Shown here: positions 1 to 64,000 of the stretch, in pieces | Position numbering within the stretch: the stretch's first letter is position 1 | Layout of the letters: each line of letters starts with the position of its first letter | Assembly (NCBI RefSeq): GCF_004349065.1 | Contig: NZ_SMKZ01000003.1 | Location: 1-64,000, forward strand | DNA length: 64,000 nucleotides | Direction: 5' to 3' | Source: Jiangella asiatica | Lineage (GTDB): Bacteria; Actinomycetota; Actinomycetes; Jiangellales; Jiangellaceae | Position numbers and translations under genes: made by a program | Notes under the pieces: generated by a model | What the model was told of the DNA's origin: nothing | What the model saw: the letters and a program-made list of their open reading frames with translations, nothing else | The model's database searches: none

Positions 1-21
1 AGATTGAGCGGAGGTGGGCGT

Positions 22-615
22 ATGTCGGCGACGAAGCTCCTGGTACTCGGTATCGTGCACCTCTCCGGCGGCGCGCATGGCTACCAGGTGCGGTCCGAAC
101 TGCAGAGCTGGGGTGCGGAGATTTGGGCCAAGATCAAGCCCGGCTCGATTTATCACGCGCTGAAGAAGGCGGCGGCTGATGGCCTCCTCACCGAACACGC
201 CGAGCCGGGCAACTCCGGGCCGGAGCGCGTTTTGTACCGCGCGACAGCTCGGGGACGTGACGAGATAGTCGAACTGGTCCGCGACGGTCTGCGGCGCACC
301 CATGACCCCACCATGCTCGACGCGGCCATCGCCATGTTGCCCATGCTGACCAGGACAGATGCCATCGCGCACGTTAACGAGCGGGTCGCGCGCCTGGAAG
401 CGGAGCTCGTAGGGCAGGCCAAGGGGTGGGAGAACCCGAACCCCGACATTCCCGAACACGTCCGCGATCAGGCCGAACTGTGGGCGGGACACGCACGCAC
501 CGAACTGGAGTGGGCGAAGAGCCTGAGCAAACGACTGGCTGAGGGCGCCTACACCATGGCCGATGATCCGGGTTCGTGGCGAACGGTCCACGATCCCCTC
601 AAGATGCGCTTCTAA
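22..615 (+). CDS. PadR-family transcriptional regulator, copy 1
   Basis: This is a 197-residue PadR-type repressor. An N-terminal winged helix-turn-helix (about residues 1-75, with the typical GSIYHALKK recognition helix and a following wing) is joined to a C-terminal helical dimerisation domain (about 100-185) rich in charged residues. The ATG at 22 is chosen because GGAGG lies 8 bases upstream and homologues start at MSATKLLVLG. A longer open frame exists upstream but is not needed. PadR proteins next to DrrAB exporters usually repress the exporter and themselves and respond to a bound drug-like ligand. That role is inferred here from position and from the palindromes downstream. Confidence 0.9.
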   Translation: MSATKLLVLGIVHLSGGAHGYQVRSELQSWGAEIWAKIKPGSIYHALKKAAADGLLTEHAEPGNSGPERVLYRATARGRDEIVELVRDGLRRTHDPTMLDAAIAMLPMLTRTDAIAHVNERVARLEAELVGQAKGWENPNPDIPEHVRDQAELWAGHARTELEWAKSLSKRLAEGAYTMADDPGSWRTVHDPLKMRF

Positions 616-674
616 TCAAGCTTGACTAGACGTTTCCTCCTCGTGTACTCTGGCCAAGTAGTCAAACTTGACTA
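616..674 (+). promoter_or_regulatory. Promoter flanked by two PadR-type operator palindromes (copy 1)
   Basis: TCAAGCTTGA (616-625) and TAGTCAAACTTGACTA (659-674) are inverted repeats sharing the half-site TCAA/TTGA. Between them is a plausible promoter: TTGACT at 622-627, a 17-base gap, then GTACTC at 645-650. A repressor dimer at both sites would straddle the -35 and the transcription start. In this copy the promoter now reads into the second PadR gene rather than the ABC gene. Confidence 0.6.
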
Positions 675-766
675 GCTCAACCAATCCGTTCGCAACACCG
701 AGAGAAGGACTCGAACCCATGGGAAAGCTCGCGATCGAGACAAGCAGATTGAGCGGAGGTGGGCGT

Positions 767-1360
767 ATGTCGGCGACGAAGCTCCTGGTACTCGGTATCG
801 TGCACCTCTCCGGCGGCGCGCATGGCTACCAGGTGCGGTCCGAACTGCAGAGCTGGGGTGCGGAGATTTGGGCCAAGATCAAGCCCGGCTCGATTTATCA
901 CGCGCTGAAGAAGGCGGCGGCTGATGGCCTCCTCACCGAACACGCCGAGCCGGGCAACTCCGGGCCGGAGCGCGTTTTGTACCGCGCGACAGCTCGGGGA
1001 CGTGACGAGATAGTCGAACTGGTCCGCGACGGTCTGCGGCGCACCCATGACCCCACCATGCTCGACGCGGCCATCGCCATGTTGCCCATGCTGACCAGGA
1101 CAGATGCCATCGCGCACGTTAACGAGCGGGTCGCGCGCCTGGAAGCGGAGCTCGTAGGGCAGGCCAAGGGGTGGGAGAACCCGAACCCCGACATTCCCGA
1201 ACACGTCCGCGATCAGGCCGAACTGTGGGCGGGACACGCACGCACCGAACTGGAGTGGGCGAAGAGCCTGAGCAAACGACTGGCTGAGGGCGCCTACACC
1301 ATGGCCGATGATCCGGGTTCGTGGCGAACGGTCCACGATCCCCTCAAGATGCGCTTCTAA
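767..1360 (+). CDS. PadR-family transcriptional regulator, copy 2
   Basis: This protein is identical in sequence to the one at 22-615. The ATG at 767 has the same GGAGG-type site. A longer in-frame reading from 668 exists only because the duplication fused the first codons of the ABC ATPase (MGKLAIET) to the PadR leader. That longer form would add about 33 residues before the HTH and is unlikely to be the native start, although the internal ATG at 719 also has an upstream AGAAGG. This is the copy that directly precedes the exporter it probably regulates. Confidence 0.88.
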   Translation: MSATKLLVLGIVHLSGGAHGYQVRSELQSWGAEIWAKIKPGSIYHALKKAAADGLLTEHAEPGNSGPERVLYRATARGRDEIVELVRDGLRRTHDPTMLDAAIAMLPMLTRTDAIAHVNERVARLEAELVGQAKGWENPNPDIPEHVRDQAELWAGHARTELEWAKSLSKRLAEGAYTMADDPGSWRTVHDPLKMRF

Positions 1361-1419
1361 TCAAGCTTGACTAGACGTTTCCTCCTCGTGTACTCTGGCC
1401 AAGTAGTCAAACTTGACTA
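1361..1419 (+). promoter_or_regulatory. Promoter with two PadR-type operators ahead of the ABC exporter (copy 2)
   Basis: This repeats the copy-1 arrangement exactly: TCAAGCTTGA at 1361-1370, TTGACT at 1367-1372, and TAGTCAAACTTGACTA at 1404-1419. It lies 45 bases before the ATPase start codon and is the natural control region for the exporter operon. Confidence 0.65.
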
Positions 1420-1463
1420 GCTCAACCAATCCGTTCGCAACACCGAGAGAAGGACTCGAACCC

Positions 1464-2429
1464 ATGGGAAAGCTCGCGATCGAGACGAGAGGGTTGAAGA
1501 AGAGCTTCGGCACGACCCACGCGGTCGCCGGTGTGGATCTGGCCGTGAGCGCCGGGGGCGTGTACGGCGTGCTCGGTCCGAACGGGGCGGGCAAGACCAC
1601 CGCGATCCGCATGCTGGCCACGCTCCTGCGCCCCGACGCCGGAGAGGCGCAAGTGCTCGGCTACGACGTCGTGCGTGATGCGCGTTCGGTACGGACCCGG
1701 GTGAGCCTTACCGGGCAGTTCGCGTCGGTCGACGAGGACCTCACCGGGGTGGAGAACCTGTTGCTGCTCGCCAGGCTGCTCGGCTACTCACGCCGCCGAG
1801 GCAGGGAGCGGGCGGCCGACCTGCTCGACGCGTTCGGTCTTGCCGAGGCGGCTGACCGGCAGGTGAAGAAGTACTCCGGCGGGATGCGCCGGCGCATCGA
1901 CATCGCGGCGAGCCTGGTCGTCACCCCCGAACTGATCTTCCTCGACGAGCCCACGACCGGGCTCGACCCGCGCAGCAGGAACCAGGTCTGGGAGATCGTC
2001 AGGGGCATGGTCGCCGAGGGCGCCACCGTGTTGCTGACCACGCAGTACCTCGACGAGGCCGACCAGCTGGCCGACCGGATAGCGGTGATCGACCACGGGA
2101 AGGTGGTCGCCGAGGGCTCGAGCGGCCAGCTCAAGGCATCGGTCGGCGCCGGCTCGCTGCACGTACGGCTACGTGCGCCCGAGCAGCGGGCCGAGGCAGA
2201 GCGGGTCCTCGCCGCTGCTCTCGAGGTGCAGGTCGAGCCGTCCGCCGACCCGGTCGCGCTGTCCGCGCGGATCTCCGACCCCGAGCGGGTCGCCCGCGCC
2301 CTGGCCGAGCTGTCCCGCGGCGGCATCGACGTCACCGAGTTCGCGCTCGGTCAGCCGAGCCTGGACGAGGTGTTTCTCGCCCTGACCGGACACGCCGCCG
2401 AGGAGACACCCAAGGAGGATGCCGCATGA
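1464..2429 (+). CDS. DrrA-type ABC exporter ATP-binding protein
   Basis: This is a 321-residue cytoplasmic ATPase of the daunorubicin-resistance (DrrA) group, energising efflux through the membrane partner encoded next. Visible motifs are Walker [10 protein letters not shown] (about 38-46), signature SGGMRRR (from 138), Walker B LIFLDEP with the catalytic Glu near 162, and the switch region TTQYLDEAD. The last 80 residues form the DrrA-type C-terminal extension. The ATG at 1464 is preferred (AGAAGGA ten bases upstream). A TTG at 1413 would place the start inside the operator. The stop overlaps the next start (ATGA). Confidence 0.93.
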
Positions 2430-3271
2430 ATGCCACGTCCGCGGAGCAGGCGTCGGCGCCGGTCACCGAGGACGCGCTGCGCGGTGTGCTCTTGGCCGGT
2501 GAGCGCCCGCCCCGACCCGGTCCGGTGAGTACCTCGTTGACATTCGGCTGGCGCGCTTTGCTGAAGATCAAACACGTCCCGGAGCAGCTCGTCGACGTGA
2601 CCATGTTCCCGATCATGTTCACGTTGATGTTCACCTACCTGTTCGGTGGCGCGCTCGCCGGGTCGACGCAGGAATACCTGCAGTTCCTATTGCCGGGCAT
2701 CCTGGTGCAGGCGAACGTCATGATCACCATGAACACTGGTATTACGCTGAACACCGACATTCAGAAAGGCGTTTTCGACAGGTTCAGGTCGCTCCCGGTG
2801 TGGCGACCGTCGCCGCTGGTCGGCGCTCTGCTCGGCGATCTGGTGCGCTACTCGATCGGGTCGGCGATCGTCATCATGCTCGGCCTGGTCCTAGGGTTCC
2901 GGCCGGAGGGTGGCGCCGTCGGCGTGGTGCTGTCGGTGGTGCTGCTGCTGGTGTTCTCGTTCTGCCTGTCGTGGCTGTGGACGATGCTCAGCCTGATCCT
3001 GCGCACGCCGAACTCGGTGGCGGGGGTCAGCATGATGGTGATGTTCCCGCTGACGTTCGTGAGCAACATCTTCGTGGACCCAAAGACGATGCCCGGGTGG
3101 ATGCAGGCGGTCATCGAGGTCAACCCGATCACCCACCTGGCGACCGTGGTACGCGGCCTGATGCACGGCTCGGTGCCCGCCGGGGAAATCGGCTGGGTGC
3201 TCGTCTCGTCCGTACTTCTCGTCGCGGTCTTCGGCCCCATCACCATGGTCCTCTACCGCAACAAAAAATAG
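2426..3271 (+). CDS. DrrB-type ABC-2 permease
   Basis: This 281-residue membrane protein is of the ABC-2 type, with six predicted hydrophobic segments, a cytoplasmic N-terminus of about 50 residues, and the family signature around [16 protein letters not shown] between segments five and six. It is translationally coupled to the ATPase by a four-base overlap. Together they form a two-component exporter of a hydrophobic compound. The substrate is not deducible. Expression is presumably under the PadR operators upstream. Confidence 0.92.
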
Positions 3272-3374
3272 ATCCCGCTACCGCGAGCACTTGGTCGACA
3301 TCAACTCCGACAACCCGGCTCACTCGGCCAACGCCATCACCGGTACCAGGCCCAGACACGACAAGGAGAGCCGA

Positions 3375-3797
3375 ATGAGCACCATCCCCAAGAACAACTC
3401 GGAAACCGTTGCACACACGCCCGGGCGGGCGAGCAGCATCGGCGTCTGGATTCTGCAAGTCGTCCTGGCGGCGATAATCGCCGGCGGCGGAATCTCGAAG
3501 CTCGCCGGCGACCCGGTCATGGTGGACATATTCGCCGACATCGGGGCTGGCCAGTGGCTCCGGTACCTGGTCGGAGCGCTGGAGGTCGCGGGAGGGGTTG
3601 GACTTCTGATCCCGGCTCTGGCGGGCCTGGCCAGTCTCGGGTTGGCGGCATTGCTGACCGGTGCTGTCATCACCGATCAGTTCGTGCTCGAGCAGAGCCC
3701 TTGGCTGCCGCTCGCCTGTCTCGTCGTGGCGGTCGTGATCGCAAGGGCGCGGTGGTCGCGCACCGAGGCCGTCGTCGGCACGCTGCTCAGGCGCTGA
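3375..3797 (+). CDS. DoxX-like membrane protein
   Basis: The gene encodes a 140-residue protein with four predicted transmembrane helices. The first helix is followed by the GGGISKLAGDP stretch typical of DoxX/DoxD-like proteins, and a GALEVAGGVGLLIP segment marks the second. AAGGAG sits seven bases before the ATG at 3375. The family is linked to thiol or respiratory redox functions in some bacteria, but the role here is unknown. It lies 104 bases after the exporter and 28 before the hydrolase, so the genes may be co-transcribed. Confidence 0.8.
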   Translation: MSTIPKNNSETVAHTPGRASSIGVWILQVVLAAIIAGGGISKLAGDPVMVDIFADIGAGQWLRYLVGALEVAGGVGLLIPALAGLASLGLAALLTGAVITDQFVLEQSPWLPLACLVVAVVIARARWSRTEAVVGTLLRR

Positions 3798-3824
3798 GAC
3801 AAACCTCTCGAACGGAGATGTGAG

Positions 3825-4658
3825 ATGAACGAGATGGCCTTTCGCGTGACATCAAACGATGGCACCGCCATCGCCTACGACCGGAAGGGAAGCGGCCCGG
3901 CTGTCGTCCTGGTAGGCGGCGGACTGGACGACGGAGCCGAGAACGCTCCCTTGGTACCTGCTCTCGCCGAGCACTTCACGGTCTACAACTATGCCCGTCG
4001 GGGACGCGGCGCGAGCGGCTTCACCGAGCCCTACGCCGTGGAAAGGGAGATCGAGGACCTGGATGCGTTGATCGCGGAGGCGGGCGGCTCGGCACACCTG
4101 TTCGGGGCGTCCTCAGGTGGCGCGCTGGCGCTGGAAGCCGCCGCGGCCGGGTCAGCCATCGACACGATCGCCGTGTGGGAGGTGCCCTACGCGGTCGGAG
4201 ACGACATACGCCCGCGATTCGAGGAGTACATCGCGGACACCCGACGCGCCTTCGACGCCGGGCGAGACGAGGAGGTTCTCGAACTGTTCATGCGCATGAC
4301 CGGCGCCTCCGACGACAACATCGCGGCCAGGAAAGCGGCAGGCAAGCAGACGGCGCATTGGGCGCATTCGGTCGCCCTCGCGCCCACGCTGGTCCACGAC
4401 AGCGTCTTCCTCAACCGCTACCAATTGCCGGCCGATCGACTGGCAACGGTCACCCAACCGGTCCTGGTCACCACCGGAGGACCGATCACGGCCCCCTATA
4501 TGGCAGGCCTGCCCGCGGACTTCTTCGACCGCACAGCCGACGAGCTTGCAGACCTACTACCCCACGCTCAACGGGAGACCCTCGAGGGGACGGATCACGT
4601 CGTCGACCCACAGACCGTCGGCCCGCTGTTGCTACGGTTCTTCAGCAGCGAACACTGA
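3825..4658 (+). CDS. Alpha/beta hydrolase
   Basis: The product is a 277-residue cytoplasmic hydrolase of the alpha/beta fold. The nucleophile elbow GASSGGA places the catalytic Ser at about 97, an early GGGLDDG loop supplies the oxyanion hole, and a late GTDHVVDP supplies the His. No signal peptide is seen. A GGAG site precedes the ATG. These enzymes cleave small esters or related bonds, and the substrate cannot be told. Its position in the PadR-exporter cluster suggests detoxification of the exported or sensed compound, an inference only. Confidence 0.85.
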   Translation: MNEMAFRVTSNDGTAIAYDRKGSGPAVVLVGGGLDDGAENAPLVPALAEHFTVYNYARRGRGASGFTEPYAVEREIEDLDALIAEAGGSAHLFGASSGGALALEAAAAGSAIDTIAVWEVPYAVGDDIRPRFEEYIADTRRAFDAGRDEEVLELFMRMTGASDDNIAARKAAGKQTAHWAHSVALAPTLVHDSVFLNRYQLPADRLATVTQPVLVTTGGPITAPYMAGLPADFFDRTADELADLLPHAQRETLEGTDHVVDPQTVGPLLLRFFSSEH

Positions 4659-4670
4659 GGGGCCCGCGAG

Positions 4671-4961
4671 GTGTTGCGGGAAGACCGATTAGGCACCGCG
4701 CAAGCAGATCTTCGTCGCGCCAGGGACACGGGGCGGACAGGTGGTGTCGAGGTTGATGTCGTCGGCGGCATCACAGGCCTGATCCTGGGCGTGCTCGTCA
4801 CCACGCAAGGCCGGGCCGTCGTACTGACCTGGGCTTCAGTGGGACTCGACCTGGCCTACTCGCTGCTCATCGGCTCCGTCGTCGGTCGTACCCCGCACTC
4901 CGGGCCGACTCAGTACCGCCCACCGAAGCCCTGCGCAGCACATGACCAGGCACCTCGGTAG
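4671..4961 (+). CDS. Hypothetical protein, possible remnant next to the IS element
   Basis: This is an open frame of 96 codons. A single hydrophobic stretch in the middle (GITGLILGVLV... to LLIGSVVG) could make one or two membrane spans, flanked by low-complexity Arg/Pro-rich ends. I recognise no family. It ends seven bases before the presumed left end of the IS21 element, so it may be the edge of an older gene cut by the insertion. Coding status is doubtful. Confidence 0.2.
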   Translation: MLREDRLGTAQADLRRARDTGRTGGVEVDVVGGITGLILGVLVTTQGRAVVLTWASVGLDLAYSLLIGSVVGRTPHSGPTQYRPPKPCAAHDQAPR

Positions 4962-5064
4962 GGCCAGTGATTCCGGGCTGTGGTCGCATGCGGTCACCGT
5001 TCCCGGGCGGTGGCCCGGTGCCGAAAGTCGTGCCCACGGCGTGCTCACGTCAGGAGTGCCACCG

Positions 5065-6742
5065 ATGACGCAGCCGCGTTCCCGGGTCGACCTGTACGCG
5101 GCGATCCGACGGGATGCCCGATCTGGGATGTCCAACCGCGCGCTGCAGCGCAAGCACGGCGTCGGCTTCCGAACCGTGACAGCGGCGCTGGAATCTGCAT
5201 GGCCGAAGGAGAGAAAGCAACCGCCCAAACGCGGCTCACGGCTTGACGCGTACCGAGTGGTGATCGACGACTGGCTGCGCTCGGACCTCGACGCGCCGCG
5301 GAAGCAGCGACACACGGCGAAGCGGATCTTCGATCGACTGCTTGACGAACATGACGGGGCCGGGGTGGTGTCGTACTGGATGGTCCGCGAGTACGTCGCC
5401 ACCCGACGCCGTGAGATTCGCGACGAGGTCGGACGGGAACCTGCCAACGCGTTCATCCCGCAAGAGCACCTCCCGGGCCGCGAGGCCGAGGTTGACTTCG
5501 GCGACGTCGCCATCCGCCTGCGCGGCGAGCTCGTAACCTGCGCGCTGTTCAGCCTTCGGCTCTCCTACTCGGGCAAGGCCGTGCACAGGGTCAGTGCCTC
5601 GGCTGGGCAGGAAGCCTTTCTTCGAGGGTCACGTCCACGCCTTCAACGTGCTCGGCGGGGTGCCGACCGGGAAGATCCGCTACGACAACCTCAAGGCCGC
5701 CGTCGCGAGCGTGATCGGGTTCTCCCGCCAGCGGGTCGAGGCCGACAGGTGGACCGCCGTCCGTTCCCACTACGGCATCGAAGCCTTCTATTGCCAGCCC
5801 GGAATCCAAGGTGCGCACGAGAAGGGCGGCGTCGAGGGGCAGATCGGCTGGTTCCGACGCAACCACCTCGTCCCCATCCCAGAAGTCGACTCCCTCGCCG
5901 AGCTCAACGCTATGGTCGACGCCTGGGACGAAGCCGACGACGCCCGGCGGATCGGGTCCCGCGCCCGCACGGTCGGGGAACACTTCGCCACCGAGCAGCC
6001 ACTCCTCGCGCCCCTTCCGACCGAGCCGTTCGAGACCGGCCGCTGGTTCACCCCGCGCGTGGACCGGTACGCCCAGGTCACGGTCCGGATGAACAAGTAC
6101 TCCGTGCCCGCGCGCATGGTCGGCCGTCAAGCCCGGGTGCTCCTGAACGCCAGCGACCTGGTCGTGTTCGACGGCAGGACCGAGATCGCCCGCCACGAAC
6201 GGCTCATGACCAAGGGCTCGACCCGGGTCGACCTGGACCACTATCTCGAGGTCCTCCTCCGCAAACCGGGCGCGCTACCCGGTGCGAAAGCGCTGGAGCA
6301 GGCCAGGGCATCCGGGCGGTTCACGCCCGTTCACGACGCCTGGTGGGCCGCGGCCTGCAAGGCCCACGGTGACGCCGACGGCACCCGTGCCCTCATTGAG
6401 GTCCTGATGCTGCACCGGCACCTTCCACACGACCACGTCGTCGCCGGACTCGCGACGGCGCTGCGTGCAGGCGCGCTCACCGCGGACGCTGTCGCGTTGG
6501 AAGCGCGCAAGTACAACGACACAGCAGATGGCGGAGCCGACGACACGACAGCGGACCACCAGTCCCTGATGAGCGGCGACAGGGCACGCGGAGAAGGCGA
6601 GATCCCTGCCGTGCGATCGCTGACCGAGCGCCGGCTCCGCGCCCACATCCCGGCCGACACTCGGCCGCTGCCGAGCGTGGAGAAGTACGACCAGCTGTTG
6701 GCCAGCCGACGTGACACCCCGAACGAAGGAGCCGCACCGTGA
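5065..6742 (+). pseudogene. istA: IS21 transposase IstA, interrupted by a one-base frameshift
   Basis: The frame from ATG 5065 (AGGAG upstream) gives the IstA N-terminus: HTH region, then the first catalytic Asp in EVDFGD (residue 144). It then reads VSASAGQEAF and shifts. The continuation (FEGHVHAFNVLGG..., catalytic Asp in IRYDNLK, Glu in EKGGVEG) is in another frame from about 5617 to 6742. One extra T in the TTT run at 5617-5619 explains the break. The two halves of the DDE triad are therefore separated. It is either a true inactivating insertion or a homopolymer sequencing error. Its stop overlaps the istB start by four bases. Confidence 0.85.
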
Positions 6743-7518
6743 CCACCAAGCGCCGTGGAATGACCGAAGAAGCAGCCGACGCCGCGATCGACCAAGCGTG
6801 CCGGATGCTGCGAATGCCCACCATCCGCAACTCCTTCACCGACTACGCCGACCGGGCAGGGCGTGAGCAGATGTCTTACCGCGGGTTCCTCGCCGAACTA
6901 TTGCTCGCCGAGTGCGACGATCGCGCCCGACGCCGGTCCGAACGCCGGATCAAGGCCGCCAAGTTCCCCCGCGAGAAGTCCCTGCGGGCCTTCGACTTCG
7001 ACGCCAACCCCAACATCGATCCCGCCGTGATCCACACCCTCGCCAAGTGCGAATGGGTCCAGAAGGGACAGCCGCTGTGTCTGATCGGGGACTCCGGCAC
7101 CGGCAAGTCCCATCTGCTGATCGCACTCGGCACCGAGGCCGCCATGGCCGGCTACCGGGTCAAGTACACCCTGGCGACCCAGCTTGCCAACGAGCTCGTC
7201 GAGGCCGCCGACGAGATGACGCTGGCGAAGACCATCGCCCGCTACGGCCGCGTCGACCTGCTGTGCATCGACGAACTCGGCTACATGCAACTCGACCGCC
7301 GCGGCGCGGAACTCCTCTTCCAGGTCCTCACCGAGCGTGAGGAGAAGGCCTCGGTCGCGATCGCGTCCAATGAGTCCTTCGGCGGCTGGACCAAGACCTT
7401 CACCGACCCCCGGCTATGCGCAGCCATCGTCGACCGACTCACCTTCGGCAGCACCATCCTCGAGACCGGCACCGACTCCTACCGTCTGGCCCAAGCCACA
7501 AAGCAGCGGACAACCTGA
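6739..7518 (+). CDS. istB: IS21 transposition helper ATPase IstB
   Basis: This 259-residue AAA+ ATPase is related to DnaC/DnaA helpers. Walker [10 protein letters not shown] lies near 118-126, Walker B LLCIDELG near 174-181, and sensor-like segments TLATQ and ASNESF are present. It delivers the IstA-DNA complex to target DNA. The GTG start at 6739 overlaps the istA stop (GTGA). It appears intact, unlike istA. Confidence 0.92.
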
Positions 7519-7536
7519 CACCCGTCGGGCGCGGAA

Positions 7537-7612
7537 GCGGTGTCGACGCAAACCAACATCCGCGGCACCGACACGTGCCCGGCGGTGTCAGAACTCGCCA
7601 ACAAGCGGTGTC
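7537..7612. repeat. Subterminal repeats in the IS right end
   Basis: Three direct copies of GCGGTGTC occur at 7537-7544, 7582-7589 and 7605-7612, followed by similar bases (GACGCAAACC, AGAACTCGCC, GGACGAAACC). Multiple subterminal repeats are normal transposase-binding sites in IS21-type elements. Confidence 0.6.
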
Positions 7613-7763
7613 GGACGAAACCTCCGCAGTCACCCGCCAGTTCCTCGACCGACAGGAACCAGGAACCGACGGCAGACAGCCGCCACGGGATTGTTTTGGT
7701 GAGCCTGGGTACCGGAGTCGGAGTGTTCGCGAACCGCTCGCTGCTGCCGAGGAGGTGCGTTCC

Positions 7764-8186
7764 ATGAGTCGTACTGTGGCCGACGTGATGACGACGGAGG
7801 TGGTGACTCTTCCTGCCACCGCCCGGGTACGCGAAGCGGCCCAAGCGATGAGGGACCACGATATCGGCGATGTGGTCGTTCTCGGGGACGCCGCCATCAG
7901 CGGCATCCTCACCGACCGCGACATCGTCGTTCGCGCTGTAGCGAGTGAGATGGACGCCCAAAAGGCGCTCATCGGCACGATCCACAGCGCGAACCTCGAG
8001 ACCGTACAACCAGACACGAGCGTTGATGACGCGGTCGCGCTGATGCGCGACCGCGCGGTACGACGCCTCCCGGTCGTGGACGCCGATGGGCGTCCAGTGG
8101 GAGTTGTGTCGATCGGCGACTTGGCCAGGATGGAGGACCCACAATCCGCGCTAGCGGACATCAGCAAGGCGCCGCCGAACGAATGA
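7764..8186 (+). CDS. CBS-domain pair protein
   Basis: The protein has 140 residues made almost entirely of two CBS domains (about 8-60 and 73-125), each with the G-I/V-LTDRDI or GVVSIGDLA ending typical of the fold. Such stand-alone CBS pairs bind adenine nucleotides and act as energy sensors. No effector domain is attached. ATG 7764 has a GAGGAGG site and matches homologues starting at [11 protein letters not shown] longer frame from 7416 runs through the IS end and is not real. Confidence 0.85.
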
Positions 8187-8275
8187 CCCGAACATCGGCT
8201 CCTTTCTCCGATGCTATGCATCCCGGGTTCGATGCCATCCGTCACCCGCTGACTAACCACCGTCGGCACAGATCG

Positions 8276-8467
8276 TCACACCACGGACTCCAACTGGGCC
8301 ATGCGGGCTTCGAGTATCCGCTTCACCAGCGGCCGGTCGGCATGCTCAGACTCGTACGCCGAGAGCTGTCGCAGCTCGTCGTGGTTCAACCGCATGATCA
8401 CCTGCTGAAGCGTCTCGATAGAGATCTGGTCGTAGTCCACTACTGGCAGGCGTTCGTCGCGACTCAC
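8276..8467 (-). CDS. Small conserved helical protein
   Basis: The gene encodes a 63-residue acidic protein, LPVVDYDQISIETLQQVIMR in its first part, then a helical segment ending RILEARMAQLESVV. It resembles the short C-terminal helical domain (LPI-DYD-L...ELR-LL-YE..H..R..V...L..RL..L) seen in various actinobacterial small proteins (I believe the DUF8129 type, from memory). The GTG at 8467 is chosen because AGGTGGAG precedes it and the upstream part of the frame looks non-coding. It converges on the CBS gene. Function unknown. Confidence 0.55.
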   Translation of the reverse strand: MSRDERLPVVDYDQISIETLQQVIMRLNHDELRQLSAYESEHADRPLVKRILEARMAQLESVV

Positions 8468-8818
8468 ATCTCCACCTTCTGGACGTCCCGCCCCGGTCGA
8501 AACAGTTACCCGCCAAGCGCGAGCGCACACCCGTGGTACGCGGTCTCATCCTCTGGTCACACGCCACGACTGTGCTCTACTCGTGTGATATGCGCGGCTC
8601 CGCCGGATAGGCGTGAGCATGACTGATCCCACGGACGTTGAGCGGAACGACGAGCGGCTCAGCGACGACCGCTCGGGTGAACGGTATGCCGCTTACGATG
8701 AAGGCATCGCACCGTCGGCGACCCGTTTGCGACGACAGTCGTGTATGGGACTTATCCAGGCAGGACGTCGCGTTCGCCATTCCGCAGTGGCCGCGCTGCC
8801 TGTCTACCTGTCGTGGCA

Positions 8819-8830
8819 TGCATCGATTCA
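8819..8830. promoter_or_regulatory. Candidate LacI operator (TGCATCGATTCA)
   Basis: This is a near match to the TGNAACGATNCA motif found three more times around the locus. It lies four bases upstream of a TTGACC box (8834-8839), consistent with autoregulation of lacI. Confidence 0.4.
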
Positions 8831-8895
8831 TAATTGACCCGCTGCGATCGTCATCGTCGGGTCGAGTATGCACGATTACGAATGACACTGTGGGA

Positions 8896-8907
8896 TGTAT
8901 CGTTGCA
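8896..8907. promoter_or_regulatory. Candidate LacI operator upstream of lacI
   Basis: TGTATCGTTGCA reads on the other strand as TGCAACGATACA, an imperfect palindrome with central CG of the LacI/GalR class. It lies 100 bases before the lacI start and matches the sites in the sulfatase/transporter promoter at 11527 and 11594. Confidence 0.55.
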
Positions 8908-9006
8908 CGTGGATAGCATCGTTGGGCGGTAGCGGCACATGGCGACGCAGGGTTGCGCCTGTGTCCCCTGGGTTCCGCCCTGGTCGAGGTGTTCAGGGAG
9001 CCGCTC

Positions 9007-10053
9007 GTGGCCAGTATGAAGGATGTCGCCCGTAGTGCCGGGGTGTCGGTCAGTACGGTGTCCAACGTGCTGAACCGGCCGGACTACGTGTCGTCGGCCA
9101 ACCGGCTGAAGGTGCTCGACGCCATCGCCAGGCTGGGATATGTCCGGAACAACGCCGCTCGTCAGCTCAGGGTCGGGCGGACGAGGACGGTAGGCCTGGT
9201 CGTGCTGAACATCGCGAACCCGTTCTTCATCGACGTGATTCGCGGGGTCGAGGAGACGCTGAGCCGGGTCGGCCATTCGGTGATCCTGTGCAACAGCGAT
9301 GGCCGGCCGCCGCGGGAGGAGTCCAATGTCGAGATGCTCGGGGAGCAGCAGGTTCAGGGTGTGCTGATCTCGCCGGTCGATCCGGGCAGTCCGTGGCTGG
9401 CCAAGTTGGCCGATCGCGGCGTGCCGGTCGTGTTGCTGGACAGCCGCGCAGCGGGCACCGAGCAGTGTTCGGTGTCGGTCGACGACGTGCTGGGCGGCAG
9501 GCTGGCGGCGAGCCATCTGCTCGAGCAGGGGCATGAGCGGCTGGTCTACGTGTCCGGGCCGCCGCTGTTGCACCAGGTGACGGAGCGGCGGGAGGGCGTA
9601 CTCGCGGCGATGGCGGAGGCCGGTGTTCCCGCCGATCGGTTGACCGTCATCGAGTGCACGGAGCTGAGTTTCGGCGCCGGGTGCGACGCCGGCGAGCGGC
9701 TGCTGGGTCTTCGACCGCGCCCGACCGCGGTGATCTGCGCCAACGACCTGCTGGCGTTGGGGGTGCTGCAGGTGATGTTCGCCAACGGTGTCTCGGTTCC
9801 GGGTGACGTGGCGTTGGTCGGGTACGACGACATCGACTTCGCCGCCGGCTCCGCGGTGCCGCTGACATCGGTCCGGCAGCCTCGGTACGAGCTGGGTGAG
9901 GTCGCGGCGAAGCTGCTGCTGGACGAGGTCGATGGCGCCGGCGAGCACGCGCACCGCCAGATCGTGATGACCCCGGAACTCGTGGTTCGCGCGTCGAGCT
10001 CGTCTGCCCATGCGACCTGGTCGCGGAGCAGGTCGTCGAGCAAGCGACGTTGA
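9007..10053 (+). CDS. LacI-family transcriptional regulator
   Basis: The product is 348 residues. An N-terminal HTH (MKDVARSAGVSVSTVSNVLNRPDYVS) and hinge helix (about 1-60) precede a periplasmic-binding-protein-like ligand domain with the VGLVVLNIANPFF start and the VALVGYDDIDFA strand near its end. GTG 9007 is used because AGGGAG lies six bases upstream; an ATG nine bases later is equally compatible with the fold. It probably represses the divergent sulfatase and importer operons through the TGNAACGATNCA sites, with a sugar derivative as inducer. It converges with the sulfatase gene 14 bases downstream. Confidence 0.9.
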   Translation: MASMKDVARSAGVSVSTVSNVLNRPDYVSSANRLKVLDAIARLGYVRNNAARQLRVGRTRTVGLVVLNIANPFFIDVIRGVEETLSRVGHSVILCNSDGRPPREESNVEMLGEQQVQGVLISPVDPGSPWLAKLADRGVPVVLLDSRAAGTEQCSVSVDDVLGGRLAASHLLEQGHERLVYVSGPPLLHQVTERREGVLAAMAEAGVPADRLTVIECTELSFGAGCDAGERLLGLRPRPTAVICANDLLALGVLQVMFANGVSVPGDVALVGYDDIDFAAGSAVPLTSVRQPRYELGEVAAKLLLDEVDGAGEHAHRQIVMTPELVVRASSSSAHATWSRSRSSSKRR

Positions 10054-10067
10054 CCCGCTCGATGTCG

Positions 10068-11465
10068 TCACTCCGATACGTCGAGCAGCTCCCCGAACCT
10101 GGAGACCATGTCGAGCTCTCGCACCCGCCAGGCCTCGCCGGTTCCGGTGTGCTCGACCATTCCCAGCGTGTCGGTGAACGGGTCGCCGACTTGATGGAGC
10201 CGGGCTCGAAGCTCGGCCGCGAGAGTGCCGCGGACGTCAGCGTGGTCGGGTGAGTGGATGAGGTTCGCCTGCTGCCAGGGGTCGGCGTCGTTGTCGAAGA
10301 GAAGCCACGGTGTGCGCTCGACGGTCTCGGCATAGGTCCACCGTCGTGATCGCAGTCCGCGCCATTCCGGGACTCCTTGCAACAGCGCTTCGTCGAACCG
10401 GCACTGGTTCATGATGAGGACGGCGTCATCCCCGCGCTCGCCGTCACTCAGGCCTGGCAGTAGGCTCCGGCCATGCACGTCGCCCGGCTCCAGGCCGGCG
10501 AGGTCCAGTAACGTCGGGACCAGGTCCGCGGTGGAGCACGGTGCATCGTAGGTGCGGCCGGCGGGCAGCAGTTCCCGGCAGCGCAGGATGAGGGGGACGT
10601 GGATGGCCTCCTCGTAGGGCAGTTGCTTCTTCATCCAGCCGTGGGCCCAGAGCATGTCGCCGTGGTCGGAGGTGAAGACGACGATGGTGTCGCGCTCCCG
10701 GTCCAGCCGGTCGAGTTCGCGAAGGAGCCGCCCGACCTGATCGTCGAGGGCGGAGATGGCCGCGTAGTACGACCGGAGCGTCTCGCGGGGCTCAAGGTCG
10801 CGGGCCAGCGGATTGCCATCGGCCGAGAGCAGATTCGGCGGCAGGCTGACGCGTTCCGGGTCGTAGCGCCGGCGGTATTCCTCCGGCACCTGGTCGTACG
10901 GGTCGTGCGGGGGACCCCACGACAGGAAGAGCGCGAACGAGTCGTCATCGGCCAGCGACCGGAGGAACTCGACGGCCAGGCCCGTCTGGACGACCGGCTC
11001 GTACCCGTCGGCCACTATAGGAACCGGATCGTCGCGATAGTAGGTGGGATTGAAGTAGTCGTGCGCGCAGTTGTAGGCCGCCCAGTACTGGAAGCCGTGG
11101 CGGCGCTCACCGGGCGGGGTGAATCTGCTCCGCGGCACGCCATCGAGGTGCCACTTGCCGACGTAGCCGGTGCGGTATCCGGCGTCGCGCAGCGTCCGGC
11201 CGATCGACGGCACGTCGGCGTACATCGGCATGTCGTTCGCGATGGCGCCGTGCCCGTGTGGGAACAGGCCGGTCAGCAGGGTCCCGCGGTTCGGCGTGCA
11301 GACGGGTGAGTTCGCGTAGGCGCGGCTGGCCACGACGCCCTCATCGGCGAGGCGATCGACCCACGGCGTTCGCACGACCGGGCTTCCCATACAGCCCAGA
11401 TCGCGGCCGCGCAGCTGGTCGGCGAACAAGAACAACACGCTCGGTCGTCGTTGGCTCATCGACAT
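10068..11465 (-). CDS. Type I sulfatase (formylglycine-dependent)
   Basis: A 465-residue sulfatase. Its Cys-type maturation motif CTPNR (Cys 56) becomes formylglycine. Metal ligands are visible as FADQ (residues 15-17) and FTSDHGDMLWAHGW, and GKWHLDG supplies the Lys/His pair. No signal peptide is evident from the chosen start, so it may act in the cytosol on imported sulfated sugars. ATG 11465 has AGGGAG directly upstream. The longer frame to 11525 would cross an operator. A formylglycine-generating enzyme must be supplied from elsewhere, as none is in the window. Divergent from the importer operon with shared LacI-type sites. Confidence 0.92.
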   Translation of the reverse strand: MSMSQRRPSVLFLFADQLRGRDLGCMGSPVVRTPWVDRLADEGVVASRAYANSPVCTPNRGTLLTGLFPHGHGAIANDMPMYADVPSIGRTLRDAGYRTGYVGKWHLDGVPRSRFTPPGERRHGFQYWAAYNCAHDYFNPTYYRDDPVPIVADGYEPVVQTGLAVEFLRSLADDDSFALFLSWGPPHDPYDQVPEEYRRRYDPERVSLPPNLLSADGNPLARDLEPRETLRSYYAAISALDDQVGRLLRELDRLDRERDTIVVFTSDHGDMLWAHGWMKKQLPYEEAIHVPLILRCRELLPAGRTYDAPCSTADLVPTLLDLAGLEPGDVHGRSLLPGLSDGERGDDAVLIMNQCRFDEALLQGVPEWRGLRSRRWTYAETVERTPWLLFDNDADPWQQANLIHSPDHADVRGTLAAELRARLHQVGDPFTDTLGMVEHTGTGEAWRVRELDMVSRFGELLDVSE

Positions 11466-11851
11466 GTTCTCCCTGGTGAGGCGGCACGGCTGGCAGGGCG
11501 CTCCGGCCACGTACATCAAGATCATATGTAACGATTCATAGAATTACTAGCCAGTGTGTTGACCATCTATGAGGCGGCACCCTAGCATCCACATGAATCG
11601 TTGCATACGACGGAGTGGAGTGGCGCCGTGGCTGGAGTCGCAGGTGTACGGGGTGGCCGTGGGCCCGTCGGGTACCTGGCCTCGGGTCGTGACGGCGCCC
11701 CACCCGCGTTGACCGCCAGCCTGCGCCGCCCGGAACGTCCCCGCCCACCGTCGCGGACCGCGCTGACCGGTTGCCTTCGTTTCGTGTGCCGAGGCGCCGC
11801 CGTCTTCGAACCGTTGAACACGATCCGCTCTGGGCATGGAAGGACTCGACG
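11466..11851. promoter_or_regulatory. Divergent control region with two LacI-type operators
   Basis: TGTAACGATTCA (11527-11538) and TGAATCGTTGCA (11594-11605, reverse TGCAACGATTCA) are 67 bases apart, centre to centre, between the leftward sulfatase and the rightward importer operon. Both fit TGNAACGATNCA. Two spaced sites suit co-operative or looping repression of both promoters. The remaining 11606-11851 leader contains a GGAAGGA site before the lipoprotein start but no other gene. Confidence 0.6.
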
Positions 11852-13156
11852 ATGACTCACAACAGGCGCTATCGGGCGGCGTGCTCGGCGCTTCTCGGCG
11901 CCACCATGCTGGTCCTCGCTGCATGCGGTGGCGGTGAAGACGGCGGCGAGACCTCGGCCGGCCGTGACGATGAGATCACGGTGTGGAAGTTCGGCAGTCC
12001 GCAGCATGAGCGGGACTACTACCTCGAGCGCAACCAGGAGTTCGAGGCGCAGAGCGGCCTCACGGTGACGACCGAGTTCTTCGACTGGGACGACCGGCAC
12101 CAGCAGGTGGCGCTGGCCAACGGCTCGGACAACCTGCCCGACATCGTCGTGATCGAGAACTCGATGCTCGCCGAGCTGGCGACGCAGGACGTCATCGTGC
12201 CCATCGCCGAGCTCACCGACGACGCCGAGGGGCGCGTGGCGGACTGGTCGGCGAACTACGTCCAGAGCTTTTGGGATCTCGGCGCCTACGACGGGCAGCT
12301 CTACGGCTTCTCGCCCTACGTCGACCTGAGCCCCATGCTGATCTACAACGAGCGGATGCTCGCCGAGGCAGGGGTCGAGCCGCCACAGACCTGGTCGGAA
12401 CTGGTCGACGCGGCCGAGGCACTGTCGGCCGACGGCCGATACGGCATCGCGTTCGGCAGCCGCGACACGCTCGACGTCGACATCCTCGAGTCCATCGCGT
12501 ACATGAACGGCGCCCGCTGGACCGACCCGGAGAGCGGCGAGCCGGCCGTGGCCGAGGACGGCTGGGCCGACACCCTGCAGTTCATGCGCGACCTGGCCCA
12601 GTACGCCCCGCCCGGAGTGACCGACCAGAACTTCCGCGACTCCTTGCAGCTGTTCTACAACGAGCAGGCCGCCATGGTGATCACCAAGTCGTTTGCGCCC
12701 GTGATCGCGCAGGACTACGACGTCCCGGCCGACTTTCCCGACGCGGTGGTCGAGTTCCCCCGGCCGGATTCCGTCACCGGATCGTTCGAGGCGACCAACT
12801 TCGTCGGCCAGGCCGCCTTCCTGTTCACTCCCACCCGCCAGGTGAACGACGCCGACGCGGTTCTCGACTACCTCGAGTTCTGGGCCCAGCCCGAGCAGCA
12901 GGCCGGCTGGGATGGCTCGGTGATCGCGGGCCGGGTCCCAGCAGCGCAGGATGTGCTGCACAGCGACGTCTGGGCGCAGCAGTACCCGGCGTTGGCCGCC
13001 CGCGCCGACCAGGTCTTCGCCGCAGTCGAGCCGCTGCCGGTCTTCCCCGGCCACGCCTCGGCGCAGGAGGACCTACGGGAGGCGTTCCAGGCCGTGCTGC
13101 TCGGCAGCCTCGACCCGGCCGATGCCGCTGAGTCCGTGGACGGTGCGGTGCAGTGA
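11852..13156 (+). CDS. ABC importer sugar-binding lipoprotein (CUT1 type)
   Basis: The product is a 434-residue extracellular solute-binding protein of family 1. The N-terminus is a lipoprotein signal ending LVLAACGGG (lipobox Cys 25), then a Gly/Glu-rich linker and the ITVWKFGSP start of the mature fold. Typical later segments are the FYPY-like GFSPYVDLSPMLIYN and the tail with QAVLLGSLDPADAA. It captures a sugar or oligosaccharide outside the membrane for the two permeases that follow with overlapping starts. No ATPase subunit is encoded nearby, so a shared MsiK-type ATPase is likely used, as is common in actinomycetes. Confidence 0.92.
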   Translation: MTHNRRYRAACSALLGATMLVLAACGGGEDGGETSAGRDDEITVWKFGSPQHERDYYLERNQEFEAQSGLTVTTEFFDWDDRHQQVALANGSDNLPDIVVIENSMLAELATQDVIVPIAELTDDAEGRVADWSANYVQSFWDLGAYDGQLYGFSPYVDLSPMLIYNERMLAEAGVEPPQTWSELVDAAEALSADGRYGIAFGSRDTLDVDILESIAYMNGARWTDPESGEPAVAEDGWADTLQFMRDLAQYAPPGVTDQNFRDSLQLFYNEQAAMVITKSFAPVIAQDYDVPADFPDAVVEFPRPDSVTGSFEATNFVGQAAFLFTPTRQVNDADAVLDYLEFWAQPEQQAGWDGSVIAGRVPAAQDVLHSDVWAQQYPALAARADQVFAAVEPLPVFPGHASAQEDLREAFQAVLLGSLDPADAAESVDGAVQ

Positions 13157-14103
13157 CCCAGCTCGAAACCCGCTCATCGCCGGCCACCCGGCAGGATTCC
13201 GGCGGCGGCCACCGCCGGGGCGGGGAGTGGCTTTTCCACGCCATCGGCCTGCTGCCCGGCCTCCTGCTGATCGTCGCCGTCGTCGTGTTCTCGCTGTACT
13301 TCCTCGTCGACCTGTCCCTACGCGACACCACGACCTACGACATGTTCGGCGGCGAGCACGTCGGTCTGGCCACGATCGAGGACACTCTCACGTCCGATGC
13401 CACGCTGACCGCGCTGAAGAACTCCGTTATCTGGATCGGCGGATCGGTCGCGCTGATCATGCTGTTGGGTGTCCCGCTCGGGAACCTGCTCAGCCGTGAG
13501 ACGCTCCCGGTCCGGATCACCCGCGCGTTCATGCTCGTCCCCTGGGTGCTGCCGGGCATCGTCGTGGCCGCCGTCTGGCGCTGGGGCCTGTCCAGCGATA
13601 CCGGGTTCATCAACGACGCCCTGGTCCGGGTCGGCCTGCTCGACCAGGGCCACCCATGGCTCGGTGACCCTGAGACGGCGCTGTGGGCGGTTATGGCCGT
13701 GATGGTGTGGCGGCTGTTCACGCTGGTCGGTCTGGTGATCGGAGCCGCGATCCAGACCATCGACACCGCCGTCGAGGAGGCGGCCGCCGTCGACGGCGCC
13801 AGCCGGTGGCAGCTGTTCTTCAGGATCCGCATCCCGATGGTCAGCCAGCACATCCTGACCATGGCGCTGCTCACCGCGATCTGGGTGGCCAACAACCTCG
13901 TGTTCGTCCACGCGATGACCGGGGGCGGCCCGGTGGACTCCACGCTGATCCTGCCGGTCCACATCATGGAGCTCGGCTTCACCGACTTCGACCTCAGCGC
14001 GGCGGCCGTCGTCTCGCTCGTCAACGTCGTGCTGCTGCTTGTCTTCGCGTCGCTGTACTTCCGGGCATCCGGCCTGCTCCGGAGTGGAAAGGGTCAGAAC
14101 TGA
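13153..14103 (+). CDS. ABC sugar importer permease, MalF-like
   Basis: The gene encodes a 316-residue inner-membrane protein with six or more hydrophobic helices and the EAA loop EEAAAVDGASRWQLFFRIRIP, which docks the ATPase. The GTG start overlaps the binding-protein stop (GTGA), showing translational coupling. It pairs with the next permease to form the channel. Confidence 0.92.
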   Translation: MTQLETRSSPATRQDSGGGHRRGGEWLFHAIGLLPGLLLIVAVVVFSLYFLVDLSLRDTTTYDMFGGEHVGLATIEDTLTSDATLTALKNSVIWIGGSVALIMLLGVPLGNLLSRETLPVRITRAFMLVPWVLPGIVVAAVWRWGLSSDTGFINDALVRVGLLDQGHPWLGDPETALWAVMAVMVWRLFTLVGLVIGAAIQTIDTAVEEAAAVDGASRWQLFFRIRIPMVSQHILTMALLTAIWVANNLVFVHAMTGGGPVDSTLILPVHIMELGFTDFDLSAAAVVSLVNVVLLLVFASLYFRASGLLRSGKGQN

Positions 14104-15011
14104 TGGCCACGTCGACGAACACCGCGCCGCGACGACCGGCACGCATCGTCTCGCCGGTCCGGCGACGTCGCGCCGGAGCGGGTGTCAGCCGCCTCGGCGA
14201 GACCCTGCTGTGCCTGGCCATCCTGGGCTGCGTCCTCCTCCCCGTGGTGTGGCTGCTGCTGCTCTCGGTCAAGCCGCTCGGCGAGACCTACGCGTTGCCC
14301 GTGCAGTGGTGGCCGCAAGCCCCGACCTTCGAGGCCTACCGGCAGGTCTGGTTCAGCGAGGGCGTGGGCGCGCAGTGGCTGCGGTTCCTGCTCAACACGT
14401 CGATAGTGGCCGTCGTCGTATCCGTGCTGACGTCCGGGATCGGCATGTACATGGGGTACGTACTGGCCCGCGTGGCCAAGCGCTGGGTCGTCGGCGTGCT
14501 GATGCTCATCATCGTCGTCCAGCTCCTCGAAGGCCCGGCGCTGGTCGTCCCGATCTACGTCCTCACGCACGCCATCGGGCTGCACGACACCCTCATCGGC
14601 TACATGCTGGCGCTGCTGGTGTTCATGCTCCCGTTCGGCACACTCATCAACTACAACTACGCCCGGACCGTGCCGCTCGAACTCGAAGAGGCCGGCCGCA
14701 TCGACGGAGCGAACCGCTGGCAGATCTTCGCCCGCATCTTCGTCCCGCTGTCTCGACCTGGCCTCATCACCACGGGCCTGATGACCTTCCTGCTCACGTG
14801 GGGCGAATACCCACTCTCGCTCATCCTGCTGGAGTCCAGTTCCAACCACACCGTCGCGCGCGGTCTGTACGACCTCATCTCCGGCCTGAACGTCTACTGG
14901 AACCAGATGGCCGCCGCGGCGGTCATCGTCTCCATTCCCGTACTCGCCGTCCTCATCCTCGCCCAGCGCTACCTCGTCCGCGGCCTCATGAGCGGCGCGT
15001 CGAAGGGCTAG
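14103..15011 (+). CDS. ABC sugar importer permease, MalG-like
   Basis: The 302-residue permease has six predicted helices and the EAA motif EEAGRIDGANRWQIFARIFVP in its second half. ATG 14103 overlaps the preceding stop by one base (TGATG). A longer frame opening at 13683 is only a shadow of the previous gene. It completes the first importer of the locus. Confidence 0.92.
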   Translation: MATSTNTAPRRPARIVSPVRRRRAGAGVSRLGETLLCLAILGCVLLPVVWLLLLSVKPLGETYALPVQWWPQAPTFEAYRQVWFSEGVGAQWLRFLLNTSIVAVVVSVLTSGIGMYMGYVLARVAKRWVVGVLMLIIVVQLLEGPALVVPIYVLTHAIGLHDTLIGYMLALLVFMLPFGTLINYNYARTVPLELEEAGRIDGANRWQIFARIFVPLSRPGLITTGLMTFLLTWGEYPLSLILLESSSNHTVARGLYDLISGLNVYWNQMAAAAVIVSIPVLAVLILAQRYLVRGLMSGASKG

Positions 15012-15081
15012 CAGCGCGTCGGCAGTGCCGATCGAACTCAGAACGTGACGGACCGTTCGCCTCAACGAAAAGGGGTGACCC

Positions 15082-18018
15082 ATGACTGAGCGACCAGGCC
15101 GGCACGACGTCGGCCGCCGCACATTCCTCCAGGTGATCGGCGTAGCAACCGTTGCCGCCGCCGTCGGCCCAGTGCTCCCGGCCGGAGCGGCGCCGAATGC
15201 CGCGGCTCGTGGGGCGGCCGTTCCGGTGCTGCGCGACTTCGCGACCCCGCCTCGGGCGGCGGGCGCGCTCTTCCGGTGGTGGTGGCCGGCAGCCGCCGTC
15301 GACCACGACGTGCTGATCGATCAGCTCCGCTCGGTGGCCGACGGCGGGTACCGAGGTGTCGAGATCGGCTGCCTCTACGGCATCTCGGACGGCTATCCGA
15401 TCGACCCGGACCGGTTCGGCTACGGGTCACCCGCGTGGGTCGAGGCAGTAGAACGTGTCCTCGCCGAGGCCGACACGTTGGGCCTGACCGTCGACATCAC
15501 CATGGGGCCGCACTGGAACGTGTCCGTGCCCGGCCTCGACGTCGACGGCCCGGCGAGCGCCAAGGAGATCGTCTTCGCCCACCAGGAGATCCGCGGCGGG
15601 ACACCATACCGAGCACCCGTCCCACGCCCCGCCGACCGGACCTACGTGGATCGGACGGCCGAGAACGGCGTCATCATCTCCGTGACCCGCACCGCGGAAC
15701 TCCACCCGATCGCCGTACAGGCGCTCCGAACGGCCGGCGGCACACCGGCGGCGCCTGTCGTCGACCTGGCGTCGGTGGTCGACCTCACCGACCAGGTGAG
15801 CGACGGCACGGTCGACTGGACACCACCGGACGCCGAGACCTGGGTCATCATCGGGTTCTGGTACCGGGGTAGCGCACTCAAACCCGACCTGCCGTTCCAG
15901 AACCTCGTCCCGATGTACTCCGACCCCGAGCCGCGCTGCATCGACTACCTGAGCACGGCCGGCACCGAGGCGTTCACCGACTACTTCGAGACGATCCTCC
16001 CGAGGCGCACACGTCAGCTGCTGCGACGCTGCGGCGGTAACTTCTTCGACGACTCCGTCGAGGTGGGCTACCGGTCCAAGGTGTGGACACCGGCTCTGCT
16101 TGAGGAGTTCCGCGCCCGGCGTGGCTATGCCCTGACTCCGTACCTGGCCCTTCTCGGGTACTCGGCGAGCGAGGCCACCGTGGCGCAGCGCGTCAAACGC
16201 GATGTCGACCAGACCATGAACGACCTGTACATCGACCATCACCTGCGTCCGTTCCAGCGCTTCGCGAACTCGATGGGCATGCGGTACCAGGCCCAGCCGT
16301 ACCAGACGCAGGCAGGTTTCCCCGTCGATGTCGCATACGCGAGCGCGCTCACCGACGTCCCCGAGGGGGAGAACTTCGGATTCACTCCCCGAGGGTCCGA
16401 GGACTGGCGCCTGATCGCCTCGGGCGCGGACATGGGCGGCCGCACCATCGTCTCCGACGAGTACCGTCCCGGCGCCGGCCAGGGACGGGTTCCGTACGAG
16501 TCCACCGTGCAGGACCTGGTGGGTCAGGCCAACGGGCAGTTCGCGCTGGGCGTCAACCGGCTCCGCATGGTCGGCATCCCGTACCCGCACGTGCCACCGT
16601 CGTCGGACGGCACGATCAGCGACAACCACACGCACTGGCCGGGATTCCACCCGATCGGCACGATCCCGGAGGCCATGGGACCACGCAACCCCACCTGGAC
16701 CATGACCAGTGACGTCAGCGGCTACTTCGCCCGCGTCCAGCACCTGCTGCAGCACGGCGTGCGGCGCACCGACCTGGCCGTCTACACCCAGGTCTTCGGA
16801 CTCCTCGCCCCGGGCGACATCTTCGACTCCGCCGCGGTGGTGCGGGAGGGCTACACCTACGGCTATGTGTCTCCCGGCACCCTGTCGCTCCCCGCCGCGA
16901 CCGTTGCCAACCGCCGGCTCGCCCCGCACGGACCGGCCTACCAGGCACTGATCATCGACAACGAAAACAGCATGCCGCTGGAGGCAGCCGAGAAGATCGA
17001 CGCGCTGGCAGGCCGCGGGCTGCCGGTCATCGTCATCGGCGAACCCCCGGCGACGGCGTCCGGCTACGCAGAGACACCCGACCAAGCCGCGTCGATGGAC
17101 GCCGCGCTGCGGGCGGTCGTCGCCCACCTGCTCTCGCGCCGCAACGTCCGCAGAGCCGCGTCGAGCGGCGACGTGCCGGACATCCTGACCGCACTGGGCG
17201 TCGCTCCGGCAGCCACGTCCACCGACCCGGCAGTCCGGGCCATCCGCAGAACCGACGGCGCCGCGGAATACCACTTCCTGCACAACACCAGCGGCCAGCC
17301 CGTCACGACGGTCGTCTCACTCAGCGGCGCCACGAACACGGTGCCCTACCTGCTCGACCCATGGACCGGGCACATCACGAAACTCGCCACCGCCCGCCGC
17401 CGTGGCGGACGCACCGAGCTCGAGGTGGAGCTGCGCGGACTGGCCGCAGCCCTGGTCGTGCTCGGACCCCCGACCTGGACCGCCCCCGCGGCGCCCTCCC
17501 GCAGCACCACGCCAGGATCGGGCCTGCCGGACCCGCTGCCCCTCCCACGCTGGGACCTCACCGTAGACGACTGGCAGCCCGCCCGCCCCGGCCAGCCGTC
17601 GAGCACAATGCACCACGTGCGGTGGACGTTCGACGACATCGCATTGACGCCCTGGAGCGAGATCGCCGACATCGCCGACGCCAGCGGCGTCGGAACCTAC
17701 ACGACCCGATTCACGCTGCCATCCAGCTGGCGAGGCGCATCCGGCGCCTACCTGGACCTGGGCGCCGTCGCCGGCTCCTACCGGATCCGAGTCGACGGCA
17801 CAGCCGTGGGTGCGGTCGATCAACTCGACACCCGCGTCGACATCGGCTCGCACCTGAGACCCGGACGAACCAGCACCATCGAAGTCGAGATCGCGACCAA
17901 CCTGATCAACCGCGTGCGAGTGACCCAGGCGCCCTTCGCAGCACGCCCTCGACAGGACTACGGGCTACTGGGTCCCGTCACCATCGTCCCCTACCTGGAC
18001 GACCCGAACCGAAGCTGA
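15082..18018 (+). CDS. GH106-like glycoside hydrolase (alpha-L-rhamnosidase family), Tat-exported
   Basis: This 978-residue enzyme has a twin-arginine signal (GRRTFLQVIGVATVAAAVGPVLPAGA, about residues 11-36). The catalytic part opens with FRWWWPAAAVDHDVLIDQL and GYRGVEI, and includes FFDDSVEVGY then TPALLEEFRARRGYAL, which resemble GH106 enzymes. A C-terminal beta-sandwich (about 850-975, YTTRFTLPSSW, DLGAVAGSYRIRVDG) looks like a galactose-binding-type module. It probably releases a deoxyhexose such as L-rhamnose from glycans outside the cell. Substrate assignment is by family only. It follows the importer after 70 bases and precedes a second sulfatase, pointing to a sulfated glycan. Confidence 0.8.
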   Translation: MTERPGRHDVGRRTFLQVIGVATVAAAVGPVLPAGAAPNAAARGAAVPVLRDFATPPRAAGALFRWWWPAAAVDHDVLIDQLRSVADGGYRGVEIGCLYGISDGYPIDPDRFGYGSPAWVEAVERVLAEADTLGLTVDITMGPHWNVSVPGLDVDGPASAKEIVFAHQEIRGGTPYRAPVPRPADRTYVDRTAENGVIISVTRTAELHPIAVQALRTAGGTPAAPVVDLASVVDLTDQVSDGTVDWTPPDAETWVIIGFWYRGSALKPDLPFQNLVPMYSDPEPRCIDYLSTAGTEAFTDYFETILPRRTRQLLRRCGGNFFDDSVEVGYRSKVWTPALLEEFRARRGYALTPYLALLGYSASEATVAQRVKRDVDQTMNDLYIDHHLRPFQRFANSMGMRYQAQPYQTQAGFPVDVAYASALTDVPEGENFGFTPRGSEDWRLIASGADMGGRTIVSDEYRPGAGQGRVPYESTVQDLVGQANGQFALGVNRLRMVGIPYPHVPPSSDGTISDNHTHWPGFHPIGTIPEAMGPRNPTWTMTSDVSGYFARVQHLLQHGVRRTDLAVYTQVFGLLAPGDIFDSAAVVREGYTYGYVSPGTLSLPAATVANRRLAPHGPAYQALIIDNENSMPLEAAEKIDALAGRGLPVIVIGEPPATASGYAETPDQAASMDAALRAVVAHLLSRRNVRRAASSGDVPDILTALGVAPAATSTDPAVRAIRRTDGAAEYHFLHNTSGQPVTTVVSLSGATNTVPYLLDPWTGHITKLATARRRGGRTELEVELRGLAAALVVLGPPTWTAPAAPSRSTTPGSGLPDPLPLPRWDLTVDDWQPARPGQPSSTMHHVRWTFDDIALTPWSEIADIADASGVGTYTTRFTLPSSWRGASGAYLDLGAVAGSYRIRVDGTAVGAVDQLDTRVDIGSHLRPGRTSTIEVEIATNLINRVRVTQAPFAARPRQDYGLLGPVTIVPYLDDPNRS

Positions 18019-18049
18019 CAACCACAGGCGGACCGAAAGGCGGACGGAC

Positions 18050-19555
18050 ATGACCGACCCGAACCACGATCGGCCGACCGTGGGCCGACGAGAACTACTG
18101 CGTGCCGCCGGTGGTGTCGCCGCCAGCGGCGCGGCAGCCGCGCTCGGGGTGAGCGCACCGGCAAGCGCTGCCGCCGACCATGCTGATCGGCGTCGCCGTC
18201 GGCCGGACATCGTCGTGATCATCACCGACGACCAGCGCGCGGACGAGATGGCGGCCATGCCACGAACCCGGCGACTCCTCGGCAGGTCCGGCACGACGTT
18301 CGAGAACGCGGTTGTGACCACGCCGCACTGCGCGCCGTCGAGAAGCAGCCTGCACACCGGGCTTCTGGCACACAACCATGGCCGGATGGCCAACAACGAC
18401 CCCACCAGCGTCGACTTCAGCGAATCTCTCGCCGTGTGGCTGCAGCGGGCCGGCTACTACACCAGCCATACGGGCAAGGTCCTTCTCAACGAAGGCCCGG
18501 CGTTTCGGCTGCCGGGCTTCGAGGACTGGTTCGCCCAAGCGTCGCCCAACCACTACAACTATTTCGACTTCAACATCAACGACAACGGCGTCGTCAAGAG
18601 ATTCGAAGGGCCAGAGAACTACAACACCGACGTGATAGCCGCCCACGCCGTCGACGTCATCCACGCACAACGCGACTCCGATCAGCCGTTGTTCATGAGC
18701 ATCGCACCCATCACACCCCACGACACGCCAGTCGGGACGCAGAACGAACTGGCCGTGACCGTCGACCCGGAACCGGCGCCGAGGCACGTCGGCGCCTATG
18801 CCGACGCACCACTCCCGCTGCCGCCCAGCTTCAACGAGGCCGACAACTCCGACAAGCCCATGTCGGTGCGAAACCGCCCTCGACTCACCGAACAACAGGT
18901 CGAGGAGGTCACCGCGAACTACCGTGCGCGCCTGGCCGCGCTGCTCTCGCTCGACGAGGCCGTCGAATCGATCTGCGACGCGCTGCGTGAAACCGGCAGG
19001 CTGGACAACACCATCCTCGTGTTCACCTCCGACAACGGCTGGATGCTCGGCGAGCACCGCTACGGCGGGGGCAAAGGCGTCCCATACGAACCATCCATCC
19101 GCGTCCCGCTGCTGATGCGCGGGCCGGGTATCCCCGCAGGTCGCGTCCGCCCGCCCGTGACCAACGTGGACCTCACCGCGACCTTCGTCGAAGCGGCTGG
19201 AGCAGCAGCCCCGTATGCCCTGGACGGGATGCCACTCCTCCGGCCCGAACGTCTGCGCCGCAAGAACCTGGAGCGCGTCGTACCCCTGGAGATCGACTTC
19301 GACGGCAGGGGCGGTCCGTTCGACACTCCTAACCGCTACTACGGCGCAAGGACGGTCGACTGGAAGTACGTCTTCCACACCCATACCGGCGAGGAAGAGC
19401 TTTACCACCTGAGGACCGACCCGCACGAACTGTCCAACCTCGCCGAGGTCGCGGAACACGCAGCCGTCAAGGCTCGCCTGAAGGCAGAGGCCAAGGCCCT
19501 GTCCGTGGCCCGGGGACGGTCCTGCCAGCGCTGGGTGAAGCTGCCGAGCCCGTAG
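18050..19555 (+). CDS. Tat-exported type I sulfatase
   Basis: The product has 501 residues. A Tat-like signal (GRRELLRAAGGVAASGAAAALGVSAPASA, about residues 12-40) is followed by DIVVIITDDQ (metal Asp 60/61) and the maturation motif CAPSR (Cys 94). FTSDNGWMLGEHR carries further active-site residues. It belongs to the N-sulfoglucosamine/GlcNAc-6-sulfatase-like branch, though the true substrate could be any sulfated sugar. It lies 31 bases after the glycosidase, so both are likely exported together to desulfate and trim the same polymer. Confidence 0.9.
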   Translation: MTDPNHDRPTVGRRELLRAAGGVAASGAAAALGVSAPASAAADHADRRRRRPDIVVIITDDQRADEMAAMPRTRRLLGRSGTTFENAVVTTPHCAPSRSSLHTGLLAHNHGRMANNDPTSVDFSESLAVWLQRAGYYTSHTGKVLLNEGPAFRLPGFEDWFAQASPNHYNYFDFNINDNGVVKRFEGPENYNTDVIAAHAVDVIHAQRDSDQPLFMSIAPITPHDTPVGTQNELAVTVDPEPAPRHVGAYADAPLPLPPSFNEADNSDKPMSVRNRPRLTEQQVEEVTANYRARLAALLSLDEAVESICDALRETGRLDNTILVFTSDNGWMLGEHRYGGGKGVPYEPSIRVPLLMRGPGIPAGRVRPPVTNVDLTATFVEAAGAAAPYALDGMPLLRPERLRRKNLERVVPLEIDFDGRGGPFDTPNRYYGARTVDWKYVFHTHTGEEELYHLRTDPHELSNLAEVAEHAAVKARLKAEAKALSVARGRSCQRWVKLPSP

Positions 19556-20156
19556 CGACAGTGAAGAACCGACTTCCGCCTGCGGCCGGCCAATGATCGG
19601 CAGCCAGACGCGCGTCGAGCCGCGGGCCCGGCTCGGCGGGTGTCGCAGGAAGATACTGCAGCCACCAAGCGTCCGGCGTTCGACCGTGAGCGGCTGCGCC
19701 TGACCAGCTACGCGTGCTGTTTGGCGAATACGTGTCCAAGTCCGCGTGCTCGCTGCAGTCGACATCGCCAGTCAGAGTGTCCTGAACGTCGGCGGTCACC
19801 ACATGACTGGCCTTGATTAGGTCCGCGACGCGCCCGCGGCGAACTGAGGCGAGCAGCGGGTGCAATTCACGACTGAGGACGTCGACCGTGTCGCTCCTCC
19901 ACGCCGCTGCGGCCGCGTTGTACTCGAACGGAACCGCCCAGGGCTCGAGCTCCGCGTCGGCCACGATCAACCCGTCGATGTGGGCGAAGCTGAAGAACCC
20001 GAGTACTGCATGCATGGAGGTGTTGACCGAGGAGGCCATCAGCCCGCAGCCGCCGAGGTGGCGGATGTAGAGCTCGATATGAGCGCCCTCGATGCCTACC
20101 AGGCTCCGAGCAGGTGGAGGCTCGAGCCGCGGTGGCGATGAAGGAAGGTCTGTCAT
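19467..20156 (-). CDS. Hypothetical protein, possibly decayed
   Basis: A leftward frame of 229 codons from ATG 20156 overlaps the end of the sulfatase by 89 bases. Its first half (LEPPPARSLVGIEGAHIELY, HLGGCGLMASSVNTSMHAV, FFSFAHIDGLIVADAELEPW) looks protein-like. The last third is Ala/Pro-rich and probably not coding. I recognise no family. It occupies an otherwise empty 727-base gap before the dehydratase gene and may be a remnant. Confidence 0.25.
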   Translation of the reverse strand: MTDLPSSPPRLEPPPARSLVGIEGAHIELYIRHLGGCGLMASSVNTSMHAVLGFFSFAHIDGLIVADAELEPWAVPFEYNAAAAAWRSDTVDVLSRELHPLLASVRRGRVADLIKASHVVTADVQDTLTGDVDCSEHADLDTYSPNSTRSWSGAAAHGRTPDAWWLQYLPATPAEPGPRLDARLAADHWPAAGGSRFFTVATGSAASPSAGRTVPGPRTGPWPLPSGEP

Positions 20157-20282
20157 CACCTGCGCCGTCGTCGCTCGTATCAGCTGCACCGTAGCCGTCT
20201 CCCATGTAGGAAGTCAGTTTCGCATTCGTGTAGGGTTTGTCCGCCAAGCGTCTGTTCGGAGCGAAGACCCCAGGGAGGGGCG

Positions 20283-21452
20283 ATGTCCACGCCGACGATC
20301 GTCGGATGCGAACTGGAGATCCTCAGCGCCCGGTATCGGCCGGACGAGGTGTGGAGTTGGCCAGGAGGGGTCTATCACGGCTGGACGTCGGCGTTCGTGC
20401 GCTTGGTGGGATCTGACGGGTCGCACGGATATGGTGAGATCGGCGACGGTCTCAACGTGCCGCTGCTGCTTCGGCCGATGGTGGACCGTGCTGCGGGGCT
20501 GGTCCGAGGACTGCCGGCCGAGCCCCGGACGGTGCTCGACCGGCTCACCCGAAGCGCACCGGGGTGGGGCCACGGTGGGCTGTTCCAGAGCGTCATCGGC
20601 GGCGTTGAGATGGCGACATTCGATCTCCTGGGCCATGCCCTCGGGGTGCCGGTGCGCACCCTCCTGGGTGGAGCGGTGCGTAGCGATCTTCCGGTCTACG
20701 CGAGCGGCGGCCTGTCCGCCGATCCGGATGAGCTTCGGCACGAGGTGCGCAGGCACGTCGCGGACGGCTTCCGTGCGGTGAAGATCCGAATCGGCCACGG
20801 CGTGGACCTGGATCGCAAGCGGGTCGAGGCCGTGCGCGAGGAACTCGGCCCCGACGGTGCGCTGATGCTCGACCTGGGGGCGAGCTACCTGGCCGACCCA
20901 CCGGACGTGCGCGAAGTCGTCGACCTCATGCGATCGATGGAACCGATGCGGCCGTACTGGCTGGAAGACCCGCTGCCCCGCGACGACGTCGCGGGCCACG
21001 CCATCCTCCGCTCGGAGCTCGACACCCGGCTGGCCACCGGCGAGAACGAACGGACTCCCGACCACATCAGACGACTCATCGACGCCCAGGCGGTCGACGT
21101 CATCCAGACAGACGCGGTCTACGTCGGCGGTATTCTGCGTCAGCTCGAGCTCGCGTCGCTCGCCGAGTCGGCCGGTGTTCGCCTGGCTCCGCACACGTGG
21201 TGCAGCGGCCCGGGGCTCATGGCCAACGCGACGGTGGTCGCCTGCGCGCCCGCTGGACTCTACGTCGAGGTCCCGCGGGTTCCCAACCCGTTGCGGGAGC
21301 GCACGATGGTCCAGCCCTTCGTCGTCGACGACGGTGTCGTACGCCTAGGCGACGCGCCGGGGCTGGGTGTGCACTTCGATGAAACAGTGCTGAGCTGGTC
21401 CTTCGATCCGGAAGCGGGCCCACGGCTACACAACGCCCGGGCGACGGACTGA
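20283..21452 (+). CDS. Enolase-superfamily acid-sugar dehydratase
   Basis: The 389-residue protein belongs to the mandelate racemase/muconate lactonising branch. It has the catalytic KIR pair (Lys 167, Arg 169), metal ligands Asp 197 (LMLDLGA), Glu 228 (YWLEDPL) and Glu 254 (ATGENE), and the catalytic His 304 in APHTW. Such enzymes remove water from aldonates such as L-fuconate or L-rhamnonate to give 2-keto-3-deoxy acids. GGGAGGGG precedes the ATG. It converges on the lactonase operon, whose product it would use, so the pathway is split over two strands. The substrate is inferred. Confidence 0.82.
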   Translation: MSTPTIVGCELEILSARYRPDEVWSWPGGVYHGWTSAFVRLVGSDGSHGYGEIGDGLNVPLLLRPMVDRAAGLVRGLPAEPRTVLDRLTRSAPGWGHGGLFQSVIGGVEMATFDLLGHALGVPVRTLLGGAVRSDLPVYASGGLSADPDELRHEVRRHVADGFRAVKIRIGHGVDLDRKRVEAVREELGPDGALMLDLGASYLADPPDVREVVDLMRSMEPMRPYWLEDPLPRDDVAGHAILRSELDTRLATGENERTPDHIRRLIDAQAVDVIQTDAVYVGGILRQLELASLAESAGVRLAPHTWCSGPGLMANATVVACAPAGLYVEVPRVPNPLRERTMVQPFVVDDGVVRLGDAPGLGVHFDETVLSWSFDPEAGPRLHNARATD

Positions 21453-22325
21453 GCTGGGGAGCCGGTAGACCCGCTGCGCGGTGCCGGCGAAGAACTCCTG
21501 CTGTTCCGCGACCGGAAGGTGCGCCGTGGCGGTGCGTGCTGCGGCCACCAGCTGGCCGAATGTCACGACGGGGCGATCCACCGGGAAGTTGCTGGCGAAC
21601 ATCGCGCGTCGTGGTCCCAGGACGTCGAGGACTGTGCGGGTGACGCTCGCGGCGAGCGTGTGGTCCCAAGCAGGCAGGAGGCTGCCCAAGCCCGACACGG
21701 CCACCGTGACATTCGGGCATGCGGCCAGTCGCTCCAGCCCGGTCACCCAGCGTCGTCTGTCGCTCAGCGCGCCCGGCCCCCGCAGCCCGGCATGACACAG
21801 CACCACGCGAAGATCCCGAAGTCCGGACAGCACTTCGGCCAGCCGGGGCAGCTCTTCGGTGTCGAGCTGGGCCACGAAGACCAGGCCGCGGTCGGCGACG
21901 CTTCGCAGTCCGGCAACCCAGCGGTCGTCGCCGAGGGCGTCACGGAGCGGCCCGCCGCTGAGTGGATCGACGTCGAGCATCTGCCGGATGCCGCGGACCT
22001 CGGCGTGACGCAGATGCCCGTCCAGGGTGTCCTGGAGCAAGGGGGAGCGCAGGTCTGCGTAGCCGACGATGACGGTGGGAATCGCGGTGGCGCGACGCTG
22101 CTCGGCCAGCCACCTCGTCTCGGCCACGGGATCGTCGGGATCGTGTGCGGCTTCGACGTGGACGGTCGCCACGACGTCGTATCCCCGCACGTCGTGGCGG
22201 TAGTGGGCAGGCAGGTAGCTGCCCGCGCCGTCGCGAGCCGGGCCCGGCCTGGTGGGGCCGTGCCGGAGCGGGTAGTAGCCGCGCGCCAGGTCCCACAGGT
22301 GGTGGTGGGCGTCAACAATCGGCAC
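21426..22325 (-). CDS. COG3618-type amidohydrolase, likely aldonolactonase
   Basis: The 299-residue TIM-barrel hydrolase opens with VPIVDAHHHLWD (metal His 7 and 9) followed by RGYYPL, the signature of the L-fuconolactonase/L-rhamnonolactonase group. MFASNFPVDRP near the end carries the late Asp region. The GTG at 22325 overlaps the upstream oxidoreductase stop by 14 bases. It would open the lactone produced by the aldose dehydrogenase in this operon and hand the acid to the dehydratase at 20283. It is the last gene of the nine-gene operon and overlaps the dehydratase stop tail-to-tail. Confidence 0.82.
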   Translation of the reverse strand: MPIVDAHHHLWDLARGYYPLRHGPTRPGPARDGAGSYLPAHYRHDVRGYDVVATVHVEAAHDPDDPVAETRWLAEQRRATAIPTVIVGYADLRSPLLQDTLDGHLRHAEVRGIRQMLDVDPLSGGPLRDALGDDRWVAGLRSVADRGLVFVAQLDTEELPRLAEVLSGLRDLRVVLCHAGLRGPGALSDRRRWVTGLERLAACPNVTVAVSGLGSLLPAWDHTLAASVTRTVLDVLGPRRAMFASNFPVDRPVVTFGQLVAAARTATAHLPVAEQQEFFAGTAQRVYRLPSSVRRPGVV

Positions 22326-23391
22326 GGTCGTCCGGCTCCGCGGCCGCGCCCGGGCCGGGCACGTCGACCGGCCGGCCGGTCCGCGCGGCCTCGGCGGCGG
22401 CCCAGGCGACGGCCGTCGTCCATGCGCCCAGCGTTCCGTCGGCCACCACCTCGGCGCGGCCCAGCGCCGCGTCGACGAGGCAGCGGACCGGCGCCCCGAC
22501 CGGGTTGCGCTCCTTCTCCGGCCACGTCGCGTCGGCATCGCCGTCGCGGGCGGACACCACTTGCAGCCGGCCGGCCACGGTGTCGAGCAGCGCGTGCCCG
22601 TCCAGCCCCACGACGCGGTATTCCTCGATGCGCCGGTCGTGCGCGCCGACGGCGCCGGAACTGGCGGCCGTGCCGACCGCTCCGGAGGTGAACGTCATGG
22701 TCAGGGCGTTGGAGAGGTCGACGGCGAGCCCGGCGGCGTCCATGGCCGCGTGGACCTGGCGGGGGACCAGGCCGGTCACCCACAGCAGCAGCGAGACGGC
22801 GTGGACCGACTGCGCCCACAGCTGCCCGCCGCCGCGCGCCGGCGCCGCATAGGTGTCGGGCAGCGACGAGACGGCGGCCGACTCCTCGACTTGCTGCCAG
22901 CCGACCTGGCCTCGGTAGAGCCGGTGCACCGCGGTGGCGAAGGTCGCGTGCAGCAGGGTGACGTCACCCACTGCGCCGTCACGGACGAGGTCGCGCAGCC
23001 GTCGCGCCGGGCCGCCGTGCACGTAGGTGAAACCGGTGTGCAGGCGCGCGCCGGTCTCGGCCGCGATCCGCACCAGGCGCCACGCCTGACCGGGATCGAG
23101 GGTCATGGGCTTCTCGACCAGGACGTCGACGCCAGCGGCCAAGCAGGGCTCCGCGGCGGCCGCGTGCTCGTCGTGTGGCGTGGCGACGACCACGGCGTCG
23201 ACACCGGCCGCCAGGACGCCGTCGACATCGGGGACGACGACGGCACCGCACTGCGCGGCGGCGGCGGCACGGTCGCCGTCCGGGTCGCACACCGCGGCCA
23301 CCTCGGCGTCGGGGTGCCCGGCGAGCTCCGGCAGATGCGTTTGCCGCGCCCACCAGCCGGCGCCGACCAGTCCGACCCGCAGCCGCGTCAT
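22312..23391 (-). CDS. Gfo/Idh/MocA-family oxidoreductase
   Basis: The 359-residue NAD(P)-dependent oxidoreductase has a Rossmann start RVGLVGAGWWARQTH, a binding fold ending with VATPHDEHAAAAEPCLAAG then VEKPMTLD (the EKP motif), and a C-terminal beta-sheet substrate domain. These enzymes oxidise or epimerise sugars and inositols. Its start forms an ATGA overlap with the aldolase gene. It could supply an alternative oxidation or an epimerisation step for the imported sugar. Confidence 0.85.
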   Translation of the reverse strand: MTRLRVGLVGAGWWARQTHLPELAGHPDAEVAAVCDPDGDRAAAAAQCGAVVVPDVDGVLAAGVDAVVVATPHDEHAAAAEPCLAAGVDVLVEKPMTLDPGQAWRLVRIAAETGARLHTGFTYVHGGPARRLRDLVRDGAVGDVTLLHATFATAVHRLYRGQVGWQQVEESAAVSSLPDTYAAPARGGGQLWAQSVHAVSLLLWVTGLVPRQVHAAMDAAGLAVDLSNALTMTFTSGAVGTAASSGAVGAHDRRIEEYRVVGLDGHALLDTVAGRLQVVSARDGDADATWPEKERNPVGAPVRCLVDAALGRAEVVADGTLGAWTTAVAWAAAEAARTGRPVDVPGPGAAAEPDDRADC

Positions 23392-24335
23392 CGCCGTGCG
23401 CCCTCCGCGCGGGTGGCTGCGCATCGCCGCCGGAGCATCTGCAGGTCCAGCGCCGCCGCCAGGTCGTCATGCTGCGCGGGCACGTCCTCCACGCCTGCGC
23501 CGTACGGCATCCGGATCCGGGCCGAGGTGAGGATGCCGTCGCCGACCAGCACGTGCTTCTGCTGCACCAGGAAGGCGTCCATCGACGTGCTGGCGGCGAC
23601 GATGAACGGGAGCAGCCCCGCGTGGACCCGGCGCGCCTCGTCCACTCTGCCCTGGGCAACGAGCACCGCGATGGCCGCGAAGACGTCGACGAACGCCGGG
23701 CCCGGCATCGTCGCCGTGGCGCCGGCGACCAGTTCGTCGACGACGTGCGTGCCGCCGAGCCCGCCGAGCACGAGGGCGTCCGGGCCGGTCTCCCGGCGCA
23801 ACCGCGCGATCTTGCCCACCGGGTCCGGCGGCTCGACCTTCACCCCGGCCAGCCCGGACGTGCCGGCGAGGAGCTCGGCCAGCGCGGGAACGGGCAGGTC
23901 GACGCCCGTGTGCTGCGGCGCGTCCTGCAACAGGACGGGAACGCCGGCGTCGGCGATCGCGGTGATGGCGGAGCCGAGCTCGTCCAGCGGCACGCGTCCC
24001 CATCCGGTCGGCCGGACCAGGACCAGCTCCGCGCCGCTCGCGGCGGCGCGCTCCGCGGCCGCGACCGCCGCGGGCACGCTGGTGAGCTCCACGTTGCCGA
24101 TGACGCGCAGCGAGCCGGAGACCACCCGGGTGACCGCCGAGATCTCGTCGGGCGTCAGCCGATCCGCCTCGCTGCCGTAGCCGACCGCGGCCCAGCCGCA
24201 GCCCTGCCCGCTCAGCAGGTCGGTCTGGCGTTCCAGCGCCGCCGCGTCGACGGCGCCGGCATCGGTGTACGGGGTGACGACGACGGGCACGACCGCCCCG
24301 AGGTCGGCCGCCGTGACGCTCCGCCGGCCGCTCAC
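23388..24335 (-). CDS. DapA-family aldolase, likely 2-keto-3-deoxy acid aldolase
   Basis: This 315-residue (beta/alpha)8 enzyme belongs to the dihydrodipicolinate synthase / N-acetylneuraminate lyase superfamily. The Schiff-base Lys is present (Lys 166 in LAGVKVEPP). The usual YNxP Tyr region reads LLQDAP (Gln 137) and the GTTGE loop reads GYGSE, so it is not a lysine-biosynthesis enzyme. Cleavage of a 2-keto-3-deoxy sugar acid to pyruvate and lactaldehyde or a similar aldehyde would complete the pathway. GTG 24335 overlaps the zinc dehydrogenase stop (GTGA). Confidence 0.78.
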   Translation of the reverse strand: MSGRRSVTAADLGAVVPVVVTPYTDAGAVDAAALERQTDLLSGQGCGWAAVGYGSEADRLTPDEISAVTRVVSGSLRVIGNVELTSVPAAVAAAERAAASGAELVLVRPTGWGRVPLDELGSAITAIADAGVPVLLQDAPQHTGVDLPVPALAELLAGTSGLAGVKVEPPDPVGKIARLRRETGPDALVLGGLGGTHVVDELVAGATATMPGPAFVDVFAAIAVLVAQGRVDEARRVHAGLLPFIVAASTSMDAFLVQQKHVLVGDGILTSARIRMPYGAGVEDVPAQHDDLAAALDLQMLRRRCAATRAEGARR

Positions 24336-25381
24336 GCCGCCCCGATGGTGAGGCCGTTGGGATAGACCAGGACCTTGCTCGCCGCCGCGGTGCCGCGGGC
24401 GAGCGCTTCGAAGGCGTCCGGCGCGCCGGCCAGGTCGACACGGCCTTCGATGAGCCGGTCGAGCGGTTGCGGCGCGGTGGCGATCCACTCCGCGGTCTCG
24501 CGGAACTCCGCCGAGGTGTAGCAAAAGCTGCCGATCAGGGTGCGCTCCTCGGTCGAGATCCTGTAGGCGGACAAGGGGATGTGCGGCTGGGCCATGCCGA
24601 CGAGCACCACCCGGGCGCCGACGTCGGCGATCTCGAGCGCCGCGGTGATCGTGGGTTCGGAACCGACGGCGTCGATGACCAAGGTGGGGCGGCGGCCCAG
24701 CCGGCTCACCGCCTGCCGCTTCAGCTCGCCCGCGCTCGGGTCGATGGTGACGGTGCCGAGCTCGTCGAGCAGTTGCCGGCGTGCGTCGTTCGTCTCGCTC
24801 ACCGCGACGGCCGAGGCTCCGAGCCGCCAGGCCGCGAGCACGCACGCCTGGCCGATCGGCCCGCCGCCGACGACCAGGACCGCGTCGTCGGGTCCGCAGC
24901 TGCCTCGTCGAGCCGCGTGGTAGCCGACGGCCAGTGGTTCCACCAGCGCGCCCAGCTCCCACGCGGCGCCTTCCGGAAGCGGGACGAGGTTGCGCGTGGG
25001 TGCGATCATGCGCTCGGCGAAGGCCGCCGGGATGTCCGGGGCGACCCCGATGACCGTTCGCTGCGGGCAGGCCTGCTCCGCGTCGCGCGTGCAGGCGGCG
25101 CACGCGCCACAGCCGACGACGGGGTTGAGGGTGACCACGGTACCCGCGGGCAGGCTGCTGTAGGCGGCGGCATCGCCGTGCTCGAGCACTCGGCCCACTG
25201 TCTCGTGGCCCATCACCTGGCCGGGCCGGCGGCGTCCGTTCTCGCCGGTGTATCCGTGGATGTCGGACCCGCAGATCCCGGTGGCCAGCACTTCGACCAG
25301 TGTCTCCGCGGGGCCGGGCGCGACGTCACCGAACTCGGCCACGACCATCCGCCACCATTGTTCGAGTACGAGAACCTGCAC
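24332..25381 (-). CDS. Zinc-dependent medium-chain dehydrogenase
   Basis: The gene encodes a 349-residue MDR enzyme. Catalytic zinc ligands appear at Cys 37 (GICGSD) and His 59-Glu 60 (GHE); structural zinc cysteines are 91, 94, 97 and 105. A VVGGGPIGQ dinucleotide fold is central. It resembles threonine/sorbitol dehydrogenases. In this operon it may oxidise a 2-keto-3-deoxy acid at C4 or handle the aldehyde/diol product. Which one is not decidable from sequence. It lies 37 bases after the aldo/keto reductase, the only real gap in the operon. Confidence 0.85.
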   Translation of the reverse strand: MQVLVLEQWWRMVVAEFGDVAPGPAETLVEVLATGICGSDIHGYTGENGRRRPGQVMGHETVGRVLEHGDAAAYSSLPAGTVVTLNPVVGCGACAACTRDAEQACPQRTVIGVAPDIPAAFAERMIAPTRNLVPLPEGAAWELGALVEPLAVGYHAARRGSCGPDDAVLVVGGGPIGQACVLAAWRLGASAVAVSETNDARRQLLDELGTVTIDPSAGELKRQAVSRLGRRPTLVIDAVGSEPTITAALEIADVGARVVLVGMAQPHIPLSAYRISTEERTLIGSFCYTSAEFRETAEWIATAPQPLDRLIEGRVDLAGAPDAFEALARGTAAASKVLVYPNGLTIGAA

Positions 25382-25418
25382 GACGCTCCTAACTCTTCAT
25401 GTACACCGGTGCGGACGG

Positions 25419-26387
25419 TCATGCCGTGCCGTTCTCGAGCCACCGCAGCTCGTCGTCCGAGAGCGATAGGGTCACCGCCGCCGCGTTGGCCCGGAACTCT
25501 GCGATGTCGAGGCTGCCGACGAGGGCGGCGACCGGCAGCGGCTGCGCGAGCACCCAGGCGAGCGCGACCTGGGCGGCGCTCACCCCGTGTCGTGCACCGA
25601 GCTCGCGGGCGCGGTCGAGGCGGGCGAAGTTCCGCTCATGGCCATAGGCGCGAGCACAGACCTGGTCGAAGTACTCGGTGAGCTCGTGCCGGTTGCGCCG
25701 GCTGATCCGGCCGGAGAAGAACCCACCGGCGAGGCTGGACCAGCTGAGCACCGGCAGACCGGTCCGCCGGTACCACGCGCGGTCGGCTGCGTGCTCCGGC
25801 CCGGCGATGCTGAGGTTGCCGGGCCACGGACGCTCCTGCCAGGTGGCGAGGCTGAGATGTACGCTGCTCGCCACGAGCGGCGGCAGGCCGACGGCCTTGG
25901 CGTAGGCCAGGGCCGCCGCGATGCGGTCGTGGTGCCAGTTGGAGACTCCGTATGCGGCGATGAGGCCGTCTGCCTGGTGGCCGGCGAGCGCGTCGACGAT
26001 GGGGTCCACCGGGATGGCGGGATCGTCGACGTGGAGCAGGTAGAGGTCGATGTGGTCGATGCCCATCCGCTCGAGTGACTCGTGCAGATCCGACGCGATG
26101 TGCTCGGGAGTGACTCGGGGACCGTCCGGCCCGGGCTCGCCGCCCTTGCCGATGATCACGACCTCGTCGCGGACGCCCCGCCGGCGCACCCACCGGCCGA
26201 AGACTCGTTCGTTGAGCCCGGCGCCGTAGACGTGAGCGGTGTCGAACGTCGTGCAGCCGAGGTCCAGGACGCCGTCGAGCAGCGCGTGCGCGGCCGGCTC
26301 GGCGAGGGTGTCGATCGCCATGGTGCCCTGGACCAGGCGGGAGACCGAGAGCCTCGTGCCCGGCAGCTGGATCCGCTCGAGCTTCAT
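25419..26387 (-). CDS. Aldo/keto reductase (YdhF/Tas-like)
   Basis: The 322-residue TIM-barrel NADPH oxidoreductase contains catalytic Asp 49 and Tyr 54 (FDTAHVYG), Lys in IIGKGG and His in YLLHVDDP. It is close to the YdhF group. It could reduce an aldehyde such as lactaldehyde or act on a sugar. ATG 26387 overlaps the stop of the preceding reductase (ATGA). It is one of two adjacent but clearly divergent aldo/keto reductases. Confidence 0.85.
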   Translation of the reverse strand: MKLERIQLPGTRLSVSRLVQGTMAIDTLAEPAAHALLDGVLDLGCTTFDTAHVYGAGLNERVFGRWVRRRGVRDEVVIIGKGGEPGPDGPRVTPEHIASDLHESLERMGIDHIDLYLLHVDDPAIPVDPIVDALAGHQADGLIAAYGVSNWHHDRIAAALAYAKAVGLPPLVASSVHLSLATWQERPWPGNLSIAGPEHAADRAWYRRTGLPVLSWSSLAGGFFSGRISRRNRHELTEYFDQVCARAYGHERNFARLDRARELGARHGVSAAQVALAWVLAQPLPVAALVGSLDIAEFRANAAAVTLSLSDDELRWLENGTA

Positions 26388-27361
26388 TCTGCCCGGCCTC
26401 CTGCCGGTACCGGTGCGGCCTCGTCGAGGAAACCGGCCGAGCGCAGCTCCAGCCAGGCATCGTCGGGGACGTCGGTGGTGAAGGCGGCGACGGCGTCGGC
26501 GACCTCGGCCGTGCTCGCGGCGCCGACCAGGACGCTGCGGACGGCCGGGTGCGCGGCGGCGAACTGCAACGCCAGGGCTCGCAGCGTGACGCCGTGCCGC
26601 TCGGCGAGGGCGGCGGCCGCCCGCGCTCGCTCGACGATCCACGCCGAAGCCGGCCGGTTGTCGTAGGTGACCGCCGATTTCCGCGGGTCCGCCAGCACGC
26701 CGCTGTTGAAGACACCGCCGAGGACGACGGCGACCCCGCGCTGCTCGCAGGCGGGCAAAACGTCGTGCAGGCCACCCTGGTCCAGTAGCGTGTAGCGGCC
26801 GGCCAGCAGGACGGCGTCCAGGTCGAACCGGTCGACCAGGCGAGCCGGCATGGCGCCGCCGTTCATGCCCACGCCGATGGCGCGTACCAGGCCCGCCGCC
26901 CGCATCCGGACCAGTTCCGGTAGCGCCTGCTCTGTCGCCTCGACCTCGTGATCGTCGGGATCGTGCAGGTAGAGCAGTTCGATGTGGTCGCGATCGAGGC
27001 GGCGAAGGCTCTCCTCCAGGCTGCGCCGCATGCCGGTCGCCGTCATGTCCCAGACCAGCCGTGGCGCGCCCGCCCAGCCTGCGTCGCCGGACTTCGGCGC
27101 CTGGCCGGACGGGGCGACGAGACGGCCGGCCTTGGTGGACACGACCACGCCGTCGCGGCCGGCGACCGCGGCGCCGACGCTCGTCTCGGACCGGCCCGCA
27201 CCGTACATCGGTGCCGTGTCGACGTACGTCATGCCGGCGTCGACGGCGGCGGCGACGACGCCCTGCGCGGTGGTCGACGACAGCGAACCGAGCGGCGCGG
27301 CACCGAGTGCCAGCCGGCTCAGGCTCAGGCCCGACGGTTCGAGGACCGATCGGCCGATCAC
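26384..27361 (-). CDS. Aldo/keto reductase of the D-threo-aldose 1-dehydrogenase / L-fucose dehydrogenase type
   Basis: The 325-residue enzyme contains Asp 48, Tyr 53 (VDTAPMYG), Lys 77 (VVSTKAGRL) and His 133 (LLYLHDPDD), the complete AKR tetrad. The segments PRLVWDMTATGMRRSLEESL and VVLGGVFNSGVLADP are typical of L-fucose (D-threo-aldose) 1-dehydrogenases, which oxidise L-fucose or similar sugars to the lactone. The GTG start forms GTGA with the permease stop. It is the best indicator that the pathway starts with an aldose-to-lactone oxidation. Confidence 0.82.
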   Translation of the reverse strand: MIGRSVLEPSGLSLSRLALGAAPLGSLSSTTAQGVVAAAVDAGMTYVDTAPMYGAGRSETSVGAAVAGRDGVVVSTKAGRLVAPSGQAPKSGDAGWAGAPRLVWDMTATGMRRSLEESLRRLDRDHIELLYLHDPDDHEVEATEQALPELVRMRAAGLVRAIGVGMNGGAMPARLVDRFDLDAVLLAGRYTLLDQGGLHDVLPACEQRGVAVVLGGVFNSGVLADPRKSAVTYDNRPASAWIVERARAAAALAERHGVTLRALALQFAAAHPAVRSVLVGAASTAEVADAVAAFTTDVPDDAWLELRSAGFLDEAAPVPAGGRAE

Positions 27362-28236
27362 TTGACCGAGCCCATCAGCATTCCTGACACGAACTGCTTC
27401 TGGAACACGAAGAACACCAGGGCGGTGGGCAGCGCCGCGAGGATGGCGCCCGCCGTCGCGACGTTCCATGAGGTCAGGTACTGGCTGCTGAACGACAACA
27501 TGGTCGCGGAGATGGGAAAGAGTTCACCGGACCGGATGACCGCGAGCGACCAGATGAGGTCGTTGAACGCCCACGTCGACGCCAGAGCCGCCAGGCCGGC
27601 CAGCGCGGGCCGGACCAGCGGCAGCATGATGCGCCAGTAGATCGTGAACGCACCGGCGCCGTCGATGCGGGCCGCCTCGGTGACCTCCTCCGGGACGGTG
27701 CGCATGAAACCGTGCAGCACGAACGTGAAGAAGCCGACGCCGAACGCCGTGTGCACCACGATGAGGGCCAGCAGCGAGTCGTACAGGCCGACGCTCTGCA
27801 TCATCCGTGAGACCGGTACCAGCAAGACTTGGGGTGGCAGCAGATTGCCGGCGAGCATCACCGCCAGGATCAGCCGGCGCAGCGGCACGTGGTAGCGGCT
27901 CAGCGCGAACGCGGCCATGCTCCCGAGCAGCAGTTCGAGGACGACCGTGGGCGCGGTGACGACGACGCTGTTGAGCAGAGCCCGGCCGACGCCGGCGTTC
28001 CAGGCCTCGGTGAAGCTCGCGAGGCTGAACGACGTGGGCAGTGCGCCCAGGCCACGGCTCACGATGTCGTCCAGCGACCGCACGGAGATGAGCAGCGCGA
28101 ACAGCACCGGCGCAGCCCACAGCAGCGTGATGGGCGCCATCAGGGCGTGGAACCGCACGGCCCGCAGCCGCTCGACCCGCCGCCTGTGTCTACGGTGCAC
28201 GGTGTGGTCACGCAGAGCCGGGGAGGACGTCGTCAT
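27358..28236 (-). CDS. ABC sugar importer permease, MalG-like (second system)
   Basis: The 292-residue permease has six predicted helices and the EAA loop EEVTEAARIDGAGAFTIYWRIMLP. ATG 28236 overlaps the stop of the companion permease (ATGA). It is the third gene of the leftward operon. It is only distantly similar to the permease at 14103, so this is a separate transporter rather than a local duplicate. Confidence 0.92.
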   Translation of the reverse strand: MTTSSPALRDHTVHRRHRRRVERLRAVRFHALMAPITLLWAAPVLFALLISVRSLDDIVSRGLGALPTSFSLASFTEAWNAGVGRALLNSVVVTAPTVVLELLLGSMAAFALSRYHVPLRRLILAVMLAGNLLPPQVLLVPVSRMMQSVGLYDSLLALIVVHTAFGVGFFTFVLHGFMRTVPEEVTEAARIDGAGAFTIYWRIMLPLVRPALAGLAALASTWAFNDLIWSLAVIRSGELFPISATMLSFSSQYLTSWNVATAGAILAALPTALVFFVFQKQFVSGMLMGSVK

Positions 28237-29189
28237 TTCTGCTCCGCGAAGGACCGACGCAAGAAGAACACGATGAAGCCCAGAGTGAGCACGAAGATCA
28301 CCACTGCGATGGCCGAGGAGTAGCCGAGTGCCTGGTTGGTGAACGCCTGGCGGAACATGTAGGTGCTGAGCAACTCCGAGGAGTTGTATGGTCCGCCGCC
28401 GGTCATCGACCACACCACGTCGAACGTGCGCAGCGCGTCGATCACCGTGATGGCTGCGACCACGGTGTTCACCCCGCGCAGCTGCGGCATGGTGACGTGC
28501 CAGAAGCGTTGCCACGCCGAGCAGCCATCGACCCGGGCGGCGTCAGCCAGGGCCGGGTCGGTCGCCTTCAGTCCGGCGAGGTAGAGCACCATGACGTAGC
28601 CGACTTGGCGCCATACCGCGGCGACCAGCACGGCGAGGAGCACGATGTCCGGATCGGCCAGCCACTGGCGCTGCCATGACTCGAGCCCGATCGCGGCGAG
28701 GATCGCGTTGACCGGTCCCTCCGGCTGGTACATGACCCGCCAGAACAACCCGGTGACGAGCAGTGAGAAGACCATCGGCAGGTAGATGAGCGCACGATAG
28801 ACGCCCACGCCGCGGCGCGGCCGGTCGAGCGCGACCGCCATGGCCAGGCCGAGGATCACCGAGCCGACCGCGAAGCCGGCGAGCCAGACGGCGTTGTTGC
28901 GAAGCGCGGTGTGGAAGACGTCGTCGCGGGCCATCGACGTGAAGTTCTCGAGGCCGATGAACCGCGGTGCGTCGAGCCCGTCCCACGACGTCAGCGAGAA
29001 GTAGAAGGTCGACAGCGCCGGCCAGAAGATCCAGATCGCCTCCACGCCGCCGGCCAGCAGCAGGAAGACCCAGACCGTGCCCGGGACTCGGCCGCGCCGC
29101 CGCCGCGGACGGGCGGCCGGGCCCGGCGCGCGACGGTCCGCCGCCGCAGGGGCCGGCTCCGCCACCGCGGACGACGAGCGGGAGGTCAT
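28233..29189 (-). CDS. ABC sugar importer permease, MalF-like (second system)
   Basis: This is a 318-residue membrane protein with an Arg/Pro-rich cytoplasmic N-terminus (to about 45), six helices, and the EAA loop ALADAARVDGCSAWQRFWHV. ATG 29189 overlaps the binding-protein stop (ATGA) and is preceded by a weak Shine-Dalgarno. Works with the adjacent MalG-like protein. Confidence 0.92.
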   Translation of the reverse strand: MTSRSSSAVAEPAPAAADRRAPGPAARPRRRRGRVPGTVWVFLLLAGGVEAIWIFWPALSTFYFSLTSWDGLDAPRFIGLENFTSMARDDVFHTALRNNAVWLAGFAVGSVILGLAMAVALDRPRRGVGVYRALIYLPMVFSLLVTGLFWRVMYQPEGPVNAILAAIGLESWQRQWLADPDIVLLAVLVAAVWRQVGYVMVLYLAGLKATDPALADAARVDGCSAWQRFWHVTMPQLRGVNTVVAAITVIDALRTFDVVWSMTGGGPYNSSELLSTYMFRQAFTNQALGYSSAIAVVIFVLTLGFIVFFLRRSFAEQK

Positions 29190-30490
29190 GCGCTCTGGTC
29201 CTGCCAGATCGGCTCGGCCGCCGCCTGCCACTCGGCGAGGATGGCGTCGACGTTGCCCGGTTCGGCCAGGAACCGGCTGCACGCGGTGTAAGCGGTCTGC
29301 TGGAGCTCCTCGGAGCTGTCCCGGTTGAAGAACTGCGTCAGGTCGTCCGCCACGCCGAGCAGGTCGAGGCCCTTCTGGACCAGCTCGCTGGTCCACGACG
29401 TGTCGGCCGTGGGGGAGGTCGGCACGCTCGAGGATTGGGAGTCGCGGCAGTAGATGACCTGCGCCTCGTCACTGGCGAGGAACCCCAGCAGGTCGCGGGT
29501 CGCGTCGGGGTCGCGCACCCGGGCGGGGGCGAGGTAGCCGTTGGTCGGCGCCTCCTCGGCCACCGGAACGCCCGGGTCGAGAATGGGGAACTGGAAGAAG
29601 TCGAGATCGTCGACGTCGTCGGGCAGCACGTCGGTGATGAGGGCGCCCATGAGGTACATCGCGGCATCCCCCTGCGCGAACGGGGTGATCGCCTCCTGGT
29701 AGGCGTAGGAACGGCTCGACGGGTGGAAGTACGGCAGCACCTTCGCGAACTCCGTGAAGACCGCCTTGACCTCGGGCCCGTCGAACCGGTGCTCGCCGCG
29801 CAGCAGGGCCCGGTGGAACTCCGCGCCGTTGATGCGCAGGTTCAGGTAGTCGAACCACGCCACCAGGGGCCAGGGGTCGCGGCCGGCCCCGGTGATGAGC
29901 GGTGCCATGCCCTGCGCCTGGATCTCCTCGCACAGCGTCAGGTAGTCCGTCCAGGTCGTCGGCACCGTGGCGCCGAGCTGGTCGAAGACCGACCTGCGAT
30001 AGAAGACGCCCCACCAGTAGTAGTTGGTCGGTACGAAGATCTGCCGGTCCTTGCTGTCCGTCGAGAGCTCTCGCAGTGAATCCGGGTACTCGGACAGCTC
30101 GTCGGCCCACAGCTGGGAGACGTCGAGCAGCTTGTCCCGGTCGCCGTACCGCTGGGTGATGGCGCCCGCGAAGTACACCATGACGTCCGGCGGGTTGTCG
30201 GAGTCCAGATAGGTGGGCAGCTGAGCGTTGAAGGTGTCGGCCGCGACCGTGTTGAGGCTCGCCTCGCCGCCCCGCTCGTTGTACAGGTCGACGAGCTTCT
30301 GCATGGCGCCACTGGAGTTGGGGTCCACAAGGGACGACTGCAGAGTCAACGTACTCGACCCGCTGCTCTCCGATCCCGAGCCCCCGGTGACGCAGCCCGC
30401 TGTCCCGAGGCCGGCCGCGGCCAGACCCGCGGCGCCAAGCCCCTGCATGAACGTCCTGCGCGTGACTCCTGCTGTCCTGGTGACAGTCAC
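29186..30490 (-). CDS. ABC importer sugar-binding lipoprotein (second system)
   Basis: The product is 434 residues. The N-terminus combines a twin-arginine motif (TRRTFMQGL) with a lipobox (LGTAGC, Cys 33), so it is probably a Tat-exported lipoprotein. The mature part shows LVDLYNERGGEASLNTV and later PLITGAGRDPWPLVAWFDYL, typical of CUT1 binding proteins. The GTG start at 30490 has AGGAG seven bases upstream. It is the first gene of a nine-gene operon running to 21426 and faces the IclR regulator across 175 bases. Again, no ATPase gene accompanies it. Confidence 0.92.
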   Translation of the reverse strand: MTVTRTAGVTRRTFMQGLGAAGLAAAGLGTAGCVTGGSGSESSGSSTLTLQSSLVDPNSSGAMQKLVDLYNERGGEASLNTVAADTFNAQLPTYLDSDNPPDVMVYFAGAITQRYGDRDKLLDVSQLWADELSEYPDSLRELSTDSKDRQIFVPTNYYWWGVFYRRSVFDQLGATVPTTWTDYLTLCEEIQAQGMAPLITGAGRDPWPLVAWFDYLNLRINGAEFHRALLRGEHRFDGPEVKAVFTEFAKVLPYFHPSSRSYAYQEAITPFAQGDAAMYLMGALITDVLPDDVDDLDFFQFPILDPGVPVAEEAPTNGYLAPARVRDPDATRDLLGFLASDEAQVIYCRDSQSSSVPTSPTADTSWTSELVQKGLDLLGVADDLTQFFNRDSSEELQQTAYTACSRFLAEPGNVDAILAEWQAAAEPIWQDQSA

Positions 30491-30665
30491 GATCGCTCCT
30501 CACCGTTGACGAGTTCGCATGCATGTTACTCAGTTCGCGTGTGAGAAATATAGGGAGTACGGTCGTGCTGGTCAAACGCCGCTGCACGAGCGGCGCTCTC
30601 GCATATGTGAAGCCCGCATCCCGAGTATGATCTATTCACCCAGATCCCGATCGAGAGGCCCGACG
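30491..30665. promoter_or_regulatory. Divergent promoter region between the importer/catabolic operon and iclR
   Basis: It contains two copies of AGTTCGC in a 20-base period (from 30512 and 30532), a TGCATGCA-like palindrome at 30518-30526, and an A/T-rich AAATATAG stretch near 30546-30553 that could be a -10 element. Such spacing is compatible with IclR-type operators, but no site can be assigned with certainty. Confidence 0.4.
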
Positions 30666-31418
30666 TTGCAGCCTGTCGTCAAGTCGGCCGAACGCACGAT
30701 GCTGCTGTTCGAGTACCTCGCCGAACACGGCCCAGCCACGTATGCCACCATCACGCGGGCGCTTGGTCTGCCCAACTCGTCCGGGTACCAGCTCGTGCAA
30801 ACGGCCGTGAGCCGAAGCTTCATCGAGTTCGATCCGGCCACCCGCACTTACGCCATCGGCTCGAGGTTGTGGGAGGTGGCCCAGGCCTACAGCGCAGACG
30901 CCCGGCTCGTTGCCGCCGCCCAGCCCGTGATGGACCGGCTCCGCAACTCCACGAAAGAGACCGTTCAGCTGGCCCGGTTGAGCGGCCTCGACAACGTCTA
31001 CCTCGCGATAGCCGAATCCCCCCACCCGATGAAGCTGATCTCCGCCGTCGGCACTCGCCTCGCTTCCCACGGTACCGGCCTCGGCAAGGTGCTGCTCGCC
31101 GGTCTGGATGACGCGGAGCTGCGCGAACGGCTCCACGACGTGACGCTCGCCCGGTTCACCGATCGCACCATCACCGATACCGAGCAGTTGCTGAAGGTCA
31201 TCGACGAGGTGCGCGTCCAGGGCTACGGCGAGGATCGGGAAGAGTACGTGGTCGGTTGCCGGTGTATCGCCATCCCGATCAAGAATGGCTCCGGAGCGAC
31301 CGTCGCCGCCATGTCCGTCTCCATACCGACACCGAGGTTCAACGCCGATCTCGCGGCGAAGGTCCTCCGCGAACTGCGGGAAGCTGTCGACGAGGTTGGC
31401 AAGGCGATTGGGGGATAG
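30666..31418 (+). CDS. IclR-family transcriptional regulator
   Basis: The 250-residue protein has an N-terminal winged HTH (KSAERTMLLFEYLAEHGPATYATITRALGLPNSSGYQLVQTAV split over about residues 5-50) and a GAF-like effector domain with the GTGLGKVLLAGL and VVGCRCIAIPI segments typical of IclR proteins. I prefer the TTG at 30666 (GAGAGG upstream, length normal for the family); an ATG at 30627 would add 13 residues. It faces the importer/oxidation operon and is the obvious local regulator, probably sensing a sugar acid or keto acid. Confidence 0.88.
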   Translation: MQPVVKSAERTMLLFEYLAEHGPATYATITRALGLPNSSGYQLVQTAVSRSFIEFDPATRTYAIGSRLWEVAQAYSADARLVAAAQPVMDRLRNSTKETVQLARLSGLDNVYLAIAESPHPMKLISAVGTRLASHGTGLGKVLLAGLDDAELRERLHDVTLARFTDRTITDTEQLLKVIDEVRVQGYGEDREEYVVGCRCIAIPIKNGSGATVAAMSVSIPTPRFNADLAAKVLRELREAVDEVGKAIGG

Positions 31419-31606
31419 TGATCACTTCGCACTCGCCGAACGTGGGCGGACCGCTCGGTCGTCGTACGCGTCGGCGGGCGTCGCTGCTGTCCTCGATCCC
31501 GGCTCGGGCGATGGCCAGCTCTTGATGAAGGCGCACCGCGCGCGATGTGGGCGTCGCCGAGCCCGAGGACCGGGGAGCCGGGGCGCTGGACAGGCAAGGA
31601 CGACGG

Positions 31607-31961
31607 ATGAGCAGTTCGACACCTGAGCAGGCGCGAACGCCGAGGCGAACCATCGCGTTCGTGAAGCGGCCGGTCGACCACTCGCACGCCAAGGCCCCCT
31701 ACCTGCTCGACCCCGAGGCCGCGCCGGTGGAGGCGGCCCGCGGAGGCGGGCCCGGCGATCGTGGGTGACGCCGAGCACGGCGGGGTGATCGACCCCGACG
31801 TGTTGTGGTCGTTCACGATTTGCGGGGGGTGTGTGGACCAGTGCCCGGTCGACATCGAGCACGTCGACCACATCCTGGGCCTGCGCCGCGGTTTGCTGGA
31901 ATGCGGACCCTACCGGTGTAGCCGCCACTGTTGGCGGCTACACCGGTGTCCATTCCACTGA
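31607..31961 (+). pseudogene. Remnant of an Fe-S (heterodisulfide-reductase-like) oxidoreductase
   Basis: A 53-codon frame (MSSSTPEQARTPRRTIAFV..., stop at 31768) overlaps a second frame at 31761-31961. That frame contains GGVIDPDVLWSFTICGGCV then DQCPVDIEHVDHI: a CxxCxxxCP 4Fe-4S motif as found in heterodisulfide-reductase-like Fe-S proteins. The family normally continues for several hundred residues. Here homology stops at about 31900, where the reading runs into the hairpin. It is a fragment with at least one frame change, not a working gene. Confidence 0.65.
31912..31947. repeat. Perfect 16-bp inverted repeat with 4-nt loop
   Basis: ACCGGTGTAGCCGCCA (31912-31927), loop CTGT, then TGGCGGCTACACCGGT (31932-31947). 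It lies exactly at the end of the Fe-S fragment's homology. There is no T-run on either side, so a simple intrinsic terminator is not clear. It could be a bidirectional terminator, a recombination/insertion end or a REP-like element. Confidence 0.7.
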
Positions 31962-32108
31962 TCTTGTTCGTGGCCTTTCTCGTCTAAGGTGAGCACTGGA
32001 CCGAGGCCGTCGGCCGCTCTCGGCTCGTTGCCGTGGCGTGACTCGCTCTGGGGGTGGTCCCCACCAAGGGCGGGGTTGCCGCACGACCAGCAGCCTCGCG
32101 GGGGTGGG

Positions 32109-32489
32109 TCAGGCGCCCGGAGCGATCGCACAGGCGGAGACACAGACCCAGGTGCCCTCACGCTTTTGGTACACGTCCGTGTACAGAGCTTCTTGCTCCT
32201 CGCCGTCCGCAATCATGGTGTATGTGGCGCGGCCGTGGATCAGAGCAACGTCGCCGAGGATGCGGATCTTGAAGTCGCGCAGAGCGAGGTCCTTGAAGGG
32301 TCGTGGCTTGGCGATGTATTCGAGGTACTCCTCGCGGTTGCGGGTGACACCCGGAGTCTGGACGATGAAATCCTCAGCGAGCAGCTCGCTGAAGCGCTTG
32401 GCGTCGCTGGCTTGGTCCGCCTGGTTGTAGTCGAGGTTGAGCTGTTCGAGGATCGCCAGGTCTTCGGCCGACTGCTTGGTGTCGCTCAT
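32109..32489 (-). CDS. SnoaL/NTF2-like (DUF4440) protein
   Basis: This is a 126-residue cystatin-like single-domain protein: an N-terminal helix (AEDLAILEQLNLDYNQADQA), the LLAEDFIVQTPG strand, then REEYLEYI and the sheet ending GTWVCVSACAIAPG. Such proteins bind small ligands or act as simple enzymes. The actual role cannot be stated. An AAGGAG-type site (AGGAGCAAG) precedes the ATG at 32489. It starts the leftward run of small genes between 32 and 36 kb. Confidence 0.75.
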   Translation of the reverse strand: MSDTKQSAEDLAILEQLNLDYNQADQASDAKRFSELLAEDFIVQTPGVTRNREEYLEYIAKPRPFKDLALRDFKIRILGDVALIHGRATYTMIADGEEQEALYTDVYQKREGTWVCVSACAIAPGA

Positions 32490-32662
32490 CTTCTTGCTCC
32501 TTCGTTGGATGGTTCACGGTCGCCGTAGGTGTGCACCGAAAGGCGTCGTCGTGCACGTGGTTAGCGTCGGTCCGTCCGCGCCGTCTTACCAAGAACGTCG
32601 CTACGGTGAACATGTCGCGCGCCGCATGCCGTGACAGGCATCCGCGTCTCGACACGGGCCGG

Positions 32663-33136
32663 CTACGCCAGGTCGCGCTCGAACGCGGTGAGCTCCTCGT
32701 CCAGGTCGCTTTCTGCGGGTTCGTGCTTGGGGTAGGCGCCGGCGCCGGGGTGGACGTTGTCGATGAGGTCGGCGTACTCGGGGTGGCGGGCGATGAATTC
32801 ACCGACGACTGGGCAGATGATGGTGATCTTCTTCCCGCTCTCGCGGACCTCGTTCAGCACGCGAGCGACGAGCTCCGTGGCCACCCGATTGTTGCGGTAG
32901 ACGGGGTCGACCCAGGTCGACAGCAGCACAACCCGGCCGCCCACGAACCGGTATGGGAGCTCGGCGATCGCTTCGGCACCGAGCGTGGCGATCCAGCGGC
33001 CGTGCTCCGCGTCGTTGAGGACATCGAGCTCCCAGGTGGACTCCACGTCGCTGAGACTTTTCTCGTCCAGCGCAGCGATGAGCGCAGCGTTGTTCTCTTC
33101 ACGCGCGGCCGCCTCGGCCTCGAGATTGATCGTCAT
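32663..33136 (-). CDS. Small GNAT-fold N-acetyltransferase (YjdJ-type)
   Basis: A 157-residue protein. An N-terminal helical part is followed by a compact GNAT core: GRVVLLSTWVDPVYRNNRVATELVARVLNEV (acetyl-CoA loop normally RGxGxA, here RNNRVA) and ICPVVGEFIARHPEYADLI, the YjdJ-type hallmark. ATG 33136 is chosen over the longer frame. The acetyl-CoA loop is atypical (Asn-Asn in place of Gly-x), so activity is uncertain. Two relatives occur at 33906 and 61568. Confidence 0.75.
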   Translation of the reverse strand: MTINLEAEAAAREENNAALIAALDEKSLSDVESTWELDVLNDAEHGRWIATLGAEAIAELPYRFVGGRVVLLSTWVDPVYRNNRVATELVARVLNEVRESGKKITIICPVVGEFIARHPEYADLIDNVHPGAGAYPKHEPAESDLDEELTAFERDLA

Positions 33137-33392
33137 CGTCACACTTTCTGTGGGAGCCAAGATGCCAGTCAGGACAAACCGGTTCGATCCATACATGGCA
33201 GCTTCACCAATGTGGCCACCGAGGCCCAGTCGGTCACGCCGTTACGGTGTGGTGACGGCCGTCTCCTCGATCGTGGCGACACCGACCACGGTGATTTCTG
33301 CAGGGTGCTGTCCACGTCGCTCCGTAGGTGAGCGTTCGTCATCATGCTTCGACCCGTGGGGATCACGTGAGCCACGCACTTGTCGTCAACAG

Positions 33393-33794
33393 TCACTCGC
33401 CGGGCGAGGGCTTCGCTGTGTCGTCGCCCCGTTCGTCGCCCTGCGCGGCCATTTCCTTGCGGACCTCGTCCATGTCGAGGTCTTTGACAGCTTCCACGAC
33501 CTCCGCGAGAGCCGCGGCGGGCAGGGCTCCAGCCTGGTTGAAAACGAGGACACCCCCACGGAACGCCATCAGAGTCGGAATCGCCGTGATCCCCACGGCG
33601 GCCGGGATGCGCCGCTGGGCCTCGGTGTCGAGCTTGGCATGAACGATCTCGGGGTTGTCCTTCGAGGACCGTTCGAAGATCGGGGCGAACTGGAGGCAGG
33701 GGCCACACCAAGAGGCCCAGAAATCGACCAGGACGATGTCGTTGTCGTTGATGGTGCTCTCGAAGTTATCGTCGGTCAGTTCGATCGTGGTCAT
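33393..33794 (-). CDS. Thioredoxin
   Basis: A 133-residue thioredoxin. The active site WCGPC (Cys 30 and 33) sits in VDFWASWCGPC, with the cis-Pro loop GITAIPTLMAFRGG. The C-terminus is about 25 residues longer than E. coli TrxA, with an acidic tail (DERGDDTAKPSPGE). It reduces disulfides in the cytoplasm and would supply electrons to the MsrA and MsrB enzymes in the same island. AAAGGAATGTC precedes the ATG. Confidence 0.92.
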   Translation of the reverse strand: MTTIELTDDNFESTINDNDIVLVDFWASWCGPCLQFAPIFERSSKDNPEIVHAKLDTEAQRRIPAAVGITAIPTLMAFRGGVLVFNQAGALPAAALAEVVEAVKDLDMDEVRKEMAAQGDERGDDTAKPSPGE

Positions 33795-33905
33795 GACATT
33801 CCTTTCGTCCGTGTGGCTGGGAGCGGGCGGCCCTCGCCCGATGAGAGCGCCGTTGGACTGGACCTTCCCGGCGGTCGGCGCGCTCTCGGGCACGACGACA
33901 CGTGG

Positions 33906-34322
33906 TCAATGCCCACGCCAATGCCTGGCCGTGTGTGACCCGGGGAATGTCGGGTCGAGTACGTCGGCATATTCTGGATGAGCATTGACGAATGCTGCCG
34001 TGAACGGACAGGAGACGGTGGCGGTCTTTCCTTGCCTGCGCAGTTCATCGAGGACGCCACTGATGAGCCTTCCGGCTATTCCCTTCCCCCGGAACTCGGG
34101 GAGCACGGAGGCCGCCATCAGGATGACGCGGTTCCCGACCTGGTTGTAGACGAGCCCAGCCGCTGTCCGGCCCCCGATGGTGGCTTCGTAAATGCCGACG
34201 TCGCGGTTGTCGGTGATGGTGAGGTCGTCCGTGTCGGGTGCGATGGCTCCCGACTGGTTCGGGGCGTCAGACTCTTGGTCGGCGCTGGTCAGCGTGACCA
34301 TGTCCGTGGCGTCGTCTGTCAT
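33906..34322 (-). CDS. Small GNAT-fold N-acetyltransferase (YjdJ-type)
   Basis: The gene encodes a 138-residue protein with an N-terminal acidic extension (to about 40) and a YjdJ-like GNAT core: YEATIGGRTAAGLVYNQVGNRVIL, the acetyl-CoA loop FRGKGIAGRLI, then CPFTAAFVNAHPEY. Here the loop is canonical, unlike the relative at 32663. The substrate is unknown for the family. It lies between the inverted 46-bp repeats with the thioredoxin gene. Confidence 0.82.
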   Translation of the reverse strand: MTDDATDMVTLTSADQESDAPNQSGAIAPDTDDLTITDNRDVGIYEATIGGRTAAGLVYNQVGNRVILMAASVLPEFRGKGIAGRLISGVLDELRRQGKTATVSCPFTAAFVNAHPEYADVLDPTFPGSHTARHWRGH

Positions 34323-34495
34323 GTTGGGCTCCTGAATCTTGGGTCTGGTCAGCGATCTGAGGGGAAGCGCCGAGCCTTCTTCGCTCCCTTGCAGAGCCCG
34401 GTGAGCAGGCGGCCGTCACCACGCTGCAACGGCGTAACCGACCGGGCCGCGCAGTCGACGCTGATCCACAGGGTCCGGTCACCGTCCCCGAGCTC

Positions 34496-35440
34496 CTACG
34501 GATGAACGCGGATGATGGTCTTTCCCTTGATCCGCTCGGTCGGATTGAAGGCGGCAACGGCATCGTCGAGGTCCGCGATCTGGCCGATGTTCGTCCGCAC
34601 TCGTCCGTCCCGCACCCGCTGGGCGATCTCACCCAGTTGGGCGCGATCGGAGACCACGACGAAGCCGACCGCCAGGCCCTCGGCGGGACGAGCCTCGGGC
34701 GGGCCGGTGACGGTCACCAGCGTTCCTCCGGCTCGGACCAGTCCCGCGGACCGCTTCTGGACGTCTCCACCGATGACGTCGAAAACCACATCGACTCCGC
34801 CGACGTCTTCCAGGGCGTCGTTCTCGAGGTCGACGAACTCCTGCGCGCCGAAGTCGAGCGCCGTCTGACGGCCGGAAGCGCGTCCGGTGCCGATGACGTA
34901 GGCGCCGGCCTGACGGGCGAGCTGTGCCGCCATCGAGCCGACTGCGCCGGCCGCGCCGTGCACGAGGACGCTCTGCCCCGCCTGAAGGTGGCCGTGATCG
35001 AACAGACCCTGCCACGCGGTCAGACCTGTCATCGCGACGCCTGCGCCCACCGTGAAGTCAACATCGCTCGGCAGTGGCGCAAGGTTGCGTGCCTCGACGA
35101 CTGTGTACTCCGCGAGAGTGCCGTCACGAGTCCAGTCCGTGAGGCCGAACACGCGCTGTCCCACCGACAGGCCGGTCGTCCCGTAGCCGAGGGCGGTGAC
35201 CACCCCGGCCAGCTCGTGCCCGGGGATCGACGGCGTCCGGTCACGGCCGAGGCGATCGACCCAGGTCGATGGCCACTCCAGCTCATTGCCGGTGAATCCC
35301 GACGCATGTACGTGAACGACGACGTCGCCGTAGCTCGCGCCGTCGAGGCTGGCGAGCAGTGCCGCGTCCGGCTCGGGCCGCTCCACGAGCGTCATCCCGG
35401 CCGTTCCAGCGGCCTCGTCTGTTACCACGATCGCCTTCAT
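34496..35440 (-). CDS. Zinc-independent quinone-type oxidoreductase (MDR family)
   Basis: This 314-residue NADPH oxidoreductase has a GroES-like domain (to about 120) followed by a Rossmann fold with VLVHGAAGAVGSMAAQLARQAG. No catalytic zinc cysteines are present, as in QOR/YhdH-like enzymes. These reduce quinones or enones and often respond to electrophile stress. ATG 35440 (MKAIVVTDE) has AGGGAG upstream; the longer frame from 35509 is not needed. Confidence 0.88.
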   Translation of the reverse strand: MKAIVVTDEAAGTAGMTLVERPEPDAALLASLDGASYGDVVVHVHASGFTGNELEWPSTWVDRLGRDRTPSIPGHELAGVVTALGYGTTGLSVGQRVFGLTDWTRDGTLAEYTVVEARNLAPLPSDVDFTVGAGVAMTGLTAWQGLFDHGHLQAGQSVLVHGAAGAVGSMAAQLARQAGAYVIGTGRASGRQTALDFGAQEFVDLENDALEDVGGVDVVFDVIGGDVQKRSAGLVRAGGTLVTVTGPPEARPAEGLAVGFVVVSDRAQLGEIAQRVRDGRVRTNIGQIADLDDAVAAFNPTERIKGKTIIRVHP

Positions 35441-35554
35441 CAGGCACATCTCCCTGTGTCCAATCCTCGCCTGCACGGCTTTCGACCCACCGGCTGTTGG
35501 CGGCGCCAAAGCTCGCGCCTTGCCCCGCAGATCGAGCCGGCATCGTGGACGCGG

Positions 35555-35896
35555 TTACGAAGCCGCGCTCTGGTACCGGCCGTCGTAGCGGACTCCGCTG
35601 CGGGTATCGGTGAAGCTGACGCCCACCCGCGCTCCGTTCTCGACGATCCACCGAACCGTGTACGTCGCTCGGTATGTGGGCGGCCAGAACGAAGAGAAGG
35701 TGCCGTCACCCGCAACAGACCACTCGCCGGCTGACGGCACGCCTCTCTCGACGTAGGTCGTACGGCCGTCCGCCGTAAACGATTGAGTGGCACCGTCGTG
35801 GAACACGAACTGTGCAGCGGTCAGGGCGGCGGTCATGTCCGCCGCGTCGACCAGCTGACCGTCGACAACGTCCGTACCGGAGGGAATCGGGTCCAT
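35555..35896 (-). CDS. Conserved hypothetical small beta-barrel protein
   Basis: A 113-residue protein with alternating beta-rich segments (AQFVFHDGATQSFTADGRTTYVERG, GEWSVAGDGTFSSFWPP, YTVRWIVENGARVGVSFTD) suggests a lipocalin/MoaF-like barrel. I cannot name the family with confidence. AGGAGAG precedes the ATG. Its promoter region contains the GGAC-N6-GTCC palindromes at 35985 and 36096, shared with the divergent sulfite-oxidase-like gene. Confidence 0.65.
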   Translation of the reverse strand: MDPIPSGTDVVDGQLVDAADMTAALTAAQFVFHDGATQSFTADGRTTYVERGVPSAGEWSVAGDGTFSSFWPPTYRATYTVRWIVENGARVGVSFTDTRSGVRYDGRYQSAAS

Positions 35897-35984
35897 CGAA
35901 CTCTCCTGACATCTGGCAAGACGCCGGCCGCCGCCATCTCACGGTGGCGACCAGCTGGGAACAACCTGTCAGCACCCACTCTAA

Positions 35985-35998
35985 GGACGATATCGTCC
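35985..35998. promoter_or_regulatory. Palindromic operator GGACGATATCGTCC
   Basis: This perfect 14-bp palindrome of the GGAC-N6-GTCC class lies 89 bases upstream of the leftward gene starting at 35896. Its central GATATC overlaps what could be a -10 region. Confidence 0.65.
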
Positions 35999-36086
35999 GC
36001 CTTGAAAGATACCCAGCCGGGCAAACACGCTCCGCACCGGGCCGCTCATGCGCACCGACTGCGCCAAACCCACCGATGACCGGTCG

Positions 36087-36118
36087 ACTCTAGATGGACT
36101 ATCCAGTCCATCTAGAGT
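36087..36118. promoter_or_regulatory. Extended palindromic operator (14-bp arms)
   Basis: ACTCTAGATGGACT, spacer ATCC, AGTCCATCTAGAGT: a perfect inverted repeat whose core (36096-36109) is GGACTATCCAGTCC. It is the longest and most perfect member of the operator set and lies in the divergent region between the 35555 gene and the sulfite-oxidase-like operon. Confidence 0.7.
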
Positions 36119-36159
36119 ATCGTCACGGGCGTCATCCCACGTGATGTCACCCAGGCGAG

Positions 36160-36240
36160 CAGCATCTCGTGGGACGACGCCGGCGGCGTGCGGTGCGCAC
36201 GTGGCTCGATGTCCACGACGACGAGTTCCACAACCCCGCG
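36160..36240 (+). pseudogene. Relic of a uracil-DNA-glycosylase-like gene
   Basis: Bases GCATCTCGTGGGACGACGCC, followed by a segment encoding RTWLDVHDDEFHNP, align with 49011-49088 inside the intact glycosylase gene (IPWHDASGER, then RSWLGIHDDEFYDP). One base is missing after GGCGTGCGG, so the frame is broken. Only about 80 bases remain, immediately upstream of the sulfite-oxidase-like start. It appears to be a decayed fragment of a second glycosylase gene. Confidence 0.55.
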
Positions 36241-36266
36241 CGCCCGATCACCGAAGATGGGAGTGA

Positions 36267-36863
36267 GTGTTGTCTTTTGCTACTCGTGGTTTCGCCGGAC
36301 ACCGGCGTGAACCGGACGACCGGCTCCCGCCCGGGCAGACGCTGGTCCAGCGGTGGCCGGTCCTGTCGGCGGGCCCCACGCCCAACGTGCACACAGACAC
36401 GTGGGACTTCGTCATCCGCGACGAGAGCGGCACCGAGCATCACTGGAGTTGGGAGCAGCTCCTCGCACTCGGGGTCGAGGACGTCACGGTCGACATCCAC
36501 TGCGTCACCCACTGGTCGAAGCTCGACATGTCTTGGCGTGGTGTCAGCCTCGACAAGCTCTTCGAGAACGTCGAGGCCGAGTACGACTACGTGATGGCGC
36601 GGTCCTACGGTGGCTACACCACGAACGTTCCCCTCGAGGACCTTCTCGACGGCAAGGCGTGGATCGCGATCGAGGCGGAAGGAGAGCCGCTCGACCCTGA
36701 GCACGGTGGCCCGGCCCGCCTGCTCGTCCCGCACCTCTACTTCTGGAAGAGCGCGAAGTGGATCCGTGGGCTGACGGTGATGCCCACGAACGACCCGGGG
36801 TTCTGGGAGCAGTACGGCTACCACATCTACGGTGATCCGTGGAAGGAAGAGCGCTACTGGTGA
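36267..36863 (+). CDS. Sulfite-oxidase/YedY-like molybdopterin protein
   Basis: This 198-residue protein has the oxidoreductase molybdopterin-binding fold: a GQTLVQRWPVL start, WDFVIRD, then VDIHCVTHWSKLDMSW with the molybdenum-ligand Cys, and PHLYFWKSAKWIRG near the end. No signal peptide or C-terminal dimer domain is visible, so it is a cytoplasmic member unlike exported YedY/MsrP. Start: GTG 36267 with GGGAG upstream. It is coupled to a flavin/NAD reductase (GTGA overlap), which probably feeds or drains its electrons. Natural substrate unknown; sulfoxide or sulfite chemistry is plausible. Confidence 0.85.
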   Translation: MLSFATRGFAGHRREPDDRLPPGQTLVQRWPVLSAGPTPNVHTDTWDFVIRDESGTEHHWSWEQLLALGVEDVTVDIHCVTHWSKLDMSWRGVSLDKLFENVEAEYDYVMARSYGGYTTNVPLEDLLDGKAWIAIEAEGEPLDPEHGGPARLLVPHLYFWKSAKWIRGLTVMPTNDPGFWEQYGYHIYGDPWKEERYW

Positions 36864-37618
36864 GTGCACAGGCAGCCCCACTCCCGCGGACGCGCCATCG
36901 ACGCCCGGCCTGGCACGTCGCCACGGTCGTCGAAACGCGGCCGGAGACACCGAACGCCGTGCGGCTGGTCCTCGACGTGCCCACCTGGCCCGGCAACGAG
37001 GCCGGCACGCATGTCGACGTGCGCCTCACCGCCCCCGACGGCTACCAGGCGACTCGCTCCTACTCGGTCGCCACCTCTGATCGGGGAAGAGTCGTCCTCG
37101 GGATCGAAGAGCTGCCCGACGGCGAAGTCTCCCCGTTCCTCGTTCGCGAGGTACGCGCCGGGGACAAGCTCGAGATCCATGGACCGCTGGGCTCGTACTT
37201 CCTCTGGCGTCCGGGCCAGAGCAACCGTCCGGTCCAGCTCATCGCCGGCGGATCAGGCGTGGTCCCGCTCCATGCGATGGCCGCAGCCCATGCAGCCGCG
37301 TCGGACTCAACGCTGTTCCGTCTCGTCTACTCCGTCCGGACTCCGGCACACGTCTACTTCCGCGACGAGCTCGCCGCACTCGCAGGGCCGTCATTCACCG
37401 TCGACTACGTCTACACACGACAGGCGCCGCCGGGCTGGGGAGGGACAGTCGGGCGCCTCACCAGAGATTCGCTGGCCTCGACGACGATCGCGCCGCACGA
37501 GCGTCCACGCATCTTCGTGTGCGGCTCCACACGCTTCGCGGAGACCGTCGCGGCTTGGCTGCTCGATCTCGGGCACTCGGCACGCGACATCCTCACCGAA
37601 CGATACGGAGGCAAGTGA
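36860..37618 (+). CDS. Ferredoxin-NADP-reductase-type flavoprotein
   Basis: The 252-residue protein lacks an iron-sulfur domain. The FAD-binding barrel contains RSYSVAT (flavin motif) and the NAD domain starts LIAGGSGVVPLHAM and ends VCGSTRFAETVAAWL. The GTG at 36860 overlaps the previous stop; an upstream frame from 36839 is not needed. It very likely passes electrons between NAD(P)H and the molybdopterin protein, forming a soluble two-protein system completed by the zinc ribbon gene. Confidence 0.88.
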   Translation: MSAQAAPLPRTRHRRPAWHVATVVETRPETPNAVRLVLDVPTWPGNEAGTHVDVRLTAPDGYQATRSYSVATSDRGRVVLGIEELPDGEVSPFLVREVRAGDKLEIHGPLGSYFLWRPGQSNRPVQLIAGGSGVVPLHAMAAAHAAASDSTLFRLVYSVRTPAHVYFRDELAALAGPSFTVDYVYTRQAPPGWGGTVGRLTRDSLASTTIAPHERPRIFVCGSTRFAETVAAWLLDLGHSARDILTERYGGK

Positions 37619-37875
37619 TGACCACCCCACTCGACGGCAACGTGCTCGCCGGCGCACTCGCCAACCTGCTCGTGCCAGACCCCACCAACCTGCAAGCCCG
37701 GTGCACCAACTGCGGCCAGGTCGCCCCGATCGCCGAGGCCGTCGTCTACCCGGACGCACCCGGCCTCGTCGCACGCTGCCGCACCTGCGATCACGTACTG
37801 GCAGCGATCGTCGACGACAAGGACAAGACGTACCTGAGCCTGTCCGGACTGAGCGCCATCGCACTGCCGAAGTGA
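37618..37875 (+). CDS. Zinc-ribbon protein (DUF6510-like)
   Basis: An 85-residue protein with two CxxC knuckles, ARCTNCGQ and ARCRTCDH (Cys 29/32 and 52/55 approximately), ending in YLSLSGLSAIALPK. This arrangement matches small actinobacterial proteins found next to such oxidoreductases. The ATG overlaps the reductase stop by one base, so the three genes are one transcript. A role in cofactor or partner assembly is possible but unproven. Confidence 0.78.
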   Translation: MTTPLDGNVLAGALANLLVPDPTNLQARCTNCGQVAPIAEAVVYPDAPGLVARCRTCDHVLAAIVDDKDKTYLSLSGLSAIALPK

Positions 37876-37890
37876 CCGCGCTCACGCCAC

Positions 37891-38461
37891 CGGGATCCAG
37901 ACGTCGAACGCCCAGGACGAGCTGCGGTCGGAGCTCAACGTCGGCGCGGGTGACCTGGACAAGGAGCCACCGTCCCTGGACGACCTGGAACTGGGCGATG
38001 CGTACGGCATCATCCGCATCCCCCGCTTCGGCGACGACTGGGGTGAAGACGGTGGGTGGGTCATTGTCGAGGGGACCAAGCCCGAAGACCTGAAGAACGG
38101 CCCCGGCCACTACCCCGAAAGCGTCGACCCGGGCGAGCTCGGGAACTTCGCCATCGCCGCGCATCGCTCCGGTCATGGCAACCCGTTCGCCCCCTTTCCC
38201 GACCTGCATGTCGGCGACATCATCGAGATCGAGACAGCGGCCGCAACATACACGTACCAACTCGACGACGCGCCCGACGGAGATAGCAAGGGCAACAAGA
38301 TTCCGATCGACGCCATGTGGGTGGTCGACCCGGTGCCGGGTGAGCCAGAAGGAACCGAGCCCACCGAGCGTCGTATTCCCCTCACCACCTGTTATCCGCT
38401 TTACGGCTCGTCCGAGCGCATGTACGCCACTGGCCTACTCGTCGGAGTCGTAGAACGCTGA
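37891..38461 (+). pseudogene. N-terminally truncated class E sortase
   Basis: The rightward open frame (no start codon near its beginning) encodes ELRSELNVGAGDLDKE, then AYGIIRIPRFGDDW, GPGHYPES, the catalytic His in AAHRSG, the Cys in LTTCYPLYG and a later Arg in SSERMYATG. These are all sortase E features. The N-terminal membrane anchor and about 60 residues are missing, and the frame emerges directly from the zinc-ribbon stop. It is a fragment lacking start and signal, hence not expected to be functional as an anchored sortase. Confidence 0.7.
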
Positions 38462-38960
38462 CAGCACGGTCATGGCGTGCTCCTCCCGCCTCGTAGGGCC
38501 GCGACGGCGAGGCCGCGGTGATGGCCGGCAGGCTGAGCGTCGTGGCGGGGATCTTGACGTAGATGTTGGGCCGGCCGATCTCGGTCCACAGGTCCTGGGC
38601 CTGCGAGATGGTGGCGTCGGTGTCGTGCGCCAGCCGCGGGTCGACCTCGATGGACACCCGGCCGTCGCCGTTGCCGCTCTGCTCAGCGACCGCGGTGAAC
38701 AAGTCAGCGGCGTTGCGCACGTCGTCGGTGGTGAACCGGCGTACGGCGCCGTGGGCGTCCTCGCCCGTTTCCGCGGCGGCCCGGATATGGTCGTCGTACA
38801 GGCTGCTCTTGCTGATCGCGGTCTGGAAGATCGACGGGTTGGTGGTTACCCCGACGACATGCTTGTTTTCAATCATCGACTTCAGGTTGCCGGTGTGCAG
38901 CCGGTCACGGGAGAGATCGTCGAGCCAGATGGCGACGCCTACGGCCGACAGCTGAGCCAA
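38382..38960 (-). pseudogene. tal: Truncated transaldolase
   Basis: A leftward frame from ATG 38960 encodes a normal actinobacterial transaldolase N-terminus: VAIWLDDLSRDRL, VVGVTTNPSIFQ, then RPNIYVKIPAT with the Schiff-base Lys, and LPAITA. After about 38505 the reading leaves the family and becomes unrelated (SPSRPYEAGGARHD), overlapping the sortase fragment tail. About two thirds of the roughly 370-residue enzyme is missing. It lies tail-to-tail with the sortase remnant, so a deletion probably fused the two ends here. Confidence 0.75.
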
Positions 38961-39071
38961 TGGTTCGGTGCTCGTGATCGTTGTCTCTCTTTCGCGTCAG
39001 GCGCTGACCCCGCCTGGCTCAGGTGAGCCAGGCGCGGTCGACGTTCGGTCGGGCTGAGGCCACTGTCGCGG

Positions 39072-39626
39072 TCAGCCGGACGTGGCTGCGCGCCTGGGCA
39101 GCACCCAGCCTGCGCGCGGGAAGTGGCAGGTGTACCCGCTCGGATACCTCTCGAGATAGTCCTGGTGCTCGGGCTCGGCCTCCCAGAACGGGCCGGCGGG
39201 CTCGATGGTCGTCACCGCCTTGCCGGGCCACAGGCCCGAGGCGTCCACGTCCGCGATCGTGTCACGGGCGATCCGCTCCTGCTCTGGGGTGAGCGGGAAG
39301 ATGGCCGAGCGGTAACTCGTCCCGATGTCGTTGCCCTGACGGTTCAGCGTCGACGGGTCGTGGATCTGGAAGAAGAACGCCAGGATGTCGCGATAGGTCG
39401 TCTTCGTGGGATCGAAGACGATCTCCACGGCCTCGGCATGGCCCGGATGGTGGCGATAGGTCGCATGGTCGCTGTCGCCCCCGGTGTAGCCCACGCGGGT
39501 AGCCAGCACGCCTGGCTGGCGGCGGATGAGGTCCTCCATACCCCAGAAGCACCCGCCGGCGAGAACGGCCGTCTCGGTGCCCAGGGTGCGCGTGATCTGT
39601 CCGGTGTCGTTGATCCCGCTGGTCAT
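39072..39626 (-). CDS. msrA: Peptide methionine-S-sulfoxide reductase MsrA
   Basis: A 184-residue MsrA. The catalytic GCFWG motif lies near residues 25-29 ([16 protein letters not shown]), with [23 protein letters not shown] and the [11 protein letters not shown] segment. It reduces S-form methionine sulfoxide using thioredoxin. The ATG overlaps the msrB stop (ATGA), so msrB-msrA is a coupled operon. The C-terminus lacks an obvious extra CxxxC resolving pair. Confidence 0.93.
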
Positions 39627-40102
39627 GGTGCGTCCTCCTCTGTGCTGGTGGTGCCGGCTCTGTCGAACAGCACTCGATACTCGCCGTAACCCTGCGCCTC
39701 GAGCTCGGCGAGTGGGACGAAGCGCAGCGCGGCCGAGTTCATGCAGTACCGCTGGCCCCCAGTATCGGCGGGTCCGTCATAGAACACGTGCCCGAGGTGA
39801 CTGTCGGCGCCCGCGGAGCGCACCTCTGTACGGATCATTCCCAGCGACCTGTCAGTCTTCATGCGAACGGCGGCGGGCACGATCGGCTTCGTGAAGCTCG
39901 GCCACCCCGTGCGGCTGTCGTACTTGTCGGTCGACGAGAACAACGGCTGGCCGGACACCACGTCCACGTAGATGCCGGGCTCATGGTTGTTCCAGTACTC
40001 GTTGCGGAACGCAGGCTCGGTCCGGTTCTCCTGGGTGACGCGGTACTGGCTGTCGGTGAGGCGGCTCAGCGCCTCCGGAGTCTTGCTGTAGTCGTGTGGC
40101 AC
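39623..40102 (-). CDS. msrB: Peptide methionine-R-sulfoxide reductase MsrB (first copy)
   Basis: This is a 159-residue Msr[29 protein letters not shown] and the catalytic Cys in [10 protein letters not shown] are present. The zinc-binding CxxC pairs of the zinc-type MsrBs are absent, so this is the metal-free form. The GTG at 40102 ([12 protein letters not shown]) has GGAG upstream. It forms an operon with msrA. A second msrB lies at 58035. Confidence 0.92.
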
Positions 40103-40209
40103 GATTCTCCTCTTCACGCGTCGCTGGCTGCGACGCCACTTACAAGAACAGTCCCCGTGTGGGTTTTGGTCCCGGTCGCCGGGAACGTGCAGCGACCGTG
40201 GGATCGCGG

Positions 40210-40229
40210 GAGGGCTAGCTCGAGCCCTC
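40210..40229. terminator. Possible hairpin terminator
   Basis: GAGGGCT, loop AGCTCG minus shared ends, AGCCCTC: a seven-base stem in the gap between the leftward hydrolase remnant and msrB. No U-tract follows, so a role in termination is uncertain. Confidence 0.3.
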
Positions 40230-40376
40230 TTCGGTGGGCAGCACCGCGCGCCGCGGCGTCGCTCGCTCCACGCGTCCGCTGCCGGTGGTCCGGAATCATC
40301 GAGGGACGCAGGTAGGGCAGAGATGGCTTTCATCGTGACGTCCTGTTCAGCGGATCTGCAGTCAGCAGCCTGGTGT

Positions 40377-40996
40377 TCAGATGCCGTGCAGGAACTTCGC
40401 GATCAATGGCAGGGTTACCGGTTCGATGGTGTGGCCGCCGGGATGTTCGGTCAGGGTGACCTCGGCGCCGGCAGCGTTCATGTCCTCGATGAGCCGCGTG
40501 GTCTCTTCCGGGGTGGCCAGCGGGTCCGCCCGGCCGTTGACCACAGCGACCCGTTTACCCTGCGCGACCGCGCTTGTTGGCGGGACCTTGAACGGAACCA
40601 TGGCGGCCAACAGCACCGCTCCGGCGAGTTTCTCCGGCCGCCGCAGCAGAGTGGCGGAGGCGATGTTCGCGCCGTGGAGAACCCGACCGCATACCAGGAA
40701 CCGGGTTCGACGCCGTAATGGCATTTCGTGGCGTCGAGGAATTCGGCGAGTTCGTCCACCCTGGCCCGCAGATCCTCCTCGTCGAACACGCCCTCTCGCA
40801 ATCGGCGGAAGAAGCGGGGCATGCTGTTTTCCAGGACGGTGCCGCGGACCGACAGGATCGGAGCGCCCGGGGCCAGATGTTCGCTCAACGGCAGCAGGTC
40901 GTGCTCGTCGCCGCCGGTGCCGTGCAACAGCAACAAGGGCGGTGTCCCGGCGGCACCGGGCATCCATACGTGCGGACGATCCAGCGCGGTCGTCAT
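40377..40996 (-). pseudogene. MhqD-like alpha/beta hydrolase (phospholipase/carboxylesterase), one frameshift
   Basis: From ATG 40996 the frame reads PLLLLHGTGGDEHDLLPL and SWYAVGFS, then breaks. The rest (HGANIASATLLRRPEKLAGAVLL..., [23 protein letters not shown]) continues in another frame to 40377. Restoring one C near 40676-40683 rebuilds the nucleophile elbow GFSHGAN and a complete enzyme of about 206 residues. It partners the dioxygenase gene upstream (ATGA overlap), as in quinone/electrophile-detoxifying mhq operons. Either a pseudogene or a sequencing slip. Confidence 0.72.
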
Positions 40997-41965
40997 GCCG
41001 TCGCCCTCTCGTCGAGCCCGGGGTTGTTCTCGCTGGGCAAGGACAACGTGGGAAGCATGGCCTCGATCTGTTCGCGGTTCGGTTCCAGCCATGGGGGAGG
41101 TTCAGCGCGCGACCCAGTTCCAGCAGCGGCTCGTCAACGGCGAAACCGGGCGCGTCGGTGGCGAGTTCCAGCAGGGTGCCGCCTGGCTCGTGGAAGTAGA
41201 TCGACCGGAAGTACTGCCGGTCCAGCACGGAGGTGACGCTCGCACCGCGCTCGATGAGTTCCTCGCGCCAGCGCAACTGGGTCTGCTCGTCCGGGGCCCG
41301 CCAGGCCACATGGTGCACGGTGCCACCAACGAGCCCGTCTGGAGCCTTGGGGTCTACCAGCACGTCCACGAGCGCGCCGGCTGCACCGTCACCAGCGGCG
41401 AATCGCAGCCGGTTGCCCTCGTGACCGGCAGCGTGCAGGCCGAGCTGTTCCATCATCTCGAAGTGCCGCGCTCGTTGTTCGTCGACAGGGTCACCGAGTG
41501 CAACCCACGCACACCATGGTCGGCCGGGATAATCCCGTTGTCCCATGGCGCGCGTGGATCGCCCTGCGGGTGGGCCACCAACGCCAGTTCGAGCCCATCG
41601 GGGTCATGGAACGTCAGCGCCGCTTCGCCGAAGCGTTCGGCGACCTCGCTCGCCTCGACACCGACGGCGCCCAGGTGGTCGCGCCACCAACCGATCGAGG
41701 ATGCCGGCACGGAGAACGCTGTCGTGGTGGCCTGCCCGTTGCCATGTCTGCCGGGGACGACGTCCCCGAACGGGAAGAAGGTCATCAGCGTTCCGGGCCG
41801 ACCCTGCTCGTCGCCGAAATAGAGGTGGTAAACATCCGGTGCGTCGAAGTTCACCGTGGTCTTGACCAGGCGAAGCCCCATCGCGCGCAGGTAGAATTCC
41901 GTGTTGCCCTGGGGATCGCCTGCAATTGCTGTCACGTGATGCAGACCGGTCGTCGCGAGTGTCAT
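40993..41965 (-). pseudogene. MhqO-like ring-cleaving glyoxalase-fold dioxygenase, two frameshifts
   Basis: The N-terminal half (LHHVTAIAGDPQGNTEFYLRAMGL, then FGDEQGRPGTLMTFFPF, 41965 to about 41480) and the C-terminal half (HHVAWRAPDEQTQLRWREEL, DRQYFRSIYFHEPGGTLLELATD) are in different frames. A third shift near 41093-41097 (five G on the plus strand, one fewer than needed) is required to reach the expected tail (NNPGLDERATA, stop at 40993). All metal His/Glu positions of the two vicinal-oxygen-chelate modules appear preserved. Two independent one-base errors in one gene suggest decay or homopolymer miscalls. Confidence 0.72.
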
Positions 41966-41980
41966 CAGAACCTCCTCACG

Positions 41981-42565
41981 TCATTCCGGCGGGGGTGGGT
42001 CGGCTGCTTCGTTCTGCTTGATGGCAGAGATCTCGAACTCAAGAATGATCTTGTCGCCGACGAGGACGCCGCCCGCCGCCAGCGGTGCGTTCCAGTCCAC
42101 ACCGAAGTCCGTGCGGCTGACGGTGGTCGAACCCTCGAAGCCGATGCGTTCGGTGCCGAACGGGTCGGTGGCCTGGCCCTCGAAGGACAGCGGGATCGTG
42201 ACGGAGCGGGTCACGCCCTTGATCGTCAGGTCGCCGGTGACCTCGAAGCCATCCTGGTCGGTCCAGGTGATCTCGGTCGAGGTGAACGTGATGTCCGGGT
42301 GCTCGTCCATGGCCATGAAGTCGTTGCTGCGCAGGTGCGCGTCCCGGTCCGGGTTGCGGGTGTCGATGCTGTCGGTCTTGATGGTGAGCTCGACCGTAGA
42401 ATTCGCCGGGTTCTCGCCGTCCACCCACACACTGCCCTCGAACACATTGAACGCGCCGCGCACCTTGGTCACCATCGCATGCCGGGCGACGAACCCGAAC
42501 CGGCTGTGCGCGGGATCGATGACGTAGTTGCCGGTCAGCTGCCGGTCGTCGGTCATTGTGGCCAT
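41981..42565 (-). CDS. YceI-family lipid-binding protein
   Basis: The product is a 194-residue lipocalin-like beta-barrel: YVIDPAHSRFGFVARHAMVTKVRGAF, the DSIDTRNPDRDAHLRSNDF stretch, and FTSTEITWTDQ. There is no signal peptide, so a cytoplasmic isoprenoid- or quinone-binding role is likely. GGAGG precedes ATG 42565. It lies directly after the dioxygenase/hydrolase pair, 15 bases from the dioxygenase start, on the same strand. Confidence 0.9.
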   Translation of the reverse strand: MATMTDDRQLTGNYVIDPAHSRFGFVARHAMVTKVRGAFNVFEGSVWVDGENPANSTVELTIKTDSIDTRNPDRDAHLRSNDFMAMDEHPDITFTSTEITWTDQDGFEVTGDLTIKGVTRSVTIPLSFEGQATDPFGTERIGFEGSTTVSRTDFGVDWNAPLAAGGVLVGDKIILEFEISAIKQNEAADPPPPE

Positions 42566-42668
42566 CTGGGGGAACCTCCAACTCGTTGACATGCCATGAG
42601 CCGGCGATGTGAGCGCCGGTCAGTTCCTGTGGGTCGGGTACCTGGGCGGGGCACACCCGGCGGGCCGG

Positions 42669-44078
42669 TCACGCCGGTCGTTCTCGTGGTGCCGCGGCGG
42701 CCGTCTCGTCCGGTGCGGCCGTACACGCGGCGATCGGCTCGCCGGCCCCGCGCCGCTGACGGGCGCCGAGGCTGGCGACGACGAACTCAGCCCGCGGGTG
42801 CTGCACTGACAGCAGCGACACGATGTCGCGTCCGTAGAACAGCGCCGAGAACCAGACGAGGGCCACCCGGACCTTGCGCTCCCACGTCGGGACGGCCAGC
42901 ACGTGGTAGCCGCGGTGCATGAGCCAGGCGAGCAGGCCCTTGATGACGATCCGGCGGTACTGGAAGATCCCCTTGCCCAGGCCGAGCGTGGCTACGGTGC
43001 CCAGGCTGTGATGCTTGTACGGCTTCACCTTTCGGCCGCGCGCGTCGGCGACGATGTTCTTGGCCAGCCGCTTGCCCTGCCGGACCGCGTTTTGGGCATT
43101 CGGCACCGTCAACGAGCCGCCGGGGATCGCCGAGGCGAGGTCGGGGACGGCGGCGTCGTCGCCGGCCGCCCAGGCGTCCGGGATGGCGGCGTACGGGGTG
43201 CCGATGCGCAGGTCGGCGCGGACCGGGAAACGGCCGGCCCGGTTGACCGGCAGGTCGGTGTGCCGGGCGACGACGGGGTTGGCCTCGTTGCCCGCTGTCC
43301 AGACGAGCAGGTGATTGTCGTACGCCGTGCCGTCGGACAACACGATGTGGTCGTTCTCGGCCGACACCAGGCTCGTGCCGAGGTGGACGCGGGCGCCGCG
43401 CTTCTCCAGGTGCCGGACCACCCATCGCGCGGGCTCGTCGCCGACCTCGGGCAGGAGCCGGTCGCGCACCTCGACCAGGTGGAAGCCGAGCTCGTCGGGG
43501 CTCAGCTCGGGGTAATGCTTGAGCAGGGCCGTGGCCAGCGAGAGCAGTTCGCCGAAGGCCTCGACGCCGCTGAAGCCGCCGCCCACGACGGTCACCGTCA
43601 GCAGCTTGCGCCGCTGCGGCCCGGGCGGCATCGTGGCCGCCTGCTCGAACGCCGTCAGCAACCGATCGCGGGTCGCCACGGCCTCTTCGACGTACTTGAA
43701 CCCGATGGCCTCGTCTGCGATACCCGGGATGGGAAAGGTGCGGGTCACCGCTCCGGCGGTGATGACGATGGTGTCGTACGGCAGCTCATGCTCGGCGCCG
43801 CCGACAGGCCGCACGGTGGCTGTGCGGTGCGCGTGGTCGATATGGACGACGCTGCCGACGATCAGGTGGGTGTGCGGCAGATGGCGACGCAGTGAGACCG
43901 CGACGTGCCTGGCCTCGATCGAGCCGGCCGCCACCTCGGGCAGGAACGGCTGGTAGGTCATGTATGGCCGCGGGTCGACGAGCGTTACCGACGCCTCGTC
44001 GGTCCGCAGCCTCTTCTCCAGCTTCCACGCGGTATAGAAGCCGGCATAGCCGCCGCCTACGACCAGGATCCTCCGCAT
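42669..44078 (-). CDS. ndh: NDH-2 type NADH dehydrogenase
   Basis: The enzyme has 469 residues. An FAD-binding start MRRILVVGGGYAGFYTAWKL, a second dinucleotide fold VTVVGGGFSGVEAFGELL (about 165-182) and a third motif AIPDAWAAGDDAAVPD, followed by the C-terminal membrane-attachment region. It oxidises NADH and reduces quinone without proton pumping. ATG 44078 has GAGGAGGTAGCC directly upstream. A second, slightly diverged copy of this start module sits 69 bases upstream (see repeat). In frame, the longer form would duplicate the first 23 residues. Confidence 0.9.
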   Translation of the reverse strand: MRRILVVGGGYAGFYTAWKLEKRLRTDEASVTLVDPRPYMTYQPFLPEVAAGSIEARHVAVSLRRHLPHTHLIVGSVVHIDHAHRTATVRPVGGAEHELPYDTIVITAGAVTRTFPIPGIADEAIGFKYVEEAVATRDRLLTAFEQAATMPPGPQRRKLLTVTVVGGGFSGVEAFGELLSLATALLKHYPELSPDELGFHLVEVRDRLLPEVGDEPARWVVRHLEKRGARVHLGTSLVSAENDHIVLSDGTAYDNHLLVWTAGNEANPVVARHTDLPVNRAGRFPVRADLRIGTPYAAIPDAWAAGDDAAVPDLASAIPGGSLTVPNAQNAVRQGKRLAKNIVADARGRKVKPYKHHSLGTVATLGLGKGIFQYRRIVIKGLLAWLMHRGYHVLAVPTWERKVRVALVWFSALFYGRDIVSLLSVQHPRAEFVVASLGARQRRGAGEPIAACTAAPDETAAAAPRERPA

Positions 44079-44178
44079 GGCTACCTCCTCGAGCGCGACC
44101 GCGTGTGGGCCGGCGTAGCCGCCGCCCACGACCAGGATCTTCCGCATCGCTACCTCCTCCAGGGCCACCACATGCGGG
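44041..44178. repeat. 69-bp tandem repeat duplicating the ndh start codon and ribosome-binding site
   Basis: 44041-44109 and 44110-44178 are about 85% identical. Each holds GAGGAGGTAGC, an ATG (44078 and 44147 on the minus strand) and codons for MRRILVVGGGYAG or MRKILVVGGGYAG. The frame is open through both copies, so the upstream ATG could yield a protein with 23 extra residues carrying a second nucleotide-binding loop. Confidence 0.8.
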
Positions 44179-44312
44179 CCGGCCGGGCCACGGTCCGGCC
44201 GACGTTTGCCGGCGGTCCCACGCGCGCGGGGCTGCGGACGTGGGGGGGACACCCGCAGCCCTGCCGGCACGGAAGCCGGCGTGCCGTTCGAGACGCACGC
44301 CGGGATCCGTGG

Positions 44313-45086
44313 TCAGTTGCGTCCTGCCATGACGCCGCCGTCGACATCGACGATGGCGCCGGTCATCCAGCTCGACTTGTCCGACAACAGGAACGACACC
44401 GCGTTCGCGATGTCCTCCGGACTGCCGACCCGCCCCAGCGGGTGGAAGCCGGCGAAGCTGTCGACGGTCTCATCGAGCTTGTCTTCGGGGACGAAACCCA
44501 GGTACAGGGGAGTCTTCACGACCGCGGGCGCGACCGCGTTGACCCGGATGCCGTGCGGCGCCAGCTCGATCGCGAGCGCCTTGGTAAACGAGTGCAGGCC
44601 GCCCTTTTGTACGGAGTAGCCCGTGTGTGGCGTCGCGGCGATGCCCTGGTGCGCCCACATCGAGCCGATGTTGACGACGGCGCCGCCCTGGCCCCCGGCG
44701 ACCATGCCCGCGACGACGGTCTGCGTGATGAAGAACAGCGCGCGGTTGAGTTCGTTGTACGAGTCATAGAACGCTTCGTCGTACTCACTGAACGCCTTCG
44801 GGATGAAGAAGCCCGCGGCGTTGACGAGCAGGGTCGCGTCGGCGTGCTCGGCGGCGAGCTGCTTGCGGACCTCCGGCACCTGGTCACGGTCGGTCAGCTC
44901 GGCCGTGATGCCCCAGGCCTTCCCGTGCTGCGACAACTCCCCGACCACGGCCCGGACCTTGTCCTCATCTCGGCCCGTGATTACAGCGGTGCCACCGCCG
45001 ACGATGACCCGGTGAGCCGTGGCCAATCCCATGCCGCTGGTGCCGCCGACGACGACGACCTTACGGTCCTTGAAACTCTCACTCAT
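44313..45086 (-). CDS. Short-chain dehydrogenase/reductase (active-site intact)
   Basis: The 257-residue SDR contains VVVVGGTSGMG (cofactor loop), a LVNAAG segment, and the catalytic residues Ser 142 (NIGSMW), Tyr 157 and Lys 161 (YSVQK). AGGAACAAC precedes the ATG at 45086. Its closest relative is the next gene, with which it shares more than half of its residues and even the upstream leader. Substrate unknown. Confidence 0.88.
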   Translation of the reverse strand: MSESFKDRKVVVVGGTSGMGLATAHRVIVGGGTAVITGRDEDKVRAVVGELSQHGKAWGITAELTDRDQVPEVRKQLAAEHADATLLVNAAGFFIPKAFSEYDEAFYDSYNELNRALFFITQTVVAGMVAGGQGGAVVNIGSMWAHQGIAATPHTGYSVQKGGLHSFTKALAIELAPHGIRVNAVAPAVVKTPLYLGFVPEDKLDETVDSFAGFHPLGRVGSPEDIANAVSFLLSDKSSWMTGAIVDVDGGVMAGRN

Positions 45087-45248
45087 GACAGTTGTTCCTT
45101 CCCACTGAAACGCGATTTGTACTGGATAGAGCCCGGTGCCCCGGGAGCAGATGGACGTCCCTGGAGCTCGGCGCCGGTTTGGGCCACATGCCCGGTGTGC
45201 GGGTTCCTTCGTGCACGTACGGCTTCGATCGACGCCTTCTGCGGGTGC

Positions 45249-46016
45249 CTAGTTGCGACCGGCCATGACGCCGCCGTCGACGTTGAGGATGGCGCCCGTG
45301 GTCCAGCTCGAGGCCGGCGAGAGCAGGAAGGTGATCGCGGAGGCCAGGTCCCGCGGGGTGCCGACTCGGCCGAGCGGGTGCAGGCTCGCCATCTGCTGCA
45401 GTGTGGCTTCTCGCTGGTCGGCGGGAAGCCAGTCGAAATGGGGCGTATCGGTGACGGCCGGAGCCACGGCGTTCACACGGATGCCCGCGGGGGCGAGTTC
45501 GATGGCCAAGTTGTGCGTGAGTGCGTGCAGGCCAGCCTTGGCCATCGAGAACGCCGATGACGGTGTCACGGCGAGGGCCTGGTGCGCCCACATAGCGCCA
45601 ACGTTCACGATCGCCCCGCCCTGACCGCCGGCGACCATGCCCCGGACGACGGTCTGAGTCAGGAAGAACGTCGCCCTGTTGAGGTGGTGATAGGAGTCGT
45701 AATCCGCGACGTCGTGGTCGAGGAAGGTCTTGAGCCGGACCAGGCCCGCCGAGTTGACCAGGAGGGTGGCGTCCGCGTGGTTCTCCGCCAGCTGCTTCTG
45801 CGCCTCGACGACCTGGTCCCAGTCTGTCAGGTCGGCCGCGACCGACCACGCGCTGCCGGAGCGCGACAGGCTCCCGACAGCGTCGTCGAGTTTCCGACCG
45901 CGGCCCACGATCACCGCACTGCCGCCTGCCGCGATCACGTCCTTCGCGGTCTTGAAGCCGATGCCGCTGCTGCCGCCGACGACCACGACCTTACGGCCCT
46001 GGAAACCCTCACTCAT
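45249..46016 (-). CDS. SDR paralogue lacking catalytic Ser and Tyr
   Basis: A 255-residue tandem paralogue of the SDR at 44313. The cofactor loop [11 protein letters not shown] is intact, but the catalytic positions read Ala 141 (NVGAMW) and Phe 156 (AFSMAK), with only Lys 160 kept. The Phe codon is TTC where Tyr would be TAC/TAT. Leader sequences before both genes are alike (CCTTCCCA, CGCGAT-TGT, CCCGGT), so the duplication of about 930 bp included the promoter. It may bind NAD(P) as a non-catalytic subunit or sensor, or be a decaying duplicate. Confidence 0.82.
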
Positions 46017-46324
46017 GACAGTCGTCCCTTCCCATCGGAGCGCGATCTGTGCTGGGTAGAACCCGGTCCCCGGGAAGGGGCACGACGCCGGTGGACTCGG
46101 CGCCGGTTGGCCACGACTCGCACAGCTCACCGCTTGCCCAGGCACATAGCCTGAAGACCGAAGGTAGACTCGACGGAACTGGTCGGTCAAGTCCACTTCT
46201 GAGTCCAAGCGAGTGTGTGATGTGGACGAGTCGTGAGCCGACTCCCCTCCAGCGGCCGGCGGGCAGGCCGTGATCCAGCTCTGCCTCGACGATGGATGCG
46301 GCACGGACATGTCCGTCATACGCG

Positions 46325-46343
46325 CAGGCTAAGTGCTGCTTAG
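46325..46343. repeat. Short inverted repeat GGCTAAG-N5-CTTAGCC
   Basis: A seven-base perfect inverted repeat, loop TGCTG, 164 bases upstream of the ATPase start. It could be a further operator or a terminator between divergent genes. There is no adjacent T-run. Confidence 0.35.
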
Positions 46344-46446
46344 CCCGGGATCGGCCGCCTCCGGGGTGGCTGGAGTCGTTCCGCTCCCAGAGCCGGCGGC
46401 GCCGGGGCGCCCTCGCTTGACCGAGGTCGGGTCCGCACGTTGCTAG

Positions 46447-46460
46447 GGACTATAGAGTCC
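46447..46460. promoter_or_regulatory. Palindromic operator GGACTATAGAGTCC
   Basis: The perfect GGAC-N6-GTCC site with central TATAGA overlaps a likely -10 region and lies 46 bases before the ATPase ATG, an ideal position for repression. Confidence 0.7.
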
Positions 46461-46506
46461 ATATCCTGGGGCATATCTGGACGGCGACATCGACCTGGAG
46501 GCACTG

Positions 46507-48765
46507 ATGGCCAGCAATGAACAAGCAACCGGCCACAGTAGGCACATCGACCACCCACTCCTGGCTGGGCCGGATGCGAGCCGCGAGATGCATCACCGCG
46601 TTCACTCGAGCCATGCGGCGCACACGAGCAGCGACGCACCTGCCCGCCACGGTGGCTACGAGACGCACTCCGGCCACAGCCACCCTGGACATGCTGACCA
46701 GCACAAGCACGCAGGTCACAGCCCGAAGATGTTCAAGGACCGCTTCTGGCTGTCGCTGGTTCTGGCCATCCCGGTGGTGCTCACCAGCGAGACGATCAAG
46801 GACTGGTTCGGCTATCAGCTCGAGTTCGCCGGTGCCGGCTGGGTCGCCCCGCTGCTCGGCACGGCGATCTTCATCTATGGGGGATCGCCATTCATCAAGG
46901 GTGCGATCTCTGAGGTGCAGGACCGCCAGCCGGGGATGATGCTGCTCATTGCCATGGCCATCACGGTCGCGTTCGGAGCGAGCTGGCTGGCCCGCCTCGA
47001 CGTCGTCGATGTCGAAATCTGGTGGGAGATGTCGCTGCTGATCGTGATCATGCTGCTCGGCCACTGGATGGAGATGCGCGCCATCGTCAGCGCCCACAGC
47101 GCGCTCGCTGAGCTGACCGAGCTGCTGCCGGACGAAGCAGATCGAATCGCCGACAACGGGGACATCGAAACGGTCCGGGCAGGCGACCTCGCAGTGGGTG
47201 ACTTCGTCCTCATCCGCCCTGGCGGGCGGGTGCCGGCCGACGGCACGATCGTGACCGGACGGGCCGAGCTCGACGAGTCGACGATCACCGGCGAGTCGAA
47301 TCCGGTGCGCCGCGGCGAGGGTGATCGCGTCATCGCCGCCAGCGTCGCGGTCGACGGTTCGGTTCGCGTCCGGATCGACGCTGTGGGCGACGACACCGCG
47401 CTGGCCGGCATCCAACGCCTGGTTGCTGCGGCTGAGGCCTCGAACTCACGCACCCAGGTGCTTGCCGATCGGGCCGCGGCCGTGCTGTTCTACGTGGCGG
47501 TCACCGTTGCCGCGATCACCACCACGATGTGGGCGATCTTGGGCCAGCCCGACGATGCGATCACCCGGTCGCTGACCGTGCTGATCATCGCCTGCCCGCA
47601 CGCACTGGGTCTGGCGATCCCGCTGGTGGTATCCATCGCGACGTCGAAGTCCGCGCGTCACGGCATCTTGGTCAAGGACCGTCTTGCTCTGGAACGGGTG
47701 CATAAGGTCGACGCCGTCCTGTTCGACAAGACCGGCACGCTCACCAAGGGCGAGCACGCCGTCACCGGCGTCGCGGCGGCAGGCGGGGACGAGGACAACC
47801 TCCTGGCGTTGGCGGCCGCCGTGGAAGGCGACAGCGAGCACCCACTGGCCCGGGCGATCGTCACGGCTGCTCGCGACCGCGGTCTCGAGGTGCCGCGGGC
47901 CGGCGGCTTCGCCTCGATGACCGGCCGTGGAGTAGAAGCGCACGTCGACGATTCGACAGTGGCGGTCGGCGGGCCGGCGCTGCTTCGCGAGCGTGGGCTC
48001 GACGTGCCGGACGAGCTGCGGGCCGTGATCGATGAATGGGAGAGCCGAGGCGCGGCCGTCCTGCACGTCGTCACCGACGGGATCGTCGTCGGCGCGGTCG
48101 AACTCGAGGACCAGGTGCGTCCGGAGTCGCGCGAAGCCGTCGAGGCGCTGCACAAGCGGGGCGTCAAAGTGGCGATGATCACCGGTGATGCGGAGCAGGT
48201 AGCCGAGGCCGTGGCGGCCGACCTGGGCATCGAGGAGGTGTTCGCCGAGGTCCTGCCCGAGGACAAGGACAAGGCGGTGACTGAGTTGCAGGCACGTGGG
48301 CACACGGTGGCCATGGTCGGCGACGGTGTCAATGACGCGCCGGCACTGACTCGCGCCGACGTCGGAATCGCCATCGGAGCCGGTACGGACGTTGCGATCG
48401 AATCTGCCGGCATCGTGCTGGCCTCGGATGATCCGCGTGGAGTTGTCGCTGTGGCAACGTTGTCGAAGGCGAGCTACCGCAAGATGCAGCAGAACCTGTG
48501 GTGGGCAGCGGGATACAACCTGCTTGCCCTTCCGCTCGCCGGGGGTGTGCTCGCCTGGGCGGGCTTTGTGCTGCCGATGGCTGTGGGTGCGATCTTGATG
48601 AGTTCGTCCACCATGATCGTGGCGATCAACGCCCAGCTCCTACGCCGAATCGACCTAAGCCCCGCCGCCGTCCAACCCGACCGCCGAGACGAACTCGCAC
48701 CCATTCGCGTTGCCGTGTTCACCGACGACGACGTCCGAGCTCTCCGCCCACGTAGGCGTCGATGA
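46507..48765 (+). CDS. CopB-type P1B-3 heavy-metal transporting ATPase
   Basis: This is a 752-residue membrane ATPase. A His-rich N-terminus (HHRVHSSHAAH, HSGHSHPGHADQHKHAGH, to about 75) replaces the usual heavy-metal domains. The intramembrane metal motif is CPH (about 363-365), diagnostic of P1B-3 (Cu/Ag-exporting CopB-like) rather than CPC enzymes. The phosphorylation motif DKTGT lies near 407, with SEHPLARAI and GDGVNDAP following. GGAGG precedes the ATG. A GGAC-N6-GTCC operator lies just upstream. The C-terminal 30 residues are Arg/Pro-rich and overlap the region before the next gene. Confidence 0.92.
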   Translation: MASNEQATGHSRHIDHPLLAGPDASREMHHRVHSSHAAHTSSDAPARHGGYETHSGHSHPGHADQHKHAGHSPKMFKDRFWLSLVLAIPVVLTSETIKDWFGYQLEFAGAGWVAPLLGTAIFIYGGSPFIKGAISEVQDRQPGMMLLIAMAITVAFGASWLARLDVVDVEIWWEMSLLIVIMLLGHWMEMRAIVSAHSALAELTELLPDEADRIADNGDIETVRAGDLAVGDFVLIRPGGRVPADGTIVTGRAELDESTITGESNPVRRGEGDRVIAASVAVDGSVRVRIDAVGDDTALAGIQRLVAAAEASNSRTQVLADRAAAVLFYVAVTVAAITTTMWAILGQPDDAITRSLTVLIIACPHALGLAIPLVVSIATSKSARHGILVKDRLALERVHKVDAVLFDKTGTLTKGEHAVTGVAAAGGDEDNLLALAAAVEGDSEHPLARAIVTAARDRGLEVPRAGGFASMTGRGVEAHVDDSTVAVGGPALLRERGLDVPDELRAVIDEWESRGAAVLHVVTDGIVVGAVELEDQVRPESREAVEALHKRGVKVAMITGDAEQVAEAVAADLGIEEVFAEVLPEDKDKAVTELQARGHTVAMVGDGVNDAPALTRADVGIAIGAGTDVAIESAGIVLASDDPRGVVAVATLSKASYRKMQQNLWWAAGYNLLALPLAGGVLAWAGFVLPMAVGAILMSSSTMIVAINAQLLRRIDLSPAAVQPDRRDELAPIRVAVFTDDDVRALRPRRRR

Positions 48766-48853
48766 TGCAGCCGCGACCGCCGAGGAAACGGCCGGCCACG
48801 AGGGTCTGCGAATGACAGCGGTTCGACCTTCCGACCATGAAACCGGAGTGCAG

Positions 48854-49450
48854 ATGGCCGACGCCTTGAGCGCCGTCATAGACGAGCTGACGTCCGACCC
48901 GTCCAACGCGTGGGCACGTGACCTCGGCTACCGTCCGGTGTGGGCCGGGTCCCCGTCCGCCCGGATCGCGATCATCGGCCAGGCACCTGGCCGGCGCGCC
49001 CAGGAGAGCGGCATCCCGTGGCACGACGCCAGCGGCGAGCGCCTACGCTCGTGGTTGGGTATCCACGACGACGAGTTCTACGACCCCACGCTGTTCGCCA
49101 TCGTGCCGATGGACTTCTACTTCCCAGGCAAAGGCAAGACGGGTGACCTGCCCCCGCGCACGGACTTCGCCCCGCGGTGGCATCCGCGCCTCCTCGCCGC
49201 GATGCCTCACATCACCCTCCGCGTGCTCATCGGCGCGCACGCGCAGCGGTTCTACCTCGCGGGCCGGGCCAAGGAGAACCTGACCCAGACGGTGCAGTCC
49301 TACCGCGAATACCTCCCCGCCGAGTTCCCGCTGGTGCACCCGTCGCCGCTGAACTATCGCTGGCATGCCAACAACCCATGGTTCACGGCCGAAGTCGTAC
49401 CTGAGCTGGCCCGCCAGGTATCGCCGATCCTGACAGGAGCAACGAGATGA
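48854..49450 (+). CDS. Uracil-DNA-glycosylase-like protein
   Basis: The gene encodes a 198-residue protein of the UDG superfamily. Motif 1 region IAIIGQAPGRRAQESGIPW and motif 2 region HPSPLN (LVHPSPLNYRWHANNPWF) are recognisable, with ARIAIIG as the first strand. It probably excises uracil or another damaged base, or is a repair-like relative. ATG 48854 with GGAG upstream is preferred; the long frame from 48710 overlaps the ATPase end. It is followed with a four-base overlap by the AhpD-like gene. A broken copy of this gene family is at 36160. Confidence 0.78.
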   Translation: MADALSAVIDELTSDPSNAWARDLGYRPVWAGSPSARIAIIGQAPGRRAQESGIPWHDASGERLRSWLGIHDDEFYDPTLFAIVPMDFYFPGKGKTGDLPPRTDFAPRWHPRLLAAMPHITLRVLIGAHAQRFYLAGRAKENLTQTVQSYREYLPAEFPLVHPSPLNYRWHANNPWFTAEVVPELARQVSPILTGATR

Positions 49451-49938
49451 CCGATGTGACCTTCACCAACCACCGGGCCGACAGCTCGGCCAACGAGGAC
49501 CTGGCCAAGCTCGCCCGACACGGCGCCGATGCCTTCGGCTACAAGGCCCAGCTGCGCATCGACCGCCAGCTCGCCCAACTCCTGCGCTTGCGGGTGTCTC
49601 AGATCAACAACTGCGTCTACTGCCTCAACCTCCACTACGAGGCGGCACGCGACGCCGGCATCCCCCGACCGTTGATCGACACTCTGACCGCCTGGTGGGA
49701 GACAGACCTGCACACCGACGCCGCGCGCGCGGCACTCGCCTACGCCGAGGCGATCACTCGCGTCGCGGATGCGAGCGTCGCCAACGATTTCGGTGCCCGG
49801 CACGACGCGCTCGCCGAGCACTTCTCGCCGGAGGAGGTCCTCGAGATCATCGGGATCGTCATCAACATGAACGTCTGGACCCGGCTCAAGATGGCCGAGG
49901 GCGCCGTCCCCCGGCTCGCCGAGCAGGCGATGTCGTGA
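49447..49938 (+). CDS. AhpD-like carboxymuconolactone decarboxylase-family protein
   Basis: A 163-residue all-helical protein with the redox motif NNCVYCLNLHYEAAR (CxxC with following His), as in alkylhydroperoxidase AhpD-like proteins. It may act as a thiol-dependent peroxidase or adaptor. Its start overlaps the UDG-like stop (ATGA), so the two are co-translated. It fits the oxidative-stress theme of the neighbourhood. Confidence 0.88.
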   Translation: MTDVTFTNHRADSSANEDLAKLARHGADAFGYKAQLRIDRQLAQLLRLRVSQINNCVYCLNLHYEAARDAGIPRPLIDTLTAWWETDLHTDAARAALAYAEAITRVADASVANDFGARHDALAEHFSPEEVLEIIGIVINMNVWTRLKMAEGAVPRLAEQAMS

Positions 49939-50084
49939 ACCCGCTCAGCTGCAGGCCGCGGAACTGTCTGAGGCGGTTGACGCAGCGGTCGACGACGATG
50001 CGCTACGCATAGTTCGTGTGGAGGGCCGGCGGCCGCCAGGCAACCTACTGCCCGCCGCGTAGTCGTCACGCTCCCGGCGCGAGG

Positions 50085-51965
50085 TCACGACGATGTGGGC
50101 TGCTGGGTAAGCGCTGCGCGCACGAGGCCAGCCAACGTGTCGATGTCGTAGGCGCCATGATGACGTCGGCCGTTCACGAAAAAGGTCGGCGTGCCTGCGA
50201 CTCCGCTCTGGTCCGCGCCGTCGATGTCGCGCGTCACGCGTGGCCAGTACTTGCGTTTGCGAAGCTGTTCCGCCACGAGTTCTGGGTCGAGCCCGAGCTT
50301 GCTCGCATGTTCCACCAGGTCTTGTGCTGTGAGGGCGTCTTGGTGCCCGAACAGCAGGTCGTGCATCTCCCAGAACTTTCCGTGTGCCGCGGCTATCTCC
50401 GAGACCTCCGCGGCTCGTTGGGCATTCTCATGAACGTCCTCGAGCGGCAAGTGCCGGAACACGAACCGGAGGTCGGCGCCGAACTCGCTGAGCAGCGTGC
50501 GGATTGCCGGTTCGGCCTGCCCACAGTAGGGGCATTCGAAGTCGCCGTATTCCACCAGCGTGACGGGCGCGTCAGCTGGTCCGCGGATGTGATCGATCTT
50601 TGGGTCTACGGGGTCAGACAGATCGATCAGTGCCGGCGCCTGCCCGGCCGCTGCGGAAGCGTCCTGCTGAGGCAGGCGTACGATCACGCGGAATATCAGC
50701 CAGCCCAGTCCAGTCGCCAGCACCGACGCAGCGAAGATGCCGAGCTTGGCCTCCTCTAGCGCCCGCCCGTCGAACGAGATCTCGGCGATGAACAACGACA
50801 CGGTGAATCCGATGCCGGCCACCGCCGCGGTCCCGAACAGCGGTCGCCACGGCGCGGTCAGTGGAAATCCGCCAAGGCTGCGGCGGGTGGCCAGCCAGCT
50901 GGCCCCGGTGATGCCGATGAGCTTGCCGATGACAAGGGCGACAATGATCCCGACGGTGATGGGCGATGTCGCGGCGTGTTCGACCATGTCGCGGTCGAGC
51001 TCGACGCCGGCATTCGCCACCGCGAAGAGTGGGACGATGAGGTAGCTGGTCGCCGGGTGGTAGATCTCCTGCATCCGCTCGTTCGGCGATATCGCGGTGC
51101 GCAGTCCGCGCCCAGCTGACCGTGCGAGGCCAGAGGTGGGCTGCTCGCGGAATGAACGCCACAGCGAGCTGGCCTGCTGCAGCGCTGATCGCGATGGCGG
51201 ATACGCCGTCGCAACCAGGCCCATCGCCACGCCGGCGATCGTGGCATGTACTCCCGACTCGAGCAGCCCGACCCAGAGGATGACACCCAGACCAAAGTAG
51301 ATCGCTCCGTGCGTGATGCCGGCCGCGCGGAACGCCACCACCACACCGAACACGCCAACCGCAAGGGCCAAGGGCACGAGGGCGAGGTCATCGGTGTAGG
51401 CGAGCGCGATCACGGTCAAAGCGCCGACGTCGTCGACGACCACCAACGTCAGTAGAAACACGCGTAGCCGAGGTGGGCATCGCCGCCCGACCAGCGCCAG
51501 CACGCCAAGAGCGAACGCTGTGTCGGTTGCCATCACGATGCCCCATCCATGGGCGGCTTCGGTTCCCACGTTGAACGACAAGTAGATCAGCGCCGGCACA
51601 AGCATTCCGCCGAGCGCGGCGACCACGGGCACCGCGACGCGGCGGCGATCACGTAGCTCCCCCATGTCGAGCTCCCGCCGAATCTCCAGCCCGATGACGA
51701 AGAAGAACAGCGCCATCAGGCCGTCGTTGACCCAGCCGCGTAGGTCTTCACTGACCTCCGCCGCGCCGAGGCGAATCGAAAGCTCCGTAGCCCAGACGTC
51801 CTCATAGGTGCGACCCCACGGTGAGTTCGCCCAAGCCAAGGCGAGCAGCACCGCACCCAGCAACACGACGGCGCTGCCGACCTCGGTGGTGATGAACCTT
51901 CGGGTAGGGCGGGCGAGGTTGCGCACCCACGCAGTGCGCCGCGGTGCCTGAAACGCCTGCGCCAT
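50085..51965 (-). CDS. nhaA: NhaA Na+/H+ antiporter fused to a DsbA-like thioredoxin domain
   Basis: This is a 626-residue two-part protein. Residues 1 to about 420 form NhaA with multiple membrane helices and the family segments VGLEIRRELDMGEL and FLLTLVVVDDVGALTVIALAY (the essential Asp pair). From about 460 a DsbA-type domain starts: VTLVEYGDFECPYCGQ with CPYC at 478-481, and GVAGTPTFFVNGRRHHG as the cis-Pro loop. Fusions of this kind are known in actinobacteria. The thioredoxin part is predicted on the outer side or cytoplasmic depending on helix count; I cannot fix it. Divergent from the DyP operon. Confidence 0.93.
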   Translation of the reverse strand: MAQAFQAPRRTAWVRNLARPTRRFITTEVGSAVVLLGAVLLALAWANSPWGRTYEDVWATELSIRLGAAEVSEDLRGWVNDGLMALFFFVIGLEIRRELDMGELRDRRRVAVPVVAALGGMLVPALIYLSFNVGTEAAHGWGIVMATDTAFALGVLALVGRRCPPRLRVFLLTLVVVDDVGALTVIALAYTDDLALVPLALAVGVFGVVVAFRAAGITHGAIYFGLGVILWVGLLESGVHATIAGVAMGLVATAYPPSRSALQQASSLWRSFREQPTSGLARSAGRGLRTAISPNERMQEIYHPATSYLIVPLFAVANAGVELDRDMVEHAATSPITVGIIVALVIGKLIGITGASWLATRRSLGGFPLTAPWRPLFGTAAVAGIGFTVSLFIAEISFDGRALEEAKLGIFAASVLATGLGWLIFRVIVRLPQQDASAAAGQAPALIDLSDPVDPKIDHIRGPADAPVTLVEYGDFECPYCGQAEPAIRTLLSEFGADLRFVFRHLPLEDVHENAQRAAEVSEIAAAHGKFWEMHDLLFGHQDALTAQDLVEHASKLGLDPELVAEQLRKRKYWPRVTRDIDGADQSGVAGTPTFFVNGRRHHGAYDIDTLAGLVRAALTQQPTSS

Positions 51966-52047
51966 CGGCTGTCCTCTCCTTGGAGCTCGATGTCTACCCA
52001 GGTGTGTTCCGCGTCCACCGTTCAGCCGTCACGTAGGAGCAAGCTTA

Positions 52048-52061
52048 GGACTAGTTCGTCC
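52048..52061. promoter_or_regulatory. Operator GGACTAGTTCGTCC
   Basis: Member of the GGAC-N6-GTCC set. It is 83 bases upstream of nhaA and about 320 bases before the DyP start, so it is best placed to control nhaA and possibly the divergent DyP operon. Confidence 0.55.
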
Positions 52062-52096
52062 ATAGCATCTCCTCCGTCCAGTTGATTGATTAACTG

Positions 52097-52118
52097 GGCC
52101 AGGCGAAACAGCCTGGCC
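52097..52118. repeat. 8-bp hairpin in the nhaA/DyP gap
   Basis: GGCCAGGC, loop GAAACA, GCCTGGCC. A stable stem without a T-run. It may lie in the leader of the DyP operon and act as an attenuator, or be a relic. Confidence 0.4.
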
Positions 52119-52378
52119 GCTGACCTCGACGAACCGCGCTGTCGAGGCTCGCGAGGCGTCGTTGAGGAACGCGGCTTGCCTCAGGCAGGGTACCGCTACC
52201 GATTGAGAATTGGACCGTCGAGGTCAGTTGTTGGATGATCTGCGTGTAGAACGCCGAGTTCTGGCACCGCGACCAGCTCGCGGACGGATAGCGCGGTGCA
52301 GGCGTGAACGAGATGAAGCGAGGTGTGCGTGATCCGTCCACCCCTCTGCCGGCTTCGAATGACCAGCGTCCTGGACGA

Positions 52379-53446
52379 ATGGATCACGACAACCAGATGA
52401 CAGCGATACCTCCTGAGGACCGAGCCCAAGACGTCCTCGCACCGCCTGCCATGGCGGCGATCTTTCTGACTCTCACGGTCCGTCCCGGTGGTGAGGATGC
52501 AGTCCGTGAGGCGCTTTCAGGGCTCGCTGGGCTCACTCGCGCGATCGGGTTCCGCGTACCGGAGGCCCAATTGAGCTGCGTCGTTGGTGTCGGCGCGAGG
52601 CTGTGGGATCGGATGTACGACGCCCCACGTCCCGTCCGCCTGCACACATTCGAGCCGGTCGTCGGCGCGCAGCACACAGCTGTTTCCACCCCAGGGGACC
52701 TGCTGTTTCACGTACGCGCAACCCGACAAGACCTCTGCTTCGAGCTCTGCTACCAGGTGATGCGCGGCCTCGATGGCTCGGTCGACGCCGTCGATGAGGT
52801 CCATGGATTTCGGTACTGGGACGAACGCGACCTGCTCGGCTTCGTGGATGGCACCGAGAGTCCCACCTCGAGGGTGGCGGCGGCAGCAGCCGGGTTCGTC
52901 GGCGACGAGGATCCGTACTACGTCGGTGGCAGCTATGTGATCGTCCAGAAGTATCTCCATGACCTGGCGGCGTGGGACAAGCTCTCGGTCGAGGAGCAGG
53001 AATTGGCCGTGGGACGCAGGAAGCTCAGCGACATCGAGCTGCCCGACGGGGTCAAGCCGCCCAACTCTCACGTCGCCGCGACGACGATCGTCGACCCCGA
53101 CGGGACCGAGCGACAGATCCTGCGTCACAACATGCCGTTCGGCAACGTTGCGGCCGGCGAGTTCGGTACCTACTTCATCGGCTACGCCGCCGACCCAGCC
53201 GTCATCGAACACATGCTGCAACGCATGTTCATCGGGGAGCCGCCGGGCAACACCGACCGGATCCTCGACTTCTCCACCGCAGTCACAGGTTCTCTGTTCT
53301 TCGTCCCACCTGCGGACTTCCTCGAGGATCCCGACACCGTTGTGGCCGCTGCCTCGTCGCGGGGCCTGGCCACGGCGAACAACGACACGATGCCGAGCGA
53401 CGGGTCGCTCGGCATCGGCAGCTTGAGAAGGAGTAATGGTTCGTGA
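52379..53446 (+). CDS. DyP-type heme peroxidase with encapsulin-targeting tail
   Basis: A 355-residue dye-decolourising peroxidase. The distal GxxDG motif appears as GFVDGTESP, and a proximal His lies in ILRHNMPFGN. The C-terminal 16 residues (SDGSLGIGSLRRSNGS) match the encapsulin cargo-loading peptide (DGSLGIGSLK-like). The next gene, overlapping by GTGA, is the shell protein. Start not certain: ATG 52379 or 52397 both lack a strong Shine-Dalgarno. It oxidises phenolic or dye-like substrates, or deals with peroxide inside the compartment. Confidence 0.93.
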   Translation: MDHDNQMTAIPPEDRAQDVLAPPAMAAIFLTLTVRPGGEDAVREALSGLAGLTRAIGFRVPEAQLSCVVGVGARLWDRMYDAPRPVRLHTFEPVVGAQHTAVSTPGDLLFHVRATRQDLCFELCYQVMRGLDGSVDAVDEVHGFRYWDERDLLGFVDGTESPTSRVAAAAAGFVGDEDPYYVGGSYVIVQKYLHDLAAWDKLSVEEQELAVGRRKLSDIELPDGVKPPNSHVAATTIVDPDGTERQILRHNMPFGNVAAGEFGTYFIGYAADPAVIEHMLQRMFIGEPPGNTDRILDFSTAVTGSLFFVPPADFLEDPDTVVAAASSRGLATANNDTMPSDGSLGIGSLRRSNGS

Positions 53447-54243
53447 ACAACCTGCATCGAGAGCTCGCTCCAATTTCGGATACCGCCTGGACCCGAATCG
53501 AAGACGAGGCGCGCCGCACCTTCACCGAATGGATCGCCGGCCGTCGGATCGTAGACCTCGTAGGGCCAACTGGCCCGGACCTCGCGGCGGTCGGCACTGG
53601 GCACCTCGAAGCCCTCGTCGATCCGATGGACGGTGTCATCGCTCGACAGCATCAGGCCCAGAACGTCGTCGAACTACGGGTGCCGTTCTTCGTCACCAGG
53701 GCCGCCATCGATGACGTCGAACGCGGCGCGGAAGACTCCGACTGGGAGCCCGTGAAGGACGCGGCGCAGAAGATCGCGGTCGCCGAAGACCGTGTTGTGT
53801 TCCACGGGTTCCCAGCCGCGGGGATCGCTGGCATCACGTCGAGCAGCGGCCACCAGCCGCTGCCGTTGTCTCCCGAAGTGCGCAAGATTCCCGACTCCGT
53901 AGCCCGAGCGTTGAGCACACTTCGGCTCGCCGGAGTCGGCGGCCCCTACAGCCTGCTGCTGTCGGCCGAGATCTACACCGCTGTCTCCGAGGAGACCGAC
54001 CACGGCTACCCGATTCTCGAGCACATCGCGCGACTCATCGACAGCGACATCATCTGGGCACCGGCACTCCAGGGCGCCCTGTTGGTCTCCACCCGCGGCG
54101 GCGATTACACCCTCCACCTCGGTCAAGATCTGTCGATCGGGTACCTCTCACACGATGCCGAGCGCGTGGAACTCTATCTCCAGGAGTCGTTGACCTTCCT
54201 CACCAACGCACCAGAGTCCAGCCTCGCGCTCACAACCGGCTGA
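53443..54243 (+). CDS. Encapsulin shell protein (linocin M18 family)
   Basis: This 266-residue HK97-fold capsid-like protein has the normal length. The N-terminus LHRELAPISDTAWTRIEDEA and the internal segments RIVDLVGPTGPDL and YLQESLTFLTNAPESSLAL are typical of family 1 encapsulins. It assembles into a hollow protein nanocompartment around the DyP enzyme. GTG start, coupled to the peroxidase. No further cargo gene follows. Confidence 0.95.
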   Translation: MNNLHRELAPISDTAWTRIEDEARRTFTEWIAGRRIVDLVGPTGPDLAAVGTGHLEALVDPMDGVIARQHQAQNVVELRVPFFVTRAAIDDVERGAEDSDWEPVKDAAQKIAVAEDRVVFHGFPAAGIAGITSSSGHQPLPLSPEVRKIPDSVARALSTLRLAGVGGPYSLLLSAEIYTAVSEETDHGYPILEHIARLIDSDIIWAPALQGALLVSTRGGDYTLHLGQDLSIGYLSHDAERVELYLQESLTFLTNAPESSLALTTG

Positions 54244-54665
54244 CGAGCGCGACAACCGCGTCCCGCCGCCGTGCAAGGCACGTATTCCAGCCGCCACCGG
54301 ACAGGTCAGCCTGCGTCGGGTGCCCTCGAACCATGATGCGGCTCATACTCGAAGAAGTCGGCTGGCCCGGCCGTCTGACCGTGTCCGACCATCGATGCCA
54401 GGCCCGTCTGCGGACCCTGAAGGTGACCATCACGGCGTACCAGGGCGCGCCAGCGTCGCGCCATGCTCAAATCGGTGTTGCGCTCCGCCATCATGTCGTA
54501 AGTCTGCTTCCGCCCGGGTGTGATGTCACGTTGTTGAATGGACACTGGGTGGTCTCTGCGGTCCAGTCTCCTCGCGTCGACGGCGTTGGTGGTGCGGTCT
54601 GTCCGTTGTGCCTGCGCAGGGCCGGTTGACCGGCTCCGATCAACCAGGCCGGTAGCCTTGCCTTC
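54244..54665. other. Gap between encapsulin and TetR genes
   Basis: No supported gene. It holds an inverted repeat GGTTGA-N10-TCAACC at about 54624-54645, 20 bases before the TetR start, which could be an autoregulatory operator. Small open frames on both strands are low complexity. Confidence 0.45.
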
Positions 54666-55295
54666 GTGACCAGGTCAGAGAGTGCCGAAGTGGAGCCGAG
54701 GCTCACGCCCCGCGGCGCGGCGACGAGGCGGCGTATCGTCGCCGCTGCTGCCGAGCTCATGTACGTCAAGGGGGTCAGTTCGACCACTCTGGACGAGGTC
54801 CTCGCCGCGAGTGGCACGAGCAAGTCTCAGCTCTACAACCACTTCTCCGACAAGGAGCAGCTGGTCCGCGCCGTGGTCCAGCTACGTGCGGAAGAGATCC
54901 TGGAGCGCGAGCGCGCGGCGCTACAGCGACTCAGATCGTTCAACGGCCTGGTTCGGTGGAGGGACGCGCTCGTCCAGCGCAACGCGCTGCAGAAGGGTGC
55001 GTACGGCTGCATGCTCGGCGCTCTCGCCGGCGAGGTCTCCGACCAGGACGAAGTCGCCCGCTTGGCCCTGGCACAGACCTTCGACGAGTGGGAAGGCCTC
55101 ATTGAGGCCGGCCTGCGTCGCATGCAGGAGGCCCGGACACTCGCGGCCGGCGCCGACCCTCGAAGGCTCGCGACCGGGCTGATGGCCGCGCTGCAAGGGG
55201 GTTACCTGTTGGCCCAGGCCGCTCATGACGTCGCACCCATGGAGATTGCGCTCGACATGGCGCTCGATCACGTCAGAGCGTTCGTCTCAGCCTGA
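54666..55295 (+). CDS. TetR-family transcriptional regulator
   Basis: The 209-residue regulator has an N-terminal HTH (about 20-66: RRRIVAAAAELMYVKGV then TTLDEVLAASGTSKSQLYNHF) and a TetR C-terminal ligand domain with WRDALVQRNALQKGAYGC and TFDEWEGLIEAGLRRM. GTG start at 54666. The recognition helix SKSQLYNHFSDKEQLV is nearly the same as in the partial TetR at 63587, so both may bind the same GGAC-N6-GTCC palindromes. It lies 12 bases before the end of the converging HTH-less paralogue. Confidence 0.9.
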   Translation: MTRSESAEVEPRLTPRGAATRRRIVAAAAELMYVKGVSSTTLDEVLAASGTSKSQLYNHFSDKEQLVRAVVQLRAEEILERERAALQRLRSFNGLVRWRDALVQRNALQKGAYGCMLGALAGEVSDQDEVARLALAQTFDEWEGLIEAGLRRMQEARTLAAGADPRRLATGLMAALQGGYLLAQAAHDVAPMEIALDMALDHVRAFVSA

Positions 55296-55307
55296 GGAGC
55301 ACGGTGC

Positions 55308-55790
55308 TCACCTGGCAGAATACGAGCGGACATGGCTCAGCGCCAGGTCGAGCGCGGCCTCCAGCCGGGCGATATCCCGGCTCGTTCTGGCCAGCAGCGA
55401 TCCGCCCTCCAGCGCAGCTGTCAAGGCCATGGCCAGCCTGGCCGGATTCGTATCGAGCACCAGTTCACCGTTCTTCCGCATTCGGTCGAGGCCGGCCGCC
55501 AGCCACGCCTCCAGTGTGTCGAGGGGGACGAGACGCGATATCAGTGAACCGTCGCCCTTGCACGTGCAGCCGGCCGCATCGGGCGCCGCGACCGCGCCAA
55601 GGATCATGTGCCGATGCACCCCTATGATCTCATCGCGCCAACGCGCTAGGTCCTCGAGCGAGTCCAGACTGCACAGTGGCAAACGCCCCCAGCACAAGGT
55701 ATCGCTGGACGGGTCGGCCATAGCCTCCACGCCCGGACATGCACCGTGGTCCATCGGCGAACCGTCGTCGTCGTGGTCTTCAGAGCCCAT
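55308..55790 (-). CDS. TetR C-terminal-domain protein without a DNA-binding domain
   Basis: The 160-residue protein carries the C-terminal domain of the neighbouring TetR proteins (LARWRDEIIG..., then LDTLEAWLAAGLDRMRKN and ARLAMALTAALEGGSLLARTSRDIARLE) but no helix-turn-helix. The first 50 residues are an acidic, non-HTH segment (GSEDHDDDGSPMDHGACPGVEAMADP). ATG 55790 with GGGAAG upstream is preferred over 55844, which would put an operator inside the coding region. It may sequester ligand or form dimers with the full-length TetR proteins. Alternatively it is a decayed gene whose HTH was lost. Confidence 0.7.
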   Translation of the reverse strand: MGSEDHDDDGSPMDHGACPGVEAMADPSSDTLCWGRLPLCSLDSLEDLARWRDEIIGVHRHMILGAVAAPDAAGCTCKGDGSLISRLVPLDTLEAWLAAGLDRMRKNGELVLDTNPARLAMALTAALEGGSLLARTSRDIARLEAALDLALSHVRSYSAR

Positions 55791-55828
55791 TCTTGATCTT
55801 CCCGTCTCACAGTCTTCCAGTTGGGGGT

Positions 55829-55842
55829 GGACGGTACAGTCC
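55829..55842. promoter_or_regulatory. Palindromic operator GGACGGTACAGTCC
   Basis: A member of the GGAC-N6-GTCC set flanked by T and A (TGGAC...GTCCA). It lies 39 bases upstream of the HTH-less TetR start, so this gene is probably under the control of the full TetR. Confidence 0.65.
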
Positions 55843-55844
55843 AC

Positions 55845-56182
55845 CAGGTAGACATCCCTGGCCGCCCAGGGAACGAAGTAGTAGCGATGAACTGCCTAGT
55901 TGCCAGGCGCTCCCCTCGGGGTACGGCCGAGGATCATACGTTGTAGTCCATAGGGCGCGACCCGTGCCGGTGCTGCGCGGAGGTTCATGTGCGCGCCGGG
56001 CACAGCTATATGACCACGTCAAGACACGTTCTTCGGCACGATGACGGCACTCGTAAGGCGAGAGCATTCCGTGATCGGGAAGTCTCTACCGGCTTGTAAT
56101 GGACTATATCGTCCATGTAGCGTAGTTCCTGACCACCTGAACGGGCTGAGTACCAGGTGACGATCGCCGCTCGAGGAGAACC
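55845..56182. other. Divergent gap between HTH-less TetR and sigma factor genes
   Basis: Apart from the operator at 56101-56114 and the sigma-factor ribosome-binding site (GAGGAG near 56174), the interval shows no coding signal. Promoters for both directions should lie here. Confidence 0.5.
56101..56114. promoter_or_regulatory. Palindromic operator GGACTATATCGTCC
   Basis: GGAC-N6-GTCC with flanking ATGG...CCAT, 69 bases before the sigma factor start. Its TATAT centre overlaps a plausible -10 element. Confidence 0.65.
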
Positions 56183-56932
56183 ATGCCGATCGAAGAGAAC
56201 GACCCGCCCCGAACGGACACGCCGGGCCTCCCTCCAGCAGTTGGTGGCAACAGCGCACGGGTTCTCACCGCGGACGTCATCCGGGAGAACCAGGATTGGG
56301 TGCGCGGACTCAGCGCCACCGGGGACACCCAGGAACGCGCCAGCCGGCATCTCTATTCACTTCTGCTCCGCGCGGCTCAAGCCGAAGCCCGGCGGGTCGC
56401 ATCCCGGCTCCAGCTCGCAGGCCCCGAGGCGGACGATCTCGCTCATCAAGCCGCAGCGGACGCGCTGCTCACCATCACCAGTAAAGTCGAGGCCTTCCGG
56501 GGCGAGAGCAAGTTCACCACCTGGGCGTACAAGTTCGTGATCTTCGCAGTGGCGGGCAAGGTCAACCGCCACTTCTGGCAACGTGCCGGCATGGCGCTCG
56601 ACGACGGAGACTGGGACGCATTCCCCGCTCGTGGCGGCGGCCCCGAAGACTGGGTCGAAGCGCGCGACCTCGCAAACGCCGTCCGACACGCTGTCGACGA
56701 AGCGCTGACGGCCAGGCAGCGCGCGGTCTTCGTCGCCCTGGTGCTCGACGAGACGCCGATGAACGTGCTCGCCAGCCGGCTCGACTCTACACACAACGCG
56801 ATCTACAAGACGATGTTCGACGCTCGCAAGAAGCTCCGCTCCACCCTCGTCCGCGGCGGCTACCTGCCTGAACAGCAGCGGACGCGTGACGACATCGAGC
56901 ATGCCCAGCTTCAACCTCTCACTGCGTCATGA
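56183..56932 (+). CDS. ECF-type RNA polymerase sigma factor
   Basis: This is a 249-residue sigma-70-family factor. Region 2 is FRGESKFTTWAYKFVIFAVAGKVNRHFW (about 92-120), and region 4 includes ALTARQRAVFVALVLDETPMNVLASRL and STHNAIYKTMFDARKKL. A long N-terminal extension of about 55 residues precedes region 2. No anti-sigma gene is adjacent. It lies under a GGAC-N6-GTCC operator, so a TetR signal may feed into a wider sigma-dependent stress response. Confidence 0.88.
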   Translation: MPIEENDPPRTDTPGLPPAVGGNSARVLTADVIRENQDWVRGLSATGDTQERASRHLYSLLLRAAQAEARRVASRLQLAGPEADDLAHQAAADALLTITSKVEAFRGESKFTTWAYKFVIFAVAGKVNRHFWQRAGMALDDGDWDAFPARGGGPEDWVEARDLANAVRHAVDEALTARQRAVFVALVLDETPMNVLASRLDSTHNAIYKTMFDARKKLRSTLVRGGYLPEQQRTRDDIEHAQLQPLTAS

Positions 56933-57090
56933 CTGCGCGCCCAACACGCGTCGCCCTCGTGTGCGGAGATTGTTCAGCACCGGCAACGCGCGACGGACAC
57001 CACGGCGGACAATAGGCTCCGGTTGCGCACAGCCCGGGGCTGCGGGCCGCGCTGTTCTGGACGGTGCTGTGGCGGTATTCGGGGGAGCGG

Positions 57091-57453
57091 ATGGAGATCA
57101 AGACGAAACGTGTCTACGAGGGGCCGGAGCCTGCCGATGGGTTCCGGGTTCTGGTCGACCGGTTGTGGCCGCGCGGGCTGTCAAGGGACGAGGCCGCCTT
57201 GGACTTGTGGGCCAAGGACGTGGCGCCGAGCTCGGCGTTGCGGAGCTGGTTCGCTCATCGTGAGGACCGGTTCGCCGAGTTCACCACTCGCTACGTGGCC
57301 GAGCTCGACAACAACCCCGCACTCGACGAGCTCATCACACAGTTGCGCCCACACGCGGTTGTGACGTTGCTGTTCGGTGCACGCGACCAGCGTTTCAATC
57401 AGGCGGTGGTACTGGCCGACTACCTTCGAGGCGCGCCGGCCAGGTTCAACTGA
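57091..57453 (+). CDS. DUF488 family protein
   Basis: This 120-residue YeaO-like protein contains KRVYEGPEPADGFRVLVDRLWPRGLSRDEAALDLWAKDVAPS split over its first half and VVTLLFGARDQRFNQAVVL near the end. The family has no firmly established biochemical role. ATG 57091 with GGGGGAG upstream; earlier starts lie in non-coding sequence. It converges with the DUF427 gene, overlapping by eight bases. Confidence 0.85.
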   Translation: MEIKTKRVYEGPEPADGFRVLVDRLWPRGLSRDEAALDLWAKDVAPSSALRSWFAHREDRFAEFTTRYVAELDNNPALDELITQLRPHAVVTLLFGARDQRFNQAVVLADYLRGAPARFN

Positions 57454-57748
57454 TGGTCGCGAAGGCCCTGTCGAACGCAACGTAGCCGGCGAAGTTCCGC
57501 CCGACGGCGTCCGCGGCTGACTCCAGCGGGTCGGGGTAGCTCCAGGCGGCATCCTTCCGCGTTCCACGCGGAGCTGCCACGTCGTAATATTGCGCGACCC
57601 CCTTCCATGCGCAGATGTAGGGCTTGGGACTCTCGCTCAGCGTTCCCGGCGTGATCGACGAGGGCGGAAAGTACCAGTTGCCTTCGATCTTGACGACGTC
57701 GTCGCCGGCCGCTTCGGCGATCACCGCGCCGTCGATGGTGACCTTCAT
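57446..57748 (-). CDS. DUF427 family protein
   Basis: The gene encodes a 100-residue protein of the DUF427 beta-barrel type: VVKIEGNWYFPPSSI, then KPYICAWKGVAQYYDV and WSYPDPLESAADAVGRNFAGYVAF. Function unknown. Members often sit near redox or stress genes. It starts at ATG 57748 after AGGCACAC. Confidence 0.85.
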   Translation of the reverse strand: MKVTIDGAVIAEAAGDDVVKIEGNWYFPPSSITPGTLSESPKPYICAWKGVAQYYDVAAPRGTRKDAAWSYPDPLESAADAVGRNFAGYVAFDRAFATIS

Positions 57749-58034
57749 GTGTGTGCCTCCAGGTGTCGTCGGGTCGCCGCGGGGCGAGAGGGATCGGCCC
57801 GGCTCAGCTGCGTCTGCCCTTGTGGGCCACAGACACCGGGTTCTCCGCCACCGCGTGATCGAGATGGGCAGTCACCTGCCGGCGACCGGCGCGCCCATAG
57901 GTGGTCTCACGCCCGGGCGCTGCGTCCTTCTCGGGGAGAACCGACTCAGGTCGGACGAAGCTGCATGTGTATCCGTGTTGCGCTGGAGGTATGCCCTACA
58001 ACCAGTCCCTCGACGAGTATGGCCCGCTCGGTCT

Positions 58035-58508
58035 TCACGCCTTGTCTTCTTCGCCCTGGGTGGTCGTCTCGAACAGGCGTCTGTAGTCGCCGTAACCTTC
58101 GCGTTCCAGGTCGTCGGCCGCGATGAACCGCAATGCTGCGGAGTTGATGCAGTAGCGAAGGCCGCCAGAGGTGGCGGGTCCATCGTCGAAGACGTGGCCG
58201 AGGTGACTGTCGCCGTGTGCCGAGCGCACTTCGGTACGGATCATCCCGTGGCTACGGTCGTGGAGTTCGGTGATATTCGTCGTATCGATCGGGGCAGTGA
58301 AGCTTGGCCAGCCCGTGCCGCTGTCGTACTTGTGGATCGAGGCGAACAGGGGCTCGCCGGAGACGACGTCGACGTAGATCCCTTCGTCCTTGTGGTTCCA
58401 GAAGTCGTTGTCGAACGGGGGTTCGGTCGATCCTTGCTGCGTGACCGCGAACTGCTCCGGGTTCAGGGCCTTGATCATGTCGGGATCTTTGCTGTACGCC
58501 TGGCTCAT
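58035..58508 (-). CDS. msrB: Peptide methionine-R-sulfoxide reductase MsrB (second copy)
   Basis: A 157-residue MsrB with [28 protein letters not shown] and the catalytic Cys in [10 protein letters not shown]. Like the copy at 39623 it lacks zinc CxxC pairs. The two proteins share about 60% of residues but are not adjacent and differ at the N-terminus ([17 protein letters not shown] here). This copy is not followed by an msrA. ATG 58508 with GAAGGAC upstream. Confidence 0.92.
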
Positions 58509-58846
58509 CAGTGAAGTCCTTCGAGGGGGAAGTTCGGTTCCGGCGGCCATGTTTGGCCGCCTTCCTCTAGAGGTGAGTGCCGCCGTCGGACCCGGTCCTT
58601 ACCTCTGGCCGTCGATGTGCAGGCAGCCGGTCCGGGGAAACGCCGTGAGCCGACACGAACCTGACCGGAAAGAACCTCCACCGAAAAGCCATCAACCCGA
58701 ATTAGGATTCGGGCCACGCAAGAAGTCGGCGTAACTACGACGAGGCACGCGACTCGCAGCGTCCGCCGCCGATCACGATGAAATCTGCCGCGAACCGGCA
58801 GTCGTGGGTGGAAAGTCAGCTCGCCCGCAGGTCACCCAGGGCGCAT
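58509..58846. other. Gap upstream of second msrB
   Basis: The only structure seen is a hairpin GGCGGCC-N6-GGCCGCC at 58542-58561 in the msrB leader. Open frames here are short and low-complexity. Confidence 0.4.
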
Positions 58847-59536
58847 TCACGAGCATCGTCGCGATGCCTCGACCGCGGCGCGGTGGTCGGCAGCGAGCTG
58901 CTCGCGAGTATGTGCATCTTGGGCGCGGATCTCGAGTGCACTCGACAGTACGTCGTCGATATCCAGCTCGGGAATCACGACAGCGCCGGAGGCGTCGGCG
59001 AAGATGTATTGGCCGGGGTGAACGCCGACACCACCTCGGAGCACCACCGGGACGTTGGCCTGATACGGAGTGATCTCCTCGCCTCCCGCTCGCGGCGTTT
59101 CCCCTGAGCAGTAGGCTGCGAATGAGTACTCGCTGAGCTCGGTGAAGTCGCGTAGCCGAGCATCTGTCAACAGCCCCGCGAGTCGGTGATGTTCCAGCCG
59201 TACCAGTTTCGTCCCGCCGCCCACCGATGTTTCGGTGTAACCATTGCTTGCCAGTACGAGGACCTTGTCGGTGCCGTCGGTCCCGATGGCCTGTTCGAAG
59301 AGCGCTCCGAACGTGTGTGTCGCCGGGGCGAGGCACGTCGAACAACTGGGGAAGTAGGAGATGGTGATCGCCTGGCCGAACAGGTTCCTGCCGGGCGTTG
59401 GTGATGTCAGATTCCGGAGGTGCGCACGGTGGCGGTGTCGGCGGCCCAGGGCGTCGACGATGTCGGCACACGTCAAGGAGGCGGCGAGCTGCCGGCGGGA
59501 GACGGGATCGCCCGAGGCACGAGGAGAGGTGGTCAT
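58847..59536 (-). CDS. RraA-family protein (HMG/CHA aldolase-like)
   Basis: The 229-residue protein belongs to the RraA/4-hydroxy-4-methyl-2-oxoglutarate aldolase family: LTCADIVDALGRR, FGQAITISYFPS, LVLASNGYTETSVGGG (metal-site loop region), LLTDARLRDFTEL (metal Asp) and VFADASG-like IFADASGAVVIPELD. It is divergent at the canonical GxxxGE...G loop, so aldolase activity versus regulatory RraA function is unclear. ATG 59536 (MTTSPRASGDPVS). Confidence 0.82.
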   Translation of the reverse strand: MTTSPRASGDPVSRRQLAASLTCADIVDALGRRHRHRAHLRNLTSPTPGRNLFGQAITISYFPSCSTCLAPATHTFGALFEQAIGTDGTDKVLVLASNGYTETSVGGGTKLVRLEHHRLAGLLTDARLRDFTELSEYSFAAYCSGETPRAGGEEITPYQANVPVVLRGGVGVHPGQYIFADASGAVVIPELDIDDVLSSALEIRAQDAHTREQLAADHRAAVEASRRCS

Positions 59537-59797
59537 AGCAGGTCTTTCCGCTCCCTCCCAGTTCATCGGCTCGTGACGTTGCCGCGTCTTTGGGGTCTGT
59601 GACACTGCCGGTCCTGAGTCTTACGTCTCGAGTTCTTCGTGTCCGCCGCCGACCGTAAGAATCACGTCGGCTTGTGGCACTAATGGGCATGAGCGAACGA
59701 TCCGACAGCGACACCCCATCCACGTGGCGTGGTGTTGCGCAACGAGGCTGCGGGAGCAGGGGGGCGCGCTTCACATGGCCGCGTTCGTGGTGAAGGG

Positions 59798-61516
59798 ATG
59801 AGCTTCATCGCGAGCCGGCAGTCGCTGGCCGGATCACGGGCAGCCGTGCAGCCCTTGCGGAGAGGCAGCGTGGTAGTGCGGTGGATCACGTCCACCGATC
59901 ACAAGATCATCGGGTACATGTACCTGATCGCGTCGTTCGGGTTCTTCCTGTTCGGCGGCGTGCTGGCGCTGTTCATCCGCGCCGAGCTGTTCTCGCCCGG
60001 GCGCCAGGTGGTCGGCGACCAGATGTACAACCAGCTGTTCACCATGCACGGCACGATCATGCTGCTGCTGTTCGCCACGCCGCTGTTCATCGGCTTCGGC
60101 AACATCATCGTGCCGCTGCAGATCGGCGCGCCCGACGTCGCGTTCCCGCGGCTGAACATGTTCAGCTTCTACCTGTTCCTGTTCGGCGGGCTCATCGTCT
60201 GCGCCGGCTTCATCACCCCGGGCGGCGCGGCCGACTTCGGCTGGTTCGCCTACGCGCCGCTGCACAACACCGTCTACAGCCCCAGCGCGGGCGGTGACCT
60301 GTGGGTAGCCGGGCTGGCGATGAGCGGGTTCGGCACCATCTTCGGCGCGGTCAACTTCATCACCACCATCGTCTGCATGCGCGCGCCGGGGATGACGATG
60401 TTCCGGATGCCGATCTTCACCTGGAACATCCTGGTGACGTCGATCCTGGTGCTGATCGCGTTCCCGATGATCGCGGCCGCGCTGTTCGCGATGTTCGCCG
60501 ACCGCAAACTCGGCACTCTGATCTTCGACCCGTCGGCCGGTGGCGCGATCCTGTGGCAGCACCTGTTCTGGTTCTTCGGCCATCCCGAGGTGTACATCAT
60601 CGCGGTGCCGTTCTTCGGCATCATCACCGAAGTCATACCGGTGTTCAGCCGCAAACCGGTCTTCGGCTACACCGGCATGGTGGCGGCGACGATCGCGATC
60701 GTGGCGTTGTCGGCGGCTGTCTGGGCACATCACTTGTATGTCACCGGAGCGGTGAATCTACCGTTCTTCGCGGCCACGACTATGCTCATCGCCATTCCGA
60801 CGGGGCTGAAGTTCTTCACCTGGATCGGAACCATGTGGCGCGGGTCCATCACGTTCGAGACCCCCATGCTGTTCGCCATCGGGTTCCTCGTGACGTTCCT
60901 GTTCGGCGGTCTGACCGGCGTAATCTTGGCGTCGCCGCCGCTGGACTTCCACGTGTCCGACAGCTATTTCGTGGTGGCGCATCTCCACTACGTCGTGTTC
61001 GGCACGGTCGTGTTCGCGATGTTCGCCGGCTTCTATTTCTGGTGGCCGAAGTTCACCGGCAGGATGCTGAACGAACGGCTCGGCAAGGTGCATTTCTGGT
61101 TGCTGTTCATCGGCTTCCACGGCACGTTCATGGTGCAGCACTGGCTGGGCGTCGAGGGCTTCCCGCGTCGTTACTCCGACTACGACGCCGCCGACGGCTT
61201 CACGTTCCTCAACCAGTTCTCGTCGGTGTTCGCGTTCGTGCTCGCCGCGTCGACCCTGCCGTTCCTGTGGAACGTCTGGCAGACCCGGCTCGCGCCCAAG
61301 GTCGAGGTCGACGACCCGTGGGGCTTCGGGAACTCGCTGGAGTGGGCGACGTCGTGCCCGCCGCCGCGGCACAACTTCACCTCGCTGCCGCGCATCCGCA
61401 GCGAGCGCCCGGCGTTCGACCTCAAATTCCCCGAAGCCGCAGACGAAGCGGACAAGAAGCCGGTGCACGCCAGGCCGCCCACGCCGACAGTTGAGCACCC
61501 GCGGACCGAGGCATGA
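59798..61516 (+). CDS. ctaD: Cytochrome c oxidase subunit I
   Basis: A 572-residue heme-copper oxidase subunit I. Twelve membrane helices are expected. The heme and copper ligands are visible: His in [19 protein letters not shown] with the crosslinked His-Tyr pair, the WAHHLYV pair and [11 protein letters not shown] with heme-a/a3 His. The gene stands alone: subunits II, III and assembly factors are not nearby. It is therefore probably a second copy that combines with subunits encoded elsewhere. ATG 59798 follows GAAGGG; the frame from 59729 is longer but weaker. Confidence 0.93.
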
Positions 61517-61567
61517 ACGCCTCACCGTCCCGACGGCACCACCAGAAGGAATATCAGGAGGAACTAC

Positions 61568-61915
61568 GTGAACACCGAGATGAATGTACGGAAGACCAGC
61601 GACAACGGATCGTACGAGGCCGTGATCGACGGGCAGGTTGTCGGCATGATCGTCTACCACACACCGCGAGGCGGTGAACGTGTGACGCTCAGCCACACGA
61701 TCGTTGAGCCCGAGTACCGCGGTCGAGGGATCGCCACCCGGCTTGCCAAACACGCCCTGGACGACCTGCGAACGCAAGACCTGAAACTCACCAACTACTG
61801 CCCTTTCGTCGCGGGCTACATCGCCAACCACCCCGAATACAAGGACCTCGTCGACGGTCGCTTCCCGGGCCGCGCAACGGTACCCGACCGCGCGCCCCGC
61901 GAACGCACCAACTGA
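61568..61915 (+). CDS. Small GNAT-fold N-acetyltransferase (YjdJ-type)
   Basis: The 115-residue single-domain protein has the YjdJ hallmark: YEAVIDGQVVGMIVYHTPRGG, acetyl-CoA loop YRGRGIATRL, and NYCPFVAGYIANHPEYKDLV. AGGAGG precedes the GTG start. It is the smallest of three such proteins in the window and the closest to the canonical form. It follows the oxidase gene after 51 bases and may be co-transcribed. Substrate unknown. Confidence 0.85.
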   Translation: MNTEMNVRKTSDNGSYEAVIDGQVVGMIVYHTPRGGERVTLSHTIVEPEYRGRGIATRLAKHALDDLRTQDLKLTNYCPFVAGYIANHPEYKDLVDGRFPGRATVPDRAPRERTN

Positions 61916-61972
61916 CGAACACCCGGACCGCACCCGGAATCAGAGATTTCACCAGCTAGGGGAGCGCAGAGG

Positions 61973-62402
61973 ATGGCACAGAGCTCGCATTCGGTCGGCA
62001 TCGACGGGGCGCTGATTCGGACCACGGTCCTTGAGTTGGCGCCGTGGACGATGCCCGATGTTGAAGCGGCCCTGAGCATCTTCGGTGACGCAGAGGTCAC
62101 TCGATGGCTGACGCCGGCCATGAACCGCATTCGCGACAGAGCGGCCATGCGGCAGATAAGCCGGCCACGCGATCGCCCACTACGCCTTCAACGCCGGCAC
62201 GGACGAGATCTTCGCTGTCTCGCGTCCGGAGAATCGACGCGCCGCGGCTGCCGCGCGGCGCATGGGGATGGACCGGGTCGGGCAAACCGACAAGTACTAC
62301 CAGACACGACTCTATGTGTTCCGTTTGCGTCGATATGACCTGGACCTTCCGGTCGCGGCACCGCCGGACGTAGGCCAAGCCGATGAACGCACTGACAGTT
62401 GA
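61973..62402 (+). pseudogene. RimJ/RimL-like acetyltransferase with internal deletion
   Basis: The N-terminal part (ATG 61973; LIRTTVLELAPWTMPDVEAALSIFGDAEVTRWLTP) and the C-terminal part (HAIAHYAFNAGTDEIFAVS, then ENRRAAAAARRMGM and GQTDKYYQTRLYVFRL, to stop 62402) both fit ribosomal-type N-acetyltransferases, but are in different frames. The central acetyl-CoA-binding stretch of roughly 50-60 residues is missing between about 62155 and 62165. A small deletion with frameshift explains this. Confidence 0.65.
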
Positions 62403-62447
62403 CTACTACATACCGGCGCCGTTCACAGCAATCTTGGAGGACACACA

Positions 62448-63314
62448 ATGCGTGGAACCCTGCCCGATCGATGCGGCATCTTCGCGATCGGAGGTCACCC
62501 GGTCACTCGGCTCGGGCTCGGGACCGCTCGGATTAACGCGTCCGGTGTGTGGAATCACCCGAAAAATGCCGCCGAAGCAGCGCGGGTACTCCGAGAAGCG
62601 GTCGATCTTGGCGTGAATCTCATTGACGTTGCCGAGTCATCCGGCCCGTTCGACTATGAGGAACTCATTGCGCAAGCGCTGAGCCCGTATCCCGAAGACT
62701 TGGTTCTGATGGTCAAAGGTGGGCTGGTTCGATCACCGGAGGGGCAGTGGGAGCCGTTGCCACGGCCTTCGTTCCTTCGCCAGCAGATCGAGACGCGGCT
62801 GTGGTCTCTGAAGCTCAATCGCATACCGCTGTTTCAATTGCATGGCTTCAGCCCTCGTGTCCCGATCGCTGATCAGATCGGACTTCTCGCTGACCTGCAG
62901 CGAGAAGGAAAGATCGGACAAATCGGGTTGGCGGACGTGTCGGTCGCCGAACTGGAGGAGGCGCAAAAATTCGCGGAGATCGCGACGGTCCAAGCTGAAT
63001 ACAATCTCATCAACCGGGCCGCTGAGCCGTTGCTGAAGTACGCGGAAGCGGCGAACGTCGGGTTCATACCGTGGCTTCCACTGGCCACCGGAGTGCTGGC
63101 CAGCCAGGACGGACCCCTGGCGGAGATAGCGCGGCGGCACCGTGCCACACCTGCACAGCTTGCTCTTGCCTGGCTCTTGAAACGCTCGCTCTCGATGCTC
63201 CCGACCCCCGGAACGCTGAGCATCCAGCATCTGCACGACAACGTGTCCGCGGTAGACATTCCCTTGACGGCAGCCGAAATGGACAACCTGAATCGGTTGA
63301 CAACGAAACTTTGA
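62448..63314 (+). CDS. Aldo/keto reductase with catalytic Tyr replaced by Ser
   Basis: A 288-residue AKR: RLGLGTARINASGVWN, Asp 60, Lys 90 (LMVKGG), His 132 (FQLHGF) and the late STPGT-like MLPTPGTL. The Tyr expected five residues after Asp 60 is Ser 65 (DVAESSGPF; codon TCC against TAC for Tyr). One base change could account for it. Without Tyr the normal hydride chemistry should be strongly impaired. Start ATG 62448 with GGAGG upstream (GGAGGACACACA). Confidence 0.85.
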   Translation: MRGTLPDRCGIFAIGGHPVTRLGLGTARINASGVWNHPKNAAEAARVLREAVDLGVNLIDVAESSGPFDYEELIAQALSPYPEDLVLMVKGGLVRSPEGQWEPLPRPSFLRQQIETRLWSLKLNRIPLFQLHGFSPRVPIADQIGLLADLQREGKIGQIGLADVSVAELEEAQKFAEIATVQAEYNLINRAAEPLLKYAEAANVGFIPWLPLATGVLASQDGPLAEIARRHRATPAQLALAWLLKRSLSMLPTPGTLSIQHLHDNVSAVDIPLTAAEMDNLNRLTTKL

Positions 63315-63586
63315 TCGACTTCCAGAAAGCGGTTCGCCGATTGTTCGGACAACGCTGTGGTCTATTCATGAAGGGACGATCAACGTAACCAGCTCATCAG
63401 TCGCTCACCATGATCAGGGGTTCCAGTCTGAGCGTAGCCACGGGCGGCCTCTCGAACGGGCTACGCGGATGCCGTCGAGCCACCCCCGCTCAGGTCACGC
63501 CAGATCGTGTGAGGTACGAGACTCGGCTCACAGCACTCTCTCCTGGCCTGCGCGATGAGCCCGCTCAACAGGAGGATGTCAGTAGC

Positions 63587-64000
63587 ATGGCCCGCTTGGA
63601 GGAGAGTTCAAGCCAGGCCGCGGCCTCGCGGCTGACGGCGCGTGGCGCGAAGACGAGGTCTCGGATCATCGCCGCGGCAGCCGACCTGATGCACGTACAA
63701 GGTGTCGGCGGCACGACCCTCGATGACGTCATCGCAGCCAGCAACGTGAGCAAGTCGCAGCTGTACCGGCACTTCGAAGACAAGCAGGCGCTGGTCAGGG
63801 CCGTTATCGAGCTGGTGGGGGACCGTACGATCGCTGTCGAACGGCGGCGGCTGAGCAAGGTGACGACGCTCGTAGAGCTGACGGGTTGGAGGGATGGACT
63901 GGTCGAGAACAACGCCCTGCGCAAGGGCAGGTATGGGTGCCCGTTGGGTTCGCTGGTCATCGAGGTCGCCGATCACGACGCGATCGCGCGCAAGAAGCTC
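63587..64000 (+). CDS. TetR-family transcriptional regulator (runs off the window)
   Basis: The first 138 codons are present. The N-terminal HTH (TRSRIIAAAADLMHVQGV, then TTLDDVIAASNVSKSQLYRHF) and the start of the ligand domain (WRDGLVENNALRKGRYGCPLGSLVIEV) closely match the TetR at 54666. ATG 63587 has AGGAGG 11 bases upstream. The 3' end lies beyond base 64000. The same recognition helix suggests shared operators. Confidence 0.88.
   Translation, partial: MARLEESSSQAAASRLTARGAKTRSRIIAAAADLMHVQGVGGTTLDDVIAASNVSKSQLYRHFEDKQALVRAVIELVGDRTIAVERRRLSKVTTLVELTGWRDGLVENNALRKGRYGCPLGSLVIEVADHDAIARKKL

Follow-up and report, generated by a model that had tools for sequence, protein, structure and literature searches.

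A conserved TetR-like protein without a helix-turn-helix, encoded convergently to a full-length regulator in Jiangella asiatica, is a candidate anti-repressor

Introduction

Few bacterial switches are as common as TetR regulators, which are usually described by a scheme of one protein, one ligand, and one operator. TetR with a mutated helix-turn-helix (HTH) acts as a transdominant protein. Members of the LmrA/YxaF type (TetR_C_13 and TetR_C_13_2) are regulators with an HTH. In TetR proteins, helices 8 and 9 mediate dimerization, helices 5 to 7 form the ligand cavity, and helix 4 is tied to conformational change, according to an extract of PMC13176608.

The closest described systems belong to the LuxR family. 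As presented in an extract of PMC11655674, TrlR of Agrobacterium is a paralogue of TraR without DNA-binding domain that opposes it through inactive heterodimers, and CerN of Cereibacter is a paralogue devoid of DNA-binding domain that opposes the full regulator CerM, the autoinducer-binding domain being retained in CerN. Within the TetR family, mixed dimers of paralogues occur in nature, as documented for ScbR and ScbR2 of Streptomyces coelicolor in an extract of PMC6667686; both proteins also bind DNA as homodimers, and pairing with each other adds a target and does not abolish DNA binding. In Mce3R, two non-identical TetR units share one four-helix bundle, although these units are part of a single chain with two HTHs (extract of PMC11667970). 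Among the matches listed by a literature search, which left most subscription papers outside, we found no natural HTH-less TetR antagonist.

Here, we analyze a locus located in a 64,000-nucleotide stretch of DNA from Jiangella asiatica (the window; contig NZ_SMKZ01000003.1, positions 1 to 64,000) that encodes an HTH-less TetR-like protein. As in the TrlR and CerN systems, there is an HTH-less paralogue of a full regulator, recognized here from its sequence; unlike TrlR and CerN, it belongs to the TetR family, and the heterodimer reported for TrlR is a prediction for this pair. By analogy, we slightly favor the reading that the pair embodies the TrlR principle in the TetR fold. The C-terminal domains of the short protein and of its neighbor are of the LmrA/YxaF type, some short forms scoring below the family cut-off, but the short protein differs from the members of that family by having no HTH.

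Results

The short open reading frame, at positions 55,308 to 55,790 of the minus strand, encodes a protein of 160 residues, and the same gene was found in six further genomes. The ATG at 55,790 is the likely start codon, since the orthologues from genome G001 and Actinopolymorpha pittospori share the same initial MGS residues. The C-terminal part of the protein matched the product of the gene at 54,666 to 55,295 (37% over 131 residues; E = 1e-19), and a search of the genome itself retrieved the TetR gene at 63,587 (31%; E = 1.9e-8), in agreement with the homology proposed by an initial sequence-only reading of the window. The TetR_N family (PF00440) gave no match up to E = 10 in the window protein, versus ~49 bits for each of the two full regulators, and none up to the same E value in any of the seven short forms. 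A frameshifted or nearby HTH was sought by eye in the six frames of positions 55,301 to 56,190 and was not found. The HTH loss noted in the sequence-only reading is thus confirmed, and an HTH is likewise missing from this frame in the other six short forms.

A local HTH profile likewise failed to match six of the seven short forms, those then known. Among 86 distinct TetR-like open reading frames in the scanned loci, 10 had no match to this profile, namely these six short forms (93 to 227 bits) and four remote frames (25 to 39 bits), the bit scores being those of a profile built partly from the short forms themselves. Reading of the four remote frames in full by eye revealed a TetR-like HTH that the local profile had missed. 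Independent HTH losses on Streptomyces plasmids were also considered and rejected, as the two unannotated tblastn hits that were opened, with nine other plasmid records left unopened, both have an HTH.

The full-length regulator gene (54,666 to 55,295, plus strand) is convergent with the short gene, from which it is separated by 12 bp. Its product contains TetR_N and TetR_C_13, confirming the adjoining full regulator of the sequence-only reading, and is predicted by AlphaFold2 to form nine helices (pLDDT 92). We consider it the proposed partner and target of the short protein. A second full-length paralogue, assigned by Pfam and homology, starts at 63,587 on the plus strand and extends beyond the window end (64,000); it occupies a tree branch separate from the 54,666 group. 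Within tens of kilobases, there are paralogues that have the helix 8-9 core in common. In G001, three full regulators of the 54,666 type lie within ~32 kb (contig C1, positions 5211870, 5233158, and 5243766), and a short gene was not detected next to two of these three copies.

Genomes G000 to G673 were surveyed with E cut-offs that varied by search from 1e-3 to 1e-20. In some searches, the candidates scored in each genome were limited in number, so that genome counts are lower bounds. The HTH-less form was present in at least seven genomes of at least three genera, the latter number being concluded because the family of A. pittospori (8 genomes) and that of the window have no genome in common. 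Of 12 genomes in the genus of the window, two had the short form (the window's own and G001), and G008 had a full regulator with no short gene found. A. pittospori provided the sole locus from a scan of named genomes, accounting for one of the eight genomes searched in its family. Searches of 393 genomes of the class and of 297 genomes of the family of G315 added at least three genomes, G315, G609, and G632, and G661 came from a search of 54 genomes in G315's own genus, bringing that genus to at least 4 of 54. The short forms of the window, G001, and A. pittospori, hereafter clade A, are 61 to 62% identical, and those of G315, G609, G632, and G661 constitute clade B, whose genes start, in our own reading, with GTG. 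Between clades, the window protein reached 39 to 41% with G315 and G609 in pairwise alignments and 36% with G315 in the multiple alignment. Its presence in seven genomes of three or more genera shows that the HTH-less form is not a local deletion.

In 7/7 genomes, the short gene is convergent with a 54,666-type full TetR gene as its 3' neighbor, the G661 contig holding just the last codons of that neighbor. The short gene is dispensable, since none was found within ~1.5 to 10 kb on each side of seven related full regulators (G008, G564, G630, G619, G477, G457, and G626). No remnant of it was detected beside these regulators or the two G001 copies, the strong tblastn hits being the full gene's own C-terminal domain. 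All seven short genes have open frames. In the G632 copy (locus L117, 10052 to 10411), most of helices 8 and 9 has been eliminated by an in-frame deletion of 42 codons, and the adjacent full TetR gene is intact.

A tree of 69 C-terminal domains, which was based on few columns and took in five short forms (all except those of G632 and G661), grouped these forms into a single clade (support 91/85; recovered in 92% of bootstrap trees) located beside, and not within, the group of close full regulators. A single old loss of the HTH is favored, because the five short forms share one branch outside the close full regulators; with five short forms and few columns, the tree leaves a single origin short of proof. 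Gene conversion was rejected as the basis of C-terminal conservation, the longest exact stretches of DNA shared by short and full genes being 9 to 17 nt within a genome and 9 to 23 nt between genomes.

AlphaFold2 was applied solely to the window's short protein and its full neighbor. The model of the short protein (mean pLDDT 72) comprises helices at residues 45 to 64, 90 to 106, 116 to 137, and 141 to 155, with pLDDT values below 50 at residues 1 to 29 and 67 to 85, of 92 to 98 in the blocks from residue 91 on, and of 93 to 98 in the helix 8-9 block. According to an alignment, the window's short form retains helices 5, 7 (shortened), 8, and 9 and lacks helices 1 to 4 and 6. The predicted dimerization helices (residues 116 to 155; codons at 55,326 to 55,445, minus strand), mostly deleted in G632, are therefore present in the window copy. 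Foldseek retrieved no solved structure at E ≤ 0.001 with this model; among its candidates, VIA-align superimposed the C-terminal parts of TtgR, AvaR1, and NemR (Z 9.7; rmsd 2.9 to 3.7 over 102 to 105 residues), a middling match for helical bundles.

The ligand domain is largely retained in the clade B short forms, more than in clade A. TetR_C_13 scores (cut-off 27) were 40.7 to 47.7 bits for the undeleted clade B copies (G315, G609, and G661) and below the cut-off for the window (23.6), G001 (24.8), A. pittospori (22.0), and the deleted G632 copy (14.3). A cysteine invariant in 64/64 aligned full relatives is missing from four of the seven short forms (window, G001, A. pittospori, and G661); 3 of 66 rows were dropped from these alignments (L001, the window's own gene; L015; and L060). 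In clade B, this residue persists as a GCPLG-like Cys in three of the four copies, and the clade A copies have another Cys near the lost position. The LuxR autoinducer-binding domain was not detected in the seven short forms, Pfam returning TetR_C families and sub-threshold DUFs only.

dN/dS ratios were estimated with our own pairwise codon model (GY94 type, F3x4) and not with a standard package. They were below 1 in 8/8 pairs (0.19 to 0.54), the pairs having taxa in common, each lying within a single clade, and G632-G661 being left out. The values were 0.40, 0.50, and 0.54 for window-G001, window-A. pittospori, and G001-A. pittospori, respectively (2ΔlnL of 14.9, 8.5, and 6.3), and 0.19, 0.19, and 0.25 for G315-G609, G315-G661, and G609-G661 (2ΔlnL of 33.4, 32.4, and 16.4). 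With what remains of the deleted G632 copy, they were 0.29 (G315) and 0.34 (G609), with 2ΔlnL of 15.7 and 8.1. Ratios near one, as expected by the sequence-only reading if the gene had no function, were therefore not observed, indicating that the short-form family is not decayed. The open frame alone is weak evidence for this, since neutral simulation of three pairs gave probabilities of 0.14, 0.14, and 0.38 for the absence of a stop codon.

Constraint was unevenly distributed. Omega was lowest in the C-terminal helices (0.06 to 0.29; significant in 6/6 pairs), which form the most constrained segment, intermediate in the core (0.16 to 0.53; significantly <1 in 5/6 pairs), and highest in the N-terminal tail (0.51 to 1.22; significantly <1 in 0/6 pairs). 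The clade A full regulator displayed the opposite gradient (HTH, 0.03; core, 0.09; C terminus, 0.14). Because omega is lowest in the C-terminal helices and rises toward the N terminus, we conclude that these helices are the main reason for the retention of the short gene. In the tail (residues 1 to 43; 55,662 to 55,790, minus strand), constraint was undetectable. The acidic Asp/His-rich N terminus pointed out in the sequence-only reading does exist in the window copy; it is limited to that copy, two orthologues reading MGSEDDRGEGSSM and MGSTDHYSQGSSM, and, as the segment is unconserved and under no significant constraint, a functional Asp/His tail was rejected. The short forms of clade A diverge faster than their full partners (61 to 62% versus 83 to 87% identity), which is compatible with partial decay too. 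Together, these results show that the short form is real, conserved, and selected.

A TGGACTATATAGTCCA-like palindrome (13 to 15 matches out of 16) ends 35 to 37 nt before the start codon in 7/7 short genes. The probability of at least 13/16 at one position is ~7e-7 under an assumed composition, with a consensus drawn partly from these very sites. In the window, the candidate operator TGGACTGTACCGTCCA (55,828 to 55,843, minus strand; 13/16) ends 37 nt before the ATG. The shared operator of the sequence-only reading is thus present before the short gene, although TGGACN6GTCCA as a bare pattern shows no genome-wide enrichment (36 sites versus 49 for the reversed control); the informative signal is the version with an AT core, which is clustered in this region and fixed before the short gene. 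Sites scoring at least 13/16 numbered 31 in 14 stretches, four of which had none. No consensus promoter or terminator was found in positions 54,600 to 56,200.

The 54,666 regulator probably binds the TGGACTATATAGTCCA-like operator, since such operators precede full TetR genes in G008, G315, G609, and G632. In clade A, the short genes have a better match (14 to 15/16) additionally 116 to 309 nt upstream, and the promoter of the full gene itself is without a good operator (9 to 11/16). A 16/16 operator is located 88 nt upstream of the full gene in G008, and its contrast with the weak site of clade A suggests that operator control moved from the full to the short gene in that clade.

Other operators of at least 13/16 in the window precede a molybdopterin oxidoreductase gene (36,095), a heavy-metal P-type ATPase gene and, divergently, an SDR frame (46,446), and a sigma-factor-like gene (56,183 to 56,932), for which the site TGGACTATATCGTCCA (56,100 to 56,115, plus strand; 15/16) is separated by 67 nt from the first start codon listed. 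The product of the latter gene matched NCBIfam sigma70-ECF (44.0 bits; cut-off 42.9) and no Pfam family at E ≤ 0.001. The sites at 36,095, 46,446, and 56,100 hint at a regulon for redox or metal stress. In other genomes, some operators precede a gene starting MKAIVVTDEAAG, which we take to be quinone-oxidoreductase-like, a presumably CtaD-like gene, and an acetyltransferase-like gene. The theme of the regulon looks like redox or electrophile stress, and our guess for the inducer is a quinone or an electrophile. Several arrangements were observed in addition. A full TetR gene is divergent from the MKAIVVTDEAAG gene, with operators between them, in three loci (L118, 6046 to 7755; L116, 10300 to 12185; L117, 8309 to 10062). 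At positions 52,304 to 54,243 of the window, the gene for a DyP peroxidase is immediately followed by the shell gene of a family 1 encapsulin, and AGGACTAGTTCGTCCA, an operator-like site of lesser quality (12/16), is situated upstream of this pair at 52,047. The imperfect palindrome TGGTCGGTCAAGTCCA is identical in three genomes (window, 46,180; L024, 6434; L027, 5734); in the window and in L027, the conserved portion of an SDR gene lies downstream of it.

Discussion

We lean slightly toward the short protein being a natural anti-repressor, that is, a heterodimer poison of the full regulator 54,666. It keeps the predicted helix 8/helix 9 dimerization surface without an HTH, and the window copy has additionally lost helices 4 and 6 and the conserved Cys. 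It would pair with 54,666 monomers, and the mixed dimer, with a single HTH, would be unable to hold the palindromic operator. The short gene would be expressed upon derepression of the regulon, its own promoter bearing the repressor's operator, and the short protein should therefore rise at that time and reinforce the response by draining leftover repressor; this double-negative arrangement would amount to positive feedback, the predicted direction of the loop. The dominant-negative partner, one of the roles envisaged in the sequence-only reading, best explains the retention of the dimer helices, of the pairing with the regulator, and of the operator together with the loss of the DNA grip. The observed basis consists of the absence of the HTH, the C-terminal homology, selection focused on the C terminus, the fixed operator, and the convergent pairing. 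Counting against this reading are the faster divergence of the short forms relative to their partners, the G632 deletion, the seven related full regulators near which no short gene was found, the larger part of the ligand domain kept in clade B, and the modest mean pLDDT of the short model with no Foldseek match. For the complete scheme, a TetR-derived dedicated anti-repressor, convergent to its parent and under its parent's operator, that poisons it by heterodimerization to give a self-sustaining switch, we put the chances at even.

The alternatives differ in what the short protein would do once made. As a stand-alone ligand buffer or sensor, a short homodimer would bind the regulator's small molecule and delay or sharpen induction. 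The three undeleted clade B copies retain much of the ligand domain, a Cys is found at or near the conserved position in most copies, and the core is constrained; however, the window model lacks helices 4 and 6 and is disordered at residues 67 to 85, the invariant Cys is missing from four short forms, and it is the C-terminal helices, rather than the pocket, that are under the strongest selection. We hold this reading unlikely, and the ligand sink of the sequence-only reading is disfavored relative to the dominant-negative partner, since the window copy lost helix 6 and the Cys and kept helices 8 and 9. A decaying remnant of a duplicated TetR gene would account for the nearly free evolution of the tail, the faster evolution relative to the partner, the G632 deletion, and an open frame that could persist by chance, but omega is below 1 in every pair, a single one-codon length difference separates the three clade A copies, the operator spacing is fixed, and the gene occurs in different genera and families. 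Decay is thus quite unlikely for the family, although it may fit G632, whose copy could not act as a heterodimer poison because 42 codons covering most of helices 8 and 9 are gone.

Two further readings keep a partner and change the outcome or the partner. A heterodimer with one HTH might act on altered or half sites, or the tail might recruit a factor, so that the regulator would be redirected and not disabled. The natural ScbR/ScbR2 heterodimer with its new target offers a precedent (extract of PMC6667686), but the short protein has no HTH for a second contact, the tail is unconserved, and the operators found are near-symmetric, leaving only a small chance for a specificity modifier. Alternatively, the true partner could be another paralogue, 63,587 or a distant one, with the 54,666 neighbor merely co-inherited. 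The nearby paralogues that share the helix 8-9 core would allow this, yet the adjacency of a 54,666-type gene in all seven genomes makes it very improbable.

If the anti-repressor reading is true, the TetR scheme would gain positive feedback and an antagonist acting at the protein level, and the trick of the LuxR-family protein TrlR would have arisen in TetR as well. The short protein would also supply TetR circuits with a tuning component that exists already. Hits to TetR that are short and have no HTH are not to be dismissed as fragments.
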